Both the position numbers and the translations under genes were made by a program. Shown here piece after piece: positions 1 through 64,000 of a DNA stretch of 64,000 nt. The stretch spans positions 10,416,335 to 10,480,334 of the forward strand of contig NC_088868.1 in NCBI RefSeq assembly GCF_032884065.1. Direction: 5' to 3'. Position 1 is the first letter of the stretch. Every line of letters begins with the position of its first letter. The stretch comes from Artemia franciscana. Lineage: Eukaryota; Arthropoda; Branchiopoda; Anostraca; Artemiidae. The notes under the pieces are model-generated. The model was not told the origin of the DNA and did not search any database. It worked only from the letters and a program-made list of their open reading frames with translations.

Positions 1-890
1 TTTTAATTTAGAATAGTTTTGTCTAAAAAAGATGTCAAAGTTTGAGCCGATAGCTCAAACTTCGTAAATTTAACCGGCTAGGCTTCTAGAGCTAGCCTAT
101 TCATTTTCCATCTGTTTTTCGGTTGTCCTTGTAAGCAGCTGGGTGAATCCTGCCCCTTCACCCCACCTTCTTGGATAAGCTGAGACACGTGACAATACAG
201 TTTAAATTAACAAGACCCTGAGGATAAACTTCTTAGCCTTGTAAGTTTTATTAAAAGAAGAGCAATTCAAATGTGCAATTGTCTAATTAAACAATAAACT
301 CTTTTCTTAATTTTATTAGATTGCTCTCCAGAGTAAAGTTGTATACTTCATTAAGCCACCTCTAGGTTGACCGAGGAAACGGTGTCAAGGCCGTTGAGAA
401 ATGTCTGTTGCGTTGAAAAACGATTTCAGAGCAATAGTCCTAAAGCAGATTTTTCCCCTTTCCCTGAAATAATCCTGTACCTTCCAACTGCCTCTTGAAT
501 AAGCAGCAGCAGAAGGCAGAAAACTTAAAAATCATATGTGTATAAGGGAAACGTTCCTATTCCTGAACTTTGTGAAATTTTCCTTGTTGTGGAATTAGGC
601 AGAATTTTTGGGAGGACGGGACTACCGTGTCTCCTTTCTCAGTTCCCTCTTGAACAATTGACATTCAACATGGAAAACGAGACCATAATGACTGTTAATG
701 AATCATATTTCTGGTAAAAAAAATTAAATACATCATAATTTCTTATTGAAAAAACATCTTGGACAGTCTTAAGATTTGGTTGAAAAACGAAGTTTCCGAA
801 AAAGAAAGTTTTTAAAGAAATATAACAAACTATACTAAAATTAAAATCTGCAGAAATAAAAACCTACAATAATTAAAACTCAAAACAAGC
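1..890. other. Gene-free AT-rich stretch
   Basis: I see no open frame, splice-bounded exon or named repeat here. The sequence is AT-rich with short homopolymer runs. If the zinc-finger gene further right starts upstream of the window, this would be intron or intergenic DNA. Confidence 0.5.
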
Positions 891-899
891 ATAAATTAC

Positions 900-1560
900 T
901 ATTAAAGAGCAAATGAAACCTAAAACGAACAGAAATTAAAATAAAGATCATAGAAAAAAGAGATATCAGGTAATAACATAAATGAATAAATAAATACCGA
1001 AACGAGTAAAAATTAAATTGACTATTCAACTCAAATTTAAAACGAACAAATATCACTATAAACAGGGTTTGACTACTGCTCCCTTTCCCCTCTCCTAACT
1101 GTAAAAGTCTATTGTATTTAAATTATTTAAAGATATATGTGCTTTTGTTTTTCAAAACATCAACGACAAATAAAAAATAAATCACTACAATAATCAAGAA
1201 GACTGGAAAGAACTACTGAAAATAAATTGAATATTTGATATAAAACGATATTACGCAGCAGCTGTTGGAAGCTTGAAACGCAGCAATTAGCTTTTTTTTT
1301 TTTTTTACCTTTCAATTCTGTAAATTTAAATCTTTTTTTTTAATATAATTCGTTTTAGTAAAGTGAAAATGATGCACAGGGCCTTAGACTTTACGGTTAG
1401 GAGAGGGAAGAGGCAGTAGCCAAATTCCTCTTTTAAGGACTTTTTGTTTGTTTTAAATTTGACGTGAAAATTCAATCTAATTTTCGCCCGTTTTAACAGT
1501 TATTTATTCATTTATATTATTACTGGTTATCTCAATATTTGGTGAAATTGTTCATTTAAT
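900..1560. repeat. Imperfect foldback repeat
   Basis: A segment near 1,070-1,115 (CTACTGCTCCC...CTCTCCTAACTGTAAAAGTCT) returns as its reverse complement near 1,385-1,425 (AGACTTTACGGTTAGGAGAG...GGCAGTAG). The flanking A/T-rich arms also pair loosely, including the AAATTTAAAACGAACAAA motif. This is a diverged inverted repeat with a loop of roughly 250 bases. The AAAACGAACAGAAATTA wording recurs in repeats at 29-30.6 kb, so it probably belongs to the same dispersed family. Boundaries are approximate. Confidence 0.5.
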
Positions 1561-1859
1561 TTCTCTTCGCTCCGGATTTCATTTATTCGTTGATAGTAAT
1601 TTCTGATTGCTCTAAGTCTGAATAATCATATGAATTTATTTCTGCTAGTCTTAAGTTTAAAAAAATTCTTTACTTTTCTTTGAAAAGTTTTTTTATCATA
1701 AAAGTTTTTTTATTAATTTGTGTTTTTTTTTATTGCCGGAGTTTAACATAATCCTAATTTCTCTAGTTTTTCACGTCTCGAGTGTAAGAATTGAAATATT
1801 TGATTTTAAATTTTTAGTTATAATTAGTGTCTTTTAATTTACTTAAACAGATCCTAAAA

Positions 1860-3270
1860 GATTTGCATCAAGTATCATTAACCGTCCCTGGGATATTGCA
1901 GACACCTCCTTCTGACGAGTGACATGCACATAGCAGCTTTTGATTGAGCTCAACATTATCTGAAGGCTTCAAATAATGCCCTTCACTGTTCCTGAGATAT
2001 TCCATTCAATATTTTAAAAAGTTGCGTGTACATAGTATCTTTTAATTTAGTTCGATATCTTTCTGAAAGTTTAAACTAAATACCATTAGCCAGTCAACCT
2101 TCAGTTATTGGCCTTGCGCACTTTCGACAACCATCATGTACATAGTTGTATTTTGGTTATGTTCAACATCCCCCTCAACGCTTGAATGGCTCAACTTAAT
2201 ACCCTTATCTGTATGGTGATGCACATGTGTGTATCTCGATTAAGTTTAATATCTCTCTCAACAATCTTTGAATGTTCCAACTTGATATCATTCAATAATT
2301 GCTCTTGAAATACTGAAGCTGTGCCGTTTTGGATGCTTCAATGCATACGGTGTCTTTTGATTTTGTTTAAAATCCCCTTTAGCATTCTATTAAGTTTCAA
2401 GCTAATACCCGTAGCTGTGTTTAAGATCAATAAAAGTACGCCCTTTGAAAATTTGGATTTATCTGGATTCTTTTGATTTAGTGCAACATCTCCCTCAATA
2501 TTAAATGAAATTTACAATTTTATAACTTCAGTCATTCGCGAGATGTTGCAGATAAGACCTTTTGACAACCTGGATCCATTATGCCATTTTGACCAGCAGG
2601 ATGCAGTTAAACTCTTTTGATTTAGTTGATAATTTTTAATTGTAAATGTAGAAATTCCAGTAGTATTTATAGTCGCAAGCAGTAGCAACTGTAGTCACGA
2701 GTTGTCACTCGTTGCTAGCAGTCGCACTTACAATTGCAAGTAGTCACAGTCGTAAGTAGGTGCCGTAGTAGTTGAGTGGTATTCGCAGTCGTAAGTTGTC
2801 TGGATCTCAAACAATTTCAGCCGCAAGTATTTGTAAGCTTAAAAACTTCAGTCGCAAATAGTCATATTCGGAAGTAATTAGGGTCGCAAGTTATAACCCT
2901 TACAAATAATGTCAGTCGCAAGCAGTCGTCACAGTTTCAGTTGCAGATAGTCCTACACACAGTCAAAGTTGTAAGCAGTCGCATTATCAAATACAAATAT
3001 TTGCAGCCATAGTCATAAGTAGTCACACTCAGTAGTAGTAACAATAGAAATTTTTAAAGTTTAAACTTGTTATCCTTAGCCGCTTCTAAGAAATTGCAGA
3101 TATACCCTTTTGATAGCCTAGATGCGTATAGTGGACGTACCGATCCCAAGGAGAGGTAATTGACGTTGCAAGTACTCACACTTGAAAATAATCTCAAGTA
3201 GTCCTGGGTGCACAGTGTCTTTTGATTTAGTGTAACATCCCCCTCGGCAATTTCTAAAGTTTTATCTTAA
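1860..3270 (-). repeat. Divergent tandem repeat, family A (reverse orientation)
   Basis: Units of roughly 150 bases carry the same ordered words: 'CTGGGATATTGCAGA', 'TTTTGACAACC', 'TGCACATAGT', 'TCTTTTGATTTAGTT' and 'AACATC'. On the minus strand these read as CAAAAGG..ATCTGCAATATCTCAGG and ACTAAATCAAAA. They match plus-strand repeats at 19.4-21.8, 22.5-23.6, 38.6-39.4 and 41.0-41.4 kb. Between 2,650 and 3,050 the family is interrupted by a run rich in AGTCGCAAG/AGTAGTCAC words, a local microsatellite-like expansion. No coding capacity is seen. Confidence 0.6.
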
Positions 3271-4271
3271 TACCCTTAGTCTTTTCTTACACAATCAGTC
3301 CCTCTCTCTCCCAATGATGAATCCTGTATGAAAACAATGGGCACAACAACCTTTTCTCGAGAGGTTGTAGGGGCCTTGACATTCCCAGAGGTATAATTAT
3401 GAGTCCTGTTGACTAATTTGAACAAAATGGCTATTTGATAATTTTGACCACTGTTAAAGTGATCTAAAAAGGATAAGGGAAGTCCTTTGCAGCGGTCGGC
3501 TGCAGTCACTTTTTTTTTAGGACGCGTCACTTTATGTCACTTTTTCACTGAATTTATCACTAAAGTCACTTTTTTGTTCATGCTTTGAGCTTTTTTTTTT
3601 AGCAGTCGAGTGAACAAATGGAAGGTTGAACGTTCAAGTTACTAGCAAAGGTAATTTTGATCTTGATAAATAATCTTCTCATAAATGCTTATGGGGCTTC
3701 GTTCACTAAGCATCCACCCAAATTGCCTGCTTAGAAGATGGGCATTTTGGGCCTTAATTTATGTTTCCAGTGTTTCCTTCTTTTTTTGTGTTCGTCTGTT
3801 GCTTGTAGAGGATACAAATTAAGATCCATAAGTTTATGGGACGTCAAAATGTAAGAACAAATGAATGTCTTTCATTGGCTTTATTGGTTTATACTTGTTA
3901 CATAAATATATGAGTTGGTGAGAAGATTTGCTAAATCCATCCTAACACCTGTTCTTTTTTAGGTCTCTTTGAGTGATGGGTAAGATGAAATTATCGGAAA
4001 ACTGGTTGTGGTCGGGAAGACCTGTCCATAGTGCACTAGAAGGACTGTCCATAGTGCAGTGATGATGCTAAGATAGTGATGGTGACAGTTTATTCCATGC
4101 AAAATATACAGAAAGATACTCAGCTGCCTAAAAGGGTTTCAAATTCTTCTTTAGCAAGCTGCCAAAAAGGAAGTCAAGATGAGCGCATCTTCTTTAATAA
4201 CCCTGCGTCAACTCAGACTCACTGGATCAGCTTCAACCGAAAATAATTCACAAGATTGAAATGCTGCACCA
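3271..4271. other. No recognised gene
   Basis: The short open frames here lack recognisable motifs. A cluster of GTCACTTT words lies at 3,505-3,570. A possible splice acceptor (TTCTTTTTTTAG) is at about 3,950-3,961, but the following reading frames close quickly. Confidence 0.4.
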
Positions 4272-4790
4272 GAGAAGAAGTTTGAGATGTTCTGTGAGAG
4301 AGATACGGCTTCAAAGGCGGAAATAGTATTGATCTGGAAGACCATAGCCAGTTCTTTTCTGCATCTCCGTGCGATGGTGTTACCGACGTCTTTCGAACTC
4401 TTTCCGGATGCTGTCCCCGAAGGCTTCTCGTTAAATGCCAAAAAAGTAACATACATCTTGAGAGAGGCAATTTATCTTTGTTTTAGGGAATGTCTAACTA
4501 AGCACTGGAATGTGATGAGACCATAAACAATGCTTGGATAAAAGAGCTCCATCGGTACTTTTTGCAGGAGTAAAAACTAGTGATTATTCGGCATCTTAGA
4601 ACATATTATGTGGAACAAGATACAAGTGAGGATCTTAGCAAGGAGCTCCCCCAGTGTTTAGAAGAAGAAGGATTCACACTTGAGAGACTGTTGATGCTTG
4701 TGAGCGACGGTTCAGCTGTCAATAAGAAAGTTTGAGAGGTCCTTATGAAAACACCTCGTTACTTTGACTGAGCATTAGACTTCATTCCCT
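4272..4790 (+). pseudogene. hAT-family transposase fragment (decayed)
   Basis: The frame from 4,287 to 4,526 reads with the pattern AEI..WK.......LF PD....FSL...K..Y, which resembles a region of hAT transposases of the ZBED/SCAN-domain-protein type. Near 4,620-4,780 another frame contains LLMLVSDGSAVNKKV, resembling the conserved 'SDGPNVNK' stretch of the same family. The two pieces are separated by stops and frame changes, so nothing functional remains. A different part (the C-terminal dimerisation end) of a similar transposase lies at 50.96-51.57 kb. The family call is from motif memory and could be wrong in detail. A profile search with the hAT transposase models would settle it. Confidence 0.45.
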
Positions 4791-4837
4791 CTCAGTGGAA
4801 AATGTTCATTTAACGTCTCCCACCTTTAACTTTAAAC

Positions 4838-5035
4838 CTGTTTTAGCACAGTGGATTGATGCTCTGCTTGGTAATAAAGAGGACCCGGGTTCAATCCCCG
4901 CTACAGCAAGGTTGGGTGACAAGCCTGCTACTTGTCCCTGTAAAAAACACTCAGCAACTGAAACGTCGACTCGACGCCCTATGCGCCAGCAATGGCTCAG
5001 GAGGATCTTTATTTTTTTACTTTTCAGCTTTAAAT
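4838..5035 (+). mobile_element. tRNA-derived SINE
   Basis: The head has an A-box-like TAGCACAGTGG and a B-box-like GGTTCAATCCC at normal tRNA spacing, with a CTC/GAG anticodon-like stem between them. It is followed by a non-tRNA body (GACAAGCCTGCTACTTGTCCCTGTAAAAAAC and CAGCAACTGAAACG). The same body order occurs in a decayed copy at about 17,870-18,000, so this is an interspersed SINE family and not a lone tRNA gene. RNA polymerase III transcription is expected for such heads. The tail and target-site duplication are not clear. Confidence 0.65.
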
Positions 5036-5074
5036 TTAAGCTCTAGAAAGTGTCAGTCCAAGCAATGCACGCCA

Positions 5075-5945
5075 CCGTGGCGATATGTGGCTGCCTCCGT
5101 GACAACTCTATGATACGCATTATCATTCATAAGACATTTCCAGACATTTCTTGATAAAAGATTAGGCTTAGAGTCCATTGATTCGTGTTTTCGTGAGCAA
5201 ACCCTTTGGTGTTACCCCAAAAGCACCTCACATCACTACGGTATTACGCGGCTATCCCCTTTGGCATCCCTCATCATCTCTGAGTCATTTTCATTCTTAT
5301 CCCAGAACACAATAAGCTTATAAATCTAAAATCGAACACTGTTTATATTTGAACTGTGGGACTTATATTTCATTGTTGGAGTTGGGTAGTCCAAGGGGGT
5401 TCACACCACTTTGAATTTAAAACATTTCTTGAACAAAGCTTATTCTTATTTCTGCTGGTTTTATAAAAAATTAGTTGCATGGTAACACTCTGTGGCGCCC
5501 GTCATCATCATTTGAGCGTTTTGTGACACTTGAATACCGCAATAGATACATTTTTTTGCTATTATTTTTCGACAATTACCAGCCCGTGTCACAATATGGA
5601 TGGCAAGCGGCACCGTCCACTCGCCCTCCTCAGTGTGATGGCCCCATACGCCGATTCAAACCACTATGGCAATATGTGTCTACCCCGTAATAATTCTATG
5701 ATACGCACTATCATTTCTAAAACATTTTCAGACATTTGTTGATAAAAAATCATGCTTATAATGTATTGATTTTTTTTAGTAAGCAAACCCTTTCGTGATG
5801 CCTCAAAAACACTTCACACCACTTTGGCATTCTTGACTACCCCCTCCCTTCTCCCGGGCATCCGTCATCACCCCTAGGACATTTTCAACCTTTCCCATGA
5901 ACAAGAACTTATGAATCTAAAATTGAACACTGTTTTCAGTTGAAC
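5075..5945. repeat. Direct duplication, offset about 590 bp
   Basis: The block 5,075-5,355 recurs at about 5,663-5,945. Shared words include TCTATGATACGCA.TATCATT, GACATTT.TTGATAAAA, GAGCAAACCCTTT/AAGCAAACCCTTTCG, CATC.TCATCA and ATGAATCTAAAAT.GAACACTGTTT. The copies are clearly diverged. A partial third copy of the GAACAAAGCTTATTCTTATTTCT portion lies between them. It has no coding potential. Confidence 0.6.
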
Positions 5946-6724
5946 ACCCCCCCCCCATCAATGTAACTGTGCCTTAGACATCTGGACCAACAAAGCAATT
6001 CTATTAGTATTATTATTCAGAAAATATTTTCTAGTGGAAATGTTTCGAAAAATTTATGGTTCAGATGTTTCCTTACCATTATTTCCGAGCCGTGTAACTA
6101 TTTTCGTTTGCGATGACGTTTAAAAGCCTTGCTAATTTGTGATGGGGTTTTCAGATCTTGGGGGTCTGATTTTGGACCTGTGGGAAGTGCAGATACTTGA
6201 ATCGCATATCCCTAGCAGTTTAAGGATGGATATCCAGCCAGTACCAATGCGGCCGTTCGCGTTTGCTATTGCTCTCATCTGCACAGGTTTCTCCAAATGT
6301 AGAAGATAAACGACTCGATGTACTTAATCTGCGGACGTATGAAATGAAAGACAAATGCTTGGCAACTACAGACTGCCAACACTGTGTAATTAAAAAAAAA
6401 AAAAACAAAGAAGATGCATGAGGCCCATGAGATTTGAAAATGCATTTATTGATTTAGAAGTCTAAATATATAAAGTCCAACACTGTGGTAGGTTCCTTAA
6501 ATTAACATACAGTGTACCACAAGATCAGGGATAATGCAAATAATAAGGGAAAACAGTTTGTTATAGCCTATAGTCTATTTATCCAGGGTCCAAATTTATG
6601 CAGCCACATGGGTTTTTTGATATTTGAAATTAATGATGATTTGTTTTCTCTTCTACTCAATATAAATGATAATGAGTTGGAGGTAATAGGTTTGGGACTG
6701 TCCGTGCAGGATTTTGACTCTTTT
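5946..6724. other. No recognised gene; A-run at 6,390-6,404
   Basis: A short open frame (about 6,270-6,390) runs into a stretch of 14-15 A residues. This could be the tail of an old retroposed sequence, but I recognise no protein and see no flanking duplication. The stretch just before the RTE-like element (6,512-6,724) may hold decayed upstream endonuclease sequence of that element. Confidence 0.35.
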
Positions 6725-7000
6725 GTCTAGGTTGGTAGAAATAGGGGTAGATGGTTTCTTAACTGAGGTAAATTCTGTTTAGGAAAAGAAAACGGTAGTG
6801 GTTACAGCCTTTTCTAATTTTCTAGGTATAACAACCTAGATATAAAAAATAAGGTGTTTGGTCATAAAATGGCCCATAAGTTGGCATGGTATTCACATGA
6901 CAGTAAGACAGCAAACCTTATTGATTATGTTATTTTAAACCAAAGTCTAGCATGATCAATACAAGATGCTAGGGCACATAGGAGTGCTGTTATTGATGTT

Positions 7001-7621
7001 GGTAAAATTCTAGTTTTGTGACTTTTGGCTATCTCAGAAAGGGGATAGGTTAGGAAGATGAAACTTTCAGGAATGGGTCTAAAGGCTACAGTATGCCACA
7101 AGAAGGTATTTTAAAGTACCTAACTCTACTCCCTCTCCTTCTAGAGGATCCTGACCTTTAAAAATATGTGTGTTATAAAAGTGAAACCTTGCAAAATAGA
7201 TCTTCTGCTTGAAAGAAGTGCAACAAAATTGTTTTTAGCTTCACAACTTTGCTCAATCCCAATTTATAGGGTTTTAAAGATATTCAAATATATTTCCTAA
7301 ATTTTGAAAAAAAAAACATTGACATCACTCAGAATTCTACTCAAATAACAGGAATTGGATTTTTCAGAATTAAAGGCAGAGAAAAAGCAACTGGTAACTG
7401 AAAATTAAGGTAAAATGTTGTTTTTGTCAAAATTTCAATAGACATAAACCTGTCATGTAGGTGGAATTCAGGGCCGTCTAGAGGGAGAAAGAGTAGAGGT
7501 GGGTATTTTAAAATACCTTCCTGGGATATACTTTAGCCTGTAGACCCATCCCCAAAAGTTTCAGTTTCCTAAACTAACCCCTTTCCAAGATAGCTAAAAG
7601 TCACTAAACTAGAATTTTACC
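7001..7621. mobile_element. 621-bp MITE-like foldback with 8-bp target duplication
   Basis: The element starts GGTAAAATTCTAG and ends with the exact reverse complement CTAGAATTTTACC. Imperfect pairing extends about 155 bases inward (for example GGTATTTTAAAGTACC against GGTATTTTAAAATACC). It is flanked by TTGATGTT at 6,993-7,000 and again at 7,622-7,629. Removing it rejoins the RTE coding frame across ID-V-KSKDHH, so the boundaries are secure. It encodes nothing. An 8-bp duplication is typical of hAT, P and Merlin transposases, but these ends do not match a terminal motif I can name. Confidence 0.85.
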
Positions 7622-7679
7622 TTGATGTTAAAAGTAAAGATCACCATAGAGTAGTGGCTAAGGTTAATTTAAAGCTGAA

Positions 7680-8222
7680 ATTATAGCAGTTCATATAACT
7701 GGCTTTCCTATAAAGTGAATATACCACGTGATGCCTTTTTTTATGCTCTTTACCAATATAATAATTGCTTCTACCTTAAGTTGAGATTTATGCACTTTTT
7801 GCTCTTAAAAATGACAAATTTTCAAAAAATTATGACAGTTCATATAACTGACTTACCAATAAAGCAAACAGTACTTGATGCCTTTTTTATGTTCTGTATG
7901 AATATAATAATTGCTTCTACTACAAATTCAAATTTAAGCACTTTTTAAGCTCTTAAAAATGACAAATTTTCAATTAAAGTACAAGTTATCTGATGTTTCT
8001 GACAAAATAATACTGCATTTTCTCTGTCCTGTTTTCACCAAAATAATACTACATTTTCTCAGTGCTAAAATTATTTATAATCAGCTTAGATTAGGTTAAA
8101 AAGTTCTTAAATTTGAATTTAAGGTAGAAGCAATTATTATATTTGTAAAGAGCATAAAAAAAGGCATCAAGTGATATGTTCACTTTATTGGTAAGCCAGT
8201 TATATGAACTGCTATAATTTTA
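7680..8222. mobile_element. Second foldback element inside the RTE-like LINE
   Basis: The left arm (ATAGCAGTTCATATAACTGG...) occurs twice in direct orientation, at about 7,683 and 7,832. It occurs once as the reverse complement ending about 8,222 (CCAGTTATATGAACTGCTAT). Arms are about 130 bases and include GATGCCTTTTTT.ATG.TCT and AATATAATAATTGCTTCTAC. The flanking RTE sequence resumes in frame (KLKF then QKSNYLPE) after about 8,228. AAATT on both sides may be the target duplication. The extra internal left arm suggests a tandem or partial duplication of the element. It is non-coding. Confidence 0.7.
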
Positions 8223-9787
8223 CCAAAATTTCAGAAGAGTAACTACCTCCCAGAAAGTTATGATGTTGGTTTACTCCAGGATGAAAATTTGTGAGAAACT
8301 TTCCAGGAACAGTTGAATGCTAAACTTCCAAGTTTAAAATTTGACAATGTGGAATATGGATGAAATAATTTTAGAAAAATAATTTGTGAAGTTGCTGATG
8401 GTGTCTTAGGGAAGACTGTAGCTAGGAATATTAGTGAAAAGGCTTAATTTTTAATAGAGAGTCAAAGAGGTATGTACAAGAATTTATCTGAGTGATAGAT
8501 CTTATGAAAACAAAAGGAATGTAAAGAAAGTGGAGAAAGCAAAATATGAACTAAGAAGATGTGGAGTGAAAGCCATGGAGAAAATTGCTGAGGATCTGGA
8601 AGATGCAGCTAGACTGCATAATAGTAAAATATTATACTGGCATGTTAATAAATTGAGAGGGAGTAGTCAATCCAGATGAGTCCCAGTTAAACCATGTCTT
8701 CACCAGGTTTTCACTCATAGGTTAATAATTGAGAAGTCTCCTTGCTGTCAAACACCTTTGATCCTCCTTATTATGTATTATAAGCAAGTGCTTGATTCTG
8801 TTGATAGAAAAGCTTTAGCAGAGGTCTTATTCTTATATGGTATTATCAGACATATATTAAAGTGATTTATGCTATGTAGAAGACTAATACTGTTGCAGTT
8901 AAGGTAGGAAATTAGGTTAGCAACTGATTTTGTATTAAATCAGGAGTCAAGCAGGGTTGTGTTCTATCCCCTTTTATGTGAATCATTTTGTGGACTTCAT
9001 CTTAAGAAACACAGGAAAGACACTTAGAGACTACAGAATCAAATGGGGAGGAAAAACTCTGCTGGACTTAGATTATGCTGATGCTTTAAGCATATTAGAT
9101 GAAAGTTTGAGCAAAATTAATGAATTATTAAAGGTTATTTGAGTTCATGGTGCTAGAATATGTTTGAAAATTAATGTTAAGAAGACCAAATCACTAAGGC
9201 TAGGAATAATTGAAGATGAAAAGGTGGTATTGGGTAACAAAATGATTGATTAGGTTGGCAGCTTCTTTTATCTTACTAGTATTATGAGTAAAGATGGTAG
9301 AAGCAGTGAAGATCTCAAAAGTAGAATAGCTAAGACTGAGGGTGTTTTTTCACAGTTAAAAAAAGTTTGGAAGAATAGGAAGATAAGTCTGCAAACCAAG
9401 ATCAAAATATTGGAAGCTACAGTGAAGGCAGTTCAGAGAAATTGTCTACAGATTGTTCTGGGTACCTGGCTGACTGACTGTATTTCAAACAGTAGGTTGT
9501 ATGAAAAATATGGTTCACTCCTACTTTCTTGGGCTACAATGAAAGTATGGCTAGGCCACATTCTGCAGATGAAGGATGACAGATTGTCAAATATTGTCCT
9601 TTTTGGCCAACCATCTGGGGCTACATGGAAAGCAGGTCATACTTGTCAGGGGTTGGAGGGTGTCATAAATAAAGATTTAAAGGAAATGGGAACAAACTTC
9701 CTGGGAGGGTGTAAAGAGGGAGGCCTTGAATAGATTGGGTTGGAGGAGGAGCATGCATAACTGTGTTGGCCTTAGGTGGCTTGGTGC

Positions 9788-10128
9788 TGCAGTAAGTTAT
9801 TAGTAATAGTAGTATTCTATCTAGGATAGCATTTGTCTTAGAAAATTGTACTGTTAGATTTTGTCTATTGTTTTTGCATGCAATATACTTTCTAAAGCTT
9901 TTTTAACATCAGCTTGTATTGACAGGATGGTATGGCCCTCTTCTAGGGTTCATGTCAACCCCAGAAGAGGGCCATAGCATCCTGTCAATACAAGTTGATG
10001 TTAAAAAAACTTTAAAAAGTATATTGCATGCAAAAACAATAGACAAAATCTAACAGTACAATTTTCTAAGACAAATACTATCCTAGATAGAATACTACTA
10101 TTACTAATAACTCACTGCAGCACATCAA
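9788..10128. repeat. Near-perfect head-to-head foldback in the LINE 3' UTR
   Basis: The 3' UTR segment 9,788-9,957 (GTGCTGCAGT.AGTTATTAGTAATAGTAG through CTTCTAGGGTT) is followed at once by its reverse complement at about 9,958-10,128. The same sequence then restarts in forward orientation at about 10,129. Arms are about 165 bases with almost no spacer. Such an inversion inside a LINE 3' region is the kind of product expected from template switching or twin priming at insertion, or from a later foldback. Confidence 0.8.
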
Positions 10129-10363
10129 CTTGTATTGACAGGATGCTATGGCCCTCTTCTAGGGTTCATGTCTAGTTATTGAATGTTCCCAATAATTGTG
10201 TTGTACAGCTGTTGTTTGGTAAGAACCCTTATTAGTTGGGATCTATCATATTGCTTTGCAATACGTGGTTAATTATCCTCTCTCTTATGTGTCCTTGAAA
10301 AAGTTTATTGACTAGTGATGTCAGTCACACAGGTTGGAGAGTTTTCTGCTTTTGATTGTTCAC

Positions 10364-11387
10364 CTTTCTTGTGGATAATGACAAAATTGCTTCAGACTAA
10401 CTTGAGGGTATTGCTTCTTTGTGTGTAGAGCTTTGAGAATTTTTACCAATTGGTTTCCAGAAAAGCCTGTAGTTTGACTGTTCCCCCTCCCTCATAATGG
10501 GTGTACATGTAATTAATTCTTACAATTTAACAACAAAAATATGCTTGATATAAAAGGCTAAGTGTGTCTTTGTCCTTAGACCATATAACAGTGCTATAGA
10601 CCAATAGACCACATGATCTTGCTTTTTAAAATTTTTTTAGTGGAAAGATCATGTAAACTTTTCATTAAAAGAGAATAAGTGTATATAAATAAAGGGATAT
10701 ACTTCAGAAAAAGAGCTAGACAAACATCAATTTGTCATTCAATCATAAGAACCTTTCAACAAAATTAATCAGCACAATTAACAATTATATTGTTTTCCAT
10801 TGCCCTGCTGTGTATCTGGTAAATATTAAAATAACAGTAGCATATCCAAATCTGTTTCTTAAAGCCTTTGGGTAGTTTTGCACAATGGAAACTACAAGAC
10901 ACCATAAAATATGTAAAATACCAATAAAATTAAAGGGAAGTATTTTTAGGAATGATTTAAGCATATACCTCAGATTTTTTAATTTTTTCATGATTTATTA
11001 ATGTCTCCTTTTGAACAGCCTCAAATTTATATTGATATCTCATATACAGGGAGTATTTTTCCACACTAGGGAGAAAAGTTGTAAAGTTCATTTCTGATTC
11101 AAATGAATGTTAGTTGATTTTGGATTGAGGATGAAACTCTTGTTCTAAAATAATTTCTATTTCTTAGCTATTTCAGTATTATGTTAATCGGAAAATTTAC
11201 TAATGAAACTGAGGGTGAATTTGTTTTGGTTGTTTATATTTAAAGAAATCATGATAATTAGATAAAAGTGGCTGGTCTACCATTAGATTCTTTGCTTTTC
11301 TGACTGTTCACCCTGCCTCTCTGATGGTCCCAAATAATTGTCCTAGGATATATCAAATCTAACAGTAAAGCAATGAAATTCTTTCTC
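10364..11387. other. Spacer between two inverted RTE-like copies
   Basis: About 1 kb of AT-rich sequence separates the plus-strand copy ending near 10,363 from the minus-strand copy beginning at 11,388. I see no gene. A 68-codon minus-strand frame at 10,785-10,991 lacks any motif. Confidence 0.4.
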
Positions 11388-12357
11388 TATAATAATAATA
11401 ATTTATTTCTCACCCACGACAACACTATAAAAGTATTAAAATGTGGAGTGCAAACAATTAAATACACACAAAAAAAAAGCAAAACATACAAAAAATGAAA
11501 AGTAATGACAATAGAAATTTTTTACATTAATACAAAAAATTAAATAAACACACAAAATAACAAACTGTGAAAAACAATCAAAAGCAGAAAACTATCCAAC
11601 CTGTTTGACTGACATCACTAGTCAATAAACTTTTTCAAGGACGCATAAGAGAGAGGATAATTAACCACATATTGCAAAGCAATATTATAGATCCCAACTA
11701 ATAATGGTTCTTACCAAACAACAGCTGTACAACACAATTATTGGGAACATTCAATAACTAGACATGAACCCTAGAAGAGGGCCATAGCATCCTGTCAATA
11801 CAAGTTGATGTTAAAAAAGCTTTAGAAAGTATATTGCATGCAAAAACAATAGACAAAATCTAACAGTAAAATTATCTAAGACAAATACTATCCTAGATAG
11901 AATACTACTATTACTAATAACTCACTGCAGCACCAAGCCACCTAAGGCCAACACAGTTATGCATGCTCCTCCTCCAACCCAATCTATTCAAGGCCTTCCT
12001 CTTTACACCCTCCCAGGAAGTTTGTTCCCATTTCCTTTAAATCTTTATTTATGACACCCTCCAACCCCTGACAAGGATGACCTGCTTTCCATATAGCCCC
12101 AGATGGTTTGCCAAAAAGGACAATATTTGGCAATCTGTCATCCTTCATCTGCAGAATGTGGCCTAGCCATCTCAACCTTTCTTTCATTATAGCCCAAGAA
12201 AGTAGGTGTGAATCATATTTTTCATACAACCTACTGTTTGAAATACAGTTAGTCTGCCAGGTACCCCGAACAATCTGTAGGCAATTTCTCTGAACTGCCT
12301 TCACTGTAGCTTCCAATATTTTGATCTTGGTTTGCAGACTTATCTTCCTATTCTTGG
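11388..12357 (-). mobile_element. RTE-like LINE, copy 2 (5'-truncated)
   Basis: On the minus strand the element opens abruptly inside the RT C-terminal region at about 12,357 (NRKISLQTKI). It continues through NSRLYEKY, WLGHILQMKDDRL and EGVINKDLKEMG, then a stop near 11,984, and a 3' UTR of about 590 bases. It ends with AATAAA followed by (TTA)n at 11,388-11,408. This gives the true 3' end of the family. The LINE-typical features are 5' truncation, a polyadenylation-like signal and a short-repeat tail. The copy carries the same 63-base in-frame deletion as copy 1. Just beyond its 5' end begins the segmentally duplicated host DNA (see 12,390). Confidence 0.85.
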
Positions 12358-13598
12358 GTTTTTCCAGATTTTCCGCAACCCAAGATAAATTCATGGTTGT
12401 TAGGTTGTTCTGGTACATTTAGTATTTGTATTGTACATTCCTGTATCAGAATGCCAGGTGAGCTGAATGGTTGAAAACCAAGGAGAACCAAACAAGCATT
12501 TTCAAATACGATTCCATACTCTGACGGCAAGTCATTGAAGGATTGGAGTTTATTCATGTTATTGTAATCTAAAATGGCTTATGAACCATATTAGTAAATG
12601 GCGTGCTTGATCTAGTCCATAATTTTTCCTCTTTCCTAGTGCCAGTATACTATTGGATAAGGTCTATTATGCAAAATATTAGGTATATAGGAGAAACTTT
12701 TCCAGAAAATTGAAGGTATTTCCAGGAAAAGGCCTTAATTTCTTAGGAATTGGATATCTTGATCAAACTGTAATAATCCCAAATTATCTTAGACTCAGAT
12801 CATGTGGAAGTTAACAAACAACAAAGTTATTTGAACTCAGACTTTTTTTTTAACAAAATCAAAACAATCATTTTAAAGATCTGATTCTACAAATTCTTCT
12901 TACTGTAAGACAATGCAAGAAGTAATGCTTTTTTTATGTTTTAAGGATATGGATATTGCATGAATTATTGATTAAATAAAACCAGTTCGTAAAAAAGCTG
13001 AAAAGTTAGTAAAATTTACTATCCTCGCCCAAAATCTTTTGGTTTGTGATGCTCTGTCTAAAGATGGGATTTCGCCTGCGTATTATCTACTGTGGTGACC
13101 AATTGTGAATCCTCTTTTGCTCCACATTAGGATGAAAGTGCTCTTTGCCCACAATGACATCACGATTAATATTATGTCTGAACCTCCTAATTCCTAAAGA
13201 GAATTGCCTTGAATTTTTGTGAAGAGACAGAGATTCAAAACTAAGTCTTTTTTTTTACCTTTTCAAGAATATAGCAGTCACATTTTAAATTTGTTAATTT
13301 TTTTCAAGGGTTTAGCAGTCCTTATTTTGACTTGGTGACAACCCTTATAAGACCCACATAGATTTGAATCCTTTTTGGATGTCCTTGGGTCCTCTTTGAT
13401 GTCATCTAGGGATGTGGCATATGATAAGAAATCACTAACGCCCTTTCGTCATTTAGGTTGAAAGCTTCTTCTTTTTTAATTGTTCTTGAGGTGTCAGGCA
13501 TTATTGACTTCATGTTGCCTCTACTTTTTGCCAATATAGTTTATCCTATCATGTCTTTTGGAACGTTTTATGCATCATTCAATTCCTCTATATTTCAG

Positions 13599-13745
13599 AA
13601 ATAATGGATCCTTTGGAAATTGATACTGATGAACCCTTGGAAGTTCCAAACATTGTTCATTCATCCTATGATTTGGACTCTCCTAAGAGCAATTCTTGCA
13701 GTACGTCTCAGGTTCTGGGTGGTTCTTTAACATTAAAGGAAGAAG
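13599..13745 (+). CDS. Exon E1 of a C2H2 zinc-finger gene (duplicated 49-codon exon)
   Basis: A pyrimidine-rich acceptor (CTCTATATTTCAG) precedes 13,599, and the donor GTATGT follows 13,745. Read in phase 1, the exon encodes 49 residues containing IMDPLEIDTDEPLEV and ending GSLTLKEEG. The peptide is acidic at its start and Ser-rich in the middle, with no domain I recognise. Length is 147 bases and both junctions are phase 1, so it can be included or skipped without changing frame. Three homologous exons follow at 18,404, 24,670 and 30,941. No upstream exon is identifiable, so the gene start is probably outside the window. The exon call rests on conserved splice sites and on conservation of frame among the copies. 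Confidence 0.7.
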
Positions 13746-16700
13746 GTATGTTTTTAAAAAGAAAGAGTGCAAAGCCTCGTTTTGTCTATTTTATACTTAG
13801 GTTTTTTTTATAAATTGAAGCATAAACGTAGGTTTTGACACTTTGTCTCTGCTCTGTCCATATGATACTTGTTAGATTATTCTAATCATTGGTAGCATTA
13901 GCTGCCTAAACTTTTGGATATAAAGTAGTTTATGTTTCTTTATTTGTAGATTATGCTGAATGAAAATTTTGTTGTATTTTTATAATAAAAGAAGAATATA
14001 AATAAATGATTACACTCAATAGAGAAGGTTAAACACAATTTTGTTGATTGATTAATTTAAACTCAGTAAACACAAGATGATTATTGGGAGACTCCTTGTA
14101 TAAAAATTATAATGTCAGATGTAAAAATTTGGGCCCTTTCGAAGATTCCTCCATTTCAGCATTTTGATGCAGCATCAAAATTATGTAGAGTTTTTCTTTG
14201 TCAGTAGGATTTTTTTAAACCTATTGAGGCTTGATTAGGTCTAAAACTGAAGAAAAAACGCTTCTTGTAATCCTATCTCGCGTAGCATTTGCACGAACTT
14301 GTCATTCATACCTGCATTTTTGGTAATTTTAACTTGGACTTTTTGATATGCCTACAAATGGTACACAAGATCTATTTATTACAAGATCTATTGTTAAAAA
14401 AAGGAGGAAAAGACAATTTTGGGTTTAAGTTCATTAGAATCTATTTTAGACTTGAAGAAAACGAGCTGAGGTCTTGCATTTCTATTGTAGTCTGTTTTTT
14501 AACAACATATAAGGTTTTTAAAGAAGGAATGGTCATATAAACTTCGAAAGGAGTTCATTTGATTGAAAATCAGAACTTCCAGTTCACTTTTTCAGACTCA
14601 AAAGTGATAGGACGGCAACTACCCTTCCCCCTCCCTTCAATGTTCTATTTTTGCCAAACTCATATGATAAAAGTTTTTTGATAGCTATTTTGTTCAAAAT
14701 AAACGCCTTTAGGGTTGACAAGCCCTCTAGAGTATATAAAGTTTCTATTGGATCAGTGGTCATAAAATTTCCAAAATTCACCATCAATAAATAGCCCTGT
14801 TAAATTAACGAGCAAAATTAATGTGAGTAGGGCTGGAAAGCCCATGCCTTAAGACCTGAAAAAAAATTAAGTGAATATGTATCGACTGTCTAATAGAATA
14901 ATTATTTTTATATATTACTTTATAATAATATTATTTAATAATTATAATTCCTTAAAGTCTTAATAATTTTTGATTTATTAAAGTTAAAAATGAAAATGAC
15001 TCCTCATTATTGCGAGGTTCCTTGTCTAAAAATTACAACGTTAATGTAAATACGAAACAATTTGAGCCCTTTAAAAAATTCCTCTATTTTGGGATTTTGA
15101 TACAACATTGCTGTTGAAACACGTAGATGTTTTTTGACACGAATTGAGAATGAAATAGATTAAAAACTAAAGAAAAAACTGTCATTTTTTTTTCTTACTA
15201 AACTTAACATCAGAACAAACTTATCATTCAGCCTACAAGGTTCAAACTTAAACTTTTCCCATGCTGATCAATGGTAAGCGTAGTGTTGGTACCAATCAAT
15301 TGCAAATTGAAATTATTGCAAGATCTTTGTAAAAAAAGGAGGAAAAACAATGTTTGGTGTAAAGACTGCAGAAAATAAAAGACTACTTTATAAGGCTCTT
15401 AATAGTATTTTGTTGTATAGTTTAGTTCCCCAAAAAACTTAAGTAAGCTCATTTTTGTGTAAACTGGTAGTTTTTCAGAATGCTTGGAATATAGGGAATT
15501 ATCATAAGCCAATTTATTTGAGCTGGTTTTCTAAACTGTAAATCAATGATTTTTATTCGTTTTAGTTTCAATTTTGCTTTTTACTTCCATTGGGAAAAAA
15601 AAGGTTCCTTTTGAAATCAATAGAATCAACTAGTTCGTGGTAACAAGACCACCAAAAATCAATCTTCATAGGTAACAAACCAGGCTCCTGAATTTGCATC
15701 TCATTGTTTATGAGATGTCTTTGAATCCTTTGTGTAAAAGCCAGGGTTAACAACTCTAGTTTTGCATAACTATTTGCCCGGGTTTTTTTCTTGCCATTTT
15801 TGTAGTGATTTTTCGCTTCTATTGGTGATTTTTTAAGATCAAAAGAATACCACAAACATCAATGGAAAAAGTGTATAAACCCTTAATTCAGTATAAAATT
15901 AGTCACAATATTCTAGTTTTGCGGAGACATTCTGAAAGCAAGAACGCACGTATTACCACAAAAAGTACGATGTTTTTCTGTTCTCAATTACCTGAACCAT
16001 TCATTCAATGCCTACTATGTCTTATTTTTTTTTACGATGGTGTATCAGAGCGAAATTAATCCAAACCATTAAACAAGAGACTTCATATATATTGGGGGGA
16101 GGATACTCCCTTGCAATATTTGTAGCTAGTCAGTAAAATCATGACTCCAAAGACTATAGTTTTGCTGGTTCACTATATAAATTGACTATTTGAAAATATG
16201 TGAACTAATACGATTGCAAGATGAAAATACTGACACCAGAACCACCTAAACTTCAAATAGCATAAATCTTATCCATGGTCAATTTCACCTACTCAATTTC
16301 TATATTAGTGAAAAAGAAGAACCTGAGAAATAAAACTATGGGATTAAATACTGACAAAGTGTCTACCATGGTCTACATAAAACTCAGCAACTATAGTGGT
16401 TTGATTATTGCTTTAACTGTAAAACAACGAAGTAACTACACAAAATATAAATGTCTGATTTTGCTGACCAATCGATAATGACTAAGTGCTGCAAAATGAT
16501 TTGGAAAATTGTAAGTTGCTTGATAATTTACCTAAAATTTAACGGATTTTTTAAATTTTCGGATTTAAAATTTTCCGGATTTTTCTTCTACCCGAAATAA
16601 GTTGATATGCTCATAAGGTCGTTCTGGTACATTCAACATTTATGTTGTTTCTTTCTGAATCCAAATTTTAAGAGAGTTGAATGGTTGAAACCGAGAAAAA

Positions 16701-17865
16701 CTGAACAAATATTTTCAATGACGATTCCATGTATCAAAGGCAAGTCATTTAAGGATTCGAATTTTTCTGTGTTATTTTATTCAACAATGGCTTTAGAAGT
16801 ATATAAGTAAATGGCCTGTGTTATATATCCGCAATGTCAAATTTTTTCTGGAACCAGCATACTATTGGCTAAGGTCTTATGCAAAATATAAGCTATCTCA
16901 CGGGAAAATGCCTTAATCCCTTATGAATCAGACTGGGCGGTATCCAGGATTTTTCTGGGGGGAGTACAAATGGTTTTTTTCGGGGGGGGGGGTTCAAAAG
17001 GATTTTTCAGGTTTTTTACACAAAAAGTGCATAAAAAGTGTGTTCAAATCCATGTCTGTGACGTTTTTTACTAGTCAAACAATCATTGGGGGGGGGGGGT
17101 CAAGTACCTTCCCCTCCTGAATGTGACCTTGGAATCAGATATCTGTATCAAAACTGTAAACATCCCTGATTATCTTAGCGCCAGATACACTAAAAGTTAA
17201 CAAACAGCAAACTTAGTAAGACTCAGAATTTTCTATTTTTCAAAATCAGAATATTTCTTGTCCAATGGTACAGAGTTGAAACTATCCGACACTGTCCAAA
17301 GCCTTGTATTAAGTATCTAATTAATTCTACTGAATCTTCCGACTATAAAGCAATGCAAGAAGCAATTCTTTTCTACGTTGTAAGGTACTAAAGGCATGGG
17401 TATTTAGTGAATTGTTGACTAAATCAAACCTGTCCGTAAAAATGCCGAAAAGTTCGTAAATTTACAACCTTCAACCCAAATATTTTGGCTAGAGACACTG
17501 CCTGACACCGACATTTAACCAACATATTGCCTACTGCGGTGATAATTTCTGAAGCTTCTCTTGCTCCACTTTCGGATAACTCTGCTCTATGCCCACTTTA
17601 GCATCACTAAAATAGCATGCCTGAACCTCGTATTTCCTAAAGAGAAACCACATTGCCAAGATACTTCGGCAGTGGAAATACGAAAGTTGTTATTATAATA
17701 TTTAAAAAATGTTACAAAACAAAATGTTTATTGCCCATATAGTTTGCCTTTTTTTATAATTTCACCTTGTGATAGTTTTTTTTTTTAACGTACCCACAGT
17801 GAATGGATTCGCTAAATCAGAAAGTGTGTTTTGTTTGGTTCTTCTTTTACACATGGGTCTCTACC

Positions 17866-18000
17866 AAGACATGGTAAAAACAGGAGTCTCAGCTGGGAAA
17901 CACAGAGCCCAGGGTTAAATCACCCCCCTACCAACATGTTGGCTGACAAGCTTTTTATATGTCCCTGTTAAAAAGACCCAGCAATGTGGTATGTGTGTAC
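17866..18000 (+). mobile_element. Decayed copy of the tRNA-derived SINE
   Basis: The order CAGGGTTAAATCACCCCCCTAC, TTGGCTGACAAGC, ATGTCCCTGTTAAAAAGAC, CCAGCAA matches the body of the SINE at 4.84-5.04 kb. The tRNA A-box is no longer clear. The copy lies within the intron upstream of exon E2. Confidence 0.5.
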
Positions 18001-18403
18001 ATTTTTCAAACCTTTTATTTTTTAACTTTTTTTTTTAACTTTTTTAACCCTAACTTTTTTCTGAAGTGACAGAGATTCAAAACAAAGTCCTCTTTTTTCT
18101 ACATTTTTCGATAATAAAGTAGTCACATTAAAAAAAGAATTTTCCAAGGGTTTAGTGATTCTTGTTCTACGTGTCGGCAATCCTGGTAAGAGCCACAGAG
18201 AGTTGAATCTTTTTTGGATGCCCTTTGGTCTCCTTTATTTTCTTTTAGATGTTTTTAATGTTTAAGTGTCTTTTTAATGTTATCTTGCTTGAATCGTCTA
18301 CCATTCTGTTTGAGTTGTCAGCGATTATTCACTTGATGTTGCCTCTGCTCTGTACTAGTATAGTTTACCTTTTCATGCATTATTCAATCACTCTATCTTT
18401 TAG

Positions 18404-18550
18404 AAATGATGGATCCTTTAGAAGTTGAGACTGATGAATCCTTGGTAGTTCAAAATTTTGATCATTCATCCTATGATTTGGACGCTCCTAAGAGCAGTTC
18501 CCGCAGCTCGATCCAGCTTCTGGTTGGTTCTTTTACGTTAAAGGAAGAAG
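18404..18550 (+). CDS. Exon E2 of the zinc-finger gene (duplicated 49-codon exon)
   Basis: The acceptor CTCTATCTTTTAG ends at 18,403 and the donor GTATAC follows 18,550. The phase-1 frame gives 49 residues beginning with MMDPLEVETDESLVV and ending GSFTLKEEG. It differs from E1 mostly by substitutions that keep the acidic-then-Ser-rich pattern, and it has no frame break. The flanking intron is also homologous to that of E1. Whether E1-E4 are used together, as alternatives, or only partly cannot be told from DNA. Confidence 0.7.
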
Positions 18551-18959
18551 GTATACTTTTAAAAAGAAAGAGGCCAAAGCCTCTTTTTGTTTATTTTACA
18601 CTTGGGTTATTTGTTATAAAATGAAGCATAAACTGGCATTTTGAGACACTTTGTCTCAGTCCATATGAAGCTTGATGGGATTATTCCTTTCGCTGGGGGG
18701 AGGGGCACCTGCTTTTTTTTTACATACAAAATAGTCTTTTTTAATTTCTGATTATTCTGAATGAAAATTTGGATTTTTTTCTTTTTAGTGTAGAAAAAAT
18801 TGAATAAATCAATACAGTCCCTAGAGAAGGTTAAACACAATTATGTTGATTGGTTCATTTAAATTCAGTAATTAGACAGCTGATGATTGCGAGATTCCTT
18901 GTCTAAAAATTATAATGTTGAATGTAAATGCAACAGAATTGAGCCCTTTCATGATTTTC

Positions 18960-19060
18960 TTTGCCAAAATTATCGTTTTTTATATTTATATCAAAAAATT
19001 ATATATATATAAAAAATTATATCGTTTTATTTTTTTTATATTAAAAAAACTAAATCAATC
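18960..19060. repeat. AT-rich low-complexity stretch
   Basis: Runs of TTATATTTATATC, TATATATATAAAAAATTATATC and poly-T interrupt the intronic segmental repeat downstream of E2. No gene is seen. Confidence 0.5.
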
Positions 19061-19109
19061 ACCAGAGTCCATAGGACAAGGGCTATAAGTTACACTAGTT
19101 GCCCATTAC

Positions 19110-20880
19110 TGACAAATATGGTTTTTAAGGAAGGAATTGTCATAAAAACTTCGGAGGGGCTCATTCGTTTGTAAATCAGAAGTTCTATTGCGCTTTTTAA
19201 GACTCAAAAGTGATTGAAGGGCAACTAGACCATCTCCTCCACGTCATCTTTTCCCCAAATGCATCTGATAGAAATTACGAGATGGCCATTAGTTTGAAAT
19301 AGTTCAAAAATTATATAACAACGCCTTCGGGGTTGACAAATCGCTATAGAGTCTAGGAGCTAGGGTGCTTCTGTAACCAGTGCTACCAAGGCTGAAGACG
19401 TTAAAATGAACATCTGAGGAAACATTGAGATGGACGTTCAACTGACCAAAAGGCAACATTTATCTATTACTAATGCTATTATTGCTGCTGCTATTACTGT
19501 TCCTGCTACTACTACTAATGCGACGATATCACTGCTAATACTGCTCCTCCAACCATCACCGTTACTATGAAACTGCTACTATTAAGGCTACGCGTATGAA
19601 GGTGAAAATTTTAAAGAATATTGAGGTGAAATTTGAACTAGACCAAAACTTATTATGTGCTTGCAGGTTGTTAAAAGGTTGGATCCTAAGAATGGATTTG
19701 GGTATTAAGTTGTAGCTTTCAGAGAATGCTTAAAGAGGAAAATTAATTGACCAAAAGGTAATATATTTATGCTACTGCTATCACAACTACCACTGCTACT
19801 ATTACTGCTATGAAAACTACTCTAACTTCTACCCAATTGTAACTACTTGTAAGGTCAACAGTATTAAGGTGAAAAGGAGGTTAAAAGGGAACATCAGCAA
19901 TAGTTTTTTTATTTTTTTCTCTGACCAGAGTCCTTCTTATTGAAGGAGTCATCATAGAAACTTCAAAAGAAGCTCATTCGAATAAAAAATTTAACTTTTA
20001 GTACCTTTTTATAAGTCAAGAGTGATTGGAGGTTGACTAGCTCCCCTCCTCATACCTTTTATTTTCCAAGACGCATCTTTTTAAGATTTTGAGATGACGA
20101 TTTCATTCAGGTGAAAGGTTCAGTATTTATGTCTTTGGGAATATCAACACCCCACAACCCTGAGGTCAAGGTCTAAAAATCATACTAGTTGTCCATTATT
20201 AACAAGGCTTTTAAAGAAGGGGTGGTTGTAACAGGTCTGTAAGAGGCTCTTTCGATTTGAGGTCAGGAGTTATTTTGCCTTTAAATGTAAAAAGTGATCA
20301 GAGGGCAACTAGCCCCTCCCCTTCTGCCACGTTCTCTTTTCGGCAAAAGCATCCGATACGAATTTCGATAATAAGCATTTTGTTCAAACTAGTCCAAAGA
20401 TCAAATAACTTTTGAGGTTGACACAACCCCCTAGAGCCTGGGGGCGAGAGTTGTAAGCTATTCCCCGAGGGCATATAAGGTTTTATGTATATCGCGGCCG
20501 TATAAACTTTAGAGGAGGCGTATTTTGATGTGAAATTGTAATTTCTATTTTGCTTTTTTGAGTCCAAGCCACTGGTGGGCAACCAGTCCCTCCCTGATAC
20601 CTTCTTTGCCTTATACTCTTCTGGTTGAAATTTTGAGAGAAGCATTTTGTTCAAGATAGTCCAAAGATGATATAATGATACCTCGATCATTAAAAATCTT
20701 ATTTATGCCAACCGGAATTTTAATGTCGGAAAATATCAGTTTAAAAATTAAAAAGTGAACTGCGTCAAAGCTTCACATCTGTAGAGATTTAAAATCTTAT
20801 TGCAATTATGTCTTTGGGTATGTCATCCCTCTCGCGGCCCTCGGTGCAAGGGCCGTATCTTGGGTAACTCGTTCATTGTT
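19110..20880 (+). repeat. Repeat family B, tandem units
   Basis: Units of roughly 250-270 bases carry, in order, 'TTTTTAAAGAAGG.GTGGTCATA.AAACTT', 'AGGAGGCTCATTCGATTGAAA', 'TTTTTAAGA.TCAAAAGTGATTGGAGGGCAACTAG', a C-rich CCCCTCC run, 'TTTTCCCAAA.GCATC' and 'GGTTGAC...CCCC.AGAGCCTGGGGC'. Copies start near 19,115, 19,930, 20,200 and 20,470. Single copies occur near 14,500-14,760, 23,190-23,330, 29,040-29,110 and 40,790-40,930. It is an interspersed non-coding family; the open frame at 20,298-20,690 on the minus strand is incidental. Confidence 0.6.
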
Positions 20881-21780
20881 TTCATTTAGAATATGATATT
20901 GTGAAGTGTTCGCATGTTTGATTTTTACTTTTCGAAGAGACGAAGGGCATTCAGGTAAGCTTTCAGATGATGTTGAGGGGAATGCTGAATTAAATCACTG
21001 CAAATCATTTGCATACGGGTTGTCAAAAGGGTGTCACTCAAGAATGACTGAGTATATTAATTTTGAACCTTCGAGAAATGATAAGGGAGATGATCATTGA
21101 CCAACAAGGCAATATTTCCACGCTACTACAACTACTCTACTACTACTACTACTACTACTACTACCGCCAAAACTGCTGCTCTTACCAAGACTAAGGAATT
21201 AGAAATGAACATTTGAGGAAATATTGAGAATAGAGCTGAACTAATTCAAAGCATACTATGTGCACACAAATTGCTGATGCACGTGTATCAGCAATATTTC
21301 TGGAAGGGCTTATGGTATCCAGGTGGAATTTCTGGTGTATCGTGATGGGGATCTTCAACTGACCGAAATGCAATATGTACCTGCCACTAATACTACTAAT
21401 ATTACTGCTACTACTGTTACTGTTACTACCTCTTTTGAGAGGTACCATCATGCTACTATTATGCATACCATCATGCTAGTACTATTAAGGCTACATGTAT
21501 GAAAGTGAAAATTTGACTGAATTTTGAAGAGGAAGTTGAACTAAATCAAAACACACTTTATGCATGGAGATCGTCAAAAGGGCTTATCTTAAGAATGGAT
21601 TTGGGCATTAAGTTGGAACTTTCAGAGAATTTTTAAAGGGGAAGATCAATTTACCAAAAGAATATACGTGTAAGCTACTACTGTTGCTGCTTATACTACT
21701 ACTGCTGCTTCTATTGCAATGTCTTGTAGGGCTAAGACTATTAAGATGAAAATTTCAGGAAGTAGATGAAAATACAGGTT
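19390..21780 (+). repeat. Repeat family A with CTA/ACT trinucleotide runs
   Basis: Copies around 19,390-19,860 and 20,890-21,780 contain the words AAATTTGAACTA.A.CAAAACATA.TATGTGC, GGTTGTCAAAAGG, ATCAGCAATATTTC.GGAA, GGGTATTAAGTTG.AACTTTCAG and CAAAA.GCAATAT, followed by tracts of CTACTACTACTGCT. The same order is seen in reverse at 1.86-3.27 kb and forward at 22.5-23.6, 38.6-39.4 and 41.0-41.4 kb. The trinucleotide tracts sit at the same place in each unit. It is non-coding. Confidence 0.6.
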
Positions 21781-21822
21781 GTGAAAAGGCTACATTGGCA
21801 ACTTCAAATTCGGACCTATCTA

Positions 21823-22170
21823 GATAACTTCGAAGACCACACTGCCTTTCCATGACAAAAGTAAAACAGTTCAAAATAGGGATGAAACTTTTTTATTGAC
21901 AGTGAACAGATATAAAATTTAACTGGATATTTCGAACACATATACAGTGTTCATCATCAGCAGTAAAACTGTATATGTTTTAACTGCTTATGTGTTTAAA
22001 CTGTATATGTCTAACTGTATATGCATATGTTTAATGTATATTTTAATTAACTGTATATAAAACTGTATATGTGAACACTGTATATGTGTTCGAAATATCC
22101 AGTTAAATTTTATATCTGTTTACTGTCAATAAAAATGTTTCATCCCTATTTTGAACTGTTTTACTTTCGT
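21823..22170. mobile_element. 348-bp foldback insertion with 12-bp target duplication
   Basis: CGGACCTATCTA lies at 21,811-21,822 and again at 22,171-22,182, bracketing the insert. Inside, arms of about 105 bases pair: GTAAAACAGTTCAAAATAGGGATGAAAC at 21,863 with its complement ending 22,168. The arms include ATTGACAGTGAACAGATATAAAATTTAACTGG and ATTTCGAACACATATACAGT. The loop contains further TGTATATG repeats. A 12-bp duplication is long for a cut-and-paste transposon. Penelope-like retroelements make variable duplications of this size and often carry inverted terminal copies. A Penelope-like relic exists at 37.5 kb, but sequence identity with it is not shown. Confidence 0.7.
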
Positions 22171-22225
22171 CGGACCTATCTAAAAAAATAAATAATAGTG
22201 CTGTAACCACTGTGTTAACCACTAT

Positions 22226-22483
22226 TTTTTTTTCAACGAAAAGTTTATTTTTCTTTAAAAAAAAAACTACTGCCAAAATTATTTTAGGACAGGGTTCCTT
22301 GGAAACAGTCACGAAGAGGTAGGGGGAATTTCACCTATTTAAACAACATTCAAGTTTCTCTGAACCCCTATGAAAACAAAGATATTTTTAATTAAATAAC
22401 ATACCTTCGTCACTGATATCATCTATGTCAGAATCAGAAGATTCAACGTAAATGGTATTTTCCTTCCTTTGTCTCAGATTTGG
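22226..22483 (-). pseudogene. Inverted partial copy of the 40.2-kb exon and its intron
   Basis: On the minus strand, 22,483 down to 22,226 matches plus-strand 40,280-40,535. It covers the last 79 or so bases of the exon (CCAAATCTGAG...ATCAGTGACGAAG), the donor GTATGT and about 180 bases of intron (AATATCTTTGTTTTCATAGGGG, CCAAGGAACCCTGTC, AAAATAATTTTGGCAGTAG). The exon 5' part and acceptor are absent. Coding differences are few: third-position changes plus one Val/Asp change. It is on the wrong strand for the gene and cannot be spliced into it. Confidence 0.85.
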
Positions 22484-23560
22484 CAACAGTTATTTGTATT
22501 AAGTTGAAACTTCCAGGATTTCACTTTTTATGCTACTACTGCTGCAAAAAAAACTAAGGCTATTATCTTAATTCTACTGCTACTCCTACAAGTACTGCTA
22601 ATGCTGGTACTACAACTGCTACTAAAGTTAGGGATATCAAAGCAAAAGAAATTTTAATATTGAATTCGTATTGAACTAAATCGAATAACATTATGTCCAC
22701 ATAGGTTGTCAAAGAGTGCATCAGCAATACATCAGGTTAGGTTTATGGTATTAAGTGGAAAATTTCATCGTGTGTTGAAGGGGATGTTGAAGAAAACCAA
22801 AGGTGCAATGTGTATACTGCTACTACAACTATTGTTACTATTCAAACTAAGGGTATTAAGGTGAAGCTTTCAGGGAATATTTTGTCATATTTTAAACTAA
22901 ATCAAAACAAATGATGGATATGTACATCGTCAAAAGGGTGGCACAGCTATATCTCAAGAACGGTTCACATCATTAAGGTAAGCTGTGGCAGATCTTGAAT
23001 TACCCAGAAGGTTCCATGTGTACTTTTAATAGTACTACTACGATTACTGTAAACTATTGATGCTAAAGGTACTAAGGTGTAACTTTTAGGGAGAGTTTCA
23101 ATTAAACGAAAAAGGGCTTATACGAAAAAGGGCTTAAAAGGGCTTATACGCCCTTTCCAACAGGGCGTATAAGCAATATCATATGGAGCGTCACTCTATC
23201 ATAGTTAGCAATATTGTTACAATTTTTAAAGGAGCTTACTCGATTGAAATATAAAGGTTATAGTGCTCTTTTTAAGAGTCAAAAGTCATTGGTGGGCAAC
23301 CAGCCCCCATCCCGAGCCCACTATGCCAATAAAATCCCAGTAACATTCCAAGAACGACTAAGGGTATAAACTTGGATCTTTTATGCTACTACTATTACTA
23401 CATCTGCTCTTGCAATTTAACTAAAAGGGTGTAAGTGTATCCAGGTTGTCAGCGAGCATAGATAGAATTTTTCAGAAATGGTTTTAAGTTTATTTTTCAG
23501 GTCGAAATGAGGAGTTATAAACTAAATTAAACAATGCTATTTGTATCCAGATTTACAAAA
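22480..23560 (+). repeat. Repeat family A, further copies
   Basis: The words AACTAAATC.AA, TTGTCAAA..G, ATCAGCAATA and GTGAAAATTTCA, together with CTACTACTGCT-type tracts (22,540-22,620, 22,815-22,850, 23,030-23,060, 23,385-23,405), repeat through this stretch. A short duplicated phrase (AAGGGCTTATACG) lies at 23,112-23,150. A family B fragment lies at 23,190-23,330. Confidence 0.55.
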
Positions 23561-24669
23561 GAGTGTATGCTGTTAAAAGAGTTGAAAATTTTTTCTCCTA
23601 CGTACAAATAACTGTAGTAAAAAACTGAAAAGATATAAAATATTTTTTCTTTTTCCATGAAAAAGACCGAATCGGCAAAAAAAACGAACATAAATTAAAT
23701 TTAAAATTTTTCCACAAAATAAGTCTTTCAAAGAAAAGTGAAAAGCTCAGTTAAATAAAAATCAGAAAAAAATAATTTCAAATAATCTTCCAACCGTAAA
23801 ACTATCACAAATCGCCATCAATAAATAAATAAAATTTAAAACAAGAACGTAATTTGCACTTTACTAAAAAAAAGTTGAATATGTACATATACTGATATTT
23901 ATTTCTTAAAGTCTTAATAATCTTTGATTTATTAAAGTTTATAATAAGAAAATATACAGCTGAATATTGCAAGTTTCCTTGTCTGAAAGTTGCAATGTTA
24001 ATGTAAATACGAAAAAATTTGAGCCCTTTCGAAAATTCCTCCGTTTCAGGATTTTGATACAACATACATGTTTAGGCAAGTAGACTTTTTCTGTACCAAA
24101 ATTATTGTTTTTTTCTCCGTCTGATTTTTCTTTTAGTATTAAGAATCAAATAGATTCTAAACTAAAAAAAAGACGCTTTTTTATCCTAACTTAATTTACT
24201 TAGCATTTGAACCAACCTACATTTTCGCATGCTGACTTTAAGCTTTTTCGCATGTTTACAATAGTATGTGTAATGCAGGTACCAATAAATTGCAATTTTT
24301 ACAAGATTTGTTGTTAGAAAAGGGAGGAAAAACATGTTTGTGGGTAAATTGTTTTCTAGAGTTTATTTTAAATTTAGAGGAAATTAACTGGGGATGGCAG
24401 GAGAGGTCTCACGTATTTTGTACTATTTTCTCGTTTTTCTTTTACCTAGATTTACCGTCAAAATTTATAACAGTTATTTCTATTCTGCTGATTAATTTTC
24501 AATGCTACTGTGTTATTTAAATTTTGATATTTAAAATAAAATCCCAAACAATGTGTATGAGGCAATTTTCAAGCCAATGCTTCTCCTTTGATAGAATGAA
24601 CATAAGGATCATTGCATAGCTTACTTCACGTTTTATCTTGCTATGTTATTCAATCACTTTATTTTTCAG

Positions 24670-24813
24670 AAATCGTGGATCCTTTGCAAATTGAGAATGA
24701 CGAGCCCATGAAAGTCTCAAATATTCCACATTTATCCTGTGGTTCGGACACTCTAAGCAGCTCTTGTAATTCTTCTCATGTTCTGGTTGGCTCTTTGACA
24801 TTGAAGGAAGAAG
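24670..24813 (+). CDS. Exon E3 of the zinc-finger gene (duplicated 48-codon exon)
   Basis: The acceptor CACTTTATTTTTCAG ends at 24,669 and the donor GTATGC follows 24,813. In phase 1 it encodes 48 residues, IVDPLQIENDEPMKV near the start and GSLTLKEEG at the end, one codon shorter than E1, E2 and E4. The loss is a whole codon in the DTLSSS region, so frame is kept. That argues for constraint rather than drift. It is most similar to E4 (shared DEPMKVSN), in line with the closer intronic similarity of units 3 and 4. Confidence 0.7.
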
Positions 24814-25978
24814 GTATGCTTTCAAATAGAAAGAATGCGAAAGTCTTTCCATCGCTTTGTTTATTTAACATTAGCCTAAATTTTTTTATCAAATAAAGCA
24901 TAAAGTGGCATTTTGACGCACTTGGTCTCATCTTTATGAATCCTGACGCGATTTTAATTTTTGGAATGTGCAAAAAATATAGGGAAAATGCTCAGAGTCT
25001 TTAGATTACCGAAAAGGCTGAACTAAAATTTATTCAAAAATTTGTCACAAAAAAAACAAGAAAAATCAACCCTGGTTGCAAATTTTTCACAAGAGTGTTC
25101 TATACTAAAAAAAAATAAAGTTGGGAGGGGAGGGGATTTCAAATTCATTTAGGCTTTTCTTTTTCCTGTTCTGCCTAGAAACCCGATAAAAATAATTGAA
25201 AAATGTTCCTGGATCTTATTTGAAAGCTCAGACTTTCAGAATACATTACTGAGAGGAAAAAAGGATAAATTGTCGTCTTCGGCAATGTTCAGACATTTGG
25301 AGGTAAAGAAATTATTTAAATTTGAAAAACGTGTTTGTGGTGTATATTTGCTCCTGAGCCCATGTCCCCTGATGATATTTCCTCATATCTCTAATCAAAG
25401 ACTTAGGCTCCTTTTCTGTCCAAAACGAAGTTATGTTATTTCTTGTGAACACAATTCTGCCTGTTGCCTATAATTTTGCCTATAATTCTGCCATCTGCCT
25501 ATTGCTCGTTTAAAATGTGTTTTTAATGACCATTGCCTATCATAGTCTGTAAGTTAGCATTGATTTACTTTATTTCAACTCATCTTCCTAAAAACTCTTT
25601 CCTTAGCCTAATTATACAAAAGAGAAAGATTCTGAAACTTATGAAATGGTTCTTTTGAATGTAAATTGAAAAGCAAATCTTGAATGAGGTCTAAATATAG
25701 CATCCAGATCAAGTGCAAATCAAGCACCGACTGACTCAGTGACAAAAAAGATTTTCTCTGATTTTGTGCTAAAAATAGTAAGTGCTTACGAGATATAGCA
25801 AAATATGTACATTTTCCTATCAAATTTTATTTTTTCCTTACCCCTTGCCAATTTTTTAAAAGAAAGATAGCGAGATAGTATATTGTTCACTAGTTGGTTT
25901 GGAAACTATATTACAAGCACTTTAGTCTGGTGAGACTAAAGGCTTTCAGCATTCACATCCATTCTTTGCTTTTTTTAA

Positions 25979-26395
25979 GAAAGTGCTCAGTTCTGCTTGA
26001 AGCTTATTGTGGGAAATACTTGGAACCAATGGATATTATACGATATATATAATTCATAAATGATAAATTTATTCATGAATTCATAACCTTTTTCAAGAAA
26101 GAGCTCAGTTCGACTTGAAGCTTATGTGGGAAATACTTGGAACCAAGGGATATTATATGATATATATAATTCATAAATGATAAACTATTCATGAATTTAT
26201 AATCTTTTTCAAGAAAGAGCTCAAATCGACCTGAAACTTATGTGGGAAATACTTTGAACCAAGGGATATTATATGAAATATATAATTCATAAATGATAAA
26301 TTAATTTATGAATTTATAACCTTTTTCAAGAAAGAGCTCAAATCGACCTGAAACTTATGTGGGAAATACTTTGAACCAAGGGATATTTTTTTCAC
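25979..26395. repeat. Tandem repeat, about 117-bp unit, 3.5 copies
   Basis: Units start at about 25,979, 26,097, 26,213 and 26,329 with GAAAGAGCTCAG/AATCG, followed by GGGAAATACTT.GAACCAAGGGATATTATA and ATAATTCATAAATGATAAA. The homologous place in segmental unit 4 (34,205-34,275) has only one such unit, so the expansion is specific to unit 3. Confidence 0.75.
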
Positions 26396-26536
26396 AGGCT
26401 TACATCACCCCCAAACACTACCCACCTTTTCCTCGCTCTTATTTCATAAATGATGATAATTTTGTTCGATTATCTCGTGTGCCTCAAACTTGTTAAAGTC
26501 AGTAAATTCCCCAACTCGAAAGAATTGAGCCCTGAT

Positions 26537-26650
26537 TGCACCTAAGCCGTAAGAGGTCTGAAGGTAAGCGCTCTTGGGCCAGATTTTTTTTGCACCTAAG
26601 CCGTAAGAGGTCTGAAGGTAAGCGCTCTTGGGCCAGATTTTTTTTTTTTT
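26537..26650. repeat. Two-copy direct repeat of about 55 bp
   Basis: TGCACCTAAGCCGTAAGAGG...GCGCTCTTGGGCCAGATTTTTTT occurs twice in a row (from about 26,537 and 26,592), the second ending in an 18-20 base T run. The copies are identical over the shared part, so the duplication is recent. Confidence 0.8.
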
Positions 26651-26819
26651 TTTTTTTAGCAATATTAGTGGCTCAACAAACATTAGCTGCTCCTTGTTTA
26701 TTTTTATATATTCAAATGACCTTAATCTATAACTTAGGGCATAATTTTGGACTTTGGTACTCCTTCCTCTCAAAAAAAGCTCTTAGTAGAAAGGTAGATA
26801 CAAAGGTAGTAGAAAGGTA

Positions 26820-28060
26820 ATTCTGAAAAATTAGAAAAAATGAGGTATTTTAACTTACGAAGGAGTGATTGGATCTTAATGAAATTTCATATTTAGAAGG
26901 ACCTCTTAACTCAGATCTCTTATTTTAAATCCCGACTGGATCCATTGTCGTTTGAGGGGGGGGGGGGCGAACTGGAAATCTTGGAAAACGCTTAAAGCGG
27001 AGAGATCAGGATGAAACTTGGTTGGAAGAATAGGCACAAGTCCAAGATACGTGACTGATGTAACCGAATCGGATCCGTTCTCTTTGGTGGAGTTGGGGGG
27101 GGGGGATAATTCAGAAAAATAGAAAAAATTAGGTATTTGTAACTTACGAACGGGCGATCCGATCTTATTGAAACTTAATATTTAGTAGGATCTTGTGCTT
27201 TAGGACTCTCATTTTAAATGTCGACCAGATCCGGTGACATTGGGGGGAGTTGGAGGGGATAACCGGAATTGGAGGGGAATCGAAAACGTGAAAATCGAGG
27301 TATCTTACGAATGAGTGATCTGATCTTATTGAATCTTGATACATAGAAGAATCTTATGTCTGAGATGCTCCATTGTCAATTCGAATTAGATCCATGGACA
27401 TAGAGGGTTGGAGGGAGGAGACAGAAATCTTTGAAACCGGAAATCTTGGAAAACGCTTAGAATGGAGAGATCGGGATGAAACTTGATGGGAAGAATAAGC
27501 ACAAGTTATAGATACGAGATTGACATAATTGGAGTGGATCCGCTTTCTTTGGGGGAGCTGGGGGTTGTTAAATTGGAAAGCTTACAAAAATTGAGGTATT
27601 TTTAACTTAAGAACGGGTGACCAGATCTTAATGAAATTTGATATTTAGAAGGAACTCATGTCTCAGAGCTCTTATTTACAAATCCTGACCAGATCTGTTG
27701 GCATTGGGGGAAGTCAGAGGGGGAAACCGAAAATCTTGGGAAGCGCTTATAAATGTCATAGATATGTGATAGACATAACCGGACTGGATTCGCTCTCTTT
27801 GGGAGAGTTAGTGGGTGGGGTTCATTGCTCTGGCGAGTTTGGTGCTTCTGGACGTGCTAGGACGATGAAAATTGGTAGGCGTGTCAAGGAGCTGCACAAA
27901 TTGACTTGATAAAGTCGTTTTTCCCGATTCGACCATCTGTTGGGCTGAAGGGAGAGAAAAAATTGAGGCATTTTTAACTTACGAGTGGGTGATCAGATCT
28001 TAATGAATTTTGATATTTAGAAGGACCTCGTGACTCAGAGCTCTTATTTTAAATTCTGAC
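26820..28060. repeat. Repeat family D, degenerate tandem units
   Basis: Recurring words are AAAATTGAGGTATTTTTAACTTACGAA..GGTGATC.GATCTTA.TGAAA.TT.ATATTTAGAAGGA, GACCAGATCC, GGAAATCTTGGAAAACGCTTA.A..GGAGAGATC.GGATGAAACTTG and GGATCCGCTCTCTTTGGGGGAGTTGGGGG. They start near 26,825, 27,115, 27,290, 27,580 and 27,960. Long G runs (26,957 and 27,097) are part of the unit. It is non-coding. Confidence 0.6.
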
Positions 28061-29034
28061 CGGCATTAAGCCTCTGATATTCCTTTTAAAGCAATCTATT
28101 GATTCTTAGAATTTTGCTAGAGCTCATATCATATGAGCTCTTGGCTCTTCCGATCTCATCACAACTGCCATATGAGCTCTTAGCTCTTGTTCATTTTTCC
28201 CAGCTCTTGTTCATTTTAATGCTTGAAGCTGACATAGTTCGTCAGCAGATTTGGTAAGGAATGCTTCAAGCCAAATAACTTCTGGTAGTTTTAAGTTAAA
28301 ACTTCAATTGATCATGAACCATTAAACAAACCTCTCAGAGACAAAGCAGTTCACAACAATCTCCTCTACAACTTTTTTTTTCAGTCAAAACGGAGTATTC
28401 AGAATGTTGAACAAAACCAAAACTATGAAATCAAACAACTTTCAGCTGTTATAGAGTAAAAACAAATGCATGAGTTGTTGTAATGTTGTATAATTTCAGT
28501 ATAAGTAAAGTACGTAAACAAAAACCTGTCAAAATATGAGCTTGTAATATGTTAAAACCAAAATTTCACGTGGTAAAGTTGGAACTTAGCTTGCCAGCAA
28601 TTTATTTTTTTTTTCAATACTTTTATTTTCTTCAAAATTTTGATATCTAACAATTCGTTGTAACGAACTGTAAGGAGTGACCCGGCTCAATGGTAACCGA
28701 AACTCCGAAAAACTAAATTTTGATACCAATAGATACATCAAAAGGATCAAATTTTTATGCTGATTTTAAACATATAAGTTCTATCAAGTTTAATCCTACC
28801 TATCAAAAGTTACGAGCCTAAGAAAATTTGCCGCATTTTCGAAAAAGGGGAGAAAACACCTAAAAGTCATAGAATCTTAATGAAAGTCACACAATCAGAT
28901 TCAGTGTATAAGAGAATCCTGTTGTCGAGGTTTCAAATTTGGAATTTCGTATTATTGGGCTAGAGGAAAAATCACAGATACGTGTTTATTTGTTGTTTTT
29001 TTTTCATGGTGATTGTATCGACCCAGTGCTTCTA
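28061..29034. other. Intronic stretch with no recognised feature
   Basis: A small local repeat of CATATGAGCTCTT.GCTCTT occurs at 28,130-28,190. Otherwise I see AT-rich sequence without coding or named repeat content. Confidence 0.4.
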
Positions 29035-29059
29035 GAATGTCGCGAGAGGGTTCATTCGA

Positions 29060-30600
29060 ACAAAATTGAAAGTGCCCTTTTTAAGTGACCAAAAAAATTG
29101 GAGGGGAACTAGGCTCAGGGAGAGAGGGTTACGCGGGAGGATCTTTCCATGGGGGAAGAGAATTTCCATGAAGGGGGTGCTGTATTTCCCAGAATTATTT
29201 AAAGAACAATCAGAAATTGAACGAAAAAAACAAGTTTTTTCAACTAAAAGTAAGCAGCAACATTAAAAAGAACAGAAATTATGACCTATATGAGGGGGTT
29301 TGTCCCCTCGTCAATACCTTGCTCGCTACTCCAAAGTATTTTTAGTAATTAAAAAAGAGCTATTTATTTTAATTAAACGGCCTTTGTGATTCTCGTATAA
29401 CGTATATGAGGGAGTTCTCCCAATATCTTGTTCTTTACGCTAAAGTTCGAATTTTGTTAAATAATGGCCGATAAAAACAATAATTTATTTGTGTTATTTT
29501 TTTTTTTTGGCCAATTTTAGCATTTAATTTTATTTCTAGCAGCCTCATAACTATGATTTTTATGTGATAATAAACCAAAGATAAGGTATGTCTTCGGCTT
29601 GTAATTGTTAATAAAAAAAAGAAAAGAAGTTTTTTTTCAAACTGAAAGGAAGCAACAACATTACAACTTAAAACGAACATAAATTATTACGTATATGAGG
29701 GTGTCAAAGATCTTTTCATTCATTCATTCATTTCAGTCATTTGAGAATTGCTCAACTTGTGACTTTCATTTTCATGAAAATAGTTTCGACCTCTTTGTCT
29801 GTTCTGTTACTATGCCTTACGAAATTAGTTCCGCAAATATCGCTAATTTGTTTCTTGGGAAAATCTTTCCATGGAGAAATCTCTCGTGGGGAAAGAGATT
29901 TTTCTATGGAGGGGGAGCTGGATTTCCCATATTATTCAAAAAAGATCAGCAATTAAATAAAAAACAGGTTTTTTCAACTGAAACTAAGAAGCAGCATAAT
30001 AACGAACAGAAAATATTACGTATACGAGAGGGTTTGTCTCTCCTCAATAGCTCGCTCTGACGCTAAAGTTTCTTTTTTAACCTTTAAAGAGGCTATTATT
30101 CCAATTAAACAGCCTTTCTGGTTCAGGAGTCATTCTTAAATAACTGGAACAAAAATTAAACTTTGGTTACTATAAGGTTATTGTTAGTTAAAAAAGTAAA
30201 ATTAATAAGCGAATTTCGTTTTAATTATTTAAAACCTGCATTATTCAAAATGTAAATGTGGAAAAAAGCTAAATGTAAGCTAAATTCAAAACCTGCATTA
30301 ATTCAAAAACGTTCAAAATTAAATTAAAAAACAAGCTTCTTTAACTGAAAGCAAGGAGCAACATCAAAACTTAAAACTAACAGAAATTATTCCGTATATG
30401 AAAGAGGCTGTCTCCTCCTCAACGCCCCAATCTTTACGCTAAAGTTTTACTCTTTCTCACGACTTTACTTTTTAAAACAATAAAAAACTTTAGCTTAAAG
30501 AGCGGAGTGTTGAGGAGGGGACAGCCCCTTTCATGTAATTTCTGTTCCTTCTAAGTTTTGATGTCGCTCCTTACTTTCAGTTAAAGGAAAACTTTTTTTT
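29060..30600. repeat. Repeat family C, including a 265-bp hairpin
   Basis: Two direct copies (29,110-29,420 and 29,850-30,130) share GGGAAAATCTTTCCATGG, TATTTCCCA.ATTATT, CAAGTTTTTTCAACT.AAA.TAAG.AGCA, AACGAACAGAAATTA and GGG.TTTGTC.C..CTCAATA.CTTGCTC. A further copy at 30,330-30,430 is followed by its reverse complement to about 30,595 (ACTTTAGC.TAAAGAGCG, GTTGAGGAGGGGACAGCC, TTTCATGTAATTTCTGTTC), forming a long hairpin. Similar fragments lie at 1.0-1.5 and 36.6-37.1 kb. Confidence 0.6.
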
Positions 30601-30679
30601 TAATTTAATATGAATAATAGCCCAAGCGATGTGTACAAGGCGATTTTCAAGCCAAGGCTTCTCCTTTGAGAGAATGAAC

Positions 30680-30845
30680 ATAAATATAAATAATGTAATA
30701 AAATTATAATAATGTATATTATAATTGTAAAATAATTATAAAATTATAAAATACAATACATTATTAAATAATGTATTGTAATAAAATAATGTAATAAAAT
30801 AAATAATATAATAAATATAATAATTTAATAATGAACATTAATAAA
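30680..30845. repeat. AATAAT low-complexity tract
   Basis: The stretch consists almost only of AATAAT/ATAAAAT/TTATAA words. It interrupts sequence otherwise shared with segmental unit 3 (24,570-24,640), so it is a local expansion in unit 4. Confidence 0.75.
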
Positions 30846-30940
30846 TACTGTAAAGGGTTCATTACACAGTTTACTGCACGTTTTATTTTACAATGTGTTC
30901 TGTTATACTTTTTGTGTCATTTAGTCACTTTATCTTTCAG

Positions 30941-31087
30941 GAAATATGGATCCTTCACAAATTAAGAATGATGAGCCCATGAAAGTTTCAAATCTTTCTC
31001 ATTCATCCATTGGCTTTGACACTCTTAATAGCAGTTCTTGCAACTCATCTCAGGCTCGTGTTGGCTCTTTCACATTAAAGGAAGAAG
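30941..31087 (+). CDS. Exon E4 of the zinc-finger gene (duplicated 49-codon exon)
   Basis: The acceptor CACTTTATCTTTCAG ends at 30,940 and the donor GTATGC follows 31,087. In phase 1 it reads GNMDPSQIKNDEPMKV... and ends GSFTLKEEG, 49 residues with no stop. It is the last full-length copy. From its donor onward, the exon's 3' half plus donor plus proximal intron are repeated 15 times. The next downstream exon in phase is at 35,805 (G|GC then SFRNGRS). Confidence 0.7.
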
Positions 31088-33240
31088 GTATGCTTTCAAA
31101 TAGAAAGAATACAAAAGCCGTTCCAATTTTCAAATTTTTTTCCTTCATCCTATGGCTTTGACGCTCTCTAGAGCAGTCCTTGCAACTCATCTCGGGCTCT
31201 GGTTGGCTCTTTCACACTAAAGGAAGATGGTATGCTTTCAAATAGAAAGAATACAAAAGCCTTTCCAATTTTTAGATTTTCTCCTTTGTCCTATGGCTTC
31301 GACGCTCCTAAGAGCAGTCCTTGCAACTCATCTCAGGCTCTGGTTGGCTCTTTCACATTAAAGGAAGGAGATATGCTTTCAAATAGAAAGAATACAAAAG
31401 CCTTTCCAATTTTCAAATTTTTCTCCTTCATCATATGGCTTCGACACTCCTTAGAGCAGTCCTTGCAACTCATCTCAGGCTCTGGTTGGCTCTTCCACAA
31501 TAAAGGAAGAAGGTATGCTTCCAAATAGAAAGAACACAAAAGTCTTTCAAATTTTCAATTTTTTTCAAACTTTTCTCCTTCATCCTAGGGCTTCAACGCT
31601 CCTAAGAGCAGTCCTTGCAAATCATCTCAGGCTCTGGTTGGCACTTTCACATTAAAGGAAGGAGATATGCTTTCAAATAGAAAGAATACAAAAGCCTTTC
31701 CAATTTTCAAATTTTTCTCCTTCATCCTTTGGCTTCGACACTCCTAAGAGCAGTCCTTGCAACTCATCTCAGGCTCTGGTTGGCTCTTTCACAATAAAGG
31801 AAGAAGGTATGCTTCCAAATAGAAAGAACACAAAAGTCTTTCAAATTTTCAATTTTTTTCAAACTTTTCTCCTTCATCCTAGGGCTTCAACGCTCCTAAG
31901 AGCAGTCCTTGCAACTCATCTCAGGCTCTGGTTGGCTCTTTCACATTAAAGGAAGGAGATATGCTTTCAAATAGAAAGAATACAAAAGCCTTTCCAATTT
32001 TCAAATTTTTCTTCTTCATCCTATGGCTTCAACGCTCCCTAGAGCAGTCCTTGCAACTCATCTCGGGCTGTGGTTGGCTCTTTCACACTAAAGGAATGAA
32101 GGTGTGCTTTCAAATAGAAAGAATACAAAAGCCTTTCCAATTTTTAGATTTTCTCCTTTGTCCTATGGCTTCGAAGCTCCTAAGAGCAGTCCTTGCAACT
32201 CATCTCTGGCTCTGGTTGGCTCTTTCATATTAAAGGAAGAAGATATGCTTTCATATAGAAAGAATACAAAAGCCTTTCCAATTTTCAAATTTTTCTTCTT
32301 CATCCTATGGCTTCAACGCTCCTAAGAGCAGTCCTTGCAACTCATCTCAGGCTCTGGTTGGCTCTTTCACATTAAAGGAAGAAGATATGCTTTCAAATAG
32401 AAAGAATACAAAAGCCTTTCCAATTTTCAAATTTTTCTTCTTCATCCTATGGCTTCAACGCTCCTAAGAGCAGTCCTTGCAACTCATCTCAGGCTCTGGT
32501 TGGCTCTTTCACATTAAAGGAAGAAGATATGCTTTCAAATAGAAGAATACAAAAGCCTTTCCAATTTTCAAATTTTTCTTCTTCATCCTATGGCTTCAAC
32601 GCTCCTAAGAGCAGTCCTTGCAACTCATCTCGGGCTGTGGTTGGCTCTTTCACACTAAAGGAATGAAGGTGTGCTTTCAAATAGAAAGAATACAAAAGCC
32701 TTTCCAATTTTCAAATTTTTCTTCTTCATCCTATGGCTTCAACGCTCCTAAGAGCAGTCCTTGCAACTCATCTCAGGCTCTGGTTGGCTCTTTCACATTA
32801 AAGGAAGAAGATATGCTTTCAAATAGAAAGAATACAAAAGCCTTTCCAATTTTCAAGTTTTTCTCCTTCATCCTATGGCTTCGACGCTCCTAAGAGCAGT
32901 CCTTGCAACTCATCTCAGGCTCTGGTTGGCTCTTTCACATTAAAGGAAGGAGATATGCTTTCAAATAGAAAGAATACAAAAGCCTTTCCAATTTTCAAAT
33001 TTTTCTCCTGCATCCTTTGGCTTCGACACTCCTAAGAGCAGTCCTTGCAACTCATCTCAGGCTCTGGTTGGCTCTTTCACAATAAAGGAAGAAGGTATGC
33101 TTCCAAATAGAAAGAACACAAAAGTCTTTCAAATTTTCTCCTTCATCCTAGGGCTTCAACGCTCCTAAGAGCAGTCCTTGCAAATCATCTCAGGCTCTGG
33201 TTGGCACTTTCACACTAAAGGAAGAAGGTATGCTTTAAAG
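31088..33240 (+). repeat. 142-bp tandem array built from an exon-intron boundary (15 units)
   Basis: The LKE codon region recurs with its conserved GA start at 31,223, 31,364, 31,506, 31,658, 31,800, 31,952, 32,094, 32,236, 32,378, 32,520, 32,661, 32,804, 32,946, 33,088 and 33,221. The period is 142 bases (152 in two variants with a 10-base insert, 133 for the last step). Each unit holds about 95 bases of the E4 3' half (GCTCCTAAGAGCAGTCC to AAAGGAAG), the donor position, and about 45 bases of proximal intron (CTTTCAAATAGAAAGAATAC). The donor GT is kept in 7 of 15 units and is AT in 8. Because 142 is not a multiple of three, the array cannot encode a continuous repeat protein. After the last unit the normal E3-like downstream intron follows. 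Confidence 0.9.
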
Positions 33241-33394
33241 TAGAAAGAATACAAAGCCTTTCCATTCTTGTGTTTATTTTACATTAGGCTAATTTTTATC
33301 GAATAAAGCATAAGCTGGGATTTTAACGCACTTGGTCTCAGTATGTATGAAACATGACATTATTCTTTCTTTCATGGAATTCTAATTTCCGTAA

Positions 33395-33535
33395 TGTGTG
33401 AAAGATAATTTTGTAATGTGTGAAGGATGATTTTATAATGTGTGAAGGATAATTTTATAATGTTTGAAGGGTAGTTTTGTAATGTATGAAGGATAATATA
33501 ATGTGTTAAGAATAGTGAAGGATAATGTGTGAAGG
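33395..33535. repeat. Minisatellite, about 27-bp unit
   Basis: TAATGTGTGAAGGATAATTTTA is repeated five to six times with small changes. The corresponding position after E3 is single-copy. Confidence 0.7.
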
Positions 33536-34625
33536 AAGAAAATTCTTGGAATTTCTGTATGTTTCCAGAAGGTTTAAAAGAATAATGTTAATTAGTAAAC
33601 GAAAAATCAGTAAATTAACTAACCTACTGAAGGAATTAATGCATAAAATCGTCATAAAATAACAAGGATAAAATTCCGGTTGCATATTATTCACTAGTCT
33701 GTTATAGACTAAGAGAAAAAGAGGGGAGGGGTTTTACATATTTATGTAGGCTTTTGTTTATTCGGTATGCATTTTCCACAGAGCTCATTACCCCTGATGG
33801 TATACCCTCTTTTCTCTTTTATAGACTTCAGACCCTCTTTTGTCCAAAAAAGTTAAGTTATTTATTGTGAAGATAAAACAGTCTATTGTTTGTCACACAA
33901 AAGATGTTATCTGATTTTGCTGAAAATAGTAAGTGGTAACTATATACAAAAAATGCCTATGTTCCTAACAAATTCTTTATAGTCCTTATTCCTTGCCAGC
34001 TTTTTAAATGAAAGATAGTCAGATAACATTTTCTTTAAACTAGGAATGTAATGTAAAACATGCAATGTAAAACCATCCCCCAATGCCAACTTCTAAGAAG
34101 AAAGGAAGGCAGATTTTTTTTTCCAAACTGATTTTGAAGCTATAAGACAGGTACTTTAGGCTGTTGAGACTGACGGTTTTCAGCGATATGCACCCATTTT
34201 TTACCTTGTTCAAGGAAGTGCTCAGTTCTTGAAGCTTCTCTAGGAAATGCTTTGAACCATGGGATATTTGTTTCGGTGGATTATACCATCTCCAAGCACT
34301 GCCCAGCTTTTGTAGGCTCTTAATTTTTAAATGATAATATTTTTGGTGCAGTATCTCATATGCTTCAAATATTTGAAAGTCAGTGAATTCTCGAACGCGA
34401 AAAAATTGAGCAGAATTGTCATAAACGTGGCCTCAAGTGCGAGGGGGCTTAATGAAATTTTTTAAATGTACCGTCTGTCTCAAACCTTTTACGCTGATGG
34501 GCCTTTGTTTTTGCTAATATTTTCAACAGTTTTTATTTACTAATTTTTTCAACCCTAATTAGTTTTGAAATTTCTTTTCGGTTTTTTCCGCTTAAAATTT
34601 CTTTTCGGTTTTTTCCTCTTCCCAT

Positions 34626-34845
34626 ATTCCTCTACAAGGTATATGGGAATAAGTCAAGTGCTGTCCATTATTGAATCATAACCTGTGGAGCTTGTAAGTG
34701 ATTTTTTAGAAGAATACAAAAGCAGTGTTGTAAACTATGAATGCCCCCGAGAAAAGAAATGTGTGGGCAACAGAGTCAACCGAAAGCGATGTCAATATTG
34801 CCGACTGAAAAAATGTTCGGTATTGGGAATATCTACAATGGGTAG
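34626..34845 (+). pseudogene. HR3/ROR-type nuclear receptor DNA-binding domain fossil
   Basis: Frame 34,636-34,722 reads KV-YGNKSSAVHY, a stop, IITCGACK, a stop, then FFRRIQ. This lines up with the first zinc module and P-box of HR3/ROR receptors. One extra A shifts the frame, and from 34,721 it reads [14 protein letters not shown], then [16 protein letters not shown] and LGIS, the second zinc module. Two stops, a Cys-to-Tyr change, a CEGCK-to-CGACK change and the frameshift make it non-functional. The two zinc modules are joined without an intron, which would fit a processed copy or an exon fragment. No ligand-binding domain follows. The identity is recalled from the family; a search against HR3 would confirm it. 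Confidence 0.85.
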
Positions 34846-35804
34846 ACAATATATGTAGATGAATATCTACAAATGGGTATTGGGAATAGTAGGGCTCATG
34901 ATTAATGAGAAAGCTGCTAATTGTTGTTTACTAACTTGTTACTCATTTTACGAAAAAAAGAACAGAGCATCAGCCATAGTATATAACATATGACATATAT
35001 AGACGGCACTATATAAGACGCATATAAGGCACATATATAAGACGGCACTTTTATTCCAGTAAATTTATTGAACAGTAAGGGGGGGAAGTAATATGTCAGT
35101 CACAAAACAAGTTTTGTTTCGTAATCTTTCCCCTCGCAGGACAATTGATTGCTCTTCTTCCCCTGCTGACAGGATAACTAAAATGACATCTTTTCCTATA
35201 AATAGCTTTTAAAACCCTGCATTAGGTTTTAGTGGAGGTTAAACAGTATTATATAGCTAACTTGAGCACAGGGTAGCGAAGCCTTTAGACCTGGCTTTAA
35301 AAAACAGTTGCATCTAATCCTTTTTGAGAGTCTGAGAAATCCCCTCCCTCAAAAAAGAAACAAATTTGAAGTTGTCAAAATTTGAGAATTGGTATGGCTA
35401 TTTGACCAGGGGGAGGAGGAGTATAATACACAAGACAGAAAGCTCTGAAGTTCCAACATTCCTTAAGTTCTAGTTTACTGTATCTATCCGTAACAGTGTT
35501 CTTTTTACACTCTACCTTTTTCACATGGAATCTGACTGTTTGGTCGAAAAGATTAAATCACTGGAAGCCTTCTCCAATAGCCTAAACATAAACATACCAT
35601 ATTTCGAGACTTTCAACGTAGGACGACGTTAAATGGCAATCGTGCCATAGTCGATCCGCTCTATGCCCTTCCATAACATTTTTTTTGATAAGGTGTCAGT
35701 TATGTGGAAATTTTGTATTGAGAGGCTTGAGAAATAAATTATTATATTAATATTGACTATCGGCTGATAATTCGTTTAGCTTACATTTTCCTCTAATCTT
35801 TTAG

Positions 35805-36347
35805 GCTCTTTCCGTAATGGTCGTTCTCAGAAGAAACGTAGTAGACTTGTGAAAGATTTGTCAAATACTGGAGAAACTATTTGGTTGCCAAGTGTATCCA
35901 ACCAGTCGAAACAAGGTGAAAAAATCTATTTAAAAACAACTGTTGAGATAGAACAGCTAACAAAACGCACCATTGAAGAAAACTGCTGTGGTAGATGGCG
36001 GTGTAGTGCTTGCGGAAAGATTGAAAATTCTTTCTATTTCTTACAACTTCATAAGTCTACAAACTGTGAAACAGGGTCGTCATTTAACTGTGAAGTTTGT
36101 CGTAAAAAAATAGATAACTACTCAGATTTTGCCATTCACTATATAGAACATGAAGCTGATAAAAAAAAGAAATGCCCCATTTGTTTATGTCCGAACGTTA
36201 ATAATATGAAGGAACATGTAATTGTGGAGAATCATTTGTCTGGGGATATTAATGGATTCATATTTACTGGTAATGAATGCAAGAAAAGCAGTGAAAAGGC
36301 TAAGCAAGAAGTTTTTTACAATTCTACCATTGATGGATACTGCCAAG
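35805..36347 (+). CDS. Exon encoding three divergent zinc fingers (zinc-finger gene)
   Basis: The acceptor TCTAATCTTTTAG ends at 35,804 and the donor GTATTT follows 36,347. It is phase 1 at both ends, with 543 bases and 181 codons open throughout. A basic start (SFRNGRSQKKRSR) is followed by Cys/His modules. These are CSACGK..H....C near residues 69-93, CEVCRKK...H....H near 98-120, and CPICLC...H....H near 126-146. The spacing is less regular than in the terminal exon. The donor shows it is internal. E4 can splice to it in frame (EEG then SFR). I do not recognise a named gene. Confidence 0.75.
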
Positions 36348-37499
36348 GTATTTATTTATTACTGTTGTAATGTTCACTATGATTCAAATTAATTTCAGGT
36401 CAACCCTTTTTCAAACTGATTCCAGGTCAACCCAAGTCTTGGAATGGCTTACACTTGCTTTAATATGCTTATATATTCACTGAAAATTGGCTCTGCACAT
36501 ATTGAAAGTATAATTGAGCCTCGCCATGATAATGAAAACTTTATTACTTTAGTATACCGTTTTGATCTTCAAAGGTAGGGTATGAGCATGTTGGTGGGGA
36601 TAGAAGAGGAGAGGGGAGTTTCCCTAATTTACAGAATAAATTTTGTTGTTTTAAGTTTCAATATTGCTTCTTAGTTTCAGCTGAAAAAGAATTTTTCGTT
36701 TTCAAAATTTGATATTAGTAAGAATAATTGTTACCAGAAGTCTGGTGCGTGACAAAGTTTTGTTCCAGTGCAAGCAAAAGAAAACAAATGAAAAAGTTAG
36801 GAAGGTTTCAGTTTTAGAACAAGAACGTACCGAACATAACAACTAACTCAAAGAAGCACCCAAATACGAAGCACCAAATTAAACAAAAGAGACACAGGTA
36901 GGAGGGCAGTGGGTCTGGACTACTTCCGAAATTCTGAATTTTAACGAAAGCACAAGGGCCGTTGCATTGGAATAAGAATCATTTAAAGCACACACAAAAA
37001 TTAGTGTAACATAAGCAAGGGATGGACACTGGTACAGCCCCTTTCATTTTCTGAATAGTTTTTTGTTCGTTGAAGTTTTAATCTTGCTCCTTCCGCAACT
37101 AAGACAAAAAAATCTTACGATGAAGAACGGGACTACGACCCTTAGACGGAAAAATAAACTAAACGGCGGATATTCCGCCTGTATAAAACAATGCGTCTTC
37201 ACTGCTAAATATAAAAGAAATTAAATTAAAGAGCTAAGGATAAAATCTAAAATAATCTATACAATTAATTAAAATCTAAAATCTTAAAACAATACAAAAA
37301 GAAACAAACCAATATCTGTGTATTTACAATTAATGCTATTGTGATTCAACACCGAAGAGTATTTCTGTAAACAATTACATGTAGTTCAGTGAACACACAG
37401 AAGCAACTGCATTCAAAAATAAAAGTGAATATTAAATTCATGATTTTGTTGTTAATTAATATTTTTGTTGGTATTCAATGCTACAGTATTTCTTCTTGG
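36348..37499. other. Intron sequence with family C fragments
   Basis: Pieces at 36,590-36,720 and 37,020-37,110 resemble family C (TTTAAGTTTCAATATTGCTTCTTAGTTTCAGCTGAAAAA; GACACTGGTACAGCCCCTTTCAT). No exon is visible. Short frames at 37,389-37,604 lack motifs. Confidence 0.4.
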
Positions 37500-37940
37500 T
37501 CTAGTGTTTACTTTAGTCCCCTGGTCATTTTGCGAGATCGTATTTGCATTATGATTAACATTATTATTTTTAAAAATAACGGAATAAATTCAATCAATAT
37601 TTGAGTTATCCATATCTCTTTTAGGGAAAGATTAGCAAGCATATGTTTTGTTTCAATGGTTTTTCTAGCCCATTTTTTTAAGCCTCTATCGTTAGAAATG
37701 GCTATGGCCTTCTCAAGTGTGTTCCGCCAAATCCAAAACAAAAGTATCAATTTTAGAGTCTTATTGATTGAATTACGATGCTCATAAACTGTTTCACAAA
37801 ATGTTGGTGGGTTTAGCCAATATAAAATTTTCCACACGAGCAAGGAATGCTACGGACACCACTCCCTAAATTCCCACGAGTCCGATCCTTCCAAGAATTC
37901 AGAAAGTTACTAAATGGTCTAATTGATTCAAAGCAAACAT
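37500..37940 (-). pseudogene. Penelope-like element, GIY-YIG endonuclease relic
   Basis: On the minus strand from about 37,870, the frames give SGVRSIPCSCGKFYIG, then a stop and TH.HFVK. A shifted frame then gives EHRNSINKT and KAIAISNDRGLKKWARKTIE. This is the order seen in the C-terminal GIY-YIG endonuclease of Penelope-like retroelements (IPC.CG..YIG.T, then an EH motif). Frameshifts and a stop within the first motif make it dead. No RT part is found upstream on the minus strand, so it is a short fragment. Confidence 0.65.
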
Positions 37941-38216
37941 CAATGTTTTATTTGCATAATTTTGTTTTAAGTTTTTCCACCTATACCAGGTACATATGGT
38001 AAAGAGATATAAATATTAGTAATTTTCGATTCGGAAGACTGTGGCATTTCGTTTATTTTATTGTTATGTTTACTCTGTCTATTTTCTATTCATTCATTTA
38101 CGAATTTAATAGGATAGTCTAACTGTTAAAAAACAAGATAGCTTTTAAATGAACCAAGATATTCGGGAGAACAGCTTCTAAAAGCTCTTTAAGTAAAGTA
38201 TGACGGCACTAGATTC

Positions 38217-38525
38217 TCAAGGTCCAAACTGACGGTCCTGATCTCCATTTCGTGGCCCATCAGCCAGGAAGTTCAATAGGGCGGGGGAGCAGCAATCTTC
38301 TGCTTCCGCGAACCCATCCTGCTTATCTTCACCACATAACTCTAGGTACCCATTTCTAGCTATGTCGACTCTGGCTTGGCTTACAGAGTCACACCATAGA
38401 CCCCTGTCCCAAACCAATTACCAACTCCTCTTTTCACTGAAACCAGGCTACTGGCTGGGTTTTTTTTTCCTTGTTCTGGCCGTAGCCCCGTTACTACTAC
38501 TTCTACTATTGAGTTAAATCAAAAG
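38217..38525 (-). repeat. GC-richer interspersed repeat with AGT/ACT tail
   Basis: This roughly 300-base block is clearly more GC-rich than its surroundings. At its right end it finishes with GTTACTACTACTTCTACTATT. On the minus strand this is a short trinucleotide run next to a GGGGCTACGGCC phrase. The 66-codon minus-strand frame has no motif. It looks like a fairly recent unclassified insertion. Confidence 0.4.
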
Positions 38526-38599
38526 CATGAGTGCGTTGTTGTTTTCAAAATGACAGATGTAGTAATTGCAGCAACATAATAGAGAATTAAGTTGAAACT

Positions 38600-39410
38600 T
38601 TCACTAAGATTTGGCTGAGGTTGAAGACGAAATCGAAAGGCAATATGTGCATGTAGATTGTCAAAGTGTCATTACAGCAATATCTCAAGAGTGGCTGAGG
38701 GTATAATGTTGATGCTTTCAGGGCTGCTACTACTACTGCTAATATGCAACTAAATCTACAATTACAGTGCACCCGGGTCGTCAAAATGACGTTGATGCGA
38801 TACCCCAAAAACAGACCAGGGTAATAAGTTGAAACTTTAAAGCAAGTTGATGGTGAAGTAAAACTAAGTCAAAACGTACTATGTGTATCAAAATAATCAA
38901 AACTTCGTCTGTGCAGTATCCCTAGAACAACTGAGCATATTACGTTGAAACTGTCAGGGCACGTTTTGTGTTTGTGTTTAACTAAATGAGAAAACAGTGT
39001 GCATCAAAAATTGTTAAAAGGGCATATCTGTGATATCTCAAAACGCACTATGTGCATCAAAATAATCAAAACTTTGTCTGTGCAGTATCCCTAGAACAAC
39101 TGAGCAGATTACGTTGAAACTGTCAGGGCACGTTTTGTGTGTGTTTAACTAAACGAGAAAGCAGTGTGCATCAAAAATAGTGAAAAGGGCATATCTGTGA
39201 TATCTCAAAACGCACTATGTGCATCAAAATAATCAAAACTTTGTCTGTGCAGTATCCCTAGAACAACTGAGCATATTACGTTGAAACTGTCAGGGCACGT
39301 TTTGTGTGTGTGTTTAACTAAACGAGAAAACAGTGTGCATCAAAAATTGTTAAAAGGGCATATCTGTGATATCTCAGGGACTGCTAAGGGTTGTAAGTTG
39401 AATTTAACTG
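38600..39410 (+). repeat. Repeat family A, including three near-identical 165-175 bp units
   Basis: From about 38,870 the block beginning ACTATGTG.ATCAAAATAATCAAAACTT repeats at about 39,049 and 39,212. Each copy carries TGTGCAGTATCCCTAGAACAACTGAGCA, GTTGAAACTGTCAGGGCACG, GTGTTTAACTAAA.GAGAAA and AAAAGGGCATATCTGTGATATCTCA. The copies are almost identical, so the local amplification is recent, unlike the older family A copies elsewhere. Confidence 0.75.
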
Positions 39411-39612
39411 GGTATGTTAATGGCGAGTGCGAACTCATTATCTATAGATGGTTTTTATACAAAATTGATTGTAAAAAAAATTTATGCTTGGGCTAATATA
39501 TTATCACAGTTGGTGGCAAAATTACGCAAGAATGCAGTGCCAATTGTATACGCTGTTCAGAATTTTCTCGAATTGAACACTGTTTAACTTTCAATAATAG
39601 AATTCTTGATTG

Positions 39613-39651
39613 ACCAATCAGAGTCACGAGTTAGTGCATCATTATTTATAA
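39613..39651 (+). promoter_or_regulatory. CCAAT box plus TATA-like pair (tentative)
   Basis: ACCAATCAGAG at 39,613-39,623 matches the NF-Y/CCAAT consensus. TATTTATAA begins 20 bases after it (39,643). The pair lies 540 bases upstream of the 40,185 exon in sense orientation. It could be an internal promoter for a shorter zinc-finger transcript or the promoter of an unrecognised element. Evidence is motif-only. Confidence 0.25.
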
Positions 39652-39689
39652 CTCTAAAAGATGGAAGCTTGAAACAGTCGTTTTCTATC

Positions 39690-39815
39690 TGTAACAGGAA
39701 TCTGATAAAAGAATAGAAGAGAATCAGTGAATCTAGAATTAGAGAATTAGAGAATCTGATAAAGAATAGAAGAGAACAGAAGAGAAATAGAAGAGTATTA
39801 GTAGAGAATAGCTTG
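39690..39815. repeat. Purine-rich minisatellite
   Basis: Irregular repeats of AATCTGATAAA, GAATAGAAGAGAA and GAATTAGAGAA make a strongly purine-biased plus strand. No gene is seen. Confidence 0.55.
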
Positions 39816-40184
39816 GAACAAATTTGTTGTGATTCAGGCTTTTAAAGTTGATTTTCTATCATTTTAATTTTCCATTTTCGAAATAGAATTATGACCTCAA
39901 AGTTCAGAAAACCTTATATTATTATTAAACTTTGTTTTTTCTTATTGACAGATATGACAAGGCTGGTAAGGTATGCCTCTGGAGGCACAGGAGGGTCTAA
40001 GGTAAGATGTCAAACAATAAAAATAAGTCAATTGTGAAAAAAGTAACGACTCCAATCTTGAATTCAATTTGTTACGAAGGTGCGAAACGAATGACACTAT
40101 ACAAATACTGTACAAAGTCAGTTTACAGACTGCTTTAAGCAAGGCTATAAAACTTTTACTAGAAATCCCCTCTTTCATTTCTAG

Positions 40185-40358
40185 ATTTCAAAGTTGGTTT
40201 TCTATCAAGAAAGAGTGAAAAGAAAGTAAAAAAGGAGTATTTATCAGTAGTTCAATCAATACCAGATGTTCAAGAAAAACCAAATCTGAGGCAAAGGAAG
40301 GAAAATACCATTTACGTTGAATCTTCCGATTCTGATATAGATGTTATCAGTGATGAAG
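40185..40358 (+). CDS. Linker exon of the zinc-finger gene (58 codons)
   Basis: The acceptor CCCTCTTTCATTTCTAG ends at 40,184 and the donor GTATGT follows 40,358. It is phase 1 at both ends and 174 bases, open throughout. The peptide begins DFKVGFLSRKSEKKVKKEY (basic) and ends ESSDSDIDVISDE (acidic, Ser/Asp-rich, a casein-kinase-2-like context). No folded domain is recognised. It joins in frame to 35,805-36,347 upstream and to 44,799 downstream (G|AA, Glu, then MDIFSEE). Its 3' part and donor are duplicated in inverted orientation at 22.2-22.5 kb. Confidence 0.75.
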
Positions 40359-41419
40359 GTATGTCATTTAATTAAAAATATCTTTGTTTTCATAGGGGAT
40401 CACAGGAAGGTGAATGCTGTTTAAATAGATGAAATTCCCCCTGCCTCTTCATGAGACTGTTTCCAAGGAACCCTGTCTTAAAATAATTTTGGCAGTAGTT
40501 TTTTTAAACGAAAAATAAACTTCATTAAAAAAAAAAAAATTAAGTAACAAAAATATCTTAAGGTGGGCGAATAGTTGGCTTGGTTCAATTCTTGGTTCAA
40601 AAAAAAATCGGGGGGGGGATGTTGGCAGTCAAGTGTCTTTATGAGTGTTGCGGTCGAATTTGTTTTTCTTGTACTCAACATGGCCGAAAGAGCCACACGC
40701 AGTTCTATTATGCTTCAAGGCACTATATTTTTTCTCAGTTCAGTTTGTACGGAAAGAGATGCCTTATTTGATTAAAACTTGTATGCTTTATTGTTCTTTT
40801 TAAGAGTTTTTGGTCATTGGAGGGTATTCCTCCCTTCGCATATTCTTTTTGGATTTCTGTCACCATCGATGCCAAAGACAATCGATCCAAATTTTGAAAT
40901 AATAACTTGGTTCACAATTATTGAAAGGTCACATAAATGTTCTTCTTAGGCTCTGGGACAAGGGTTTAAAGCGCGCAAATTGCGCATTATTTTAAGAATA
41001 GACTGTATTATTAAGAAGGGGGCATGTTTGATCTTAAAGGGGTAAATTTTATTAAGATTAATGTTTCAAGGAAAGTTTAAGGAAATATTAAGTAAAATCC
41101 GAAGAAACTATGTACATCAAGATAGTCGAAAGGGCGCATCTGGAAAATATCAGGAACGGCTAAAGGGCAAGTTATGGGGGATGTTTATCATAAGTTTGAA
41201 GAAGGTTTATATGCATTATCTCAAAAACATTTAAGGGCTTTGCGCTGGAATTATCAGCGAACGTTTCTGTAAATGTTTAACTTGATCAAATGACAAAATG
41301 TGCATCCAGTTTATCAAAAAGACTATCTGCAGTATCTCAGGAACTGTGTAGAGTATTTTGTTCGAACCTGGGAATATTGAAGGGGATTTTTAAATATTTG
41401 AAAAATTGACATCCTAGTT
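40359..41419. repeat. Intron with fragments of families A and B
   Basis: 40,359-40,535 is the intron portion also present inverted at 22.2 kb. A family B fragment lies at 40,790-40,930 (TTTTTAAGAGTTTTTGGTCATTGGAGGG). Family A words lie at 41,040-41,400 (GATAGTCGAAAGGGCGCATCTG, AGTATCTCAGGAACTG). Two overlapping short plus frames at 40,575-40,775 have no motif. Confidence 0.45.
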
Positions 41420-42189
41420 GTCTCAAGGACCTATCTGGTGCTTTATTATTCTTTAACACTTCTAGCACTGTCACTAACTCTTCCTCACGAAAAAAATCTC
41501 TTCACATCCAAAATGTCACAAACTAAAACGAAACCAGGTACCAACGTCATTGTTACCTTAATGGGAGCAATGTTATTCTCGTATATAAAACTATTCACGC
41601 TAAAATATATATCCTGTATACTATGCAAGGATAGGACCTTCCCTAAAGCTCCTCTATCCGCTGAATCGTGCTTACTCATGATCTACCAGTCTGGGGACTA
41701 AAGGCATTTGATGACTCAGGCACTTCTCAATTATTAATCTAAACATAAAAATTTGGTCGAGGCATCCTGAACCCGTCATAAAACCACACTGTTCTTCATT
41801 TAAAACTTTATCTACATCATCTTTAAGACTAAAAAGAATCACTATTCTAAGTAATTCGTTTTCCATGGAAACCAGGCTAATGCCTCTATAATTACCACGT
41901 TCATTCTTATCACCTTTCTTGTGGAGGGGTTTAATTAGTTTTCCTAAAGTTGTTAAAATCGCTTGGTACCTCCCCTTTTTCAAAAATCGCATCCATAATA
42001 TTCAGTAACTTATCTCTAACCTTACAATAACTATATTTATAAAAACTCATTTACGCTATTATAAGCTTCTGGTGCCTTATTATTTTTTAACCCTTTTAGT
42101 ACTGTCACTAACTCCTCCACATAAACCAAATCTTACCTCATATCCGAAGTGTCACAAACTTTTTCAATCTTTTCAATATCTTTTCCTGT

Positions 42190-42790
42190 AGCTCTGCATA
42201 TTTTAAGGTCCACTTCGCACCTCGTTAATTCACACTTTAATGCTTTCTCCACTTCCTTTACATTTCTCTTAATTCACATTTTAAGGTCCATTTCCACCTC
42301 TTTAATTCATGTTTTGATGCTTTCTCCGCTTCCTTTACATTTCTATTGATTCACATTTTGAAGTCCACATCGCACCTCTTTAATTCAACCTTTAATGCTT
42401 TCTCCACTTCCTTTACATTTCTCTTAATTCACATTTTAAGGTCCATTTGCACCTCTTTAATTCACACTTTAATGCTTTCTCCACTTCTTTTACATTTCTC
42501 TTAATTCACATTTTAAGGTCCATTTGCACCTCTTTAATTCACACTTTCATGCTTTCTCCACTTCCTTTACATTTCTCTTAATTCACATTTTAAGGTCCAT
42601 TTGCACCTCTTTAATTCACACTTTAATGCTTTCTCAACTTAATTTACGTTTCTCTTAATTCACATTTCAAGGTCCATTGGCACCTCTTTAATTCACGTTT
42701 TAGTGCTTTCTCCACTTCCTTTACATTTCTCTTAATTCACATTTTAAGGTCCATTTGCATCTCTTTAATTCACATTTTAATGCTACATCA
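42190..42790 (-). repeat. 77-bp tandem repeat, about 7.7 copies, within the LINE ORF
   Basis: TGCTTTCTC starts units at 42,241, 42,318, 42,396, 42,473, 42,550, 42,627 and 42,704, with a partial at 42,781. Read on the minus strand, each unit resembles the NVK.VEKA.KCELKRC segment of the RTE-like ORF (compare about 8,520-8,575 in copy 1). The array is therefore an expansion of coding sequence. The period of 77 breaks the frame in each unit. Confidence 0.85.
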
Positions 42791-43049
42791 TATATCACTC
42801 AACAAGTTCATGTACAAACCCTTCCTCCTCTCTACTAAACATAAAGCATTTCCGCTAGTAATCCTGGCTGCCTTTCTAATTTTCTTTTCGAAGACACCAT
42901 CTGTGACTGCAGAAACTATTCTTCTAAAATTATTGCATCCTTCTACATTGTCAAATTTAAACTTTTCAGTTCAGTATCCAACTAATCCTCGAAATTTGCC
43001 TCGAATTTTCATCCTAAGGTCTACCAACGTCGTAACCTCCCTGAAGATT

Positions 43050-43597
43050 TGTTGTTGTTGTTTGGGGTTAGACGCCTTTGAACAATAGGTCATGTGCGTT
43101 CTTATGTAAAAATGTAAGCAGATAAAATAAGATAAATATGTAAGCATAATAAAAGCGAATAAAATAACAAATAGGATAACTCTGAAATAAAGTAATATGG
43201 CAGGGGACATCTAGGCCTCCAATATTAAAATAGTATGGGGGCCATATACCACTTAATTTGCTATTTATAGGGGTAATTTACCAGCAACAAGGGCCTGCAT
43301 TTACAAACAGGAATAAAAACAATCCAATTTTGGTTTTTTCAAACCGCACTTATAATTCATAGACTAAACAATTTTAATAAATAATACAAAAACTAAATCC
43401 AGTCATCTAATAAAACCTGTCACCTAAATCCAGACATGAAAATATAAACAAATAAAATACAAATCAAACAACTCTAAAATAAAATATGCAGGGAATGACA
43501 AAAAAAATAGGGAATGAAACAAACCAGTAGTCTTAACAAAATTACTTTATAAGTTTGTGCTTAGTCATTCATTTCAAATACAGGAAAAAATGGTGGA
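43050..43597 (-). mobile_element. 548-bp retroposon insertion with AAC tail and 12-bp target duplication
   Basis: The insert is flanked by TCCCGGAAGATT (43,598-43,609) and TCCCTGAAGATT (43,038-43,049), identical except for one base. It splits the host LINE between its SNLPG and YDVG parts. On the minus strand it ends CCCAAACAACAACAACAA, an (AAC)n tail. The body is AT-rich and non-coding, with an internal near-duplication (43,100-43,205 resembles 43,430-43,510). It looks like a truncated 3' UTR of an unidentified LINE, or a SINE without a clear tRNA head. Confidence 0.7.
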
Positions 43598-44290
43598 TCC
43601 CGGAAGATTACTCTTCCTAAATTTCAGCTTTAAATTAACCTTTAACATTACTAGAAGGCAATCCTTACTTTTAACATCAATAACAGGCCTCTTATATACC
43701 CTTGAATCTCGTATACCCTAGTATACCCTAGTTATTACTATTTCCATCAGTTGATTCTATAGGGCTATATACAACTATGATTAATACCCTTCACATTTTA
43801 GTTACAAAATCAGCTAGTAGTATTCTATTATTTATGCTTTATCCACTTAAACAAGACTTGGCAACCTTCTTATTCATCATGAGCCCTACTCCCTGCTTAC
43901 GCATCCCATCCCTCCCGCCTGAGTAAATATATTATATACAATCTAGCTTAGTGTTTCCTACCCCTGGGATATAAGTTTCCGAAACTCCTAATAATTCCCG
44001 TTTGAATCGTCTGTGTTCGTCAGTCAAAATGATGATACCACAATTGATTTTTTACATTGTGGCTTTTAAAGTTAAAATTTTCATATTTTTATAATTATTG
44101 AAGTTATTTTTGCCTCCGAAAAAGTAATGGTCCCAGAACCAGTGCAGGACAGGATAACGCACTTTATCAAGTCTACTCGAAGTGCTTAAGCAGGCTTGGA
44201 ACCTGAAGTCCCTTGGATCTTCAGGTGAATAGAGGCTTTGTGCAATCCTTTGCCTGTCTTGGTCACAACATGGTTTCCCATACATGATAA

Positions 44291-44798
44291 TTCTCTTCTA
44301 TCAATAAGAGTTGCAATCCCTCCCAAACAATCTCATGCCTGTAATCTCCGACTCATCATATACTCATGTCTACAAACATTATGCTACTTCTAGGATAACT
44401 TAGCTATGAAAATATTTTTCAGTCCCCCGAAAAAAAAACCCCAAAACAAACCAAACTCAAAACAATAATCCATTCATCAGTTCGTCAAATTCATCATCAA
44501 AAGACAGTCCTTTGCTTAACAATTAATAAAATATTATTGTTTTTTTCTTATTTTGAACTTGCCTATCGTTAGTCTTTTAACTATTGGCGCATGCAAGAGC
44601 CTCTACTAGGAAGTATTATTTTGGTAATTTGGCAGCTTTGGGAGTTCCGGGAGTCAGATTAATCGTCAAACTCCTAGTCCCGAAGCTGAATATTTGTTGG
44701 TACTGACTTTAGGTAGACGACTTTTTTCAGTGAAGTTGACTTAGAGCACCCATATTATTTCTCATAATATTTATGTCTTTAGTTTCTTATTTTTTTAG
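44291..44798 (+). other. Intron 3' end before the terminal exon
   Basis: This is ordinary AT-rich intron. It ends with the pyrimidine tract and acceptor TTTCTTATTTTTTTAG at 44,783-44,798. Confidence 0.5.
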
Positions 44799-47494
44799 AA
44801 ATGGACATATTCAGTGAAGAAGCTTATGAAGTGATGTCCTCTGACGAATCTGACCCCGAAAAAATTCTAGGAATGATGCCTCCGAAGAGCTCCATCAGTC
44901 ATACCAAGAACCGCTCTAGTGGTAAAAGACTATCACAGCCAGAGGAAGTTGCTTTGAAATCCTTCGGTTCAAGGTGGAACAAAATGTCACTTTCGTTTAA
45001 AGAAAAGCTGGATATAGAGTCTTCGGAAAACACTCACATTTGCAAACTTTGCAATGAATCCTTTTCCCTCCTCATTTCACTTTCAATTCATATGAGAGGT
45101 CATGATGAAATTGAAATTCAGCAATGTCAGTTTTACCGTTCAAAATTCAAGAAAAAGCATAATATTGATTATCGTTTCGAAACTCAAAATGGGACAAGAG
45201 ATAGTTTTTATGAGTGCACAATCTGTAAAAGGACATTCATCATTCGTAGATCATTCACAAATCATATGCGATGGCACAGGAAGTTACTGCGTGCGATGGC
45301 ACTAAATGATGAATCTGCAAGTGATCCAGTGTCTACAGATCATAGAGGTTTGACCTATGATAATTTAAATAAATGTGCTACATGTGGGTCAACTTACAAA
45401 TATCGCGGAGGTCTTTTACGGCACTTGAGATGCAACCCAGAACATAGAGAAACTCATTTTTGTAATATTCATGATAAAACTTTTTCCCCTGATCTGTTAT
45501 TTCAGCCTCAGACGGAAACTTATAAATCGAACAATGAAAATGAAATGTTTCAGTGTCCCTTTTGTCAAACCAGATTCAAGGAAGAACGTCATCTTTGCAG
45601 TCACTTGGTGGCCCACAGGGACAAAACATGTAATTTGTGCATTAGATGTAACATGTGCACTAGTTCTTTTTCTTTGCCTTCTGAATTACTGAATCATTTA
45701 AAAATGCACGAAAAGACTAAAGCAACCGAGAAGACGGAAATTGCATCTGCAACCTTCTGTGCAAATCTTCTGGTTGCTGTGCAACCTTCAGAAAATTCGG
45801 ATGCTAAACCTCCTAGTAATTCAGAACCAGTGGCTAATAACATCGTTAGAGAAAGCAATTTTAATGAATGCGGTATTTGCAAAAAGACTTACATCAAACG
45901 TAAATCACTCTTAGGACACTTGCGGAAGCATTCCGAACTTCGCAAAAGATTATCGGTCAAAGATAAGCCATCTAAACTAAAAGAAATAAGTCATCCTTAC
46001 GAATGTGCTTCATGTGGAAAAAGGTTCAAAGACCGTAAGTATTTTTTACGACACTTACGAACACAACACAAGCAAACTGAGAATGGCAATGAAGATGAAG
46101 TGCATCAGTGTCCCTTTTGTCAAACGAATTTCGAAAAGAAGTATCATCTGTGTCGTCATTTGATGACTCACAAAAATGGAGGTGAACTAAGATGTAACAA
46201 GTGCTCTGAATCTTTTTCCTGGCCTTTTGAGTTAGTGACCCACATGGAAATGCACAAGAAAACAGAAATGGCTTGTTCTGTCCAACCTTCAGAAAATTCA
46301 GATGATGAACCTACAAGTAATTCAGAACTAATAACTAATAACATCGTCGGAGAAAGTAATTTTAATGAGTGTGGTATATGCAAAAAGACTTACGTCAACC
46401 GTAGATCACTCTTACGTCACCTGCGAAGGCATGTTGAGGGTAGAAAATACTTGTGTTACATATGTGGCTTAGGCTTTTTTAGAGACATTGACCTTAGAAT
46501 GCATATACAAAGACATACAGGCGATAAAAATTTCACGTGTGACAAATGTGGAAAGAGTTTATACAGCATGTCTCTTTTGAATCAGCATTTGAAAAAGCAT
46601 GCTATAGAAGAGAGTGGACAGAGACCAGAAAAGATATTTGGTTGTGAAATCTGCAACACAAAATTTGAAACAAAGATAGGTTACTCACTGCATATGAAGA
46701 AGCACAATGAGGGTGCCACACATGAATGTGGATTTTGTCAAAGAAAGTTTTACACAAGCTACAGGTTAACTGAACATAAGAGGACTCATACGGGCGAAAA
46801 ACCGTATGAATGCAAGATATGCAGCAATAGTTTTGCTCAAAAACAGGGTTTAAATTCCCATATGAAAACTCACAGTGACAAAAGACCTTACAGCTGTGAA
46901 CTCTGTACCAAAACATTCAAGAAAAAAAGTACAAAGAATGATCATGTAAATACTCACACTGGTAATAGACCTCATAAATGCAAGCAATGTGATATGTGTT
47001 TTGGTTCAAGAAAGGTTCTTAAAAAACATAAGAGGGTGCATACGAGGAATCCAGAAGAAAAGAAATTCAGAGAGAAGAAGTTCAGTTGTAACATATGCAG
47101 CGAAGTATTCGCCGTGTCTGCTTATCGTGACAAGCATGTGGCTTTACATGAAAATCCTAGCCCTTTCAGCTGTGAGTTCTGCAGTAAAAGTTTCAACTAT
47201 AAGAAAAACATGGTAGCGCATGTGCAGCGATGTCATCCCAGTTGCAATCCATTTAGATGTAAGCTGTGTAGTAAGACTTATGACACCATTAGGAAAATTG
47301 ATGTACATATAAACTCTCGTGCTTGTGTAAAAATTAACAAATCCCACAAGAAGTCGAAAAATCAAGGTAAATCCACTGAGGTGGCTGGAAACACGAATGC
47401 TGAGAATCTATTTATATGTAATGTTTGTAATGGGGATTTTATGTCGGCTGAGGAAATTCAAGACCATTTTAACGCTTCCCATAAGCCTTCTTAG
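44799..47494 (+). CDS. Terminal exon: C2H2 zinc-finger array protein
   Basis: This open frame has 897 codons from the first ATG (44,801). The exon actually begins at an acceptor at 44,798, in phase 1 with the 40,358 donor, so Met is probably internal. It has an acidic, Ser-rich leader (SEEAYEVMSSDESDPEK). About 20 C-x2-C...H-x3-5-H modules follow, from ICKLCNESF (residue about 79) to FICNVCNGDF at the C-terminus. Two modules are degenerate (CQFY, CNIHD). The third-from-last is H-x4-H and the penultimate ends in Cys (C2HC type). Classical TGEKPY-type linkers occur only late (about residue 660 on). Residues about 240-370 and 420-515 are an internal duplication (CPFCQT.F, SENSD..P.SNSE, NFNECGICKKTY). 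A sequence-specific nuclear DNA-binding protein is the likely role; the gene name is not recognised. Confidence 0.9.
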
Positions 47495-47520
47495 TAGAAA
47501 TCGATCATGGTATTAGTTTT

Positions 47521-47526
47521 AATAAA
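47521..47526 (+). terminator. Polyadenylation signal AATAAA
   Basis: AATAAA lies 27 bases after the stop codon of the zinc-finger exon, with a second AATAAA-type site near 47,674. The first would give a very short 3' UTR. Which is used cannot be told. Confidence 0.5.
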
Positions 47527-48104
47527 ATGAATGAAAAAAGACTTATTTTGTTCTTTATATTTGGCCAAAAAGTGATACCACGTTTTCACATTAAATTATC
47601 TGAAACTGATAAAATAGAATGAACAATAATTACACCTTAAGTGAAAAGTTACAGATCAGTATATTGTTTTAAAATAAATATAGTGCGTCTATTTTATTCT
47701 ATTGTCCTGGGTAAATCCTCTTGTTGTTCTAGGACATGAAATGTAAGGACTTGATTGATTGTGTCTTATGTACAAGTCCTAGAATTTAACTTGGTTTCTT
47801 TACAATTTTTGGTTTACTCACTCTTTTTGTTATACGAAAAATTTGTTTTAGAAAGTCTGTTTGTATTTCTTGTCCAGAAGTAGAATTTTTTATTTCATTT
47901 ACTGTGCATTTTGATATTTTATTCAAAACTAATATAACTACTTGTGTAGGTTTAGTTGATTGCTTGTAATTGGGTTCATGCTTTGATCCACCGTTTCACA
48001 AATTTTTAAATTAACTTTGCTACATGTTTTCATTTTTTATTTATTTTTGTCATATATTATTCGAACATTTACTATGTCTTCTTATTTCAACAAACAAACA
48101 TTTT
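47527..48104. other. 3' UTR or intergenic, no gene
   Basis: This AT-rich stretch with several TTTTATT runs holds no coding signal. Confidence 0.4.
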
Positions 48105-48450
48105 GCTTTGCACCCAAATCCTAACTCTTTCAGTTGTGAGTTTGCGGCAAGACTAGCAACTATAATAAAAACTTGTTAATCCATGAGCCGTTTATGTATC
48201 CCACCCAGAATTTGTTTAAGTGCAAGCTCTGCGGTAAGACGTACGATTGTTTTAGAAAATTTTATCTTCATATTAAGTCTTGTGCTTGTGACAAAAAAAA
48301 AATCTTGTTAAACTCGAAAAATCGTGACAACTCAGATCAAAAGTAATGGGAACGTGAACATTAATGAAAAGGTTAAACTATCTACTTATAACATTAGTGA
48401 CGAAAAGTTTTTATCCGTTAAGGACATTCAACGTCATTTTAAATTCTTCT
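48105..48450 (+). pseudogene. Decayed tandem copy of the zinc-finger 3' end
   Basis: The segment follows 47,150-47,490 in order. It has CCTAACTCTTTCAGTTGTGAGTTTG (finger NPSPFSCEF), TTTAAGTGCAAGCTCTGCGGTAAGACGTACGA (finger FRCKLCSKTYD), TTAAGTCTTGTGCTTGTG, TCGAAAAATCGTG and GACATTCAACGTCATTTTAA (finger AEEIQDHFNAS). Indels and stops break the frame. It is a relic of a former tandem duplication of at least the last three fingers. Confidence 0.8.
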
Positions 48451-48959
48451 CGTATTATTTTTAAGTATATAAGTTCGGAAATAGGGAACAATGAAATGTT
48501 TCTGCACCTTTATTTCGCCTTAAAATTTTTCACTATTTTCTCATGATTTTAAAACTGAGAATAAAAAAAAAACCATAAAAAGTACTGTCCATGGAAGCTA
48601 TAGAAAAATAAAAACCCTGCGGGTTTTTCCCTCCAACAAAAAACCGAAGGCTTTTTACTGTTTTTTTAATGCTTTTCATTTATGATTAGAAATCTAGTAT
48701 TATGTTTCTTATACTTTTCTCTCCCGACTTCTAGCTGATAGATTGTATATATCAACAATTGTAATGAATGGTCGTTTTCTGCATTTTCAGTTTTTTCTGG
48801 GTCACGATTAAAATAGTGTGTCGTAATTAAAAATTTTGGAAAATTTGATTATGTTGTTTAAATTTTAGATAGACTATAGTTACATCGGAGAAGTCCTTAA
48901 TAGTATTTTACCACGGATTTTTGGTAAGAAAAATCCTCAAAAATGCGGACAATTATTCA

Positions 48960-49055
48960 TATGAACAGGATTTAGTCTTTTCCACAGAAGTTTCGTTTAT
49001 ATGTAATAGGGTATTTTTATCAGTTGGACATTCAAGAGCGTTTCAACCCTTCTCG
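48960..49055 (+). pseudogene. Second relic of the last zinc finger
   Basis: TTTATATGTAATAGGGTATTTTTATCAG followed by GACATTCAAGAGCGTTTCAACCCTTCTCGTAAG parallels the last-finger codons at 47,407-47,490 (TTTATATGTAATGTTTG...CAAGACCATTTTAACGC). A ten-or-so base deletion removes the second Cys region. It lies about 610 bases after the corresponding part of the first relic. Confidence 0.6.
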
Positions 49056-49139
49056 TAAGATTTCTATACAGAAGTTGCTTATGGTAAAAATAAGGAAAAA
49101 TAGAATGTCTTGTACATTTAATTTGACTTAATATTCCAC

Positions 49140-49375
49140 AGCTCTCCTCCATAAAAGTGAACAAATTTCGTCGCAATTTCAATCGAAATTGAATTTCAAT
49201 TTGGCTACTTCAATTTCCAAATTTCATAGCTCTCCTCCATAAAAGCAAGCCAATTTCGTCGCAATTTCAATTGAAATTGAATTTCAATTCAATCTTAGCA
49301 AGCAAATTTAGTCGTAATTTCAATTGAATTTCAGTTCAATTTGGCAATTTCAACTTCCAAATTTTGTAGCTCTCC
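49140..49375. repeat. Short direct repeats with palindromic core
   Basis: GCTCTCCTCCATAAAAG starts copies at about 49,141 and 49,227, and a partial GCTCTCCTATATA is at 49,369. The units contain GTCGCAATTTCAATTGAAATTGAATTTCAATT, which is itself self-complementary in part. Confidence 0.65.
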
Positions 49376-49384
49376 TATATACAA

Positions 49385-49468
<84 letters not shown>
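49385..49468. repeat. Compound microsatellite (AC)n(AT)n
   Basis: About nine AC units are followed without interruption by about 33 AT units. Confidence 0.95.
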
Positions 49469-49471
<3 letters not shown>

Positions 49472-50961
49472 TACATAAATATATTTCTAGGTAGGATGAA
49501 CCCTTCCCTTGCATTTTGTATCTTAAACACAAATTAAAAATAGTAAGTTTACATGGAGCATCAATCACAGCTTTGCATACCCACTTCTGGTATCTACAGT
49601 AGATATTAAGGTTTACTTAATCAATTTACTAATTTGCATAACGTCAAACACCACTCTGCCTTTCCATCATAAACAACAGGCAAAACAAAAAGGAAAGTTT
49701 CTAAAAACAGTGGCACTTGCTAAAATTTCAAGTGAATATTGACGCTGTATCCAAAAGCCGTCTTCCGCAAAACAATATATGAATATGAGAAAAACTTACA
49801 GTAAGATATGATCTTTAAAATATTAAATAGTCTTTAAGTCATCACTCCAATGAAGTTCAACCAAGGGTGATAGAAAAAAGTGAACAAAGCGAGGCAACTC
49901 ATGCAGGTGAACAAAAGTTATTAAGAACAGCCGTTCAATTATATTTTTGCCTTTTTGGCAGCAACTTTCAAAAATCTTTTTAGTAACAGCTTCACTGGCA
50001 TGACTAATATAAGAAATGCGTTTATTTTTGGTTTAGCAATTAACACTAGTGAAGTTGATGCCAAAATTTACTTTTACAGCAAGTAGTGAGCTATTCCAAG
50101 TCAGGGGCGGCAGGATGATGTATCTTTAATCACCCTTCAATCCTCCTAATCTACATCGCTCTGATTGTGCCTCTTCTGCTAACACTTTGGAAACTACCTC
50201 AAATATCTTTCAACATTAGATATGGCTTTTAGTAGTTTCTTAGTATCTACTCTTGTTGCTTATTCCTTTTAGAGGCAATCTACACAGGTATGGGGCTCAA
50301 ACAAACTAGTAGTTTTGGCATTGTGCGTCAGTACATCTTTACTGGAACAAGAAATTTGTGGGGTAATTTGGTATTGATGGTACGTGGTTATTTTTGCTGA
50401 ATCAATCCATTCTGCAAAAATAGTAGAAACAGTTTAGAAGAAGGATAGCTTTCAAATAATGCGTTGATTGATATCTTTTGATTGAAAAATAAAGAAAGTA
50501 AATTGGGTCACCGCTACCTCAATAGGCCTAGTAGCAGTGTTTCCACTTCTACCGATTTATCGGTAGATCTACCGATTTTCGGACTTTTATACCGAATGAA
50601 TTTCAAGCCTACCGAAATACCGACTTTTAGCGATTGCCCAATTTTTTTTCTTTTTAATTGGACATAATAGGTGTGACTGCGAACAGCACCACTCAGCGAA
50701 GTCCTGGAGCCTCAACTTAGACCTGGTTCCTTCATTCCATTATGTGGCTTTTGCTCTTTAAATAAAACATCATGAATGAGAAACAGAAGAACCAGCATTG
50801 TCTTTCCTCATTTCACTTAAAAACGGTGGAGTTTATCGAATTTTTTTTCGTTTTCAACCATCTCACATCAAATGAAAAGGGAGTAGTTAATTAAGTAACT
50901 AATTACATTAATTATTAAAATGTTTATAGTAAGTTACATCGCTTATACTCGCTATTTCAGA
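49469..50961. other. No gene recognised; ACCGA-rich patch
   Basis: The patch 50,545-50,630 holds six ACCGA/TCGGT words, including the palindromic ACCGATTTATCGGT. Otherwise this is AT-rich spacer with no exon I can support. Confidence 0.4.
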
Positions 50962-51574
50962 GCTTGTAGAGCGTGACCCTAAAGTGGACCATAATGAAGT
51001 GATGAAAGTATACCTCACAGTAAGAGAATTTTACAAGGGAACAGTTCCATAGATCAAAATCAAGCTCGTATTTGATGATGATTTGAAAGAGATGTCCTGT
51101 CTTATAGAGCCTTCAAATGCTGCTAAGCTCATTTCTTCTAGTCTTGCACCACTTCTAGTTAAGTATTTTCCTCCTACATGTCTTAGAGCTGCCATTGACT
51201 CGGAATGGTGTGAACAAAGCTCTGTTGATGTTCTGAAGGATCTGTGTCAGTCGCCAGTAGAATATTGGAGATTCATTTTGTCCATTGTTACCCCAAGTGA
51301 CCGACCAAGGTTCACAAATCCAAGGCACGTTATTTACTTTTTCTTTTCGTTGCCTTTCTCGAATGATATTGCAGAATATCTTTTCAGTACTTTAAAAGAA
51401 GTGAAGACTGATAAACAAAATAGATTGTCGACGCTGACCTTATCTGCCATCTTGCGTACCAAATGCGGGACGAAGAGGTTGATTATGCATTCTTCATTAC
51501 TGATAGTTGATCATGAACTAGAGAAACGGCTAAAGGAAGTACGAGCATCTGCGACAGTTGAAGAGTGTATATGA
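50962..51574 (+). pseudogene. hAT-type transposase C-terminal region (remnant or domesticated piece)
   Basis: After an acceptor-like GCTATTTCAG (50,960), one frame reads ELVERDPKVDHNEVMKVYL, TVREFYKGTVP, then a TAG at 51,050-51,052. It continues open to 51,574 (about 164 codons after 51,083). The LPFSNDIAEYLFSTLKEVKT and NRLSTLTLSAIL segment resembles the C-terminal hAT dimerisation domain (SIPCSNADSERGFS.L..I..D.R..L type). The overall order also fits ZBED/SCAN-like hAT proteins. The in-frame stop argues for decay. The acceptor is phase 1, like those of the zinc-finger gene, which may be chance. Confidence 0.6.
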
Positions 51575-51594
51575 GTGATCAAATTTAGTCTATA

Positions 51595-52980
51595 ACAGCA
51601 AAAGTTTCTGTTTTGTGTTGCATTAGATATTTAAAACTTCCACTGTTCCTGAATTGTTGTTTGAAGACCAAAGTGTACTTTATTGATTTATTGCGATGAA
51701 AAGTACCTAATTAAGTAGATCAGAATTCAATCAACGTATGTATCGATACTATCCTAGACTAAGGCTTCAAAATGTTAGTGATGTATGTCTACGGTGGAAG
51801 ATCAAAAGTTTCTGTTTTGAGTTGCATTGGATATTTGAAACTGCCGCTGTTCCTGAATTGTTGTTTGAAGACCAACGTATGCTTTATTGATTTATTGTGA
51901 TGAAAAATACTTAATTCAGTAGATTAGAATTAAATCAACGTAGGAAAGGCAATTGGAGACCATGGAATCAAATGGGGAGGAAGAACGCTCCTGGACTTAG
52001 ATTATGCTGATGATTTAAGCATATTAGATGAAAGTGTGAGCAAAATGAATGAATTTTTAGAGGTTTTACGAGTTCAGGGTGCTAAAATAGGCTTGAAAAT
52101 TAATGTTAAGAAGACTAAGTCACTAAGGTTAGGAATAAGTGAAGATGAACAGGTGACCTTAGGTAACGAAAAGATTGATCAGGTTGGGAGCTTCAGTTAC
52201 CTTGGTAGTATTATTAGTAAAGATGGTGGGAGCAGTGAAGATGTTAAAAGTAGAATAGCTAAAGCTCAGGGTGTTTTTTCACAGTTAAAAAAAAGTTTGG
52301 AAGAATAGAAAGATAAGCCTACAAACCAAGATTAGAATATTGGAAGCTACAGTGATGACAGTGGTCAAATATGGCTCTGAAGCATGGACACTCCGAAAAG
52401 CAGATGAAAATTTACTAGATGTTTTCCAGAGAAATTGCCTACGGATTGTTCTGGGTACCCGGCTGACTGACCGTATTTCAAACAGTAGGTTGTACGAAAA
52501 GTGTGGTTCAATCCCGCTTTCTGGGGCTATAATGAAAGAAAGGTTGAGATGGCTAGGCCACGTTCTACGGATGAAGGATGACAGATTACCGAAGATTGTC
52601 CTTTTTGGCCAACCGTCTGGGGCTACACGGAAAGCAGGTCGTCCTTGTCTGGGTTGGGAGGATGTCATAAATAAGGATTTAAAGGAAATGGGAACTTCCT
52701 GGGAGGGTGTAAAGAGGGAGGCTTTAAATAGATTAGGTTGGAGGAGGAGCGTGCGTAGCTGTGTTGGCCTCAGGCGGCTTGGTGCTGCAGTGAGTTATTA
52801 GTAGTAGTAGTAGTATTCTACTGATGTGATCCTAGGCTTGATTCCTTCGTTTGCAGATGCGTATCGGTTGCTTTAATCATTTTAACCAAATATTTAATTT
52901 GTTGTTTGAAGTCCAATTTTAAGTGCTTTACTATGATGAGCAGTACCTGATTAAGTAGAATAGGATTCCATCAATAATAA
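51595..52980. repeat. About 208-bp tandem repeat split by an RTE-like insertion
   Basis: AAAGTTTCTGTTTTG.GTTGCATT..ATATTT.AAACT.CC.CTGTTCCTGAATTGTTGTTTGAAGACCAA begins at 51,600 and 51,808. A third, partial unit lies at 52,895-52,980 (TTTGTTGTTTGAAGTCCAA, AGTACCTGATTAAGTAGAA). The LINE fragment at 51,943-52,816 sits between the second and third. Confidence 0.65.
51943..52816 (+). mobile_element. RTE-like LINE, copy 4 (5'-truncated, best-preserved RT C-terminus)
   Basis: The frame opens at KAIGDHGIKWGG and contains the intact RT catalytic box LDYADDLSIL (about 52,000), then KKTKSLRLGIS and GSFSYLGSIISKDG. At 52,286 a run of eight A (seven in copy 1) shifts the frame. The second frame continues from 52,321 (YGSEAWTLRKADENLL, NCLRIVLGTRLTDR, WLGHVLRMKDDRLPK, KDLKEMGTSWEGVKREAL). 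It ends at a TAG-rich (TAG/AGT)n tail at 52,798-52,816. It retains the 63 bases deleted in copies 1 and 2. Confidence 0.9.
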
Positions 52981-53227
52981 TTGAGGATATTGAAAGTGCA
53001 TTTCTTAAGCCCTGTTTTCATGCGTGTCTAGCTCAGTATGTGTTTTTACGCGCGTGTCAGGCAATATATTCGTGTCTAAACATATCTTGTCCAACGTAGG
53101 CATAAAAACCAAATGTCAATTTAATTAATACATGAAAATAGTTCTTTCCTTATGTGAGCATTCGGATTCACAGGTGCTGCAGATTTGCAGCATCTACTGC
53201 AAATGCCGCGTTTGCAATATTTTAGAA

Positions 53228-53273
53228 TCGCCGCTAGCTCAAGAGTATACCATATTGGTATACTAGCGATTTA
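53228..53273. repeat. Short hairpin around AGTATACCATATTGGTATACT
   Basis: AGTATACCA and TGGTATACT pair perfectly around TAT. The outer AATCGCCGCTAG and CTAGCGATT extend the stem with mismatches. It lies in otherwise unannotated DNA upstream of the outer LINE. Flanking GCAAAT/ATTTGC words also repeat in inverted sense. Confidence 0.55.
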
Positions 53274-53928
53274 CAAGAACCTTTGCAAATACTGCATTTG
53301 CAACGACTGCAATATTTCGTAACCGTCATTATTACCACGAGATCAAACAACAACTCATTACTCTTTTGCAGTTTTAAAGAAAACATTGCTTTAAATTGTT
53401 GTATGATCAATCGAAAGTCGATAGACCGTTGTAGAATGGTCTAATTGTAAATTGATCTGGTACTTCAGCAGAAAATTGAGCATTTTTGGAAACTTAACAT
53501 GCACTTAGAGGGTTTGGGCATGTCTAGAAATTCCCTACCGATATGTGACGCTATCTACCGCCGAATTTTAGGCACGCCACACCGAATTCCAAAGCCTGCG
53601 AAGTGGAAATACTGCCTACTAGTCAAATTTTTTGCTGGAATAGTCATGCAACATTTGAAAGATCCTGACAACAAAAATCAAGTTCATCTATTCAATTCTA
53701 TGAAGTATATAATTTCTAATCTGAATTTTAAATTCACGCTTATATTTTTATATTTAAGAAATATCAAAAGCAACAAAATTCAAAAAGCAATTGACACTGA
53801 ATTTCGGAATTCACAGCACGTGCTTCTTGTGAAAAAGGTTTTTAACTAAAAACTTGTTTGTGGTGCATGAAGTCTGTTTGAGAAAATTCTGGAATAAATG
53901 ATTTTGTGGACTGGAGACTAGTGGTATC

Positions 53929-55635
53929 ATGAACAGTCAAACTGGCCCCCCAGCTGGGGGTACAGTAGCTCCTACTAGTGTTGGACAGTATTCAGTGGTT
54001 CATAGTCCCATGCAGGGGCCTGTAAATGGGGCCCCAGGACCACAGATGATGCAAATGCAGTGGAATATGCCTAGTGGTATGCAAAAAGTCATGTTTCCGG
54101 CAGTCGTACCAAATGTTTATGGACAAGTATATACCCCAACTTCCAACCCATCACAGCAGTATATGTATACAGTGAATAACACAAATGATGGACTTGAATC
54201 AGGCCAAGTTATGACACAACTATATGGACAGCAAGTGTACAGTAATCGAGCACCAGTGCTGAACCAGGCACAGTATGCTTGTACAGTGAGTAACAGATAT
54301 AATGGACTTGAAGTGGAAGAATGTGAGTTAGAAGGTATTGACCATTCTCCACCTGACACAAACTTTGAATCTGATGATATGACTATGGTAAACCCAAGAG
54401 TAGTGGAAGGACTATGCTCAAGAGGAAAAGAGAATAACTTGAAAAGGAGAGTGACCTCACCTATTAGTAATGAAAGTGTTCAGATTGAAAGGGGAGCACC
54501 AAAGAGACAATTTGTTCACCAAAGACCAGACCAGAAGGCCAAAGGCCTGTCACTTACAAAAGATAAGAGAAATATTTCAAATTTCCAGATCCCATTATTG
54601 GAAATACCTGAAAAGGAAATGATACATGGAAGTGTTGTAATCAAAGCAGTTGATATAAATGCCAAGTTCTTAAATGAATACGAACTTTGTATGTTTTTCA
54701 AGGAAAAAATTAGTGGCAGATTTGAGTTTGAAACAAATCGTGAAGGGAACACTATTTACTTGCATTTAAAAGATGAGAGCGGGATGAAATCAGCATTGGA
54801 AATCAAAACTGTGAATAACATAGAAGTAACAGTTTTAAGGAAAGAACATGTATCAAGAGGTGTGATGAAAGGAATTCCTTTATATTTATCAATTGTACAA
54901 ATTGAGGAAAGTATCAAATCTGCTGTGCCTGTAAAAGAAGTGATTAGAATGCAGAGGTATAACCGGGATCTAAAAAAGCTTGAAGACAGCCTGTCAGTAA
55001 TGGTGGTTTTTGAATCAATTATAACCCCAGCAAGTGTGTGGTGCTGCGGTAGAAACAGAGATTTCTTACCCTACCATAGGAAGGTGATGCAGTGCTACAA
55101 ATGCCAGAAATATGGGCATCTTCAGAAAGACTGTAAATCAAAGGAGATCTGCCTCAGATGTGCCAAGAATCATCAAAGCCGTGATTGCCCTCTGAAACAG
55201 GAGAGTGTAGATGAGCGTACCAGCAGATACAGGTGCGCCAATTGTAAACAAAACCATTCATCCACTTCATCAGTATGCCCAGTAAGAAGGGAGAACCAAC
55301 AAGTGCTAGAAGTGGCAGAAAAGTATGGCATGGGATTTAAAAGAGCAAGGACAACATTTAGAAGTTATGCTCATGTAGTCCAGAATAACCTGAATCCTGA
55401 GAAAAGAATAATAAGTAACACTGCAGCAGAATTGCAACAAATGACGGCAAAGAAGTTAGTGATTGGGATGCTTATAACCCCAGGAATACTGAGTATTGAA
55501 AACTTGCCATTGAATGAAAAGGTAGATAAACTGTGTGAATTGGTTGAGCAAATGAAGTTTGGAAAACTTGACCGCAATGATGTAAAATTGGTTTGTGAAA
55601 CAAGTAGCACCTTGGAAAACAGAACATGTCCTTAA
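53929..55635 (+). CDS. ORF1 (gag-like nucleic-acid-binding protein) of the outer LINE
   Basis: This 568-residue frame has a low-complexity Gly/Pro/Gln/Met-rich N-terminus (residues 1-60). A repeated T-V-[NS]-N motif occurs at about 75 and 112, and a mid region resembles the ORF1 fold domain of Jockey/I elements. Three zinc knuckles start at about residue 388: CYKCQKYGHLQKDC, CLRCAKNHQSRDC and CANCKQNHSSTSSVC. ORF1 proteins bind element RNA to form the ribonucleoprotein for target-primed reverse transcription. The stop TAA (55,633-55,635) overlaps an ORF2 ATG as TAATG. No stops or frameshifts are found, so the copy is young. Confidence 0.9.
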   Translation: MNSQTGPPAGGTVAPTSVGQYSVVHSPMQGPVNGAPGPQMMQMQWNMPSGMQKVMFPAVVPNVYGQVYTPTSNPSQQYMYTVNNTNDGLESGQVMTQLYGQQVYSNRAPVLNQAQYACTVSNRYNGLEVEECELEGIDHSPPDTNFESDDMTMVNPRVVEGLCSRGKENNLKRRVTSPISNESVQIERGAPKRQFVHQRPDQKAKGLSLTKDKRNISNFQIPLLEIPEKEMIHGSVVIKAVDINAKFLNEYELCMFFKEKISGRFEFETNREGNTIYLHLKDESGMKSALEIKTVNNIEVTVLRKEHVSRGVMKGIPLYLSIVQIEESIKSAVPVKEVIRMQRYNRDLKKLEDSLSVMVVFESIITPASVWCCGRNRDFLPYHRKVMQCYKCQKYGHLQKDCKSKEICLRCAKNHQSRDCPLKQESVDERTSRYRCANCKQNHSSTSSVCPVRRENQQVLEVAEKYGMGFKRARTTFRSYAHVVQNNLNPEKRIISNTAAELQQMTAKKLVIGMLITPGILSIENLPLNEKVDKLCELVEQMKFGKLDRNDVKLVCETSSTLENRTCP

Positions 55636-56828
55636 TGCAGCTCAAAATATTATCCTGGAATGCATGTTCAATCATGAGAGAAAAAAGGGAATTATTGCTT
55701 CAATATTGTGACAGAAAAGACATTGATATTTTTTGTATTCAAGAAACTTGGCTAAAACCAAATATCATGAGCCCCTGCAAAGGTTTCAACATCTTGAGAA
55801 ATGATAGAATAACAGGAAGAAAAGGTGGAGTTATGATTGGAATAAGAAGTCATATTCATTATGAAGAATTGGACTTAGCAAGCCAGCAATCAATTGATAA
55901 TGAAGTGGAAGTAGTTGGAACTAAACTGTTTTTAAAAAATGAAAAGAAAATGAATGTTATATGTGTATATAACCCATCTGGAAATAATGGACTGTTGGGA
56001 GAAAGGATAGATGAAATTATTAAAATGATACCAGTTGCAGAGGACCTGATAATATTGGGTGATATGAATGCACATAGTAAATCTTGGTGCAAGTGTAGAA
56101 ATGTAAATAGTTCTGGAACAAGTTTAGAAAACTGTTTAATAAATAGCCCAATATGCTTAGCAACACCGGTTGGGATGCCAACTAGAGTTAATCCCCAGAC
56201 AGGAGAGATAACAACAATTGATTTGCTATTATGCAATCCTAGACTCTATATCAAATTGAACATAGAATGTGATGCTGAAAGTGAACTGGCCAGTGATCAC
56301 AACCCCATATTGTGCACTATTAATGAAGAAGTCCTTCTAAAAGGTAATAAGAGAAAGGGATTTAAAACTAAAAATTTTAACTGGTTTATACTCAGAGAAG
56401 CACTGGACGAGTTTGATGTGAAATCACTAACAGAGGAAGAAGTAGAATTATCTAGGAAAGTTGAAATATTTCAAGAGAAATTGATAGAAATAGCCAAAAC
56501 TGTTGTACCATATAGAGAAATCAGCCGTCACCAAGGGTGTATCTGGTGGAATGAAGATTGTTCGAAAGCCAAAAGAGAATTCATTGCAAAAAAGAGAATA
56601 TATAATCTGGTGAGAAATCTTCATAGCCTTATTGAAAAGAACAGAGCTTATGCTATATTTCGAAAAACAGTACTTGAAGCCAAGAAAAAATCATGGAATA
56701 ACTTTATAAACAAACTTGACTTTCGAAAACCAACATCCAAAGTATATGAGTTTATGAAAAAGATGAATAACAGAGCAACTTCAGGCCGGAGCAACCCACC
56801 TATTAATAAGATAATAAGCTTCTTGTGA
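55626..56828 (+). CDS. ORF2 part 1: APE-type endonuclease of the outer LINE
   Basis: The frame holds two possible starts, ATG 55,626 and ATG 55,635; the latter overlaps the ORF1 stop as TAATG. The endonuclease motifs are complete: LSWNACS, IQETWL, LGDMNAHSKSW, TTIDLLLC and ASDHNP (residues about 8-235). This enzyme nicks target DNA to prime reverse transcription. The frame ends at TGA 56,826-56,828. An 8-base repeat (ATAATAAG at 56,811-56,818, adjacent to ATAAG) shifts the reading out of the RT frame. Confidence 0.9.
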   Translation: MSLMQLKILSWNACSIMREKRELLLQYCDRKDIDIFCIQETWLKPNIMSPCKGFNILRNDRITGRKGGVMIGIRSHIHYEELDLASQQSIDNEVEVVGTKLFLKNEKKMNVICVYNPSGNNGLLGERIDEIIKMIPVAEDLIILGDMNAHSKSWCKCRNVNSSGTSLENCLINSPICLATPVGMPTRVNPQTGEITTIDLLLCNPRLYIKLNIECDAESELASDHNPILCTINEEVLLKGNKRKGFKTKNFNWFILREALDEFDVKSLTEEEVELSRKVEIFQEKLIEIAKTVVPYREISRHQGCIWWNEDCSKAKREFIAKKRIYNLVRNLHSLIEKNRAYAIFRKTVLEAKKKSWNNFINKLDFRKPTSKVYEFMKKMNNRATSGRSNPPINKIISFL

Positions 56829-58008
56829 CTGATGATGAAAAAGCTGATGCAGCTGCCAAATTCATGAGCTCTACCGTTGGCCGGGGAGATCCGGATATAC
56901 AGAAGAAGACCAATATGGACACAAAAGTAAGTGACCTTGGAACACAAGGACAAAACGAACCATACAATAGACCATTCATTGAACAGGAATTAATGAATGT
57001 AATTAATAAGCTTCCTGATACATCTCCTGGACCAGACGAAATTTTGCCACAGTTCGTGAAGTCGCTCCCCAAATTGTGGATCAATGTACTGCTAGAATTA
57101 ATCAATGGTATATGGAGGGAGGGAAAATTTCCTGATGTTTGGAAGTATGGTGAAGCAGTAATGCTACCAAAGCCTGGCAAAGACTTATCAAAGATTGAAA
57201 ACTATAGATACATTACCCTTCTCCCTGTTTTGGGGAAAGTTATGGAAAGGATGGTGAAGAAGAGACTGGAAGCTGTGACACAACAGAAGAAAATTTTGAA
57301 AGACATTCAGTGTGGTTTCAGAAAAAATAGAAGTGCAGAAGACAGTCTTATGTGCCTCAAACAGGAGGCATTATATGCTTTGCAAAATGGGTGGATTTTA
57401 GCAGCGATTTTAATTGACATTGAAGGCGCTTTTGATAATATGCTTCATAGAAAAATGGTTGGAGGCCTAGTAACAGCTGGCATAAAAGGCCAAATGTTAG
57501 CATTTTTAAATGATTATTTAATAGGAAGAAAAGTTAAAGTGCGAGTTGGTAGAACAATTTCAAATATAACAGTGTTTCCTGAAAGAGGAATCCCTCAAGG
57601 ATCAGCATTGGGGCCTGACATGTACAACATAGGATCATATGATATTCCTATCAACATGAAGGATGATGGAGGAGCTATTTTTGCAGATGACAATACTGCG
57701 TGGGTCATGGCGCGTGACACCTACCATATAAAGACCCTAATAACCCAGGTCATTGCAAAATTAGAAAAATGGTCCAAAGAAGCTGACTTAAAGTTTTCTG
57801 CAACAAAGACGAAGGCAATTGTTATCACTAGGAAAAGAATTGGAACCCTTCCGGATCTGTACTTAAGTGGCCACCCAGTTGAATATGTTAGTGAAGCAAA
57901 AATACTAGGTGTAGTGGTTGACAATAAACTTACCTGGAAACCCCATGTGATGTATCTTAAATATACATGTTTGAAAAGACTCAATGTTATGAAGAGTTTG
58001 GCCTATAT
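56819..58008 (+). CDS. ORF2 part 2: reverse transcriptase of the outer LINE (interrupted)
   Basis: The frame continues LLVTDDEKADAAA after the 8-base shift. RT motifs are in order: LPDTSPGPDEI, LPKPGKDLSKIENYR, IQCGFRKNRSAEDSL, ILIDIEGAFDNM (motif A), ERGIPQGSALGP (motif B), FADDNTAW (catalytic motif C, about 57,680), then an ILGVVVD thumb-region motif. The catalytic Asp residues are present. The frame is cut at 58,008 within KSLAY. The apparent coding from there to 58,042 belongs to the inserted LINE. Joining to 62,764 restores the frame as LAY-MARGL. Confidence 0.9.
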
Positions 58009-58041
58009 CAGTCTTCATTCAGTCTTTGAACTATATGGATG
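58008..58041 (+). promoter_or_regulatory. LINE internal promoter: initiator TCAGTC plus downstream element
   Basis: TCAGTC at 58,008-58,013 matches the arthropod initiator TCA(G/T)T(C/T), with A (+1) at 58,010. At exactly +28 to +32 (58,037-58,041) lies GGATG, matching the DPE consensus RGWYV. The first T belongs to the target DNA. This Inr+DPE arrangement is known for Drosophila LINEs such as jockey, Doc, F and I, which must carry their promoter inside the transcript. A second TCAGTC at 58,019 lacks a full DPE match. Function is inferred. Confidence 0.55.
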
Positions 58042-58099
58042 AAAACCAGTTTATATTGGTTGGTTAACTTACAGAGGATTATTGTTTGGATATTTATTT

Positions 58100-58260
58100 C
58101 ATTGCGCAACTATTGAAATTGTGTACAATGCTATATAGTGCTGTGAACAATTTGCTTTTGATAATTGGATAATTAAAATCGTGTACGCAACTATTTAAGT
58201 TGTGTAACGTGCTGTTAACAATTTGCTTTGAATAATTGGATTTTGGATAATTAAAATTGT
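58100..58260 (+). repeat. Two-copy 5' UTR repeat of the inner LINE (about 76 bp)
   Basis: GCAACTATT.AA.TTGTGTA, GTGCTGT.AACAATTTGCTTT, GATAATTGGAT and AATTAAAAT occur in order at 58,105-58,180 and again at 58,182-58,258. A third start follows (GTGTACGCAACTT). Repeated 5' UTR modules are known in several LINEs and may add promoter strength or arise by slippage. Confidence 0.7.
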
Positions 58261-58377
58261 GTACGCAACTTCTGAATATATATCTTGTGAGTATTACTAC
58301 CTGATTTGCTATTGCTTTTACTGACAACTATTGTGGCCCCGCCCACGAATTTTGATGAAATTTGATCATTTCACCGG

Positions 58378-59457
58378 ATGATGCCAGGTGAAAGACTTGT
58401 CTTGAATCCCGTGTTGAATTTCATTTCACGGGCTAGAAATGCAGGTTGTTCAGCTGATAATATTGTAAAAATTGCTTGCGATTTTTTCAAAGGAGATATG
58501 TTAATTGAAGCAAAGAAGATTTTGTGGGCTGACGCCTCTATTACTAGGGTAACTGAGCGCCCCAAAGTGACTGATAATGTAAGTGATATGGTTCGAGCCT
58601 TTGATCTTTGTGATGAGAAAAAGATCAGCCTACCTCAGTATCTGATTTTCGAGCCAGATCAGGTCCCATGTGTGCCAGGGGAGACAACAGCTACGTTAAC
58701 TCAAAAGGTTAATGAACTCTGCATGGAATTTAAAAGCTTCGCTGAGCACCATAAAGCAAGGTCAGTCGTGCAAACTATTCCTGATATGAAACCTCCCCCA
58801 CCCGCAAAACCGTCCTATTCAGTTATTGTGAAAAATCCACCAAAAAACTTGAATAATCCTGACGCTCGAAAAGATTTCCTGGATAAAGCTTGTGGGGGTG
58901 TCAGTTCAAGCATAGTTGTTTTGAGGCCTAGGAGGGATGCATGGCAAGTAGTTCTGTCGGACAAGGGTGCCGCCAATACTTTGGCAGATGCATTAAGCAA
59001 AGTAGACCAATCCATGAATGCTAAAGTGAAGAGTCCTGCCTTTTTCGGTATAGTACGCCGAGTGCCTGACGGAACATCTAACAGTGACCTATGTGATCTC
59101 GCTAATAACTGTACAGAAGTTGTTCAGTTAGGAAGTACGAGGTCTTTTCGATTAAAGTTTGAGTCACGTGACCACCTAAACTATGCCACTGAGAATCCCC
59201 TTGTTATTGGTTACGAGCGTCTACCTATAACTGAGTACAAGTTTTTGCCTACCCAGTGCTACAAATGCCAGTGCTACGGCCATACTGCGAATAACTGTAA
59301 AGCTTCCCCGAGATGCTCAAAATGTGCTGGTGACCACCAGAACTCTAAAGAAAACCCGTGTCAACTTGTCATGAAATGTGCTCTCTGTGGCTCCTCCGAC
59401 CACCCCTGTTATTCGTATAAATGTCCAGAAGCACAGAAACTACTGCTTAAGAAATGA
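58378..59457 (+). CDS. ORF1 (gag-like protein with zinc knuckles) of the inner LINE
   Basis: This frame has 359 residues; the first two codons are ATG (58,378 and 58,381). The N-terminal part (LNFISRARNAGCSADNIVKIACDFF) is a helical-looking segment of a type I have seen in invertebrate LINE ORF1 proteins but cannot name. A central Pro-rich spacer (PPPPAKPSYS) follows. Then comes a region (about 155-290) with RRM-like character and three knuckles near the end: CYKCQCYGHTANNC, CSKCAGDHQNSKENPC and CALCGSSDHPCYSYKC. The stop TGA overlaps the ORF2 start as ATGA (59,454-59,457). The frame is intact. Confidence 0.9.
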   Translation: MMPGERLVLNPVLNFISRARNAGCSADNIVKIACDFFKGDMLIEAKKILWADASITRVTERPKVTDNVSDMVRAFDLCDEKKISLPQYLIFEPDQVPCVPGETTATLTQKVNELCMEFKSFAEHHKARSVVQTIPDMKPPPPAKPSYSVIVKNPPKNLNNPDARKDFLDKACGGVSSSIVVLRPRRDAWQVVLSDKGAANTLADALSKVDQSMNAKVKSPAFFGIVRRVPDGTSNSDLCDLANNCTEVVQLGSTRSFRLKFESRDHLNYATENPLVIGYERLPITEYKFLPTQCYKCQCYGHTANNCKASPRCSKCAGDHQNSKENPCQLVMKCALCGSSDHPCYSYKCPEAQKLLLKK

Positions 59458-61187
59458 ACAGTCAAACAAACACAAATACAAGTACTTTACAAGATTTTAC
59501 GTTTCTTAATAATTTGTCACTGTGCAATAATGTTGTTTTTAATTATTACGATGACCAAACTAATCTGTCCACCAACACCTTAGCTAGCCCCGATAGCCCT
59601 TTAAACCAAATTAACTGTAAATATCTCGACACTTTTGATTTTGTGAAAAATGTGAAACCTAAGCTAATGGAAGAGACCAAACTTAATGTAATTTGCTTTA
59701 ATATCAGAAGCATACGGGATAAGTGGGCTAATTTTAAAGATTTAATTTTAACAAATGGTTACTGCCCTTTCGACGTAATTGGAATAACGGAGACGTGGCT
59801 TTCAGAAATTGATGATACTAATGAATTTTCCCTCACTGGCTTTCAAGCTATTCATATTGAAAGAAAATTAACCAAGTCCTCTGGCGGCATTTCTCTTTAC
59901 ATCCGATCAAGTGTAAAATTCACCAGACTATTCGATTGTGAATTCTTGTTCTCGCAACCTATAAATAATAGATGCATTTATTCAATAATCGTCGACATAA
60001 GTGTAGACGAGAATTCTTTTATTTTTTCGTTATTTTATAAACCACCCTCATTTCCGACACCTTTCTTTTGTAATCAGTTTGATGATTTTTCTAGTTTTAT
60101 TAATTTACCACAAAAGAAGGCAATAGTTTTTGGGGACTTCAATTGTAATTTATTAAATGTTAGCAATAACAATGATAGTGATACCTTCTTTGAAACATTT
60201 ACCTCAAGTGGTCTTCTTCCCACGATCCTTTTTCCTACTAGAGTTGATCCCATGAGGTCTACCGCTACTTTAATTGATAACATTTTTGTATCCACTTCCC
60301 TGGGAAACCACCTGTCCTCCAAAATAATATTTTCTGACCTGTCAGATCACTTTCCAATCTATCTTTCCTTACCCTCCCTATCAGCTACTCAACCCCGTAG
60401 AACTAATACCCCTACGTCTAATAGAATATATAATACTGTGAATATGAACCGGTTCACGGATTGTTTGAAATCCTTCGACTGGTCCAAGACTTTGGATTGT
60501 CAGGATGTTAATTCAGCCACAAGTAGTTTCACACAGGGATTGAGTGATCTTATTAGTTCAACCTTTCCAGTTCGTAAATCAAACCGAAAAACTACCCATA
60601 TACGCCCCTGGATGTCAAATAGCCTGATAATCTCTTCATACCGAAAAAATGACCTATATAAGTTAGCTTGCAAAACCAGTAGCGTTATTGACCTGACTAA
60701 TTATAAAAAATACAAAAACATATATACCAAACTCATCCGGGAAGCAAAGAAAAATTATTATTATTCAAAAATCTCTCACTGCAAAGGGAACTTGCAAAAA
60801 ATTTGGTCTACAATAAATGAAATCCTTTCAAAAAAAAGGAATTCAAGGTCTGTTCCTATTAATCTTAGGGACATCAGTGGCAGATTAATTGACCCAATTT
60901 TAGTACCGGATGCTTTTAATAATTATTTCACTAATATTCCAAATGCTAACTCCTGTTCCTTCTCACAGTCGGTACACCCTAGCAAGAATCCCAGATCCAT
61001 GTTTTTCTCTCCAACTGATCGCAAAGAGGTGCTTCAAGTTATCGTATCTCTCTCTAATAGTAGTACACCTGACTTCTTTGGCATAAGTAATAAGCTTCTT
61101 AGGACCGTATCTTCCTATATTTGTGAACCCATTGTGCAATATAGCAAACCTGTCTATGACCAATGGAGTCTTCCCAGAAATATTTAA
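59454..61187 (+). CDS. ORF2 part 1: endonuclease and RT start of the inner LINE
   Basis: The start ATG overlaps the ORF1 stop (ATGA). After an Asn/Thr-rich leader of about 75 residues come the endonuclease motifs VICFNIRSIRD, GITETWLS, VFGDFNCNL, TLIDNIF and LSDHFPI. A linker with PWMSNSLI...Y...R and the RT fingers start (INLRDISGRLI.DP) follow. True coding leaves this frame near 61,128, where GAACCC carries one extra C. The last 19 residues to 61,187 are out of frame. Confidence 0.9.
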   Translation: MNSQTNTNTSTLQDFTFLNNLSLCNNVVFNYYDDQTNLSTNTLASPDSPLNQINCKYLDTFDFVKNVKPKLMEETKLNVICFNIRSIRDKWANFKDLILTNGYCPFDVIGITETWLSEIDDTNEFSLTGFQAIHIERKLTKSSGGISLYIRSSVKFTRLFDCEFLFSQPINNRCIYSIIVDISVDENSFIFSLFYKPPSFPTPFFCNQFDDFSSFINLPQKKAIVFGDFNCNLLNVSNNNDSDTFFETFTSSGLLPTILFPTRVDPMRSTATLIDNIFVSTSLGNHLSSKIIFSDLSDHFPIYLSLPSLSATQPRRTNTPTSNRIYNTVNMNRFTDCLKSFDWSKTLDCQDVNSATSSFTQGLSDLISSTFPVRKSNRKTTHIRPWMSNSLIISSYRKNDLYKLACKTSSVIDLTNYKKYKNIYTKLIREAKKNYYYSKISHCKGNLQKIWSTINEILSKKRNSRSVPINLRDISGRLIDPILVPDAFNNYFTNIPNANSCSFSQSVHPSKNPRSMFFSPTDRKEVLQVIVSLSNSSTPDFFGISNKLLRTVSSYICEPIVQYSKPVYDQWSLPRNI

Positions 61188-62551
61188 ATCAGCAATTGTT
61201 ATCCCGATTCATAAAAAAGGCGATCCGTCTGAGATAAGCAATTATCGTCCAATCTCACTTCTCCCAGTTATATCTAAGGTGCTCGAGAGAATTATATTCC
61301 GACGTCTTTCTCCCTTTGTATTTGGGAATCAGTCATCAGATTCGTTGATTTCTCCTCATCAATATGGCTTCCGTGCCAAATTTTCAACTGCTCATGCACT
61401 AATAGACGCCACACAGTTTATACGCTCCCAACTTGACCTTAAAAATACTGTATTGGGCTTATTTCTGGATTTTTCAAAGGCCTTTGACATGGTTGATCAC
61501 AGTGTTTTATTAAGTAAACTCAATAACCTAGGGATTCGCGGAGTTCCTTTCTCATGGTTCGGCTCTTATCTCTCTGGTAGAGTACAGAGTGTGAGACTGG
61601 GCGGGGTGACTTCACATCCCCTACCTGTCCGGAGGGGCGTCCCACAGGGCTCTGTTCTTGGTCCAATACTTTTTCTCCTTTATATTAATGATTTGAAAAC
61701 GGACCTGGGCCCATCAGTGCACCCAGTTCTTTTTGCTGACGATAGCAACTTTTTCATCACCAGTCCTAATTTACCATCCGTCGTCACCTCTACTCAAACC
61801 CTTCTGAATAGAGTACAGGAGTGGTGTCTCGTTAACTGCATGACCATTAACAGCAAGAAAAGTCAGGTGGTATTATTTCAAACCCCTTACAAAAAAAATG
61901 AAGTTCAGCCAGCACTTGGCCTAAAATATTCTACCAATCTCCTCCCGCAGGTCGAAGTTGCCAAGTTTCTTGGTGTCCACATAGACTCCTGCCTATCATT
62001 TGCAACACATGTGTCCTATGTTAGAGCCATAATTTTGCGACAGGTAAGTATAATTAATCGTGTGAATTATTTTCTTCCTCTCGATATCCTTGTCACCCTT
62101 TATTATTCTTTTATTTACCCATATATCTCATACTGCGGATCTGTATGGGGCAATACTTATCCTTCAGTTACCAATAAATTAAAATCTGCTCAAAACCGTG
62201 CCGTCAAAGCAGTTTTTCGGTTGCCACGACTATATCCCACCAAGGACTTGTACTCCGATTTTGGTATTATCCCTTTTGAACAAATCATCAAAAAGTTAAA
62301 TCTATCCCTTGCATATTCCGCTTACCATAAAAATCTTCCTCCCCACTTATTAACTTATTTTAATAGTAATAATTCTGAAGGCCACTGTCTCCGTTTCATC
62401 CAACCGTTCCTTCATTGTCCCCAGGTGTATCTCTAGTTCCGCACAGCGATCCCCAATTTATAAATCTATAATTCAATGGAATGTAATACCCTCCAGTGTC
62501 GAGCTATCCACAAGTTTTCGGACGCTATATAATAATGTACTAAAATCTTGA
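61123..62551 (+). CDS. ORF2 part 2: reverse transcriptase of the inner LINE
   Basis: From about 61,129 the frame reads PLCNIANLSMTNGVFPEIFK and then IPIHKKGDPSEISNYRPISLLP. RT motifs are LDFSKAFDMVDH (A), GVPQGSVLGPILFLLYIND (B), FADDSNFF (catalytic, about 61,740) and FLGVHID. The frame closes at 62,436, but a one-base shift near 62,420 opens the expected C-terminus (SIIQWNVIPSSV...FRTLYNN). That ends at TGA 62,549-62,551, resembling the usual end of CR1/L2-type ORF2. Nothing like RNase H follows. Confidence 0.85.
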
Positions 62552-62763
62552 TATTATATTTCTCTAAATGTTTGTTCAATTTGCTTTAATTACCCTTGTT
62601 TTCTCTTTTTTTTTTCTTTTTTTTTTCTTCTCTCTCTTTTTCATTTACAATTTTTTGTTGTTTTGGTCCTTAACAAGTTCGCTTCTAGGATCTTTATTAT
62701 TATTGTTGTTATGTGTTTTCTTTTCTTTTTGAATAAATTGATTGAATTAATTGATTGATTGAT
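62552..62763 (+). other. 3' UTR and tail of the inner LINE
   Basis: A pyrimidine tract rich in T and C (62,600-62,645) is followed by AATAAA (62,732-62,737) and a tail of (ATTG/TTGA) repeats ending at the insertion site. The tail repeat is what the RT would have primed on in this element class. Confidence 0.75.
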
Positions 62764-64000
62764 ATGGCTAGAGGATTACCAGCAGAACTTTTGATCCAGT
62801 ATTATATCAAATATGTATTGCCTAAAATGGAGTATTGCTCAACAATTTATGGCACAGCTTGTCACTCAACCATTGCAAGATTAGATATAATCCAAAACTC
62901 AGCCATAAGAATTGCATTTGGAGCAAGAAAAACAACACCTGTTAGTTTCCTTCTATCAGAAAGTGGTCTAGCAGACCTGGAAACACGAAGAAAGATCAGA
63001 TTTTTAAAATATGTACAGAGGATTTGGTCTTTAGAAAATAACCACCCAGTTAAGTCAAAAATCATCAAACCTGGTCGCCAAGCAACTGCCAACACATCTA
63101 AAGCAAGAAATCAATCCAATTGTCTTGAAGCAGCATTAGAAATTTGTAAAAGTTATGGAATTGATATAGTACTTTCCAAAATGTTAAGAGTTGGTGAAAT
63201 AGGTGTCCCTCCACCATGGGAGGAAAACAGGATCAGTTCAAGATTAGAATTCAATATGGACCAAGATACTCCAGCGGACTTGGCATTCTGCATGATGATG
63301 GAAAAAGAGTACAAGGGATACCTTCCATTATTCACTGACGGATCAAAAGTAGATGAAATGAAGCATGTAGGAGCAGCGTTTTGGTGCCCTTTCAAAAATG
63401 TGTCCAAAAAATTTAAATTACCTCCAGAGAGCAGTGTATTCCTGGCAGAAGTTTACGCCATTAAGAAGGTGCTGGAGTTCATTGAGGAATCTGTTGAAGA
63501 GGACAAGGTTATCATTTGCTCTGATTCAAAAAGTGCTATTCAAGCAGTTGTAAATGCTAATACTATGGCAAAACCAAATAGAGATGTCCTTATATGTTAC
63601 ATTAAACTACAAGACATATTAAAAAAGAAGAAAGTAGTTATTCAGTGGATTCCCGCCCATATTGGGATCTCTGGAAATGAAATAGCAGATTTGAAGGCCA
63701 AATCCGCAGTTGAGTCAGGAACACTTGTAACCGACATGGACACTCCTTACGAAGTTATGATATTTGATAAAGTGATTAAAGAGATTGATCGTCAGGGTTT
63801 TAAAGCGAATAGAGATTTGACTGGGAATCTTTTTGTGACTATGAAAAAACAGAGAAATATAGAAACGAAGGTGTATAAAGGACTCACTAGATATGAAGCA
63901 AAGAAACTGTTTCGACTCCGATCACACCATGCTGGAGTTGGTTGTTACAAAGCAAAATTTTTGGGACAGAGTGAGGAATGTCCTAAGTGTGGTGCATCAG
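62764..64000 (+). CDS. ORF2 part 3: RT end and RNase H of the outer LINE (runs off the window)
   Basis: This frame is open for 412 codons to the window edge. It begins MARGLPAELL and KYVLPKMEYCSTIYG (RT thumb side), followed by a linker. RNase H comes next, with the four acidic positions FTDGSK, LAEVYAI, ICSDSKSA and GNEIADLKAK in place, plus WIPAHIGI. Near the edge, LRSHHAG and ECPKCGAS start the C-terminal Cys-rich motif common in Jockey/I elements. It follows in frame from 58,008 when the inner LINE is left out. The first Met is not a start codon. Confidence 0.9.
   Translation, partial: MARGLPAELLIQYYIKYVLPKMEYCSTIYGTACHSTIARLDIIQNSAIRIAFGARKTTPVSFLLSESGLADLETRRKIRFLKYVQRIWSLENNHPVKSKIIKPGRQATANTSKARNQSNCLEAALEICKSYGIDIVLSKMLRVGEIGVPPPWEENRISSRLEFNMDQDTPADLAFCMMMEKEYKGYLPLFTDGSKVDEMKHVGAAFWCPFKNVSKKFKLPPESSVFLAEVYAIKKVLEFIEESVEEDKVIICSDSKSAIQAVVNANTMAKPNRDVLICYIKLQDILKKKKVVIQWIPAHIGISGNEIADLKAKSAVESGTLVTDMDTPYEVMIFDKVIKEIDRQGFKANRDLTGNLFVTMKKQRNIETKVYKGLTRYEAKKLFRLRSHHAGVGCYKAKFLGQSEECPKCGAS

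Follow-up and report, generated by a model that had tools for sequence, protein, structure and literature searches.

An exon-intron boundary of a zinc-finger-like gene of Artemia franciscana as the probable source of an intronic minisatellite

Results and Discussion

Organization of the locus

The window, the 64-kb stretch of Artemia franciscana DNA that was analysed (C6:10416335-10480334), contains four related exons (E1-E4), a downstream exon to which the last of these can be joined in frame and, between the two, a large tandem array that begins inside E4. Positions are those of the window unless a contig or locus is named.

13599..13745, + strand: related exon E1, phase 1-1, open
18404..18550, + strand: related exon E2, phase 1-1, open
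24670..24813, + strand: related exon E3, 144 nt, single copy, phase 1-1, open
30941..31087, + strand: exon E4, 147 nt, phase 1-1, placed by related-exon alignment, open frame and phase; its 3' part from about 30985 is repeat copy u00
31088..31093, + strand: E4 donor AAG/GTATGC (slash at the exon end), intact; the motif is common to most related exons; U1 duplex -5.7 kcal/mol
31127..33264, + strand: u01-u15, 15 further repeat copies (exon 3' part, donor position and proximal intron), within the intron that follows E4 and ends at the 35805 exon
35805..36346, + strand: downstream exon (the 35805 exon), joined in frame by E4 (phase 1); join open throughout, acceptor AG present in relatives

Phase was computed for the four exons E1-E4 only. 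When E4 is joined to the 35805 exon, the frame is open in phase 1 through 36346, and the intron that separates the two is 4717 nt long, or 2577 nt minus the extra copies. The Cys/His pattern of the 35805 exon looks C2H2-like by eye; a Pfam hit of its own was not found in the Pfam scan. The host gene resembles animal zinc-finger-like genes.

By sequence, E1 and E2 form one subtype and E3 and E4 another. Representatives of both are also present in a cluster of relatives on contig C3, where by coordinates they stand in line with 35805-like exons, and the genes of the family may carry serial N-terminal exon repeats. At 24670-24690, E3 has GTG in place of the ATG of E1, E2 and E4, with the frame still open; judged from its sequence, E3 is a better candidate for an internal exon than for a start exon.

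Relatives of E4 and of the 35805 exon in the genome

A search of the 1.27-Gb source genome with E4 gave at least 48 matches. At least 19 are on C6, comprising E1-E4 and the 15 array copies; outside C6, at least 27 were found on C3 (12.34-13.24 Mb), with one match each on C105 and C5. The relatives of E4 therefore number at least 32, namely E1-E3 and 29 places outside the window. Acceptor and donor are both present in E1-E4 and in 26 of the 29 related exons, and a GT donor is present in 31 of the 33 aligned exons (the 29 outside places plus E1-E4), a tally that includes one 58-nt partial match (L026) left out of the tree. Two near-identical exons, L019_6165 and L020_5976, have neither GT donor nor acceptor AG. 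They are one exon each of two loci (C3:13192000-13217000) that lie about 15 kb apart and contain three family exons each, near-identical between the loci.

None of the 29 related exons outside the window overlapped a Tandem Repeats Finder array at a score of at least 50, a threshold that misses a two-copy 30-bp duplication in the L022 exon and that other short two-copy duplications could likewise escape. This internal tandem duplication was seen in the alignment of that C3 family exon (L022:917-1134).

The 35805 exon had at least 145 matches, with 150 of 1159 first-look candidates scored. Among the matches listed, 11 besides the window's own had 75-81% identity (nine on C3 and two on C14), and the weakest look like general C2H2-like matches. 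All 12 loci read for a 35805-like exon share the position of the acceptor AG, and the frame upstream of it contains stops; in one copy, at L041, the frame is shifted at the 35805-like exon and a stop was counted in that copy. The 12 further loci that carry a 35805-like exon gave no match to the unit, E4 or E1. Retrocopies were considered and none was recognized among the 12, since the frame upstream of the acceptor has stops and is unlike an E-exon in every case.

Structure of the array

Tandem Repeats Finder placed the array at 30986-33264 with a period of 142, 16.0 copies including E4's own, 89% matches and a score of 3574. The array is real and far beyond chance. Anchoring on a conserved motif also gave 16 copies, u00 (E4's own) and 15 further ones (u01-u15), which are arranged head to tail with a unit in the range of tens to hundreds of base pairs, as in a minisatellite. 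Each unit takes in roughly the final 103 nt of E4, then the donor position and some 39 nt of intron. Since it begins about 44 nt into the exon and leaves the E4 acceptor outside, the units were rejected as whole-exon duplicates. Aligned copies are 133-152 nt long, the majority 142 (the end of u15 was placed by hand). A preliminary description of this DNA had reported 15 repeats at 142-bp spacing, each with about 95 exon bases, ending at 33240. The 15 copies beyond E4's own were recovered; the spacing is corrected to 133-152 and mostly 142, the exon part to about 103 nt by unit alignment, and the end to near 33264.

Misassembly as the source of the copy number, or of the whole array, is very improbable. 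The near-identical units u09, u10 and u12 would be hard to assemble, and the exact copy number may be wrong. Against an artefact, however, the mean difference between units is 8%, individual units have variants of their own, the flanks continue as they do at relatives, and matches in array form occur at one place only, among the matches listed from the one assembly searched.

Donor positions in the array

The donor GT is retained in seven of the 15 array copies (u01, u03, u05, u07, u11, u14 and u15).

31230..31231, + strand: u01 donor position, GT retained, weaker context ATG/GTATGC, U1 -4.2
31513..31514, + strand: u03 donor position, GT retained, U1 -5.7
31807..31808, + strand: u05 donor position, GT retained, U1 -5.7
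32102..32103, + strand: u07 donor position, GT retained, AAG/GTGTGC, U1 -5.2
32669..32670, + strand: u11 donor position, GT retained, AAG/GTGTGC, U1 -5.2
33095..33096, + strand: u14 donor position, GT retained, U1 -5.7
33228..33229, + strand: u15 donor position, GT retained, U1 -5.7

The other eight copies have AT at the donor position and U1 duplex energies of -0.2 or -0.6. The donor site is thus not repeated 15 times, as had been stated, and an array of 15 functional donors was rejected, with eight of them dead. Among 575 other GT sites sampled within the window, -5.7 corresponds to the 5th percentile, and the donors with this value are therefore strong sites. Four array donors (u03, u05, u14 and u15) have the same predicted U1 pairing as the E4 donor, which equals or beats every donor of the array and is nearer to the E4 acceptor than any of them. 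GT retention differs between the units and the family exons (7/15 vs. 31/33, E1-E4 included; Fisher p 0.0005), a comparison in which the units are not independent.

Acceptor-like sites and reading frames

The authentic E4 acceptor is not repeated in the array. Three units contain an acceptor-like tract, the first of them as follows.

31567..31588, + strand: acceptor-like tract ending TCCTAG in u04, found by the pyrimidine-content filter

The same tract is found in u06 (ending 31882) and u15 (ending 33151). All three are pyrimidine-rich and read TAG/GG, the first bases after the tracts being 31589, 31883 and 33152, and their pyrimidine contents (0.88, 0.88 and 0.82 for u04, u06 and u15) are above the 0.76 of E4's own acceptor. 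Nine more sites in the array satisfy the acceptor filter less well, which makes 12 in total; the filter is a rough rule of our own (at least 0.70 pyrimidines in 17 nt, without an AG just upstream). The single acceptor of the preliminary description holds for the authentic site and is qualified by these three copies and the nine weaker sites.

Followed from the E4 acceptor, the frame runs into the same stop inside unit 1 on the way to every one of the 15 donor positions of the array. Counted from the E4 ATG, the first stop is codon 72, 24 codons beyond the E4 donor. Three of the seven GT donors of the array are in phase with the 35805 exon, and none is both in phase and stop-free; among the 51 GTs in 31089-33299, 13 are in phase with the 35805 exon and 0 of these 13 are stop-free. 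Extension of E4 into the array as a source of protein isoforms was rejected on the basis of this stop, and the length-variable read-through products that had been proposed fall with it as far as exon extension is concerned.

Cassettes internal to the array were enumerated as well. Combination of the 12 acceptor-like sites with the seven donors yielded 43 cassettes, of which 19 are a multiple of three and none is stop-free. When every AG was taken as an acceptor, 535 AG-to-unit-donor cassettes resulted, 190 of them a multiple of three and two stop-free in phase (31681-31806 and 32969-33094, 126 nt each). These two end at the strong u05 and u14 donors, and the AG of each is outside the 12 sites that pass the filter; they are possible cassettes with poor acceptors. 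Length-variable proteins, in which units would be included as exon extensions or cassettes and add exon-coded segments, are very improbable. The two open cassettes, which end nearly as the segment coded by E4 does, speak for them; the stop in all extensions, the lack of any in-phase and open cassette among the 43, the failure of both AGs at the filter and the absence of a third-position excess in the units (see below) speak against them.

The same data bear on a decoy role, in which the array donors would compete with the E4 donor, the early-stop transcripts would be degraded and protein output would be lowered by copy number. Seven intact donors, four of them at E4's predicted U1 pairing, are consistent with such competition, as is the early stop encountered whenever E4 is extended to a donor position of the array, which recalls a poison exon, and as are three tracts richer in pyrimidines than the E4 acceptor. 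We nevertheless consider this role improbable: eight of the 15 donors are lost, the E4 donor precedes all the others and is no weaker than they are, the +1 column of the donor is unconserved and a third-position excess is absent. The suggestion of many decoy donors in competition is accordingly weakened by the dead donors and by an E4 donor that is also closest to the acceptor. Slightly less probable still is the more specific form of the idea, a poison-splicing element tunable by copy number in which seven donors and three acceptor-like tracts divert pre-mRNA into early-stop transcripts. Were it true, expansion and contraction of the array would tune the output of one member of a gene family.

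Constraint and coding signal

Diversity among the 15 array copies is similar in the exon-derived part (0.082) and the intron-derived part (0.086), and by E4 codon position (1/2/3) it is 0.092/0.080/0.074. An excess at third codon positions was looked for among these 15 copies and not found. Units as coding sequence under selection were considered, and codon-position diversity gives no support for this. With pi 0.53, the donor +1 column shares second place among the most variable columns of the unit. Across the final 59 exon columns, diversity is lower than in the rest (0.046), which could be read as constraint and is inseparable from homogenisation. For the exons themselves, dN was smaller than dS in six of six E1-E4 pairs; the difference is clear in E3-E4, E1-E3 and E2-E3 and weak in the remaining three. 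With dN below dS within E1-E4 and no codon-position signal in the units, the exon family has the look of coding sequence, which the array lacks.

Origin and growth of the array

E3 retains the single-copy arrangement. The segment 24644-24851 aligns to 30915-31125, and the E3 exon end with its downstream intron (24756-24947) aligns at 82% to 33170-33358, that is, to the last unit and beyond. The array was first described as possibly an unstable minisatellite born in a gene; the single-copy state at E3 and other relatives supports this as to birth in the gene, rather than as to instability.

In the tree, the units form one clade with 98% support. This clade is nearer to the single-copy C3 exons L009_1817 and L010_1825 than to u00, a split with 96% support in a short and probably recombining alignment. 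Mean identities of the units to these two exons are 0.890 and 0.895, vs. 0.869 to E4's own copy. Just 3' of the array, the closest resemblance is to L010 (89%, 136 bp), with a match to L009 as well (84%). Before the unit, neither of the two stands out (L018 82%, L010 81% and L009 80%, over about 133 bp). Given the position of the units in the tree, a simple account in which they were copied from E4 needs a later change or conversion of E4. Judged from these comparisons, it is likely that the locus is related to the L009/L010 exons and that the E4 copy underwent change or conversion once the array had arisen.

Several groups of units are near-identical (u03/u05, 97%; u04/u06, 99%; u05/u14, 99%; u09/u10/u12, 100%). 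Similarity at a lag of two units was matched by 39 of 2000 shuffles, compared with 881, 926 and 331 for lags 1, 3 and 4. Growth in blocks of units is suggested by the near-identity of u03/u05, u04/u06 and u05/u14 and by the lag-2 excess.

Interpretation of the array

The array is very probably an intragenic minisatellite that arose by duplication of the E4 exon-intron boundary, is now intronic and is spliced out with the intron. A tandem duplication spanning the boundary would have taken in roughly 103 nt on the exon side and roughly 39 nt on the intron side, and exchange or slippage, by one or several units per event, may then have brought the array to 15 extra copies. The exon's acceptor lies outside the duplicated piece, and for this reason the extra copies would have become intron. 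Most likely the spliceosome recognises the 147-nt exon by the E4 acceptor together with the first donor, and the array is most likely removed with the 4.7-kb intron up to 35805. The donors in the array would then be decaying by-products that are poorly maintained, and the array itself is probably neutral.

Some observations count against the boundary-duplication account. The seven intact donors, including the four that match E4's predicted U1 pairing, could be used; we also count here the tracts of u04, u06 and u15, which exceed the E4 acceptor in pyrimidines, the two open cassettes and the 59 low-diversity columns. If the intact donors are used, the locus would offer a natural experiment on the choice made by the spliceosome between near-identical donors arranged in tandem. 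With array origin by boundary duplication, it provides a clear example of how a splice-site-bearing repeat arises; since the single-copy state survives at relatives in the same genome, the origin, the growth and the decay of the duplicated donors can be traced directly.

Comparison with known systems

The human IFI-6-16 (IFI6) gene is reported to contain a minisatellite with multiple splice donor sites (Turri et al., 1995), and two downstream repeat units are reported to act as donor sites, giving three mRNA species (PMC4526556). The preliminary statement that no standard feature type exists is hence too strong, as a donor-bearing minisatellite is in print. The E4 array resembles that of IFI-6-16, as described there, in being a tandem array, with splice donor sequence in some of its units (GT in 7/15 here, not in 8/15). 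Unlike it, as far as that description goes, the E4 array has a 142-bp unit that includes intron, 8/15 of its donors are dead and the extensions stop early. The IFI-6-16 unit donors are reported there to be in use, whereas those of the E4 array are predicted from sequence. By our own criterion for protein isoforms, products of unit donors should keep the reading frame, and here they do not.

For the potato RdRp gene, a tandem duplication is reported across the boundary of the first intron and second exon, with a new intron detected (PMC4974935). As in that description, the duplication at E4 extends over a splice boundary and brings splicing signals along with the copied sequence. Unlike the one duplication reported for potato, the donor side of E4 was copied 15 times with the acceptor excluded. 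With an ordinary intragenic minisatellite or VNTR, the array shares head-to-tail units and near-identical pairs that suggest block duplication; it differs in that its parent is recognisable as an exon end with its donor. The E4 array is a further member of the kind known from IFI-6-16 and potato RdRp, with a longer unit and the donor side only. A closer case was not found in the open-licence literature searched, which is no proof of absence.

Other features of the window

Seven separate arrays with units of at least 50 bp are present in the 64-kb window, the E4 array included; large-unit arrays are thus common in this stretch, which we count in favour of the minisatellite reading. Other large-unit arrays lie at 42200-42784 (77 bp), 25971-26387 (117 bp), 38869-39376 (169 bp) and 7678-7973 (146 bp). 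Retrotransposon-like runs of reading frames were observed at 53902-58042 and 58366-62436; one ORF was scanned per run, with an endonuclease family match for 55608-56828 and a reverse transcriptase family match for 61087-62436. Downstream of the E4 gene, a 903-codon open frame at 44783-47494 contains many C2H2 zinc fingers.
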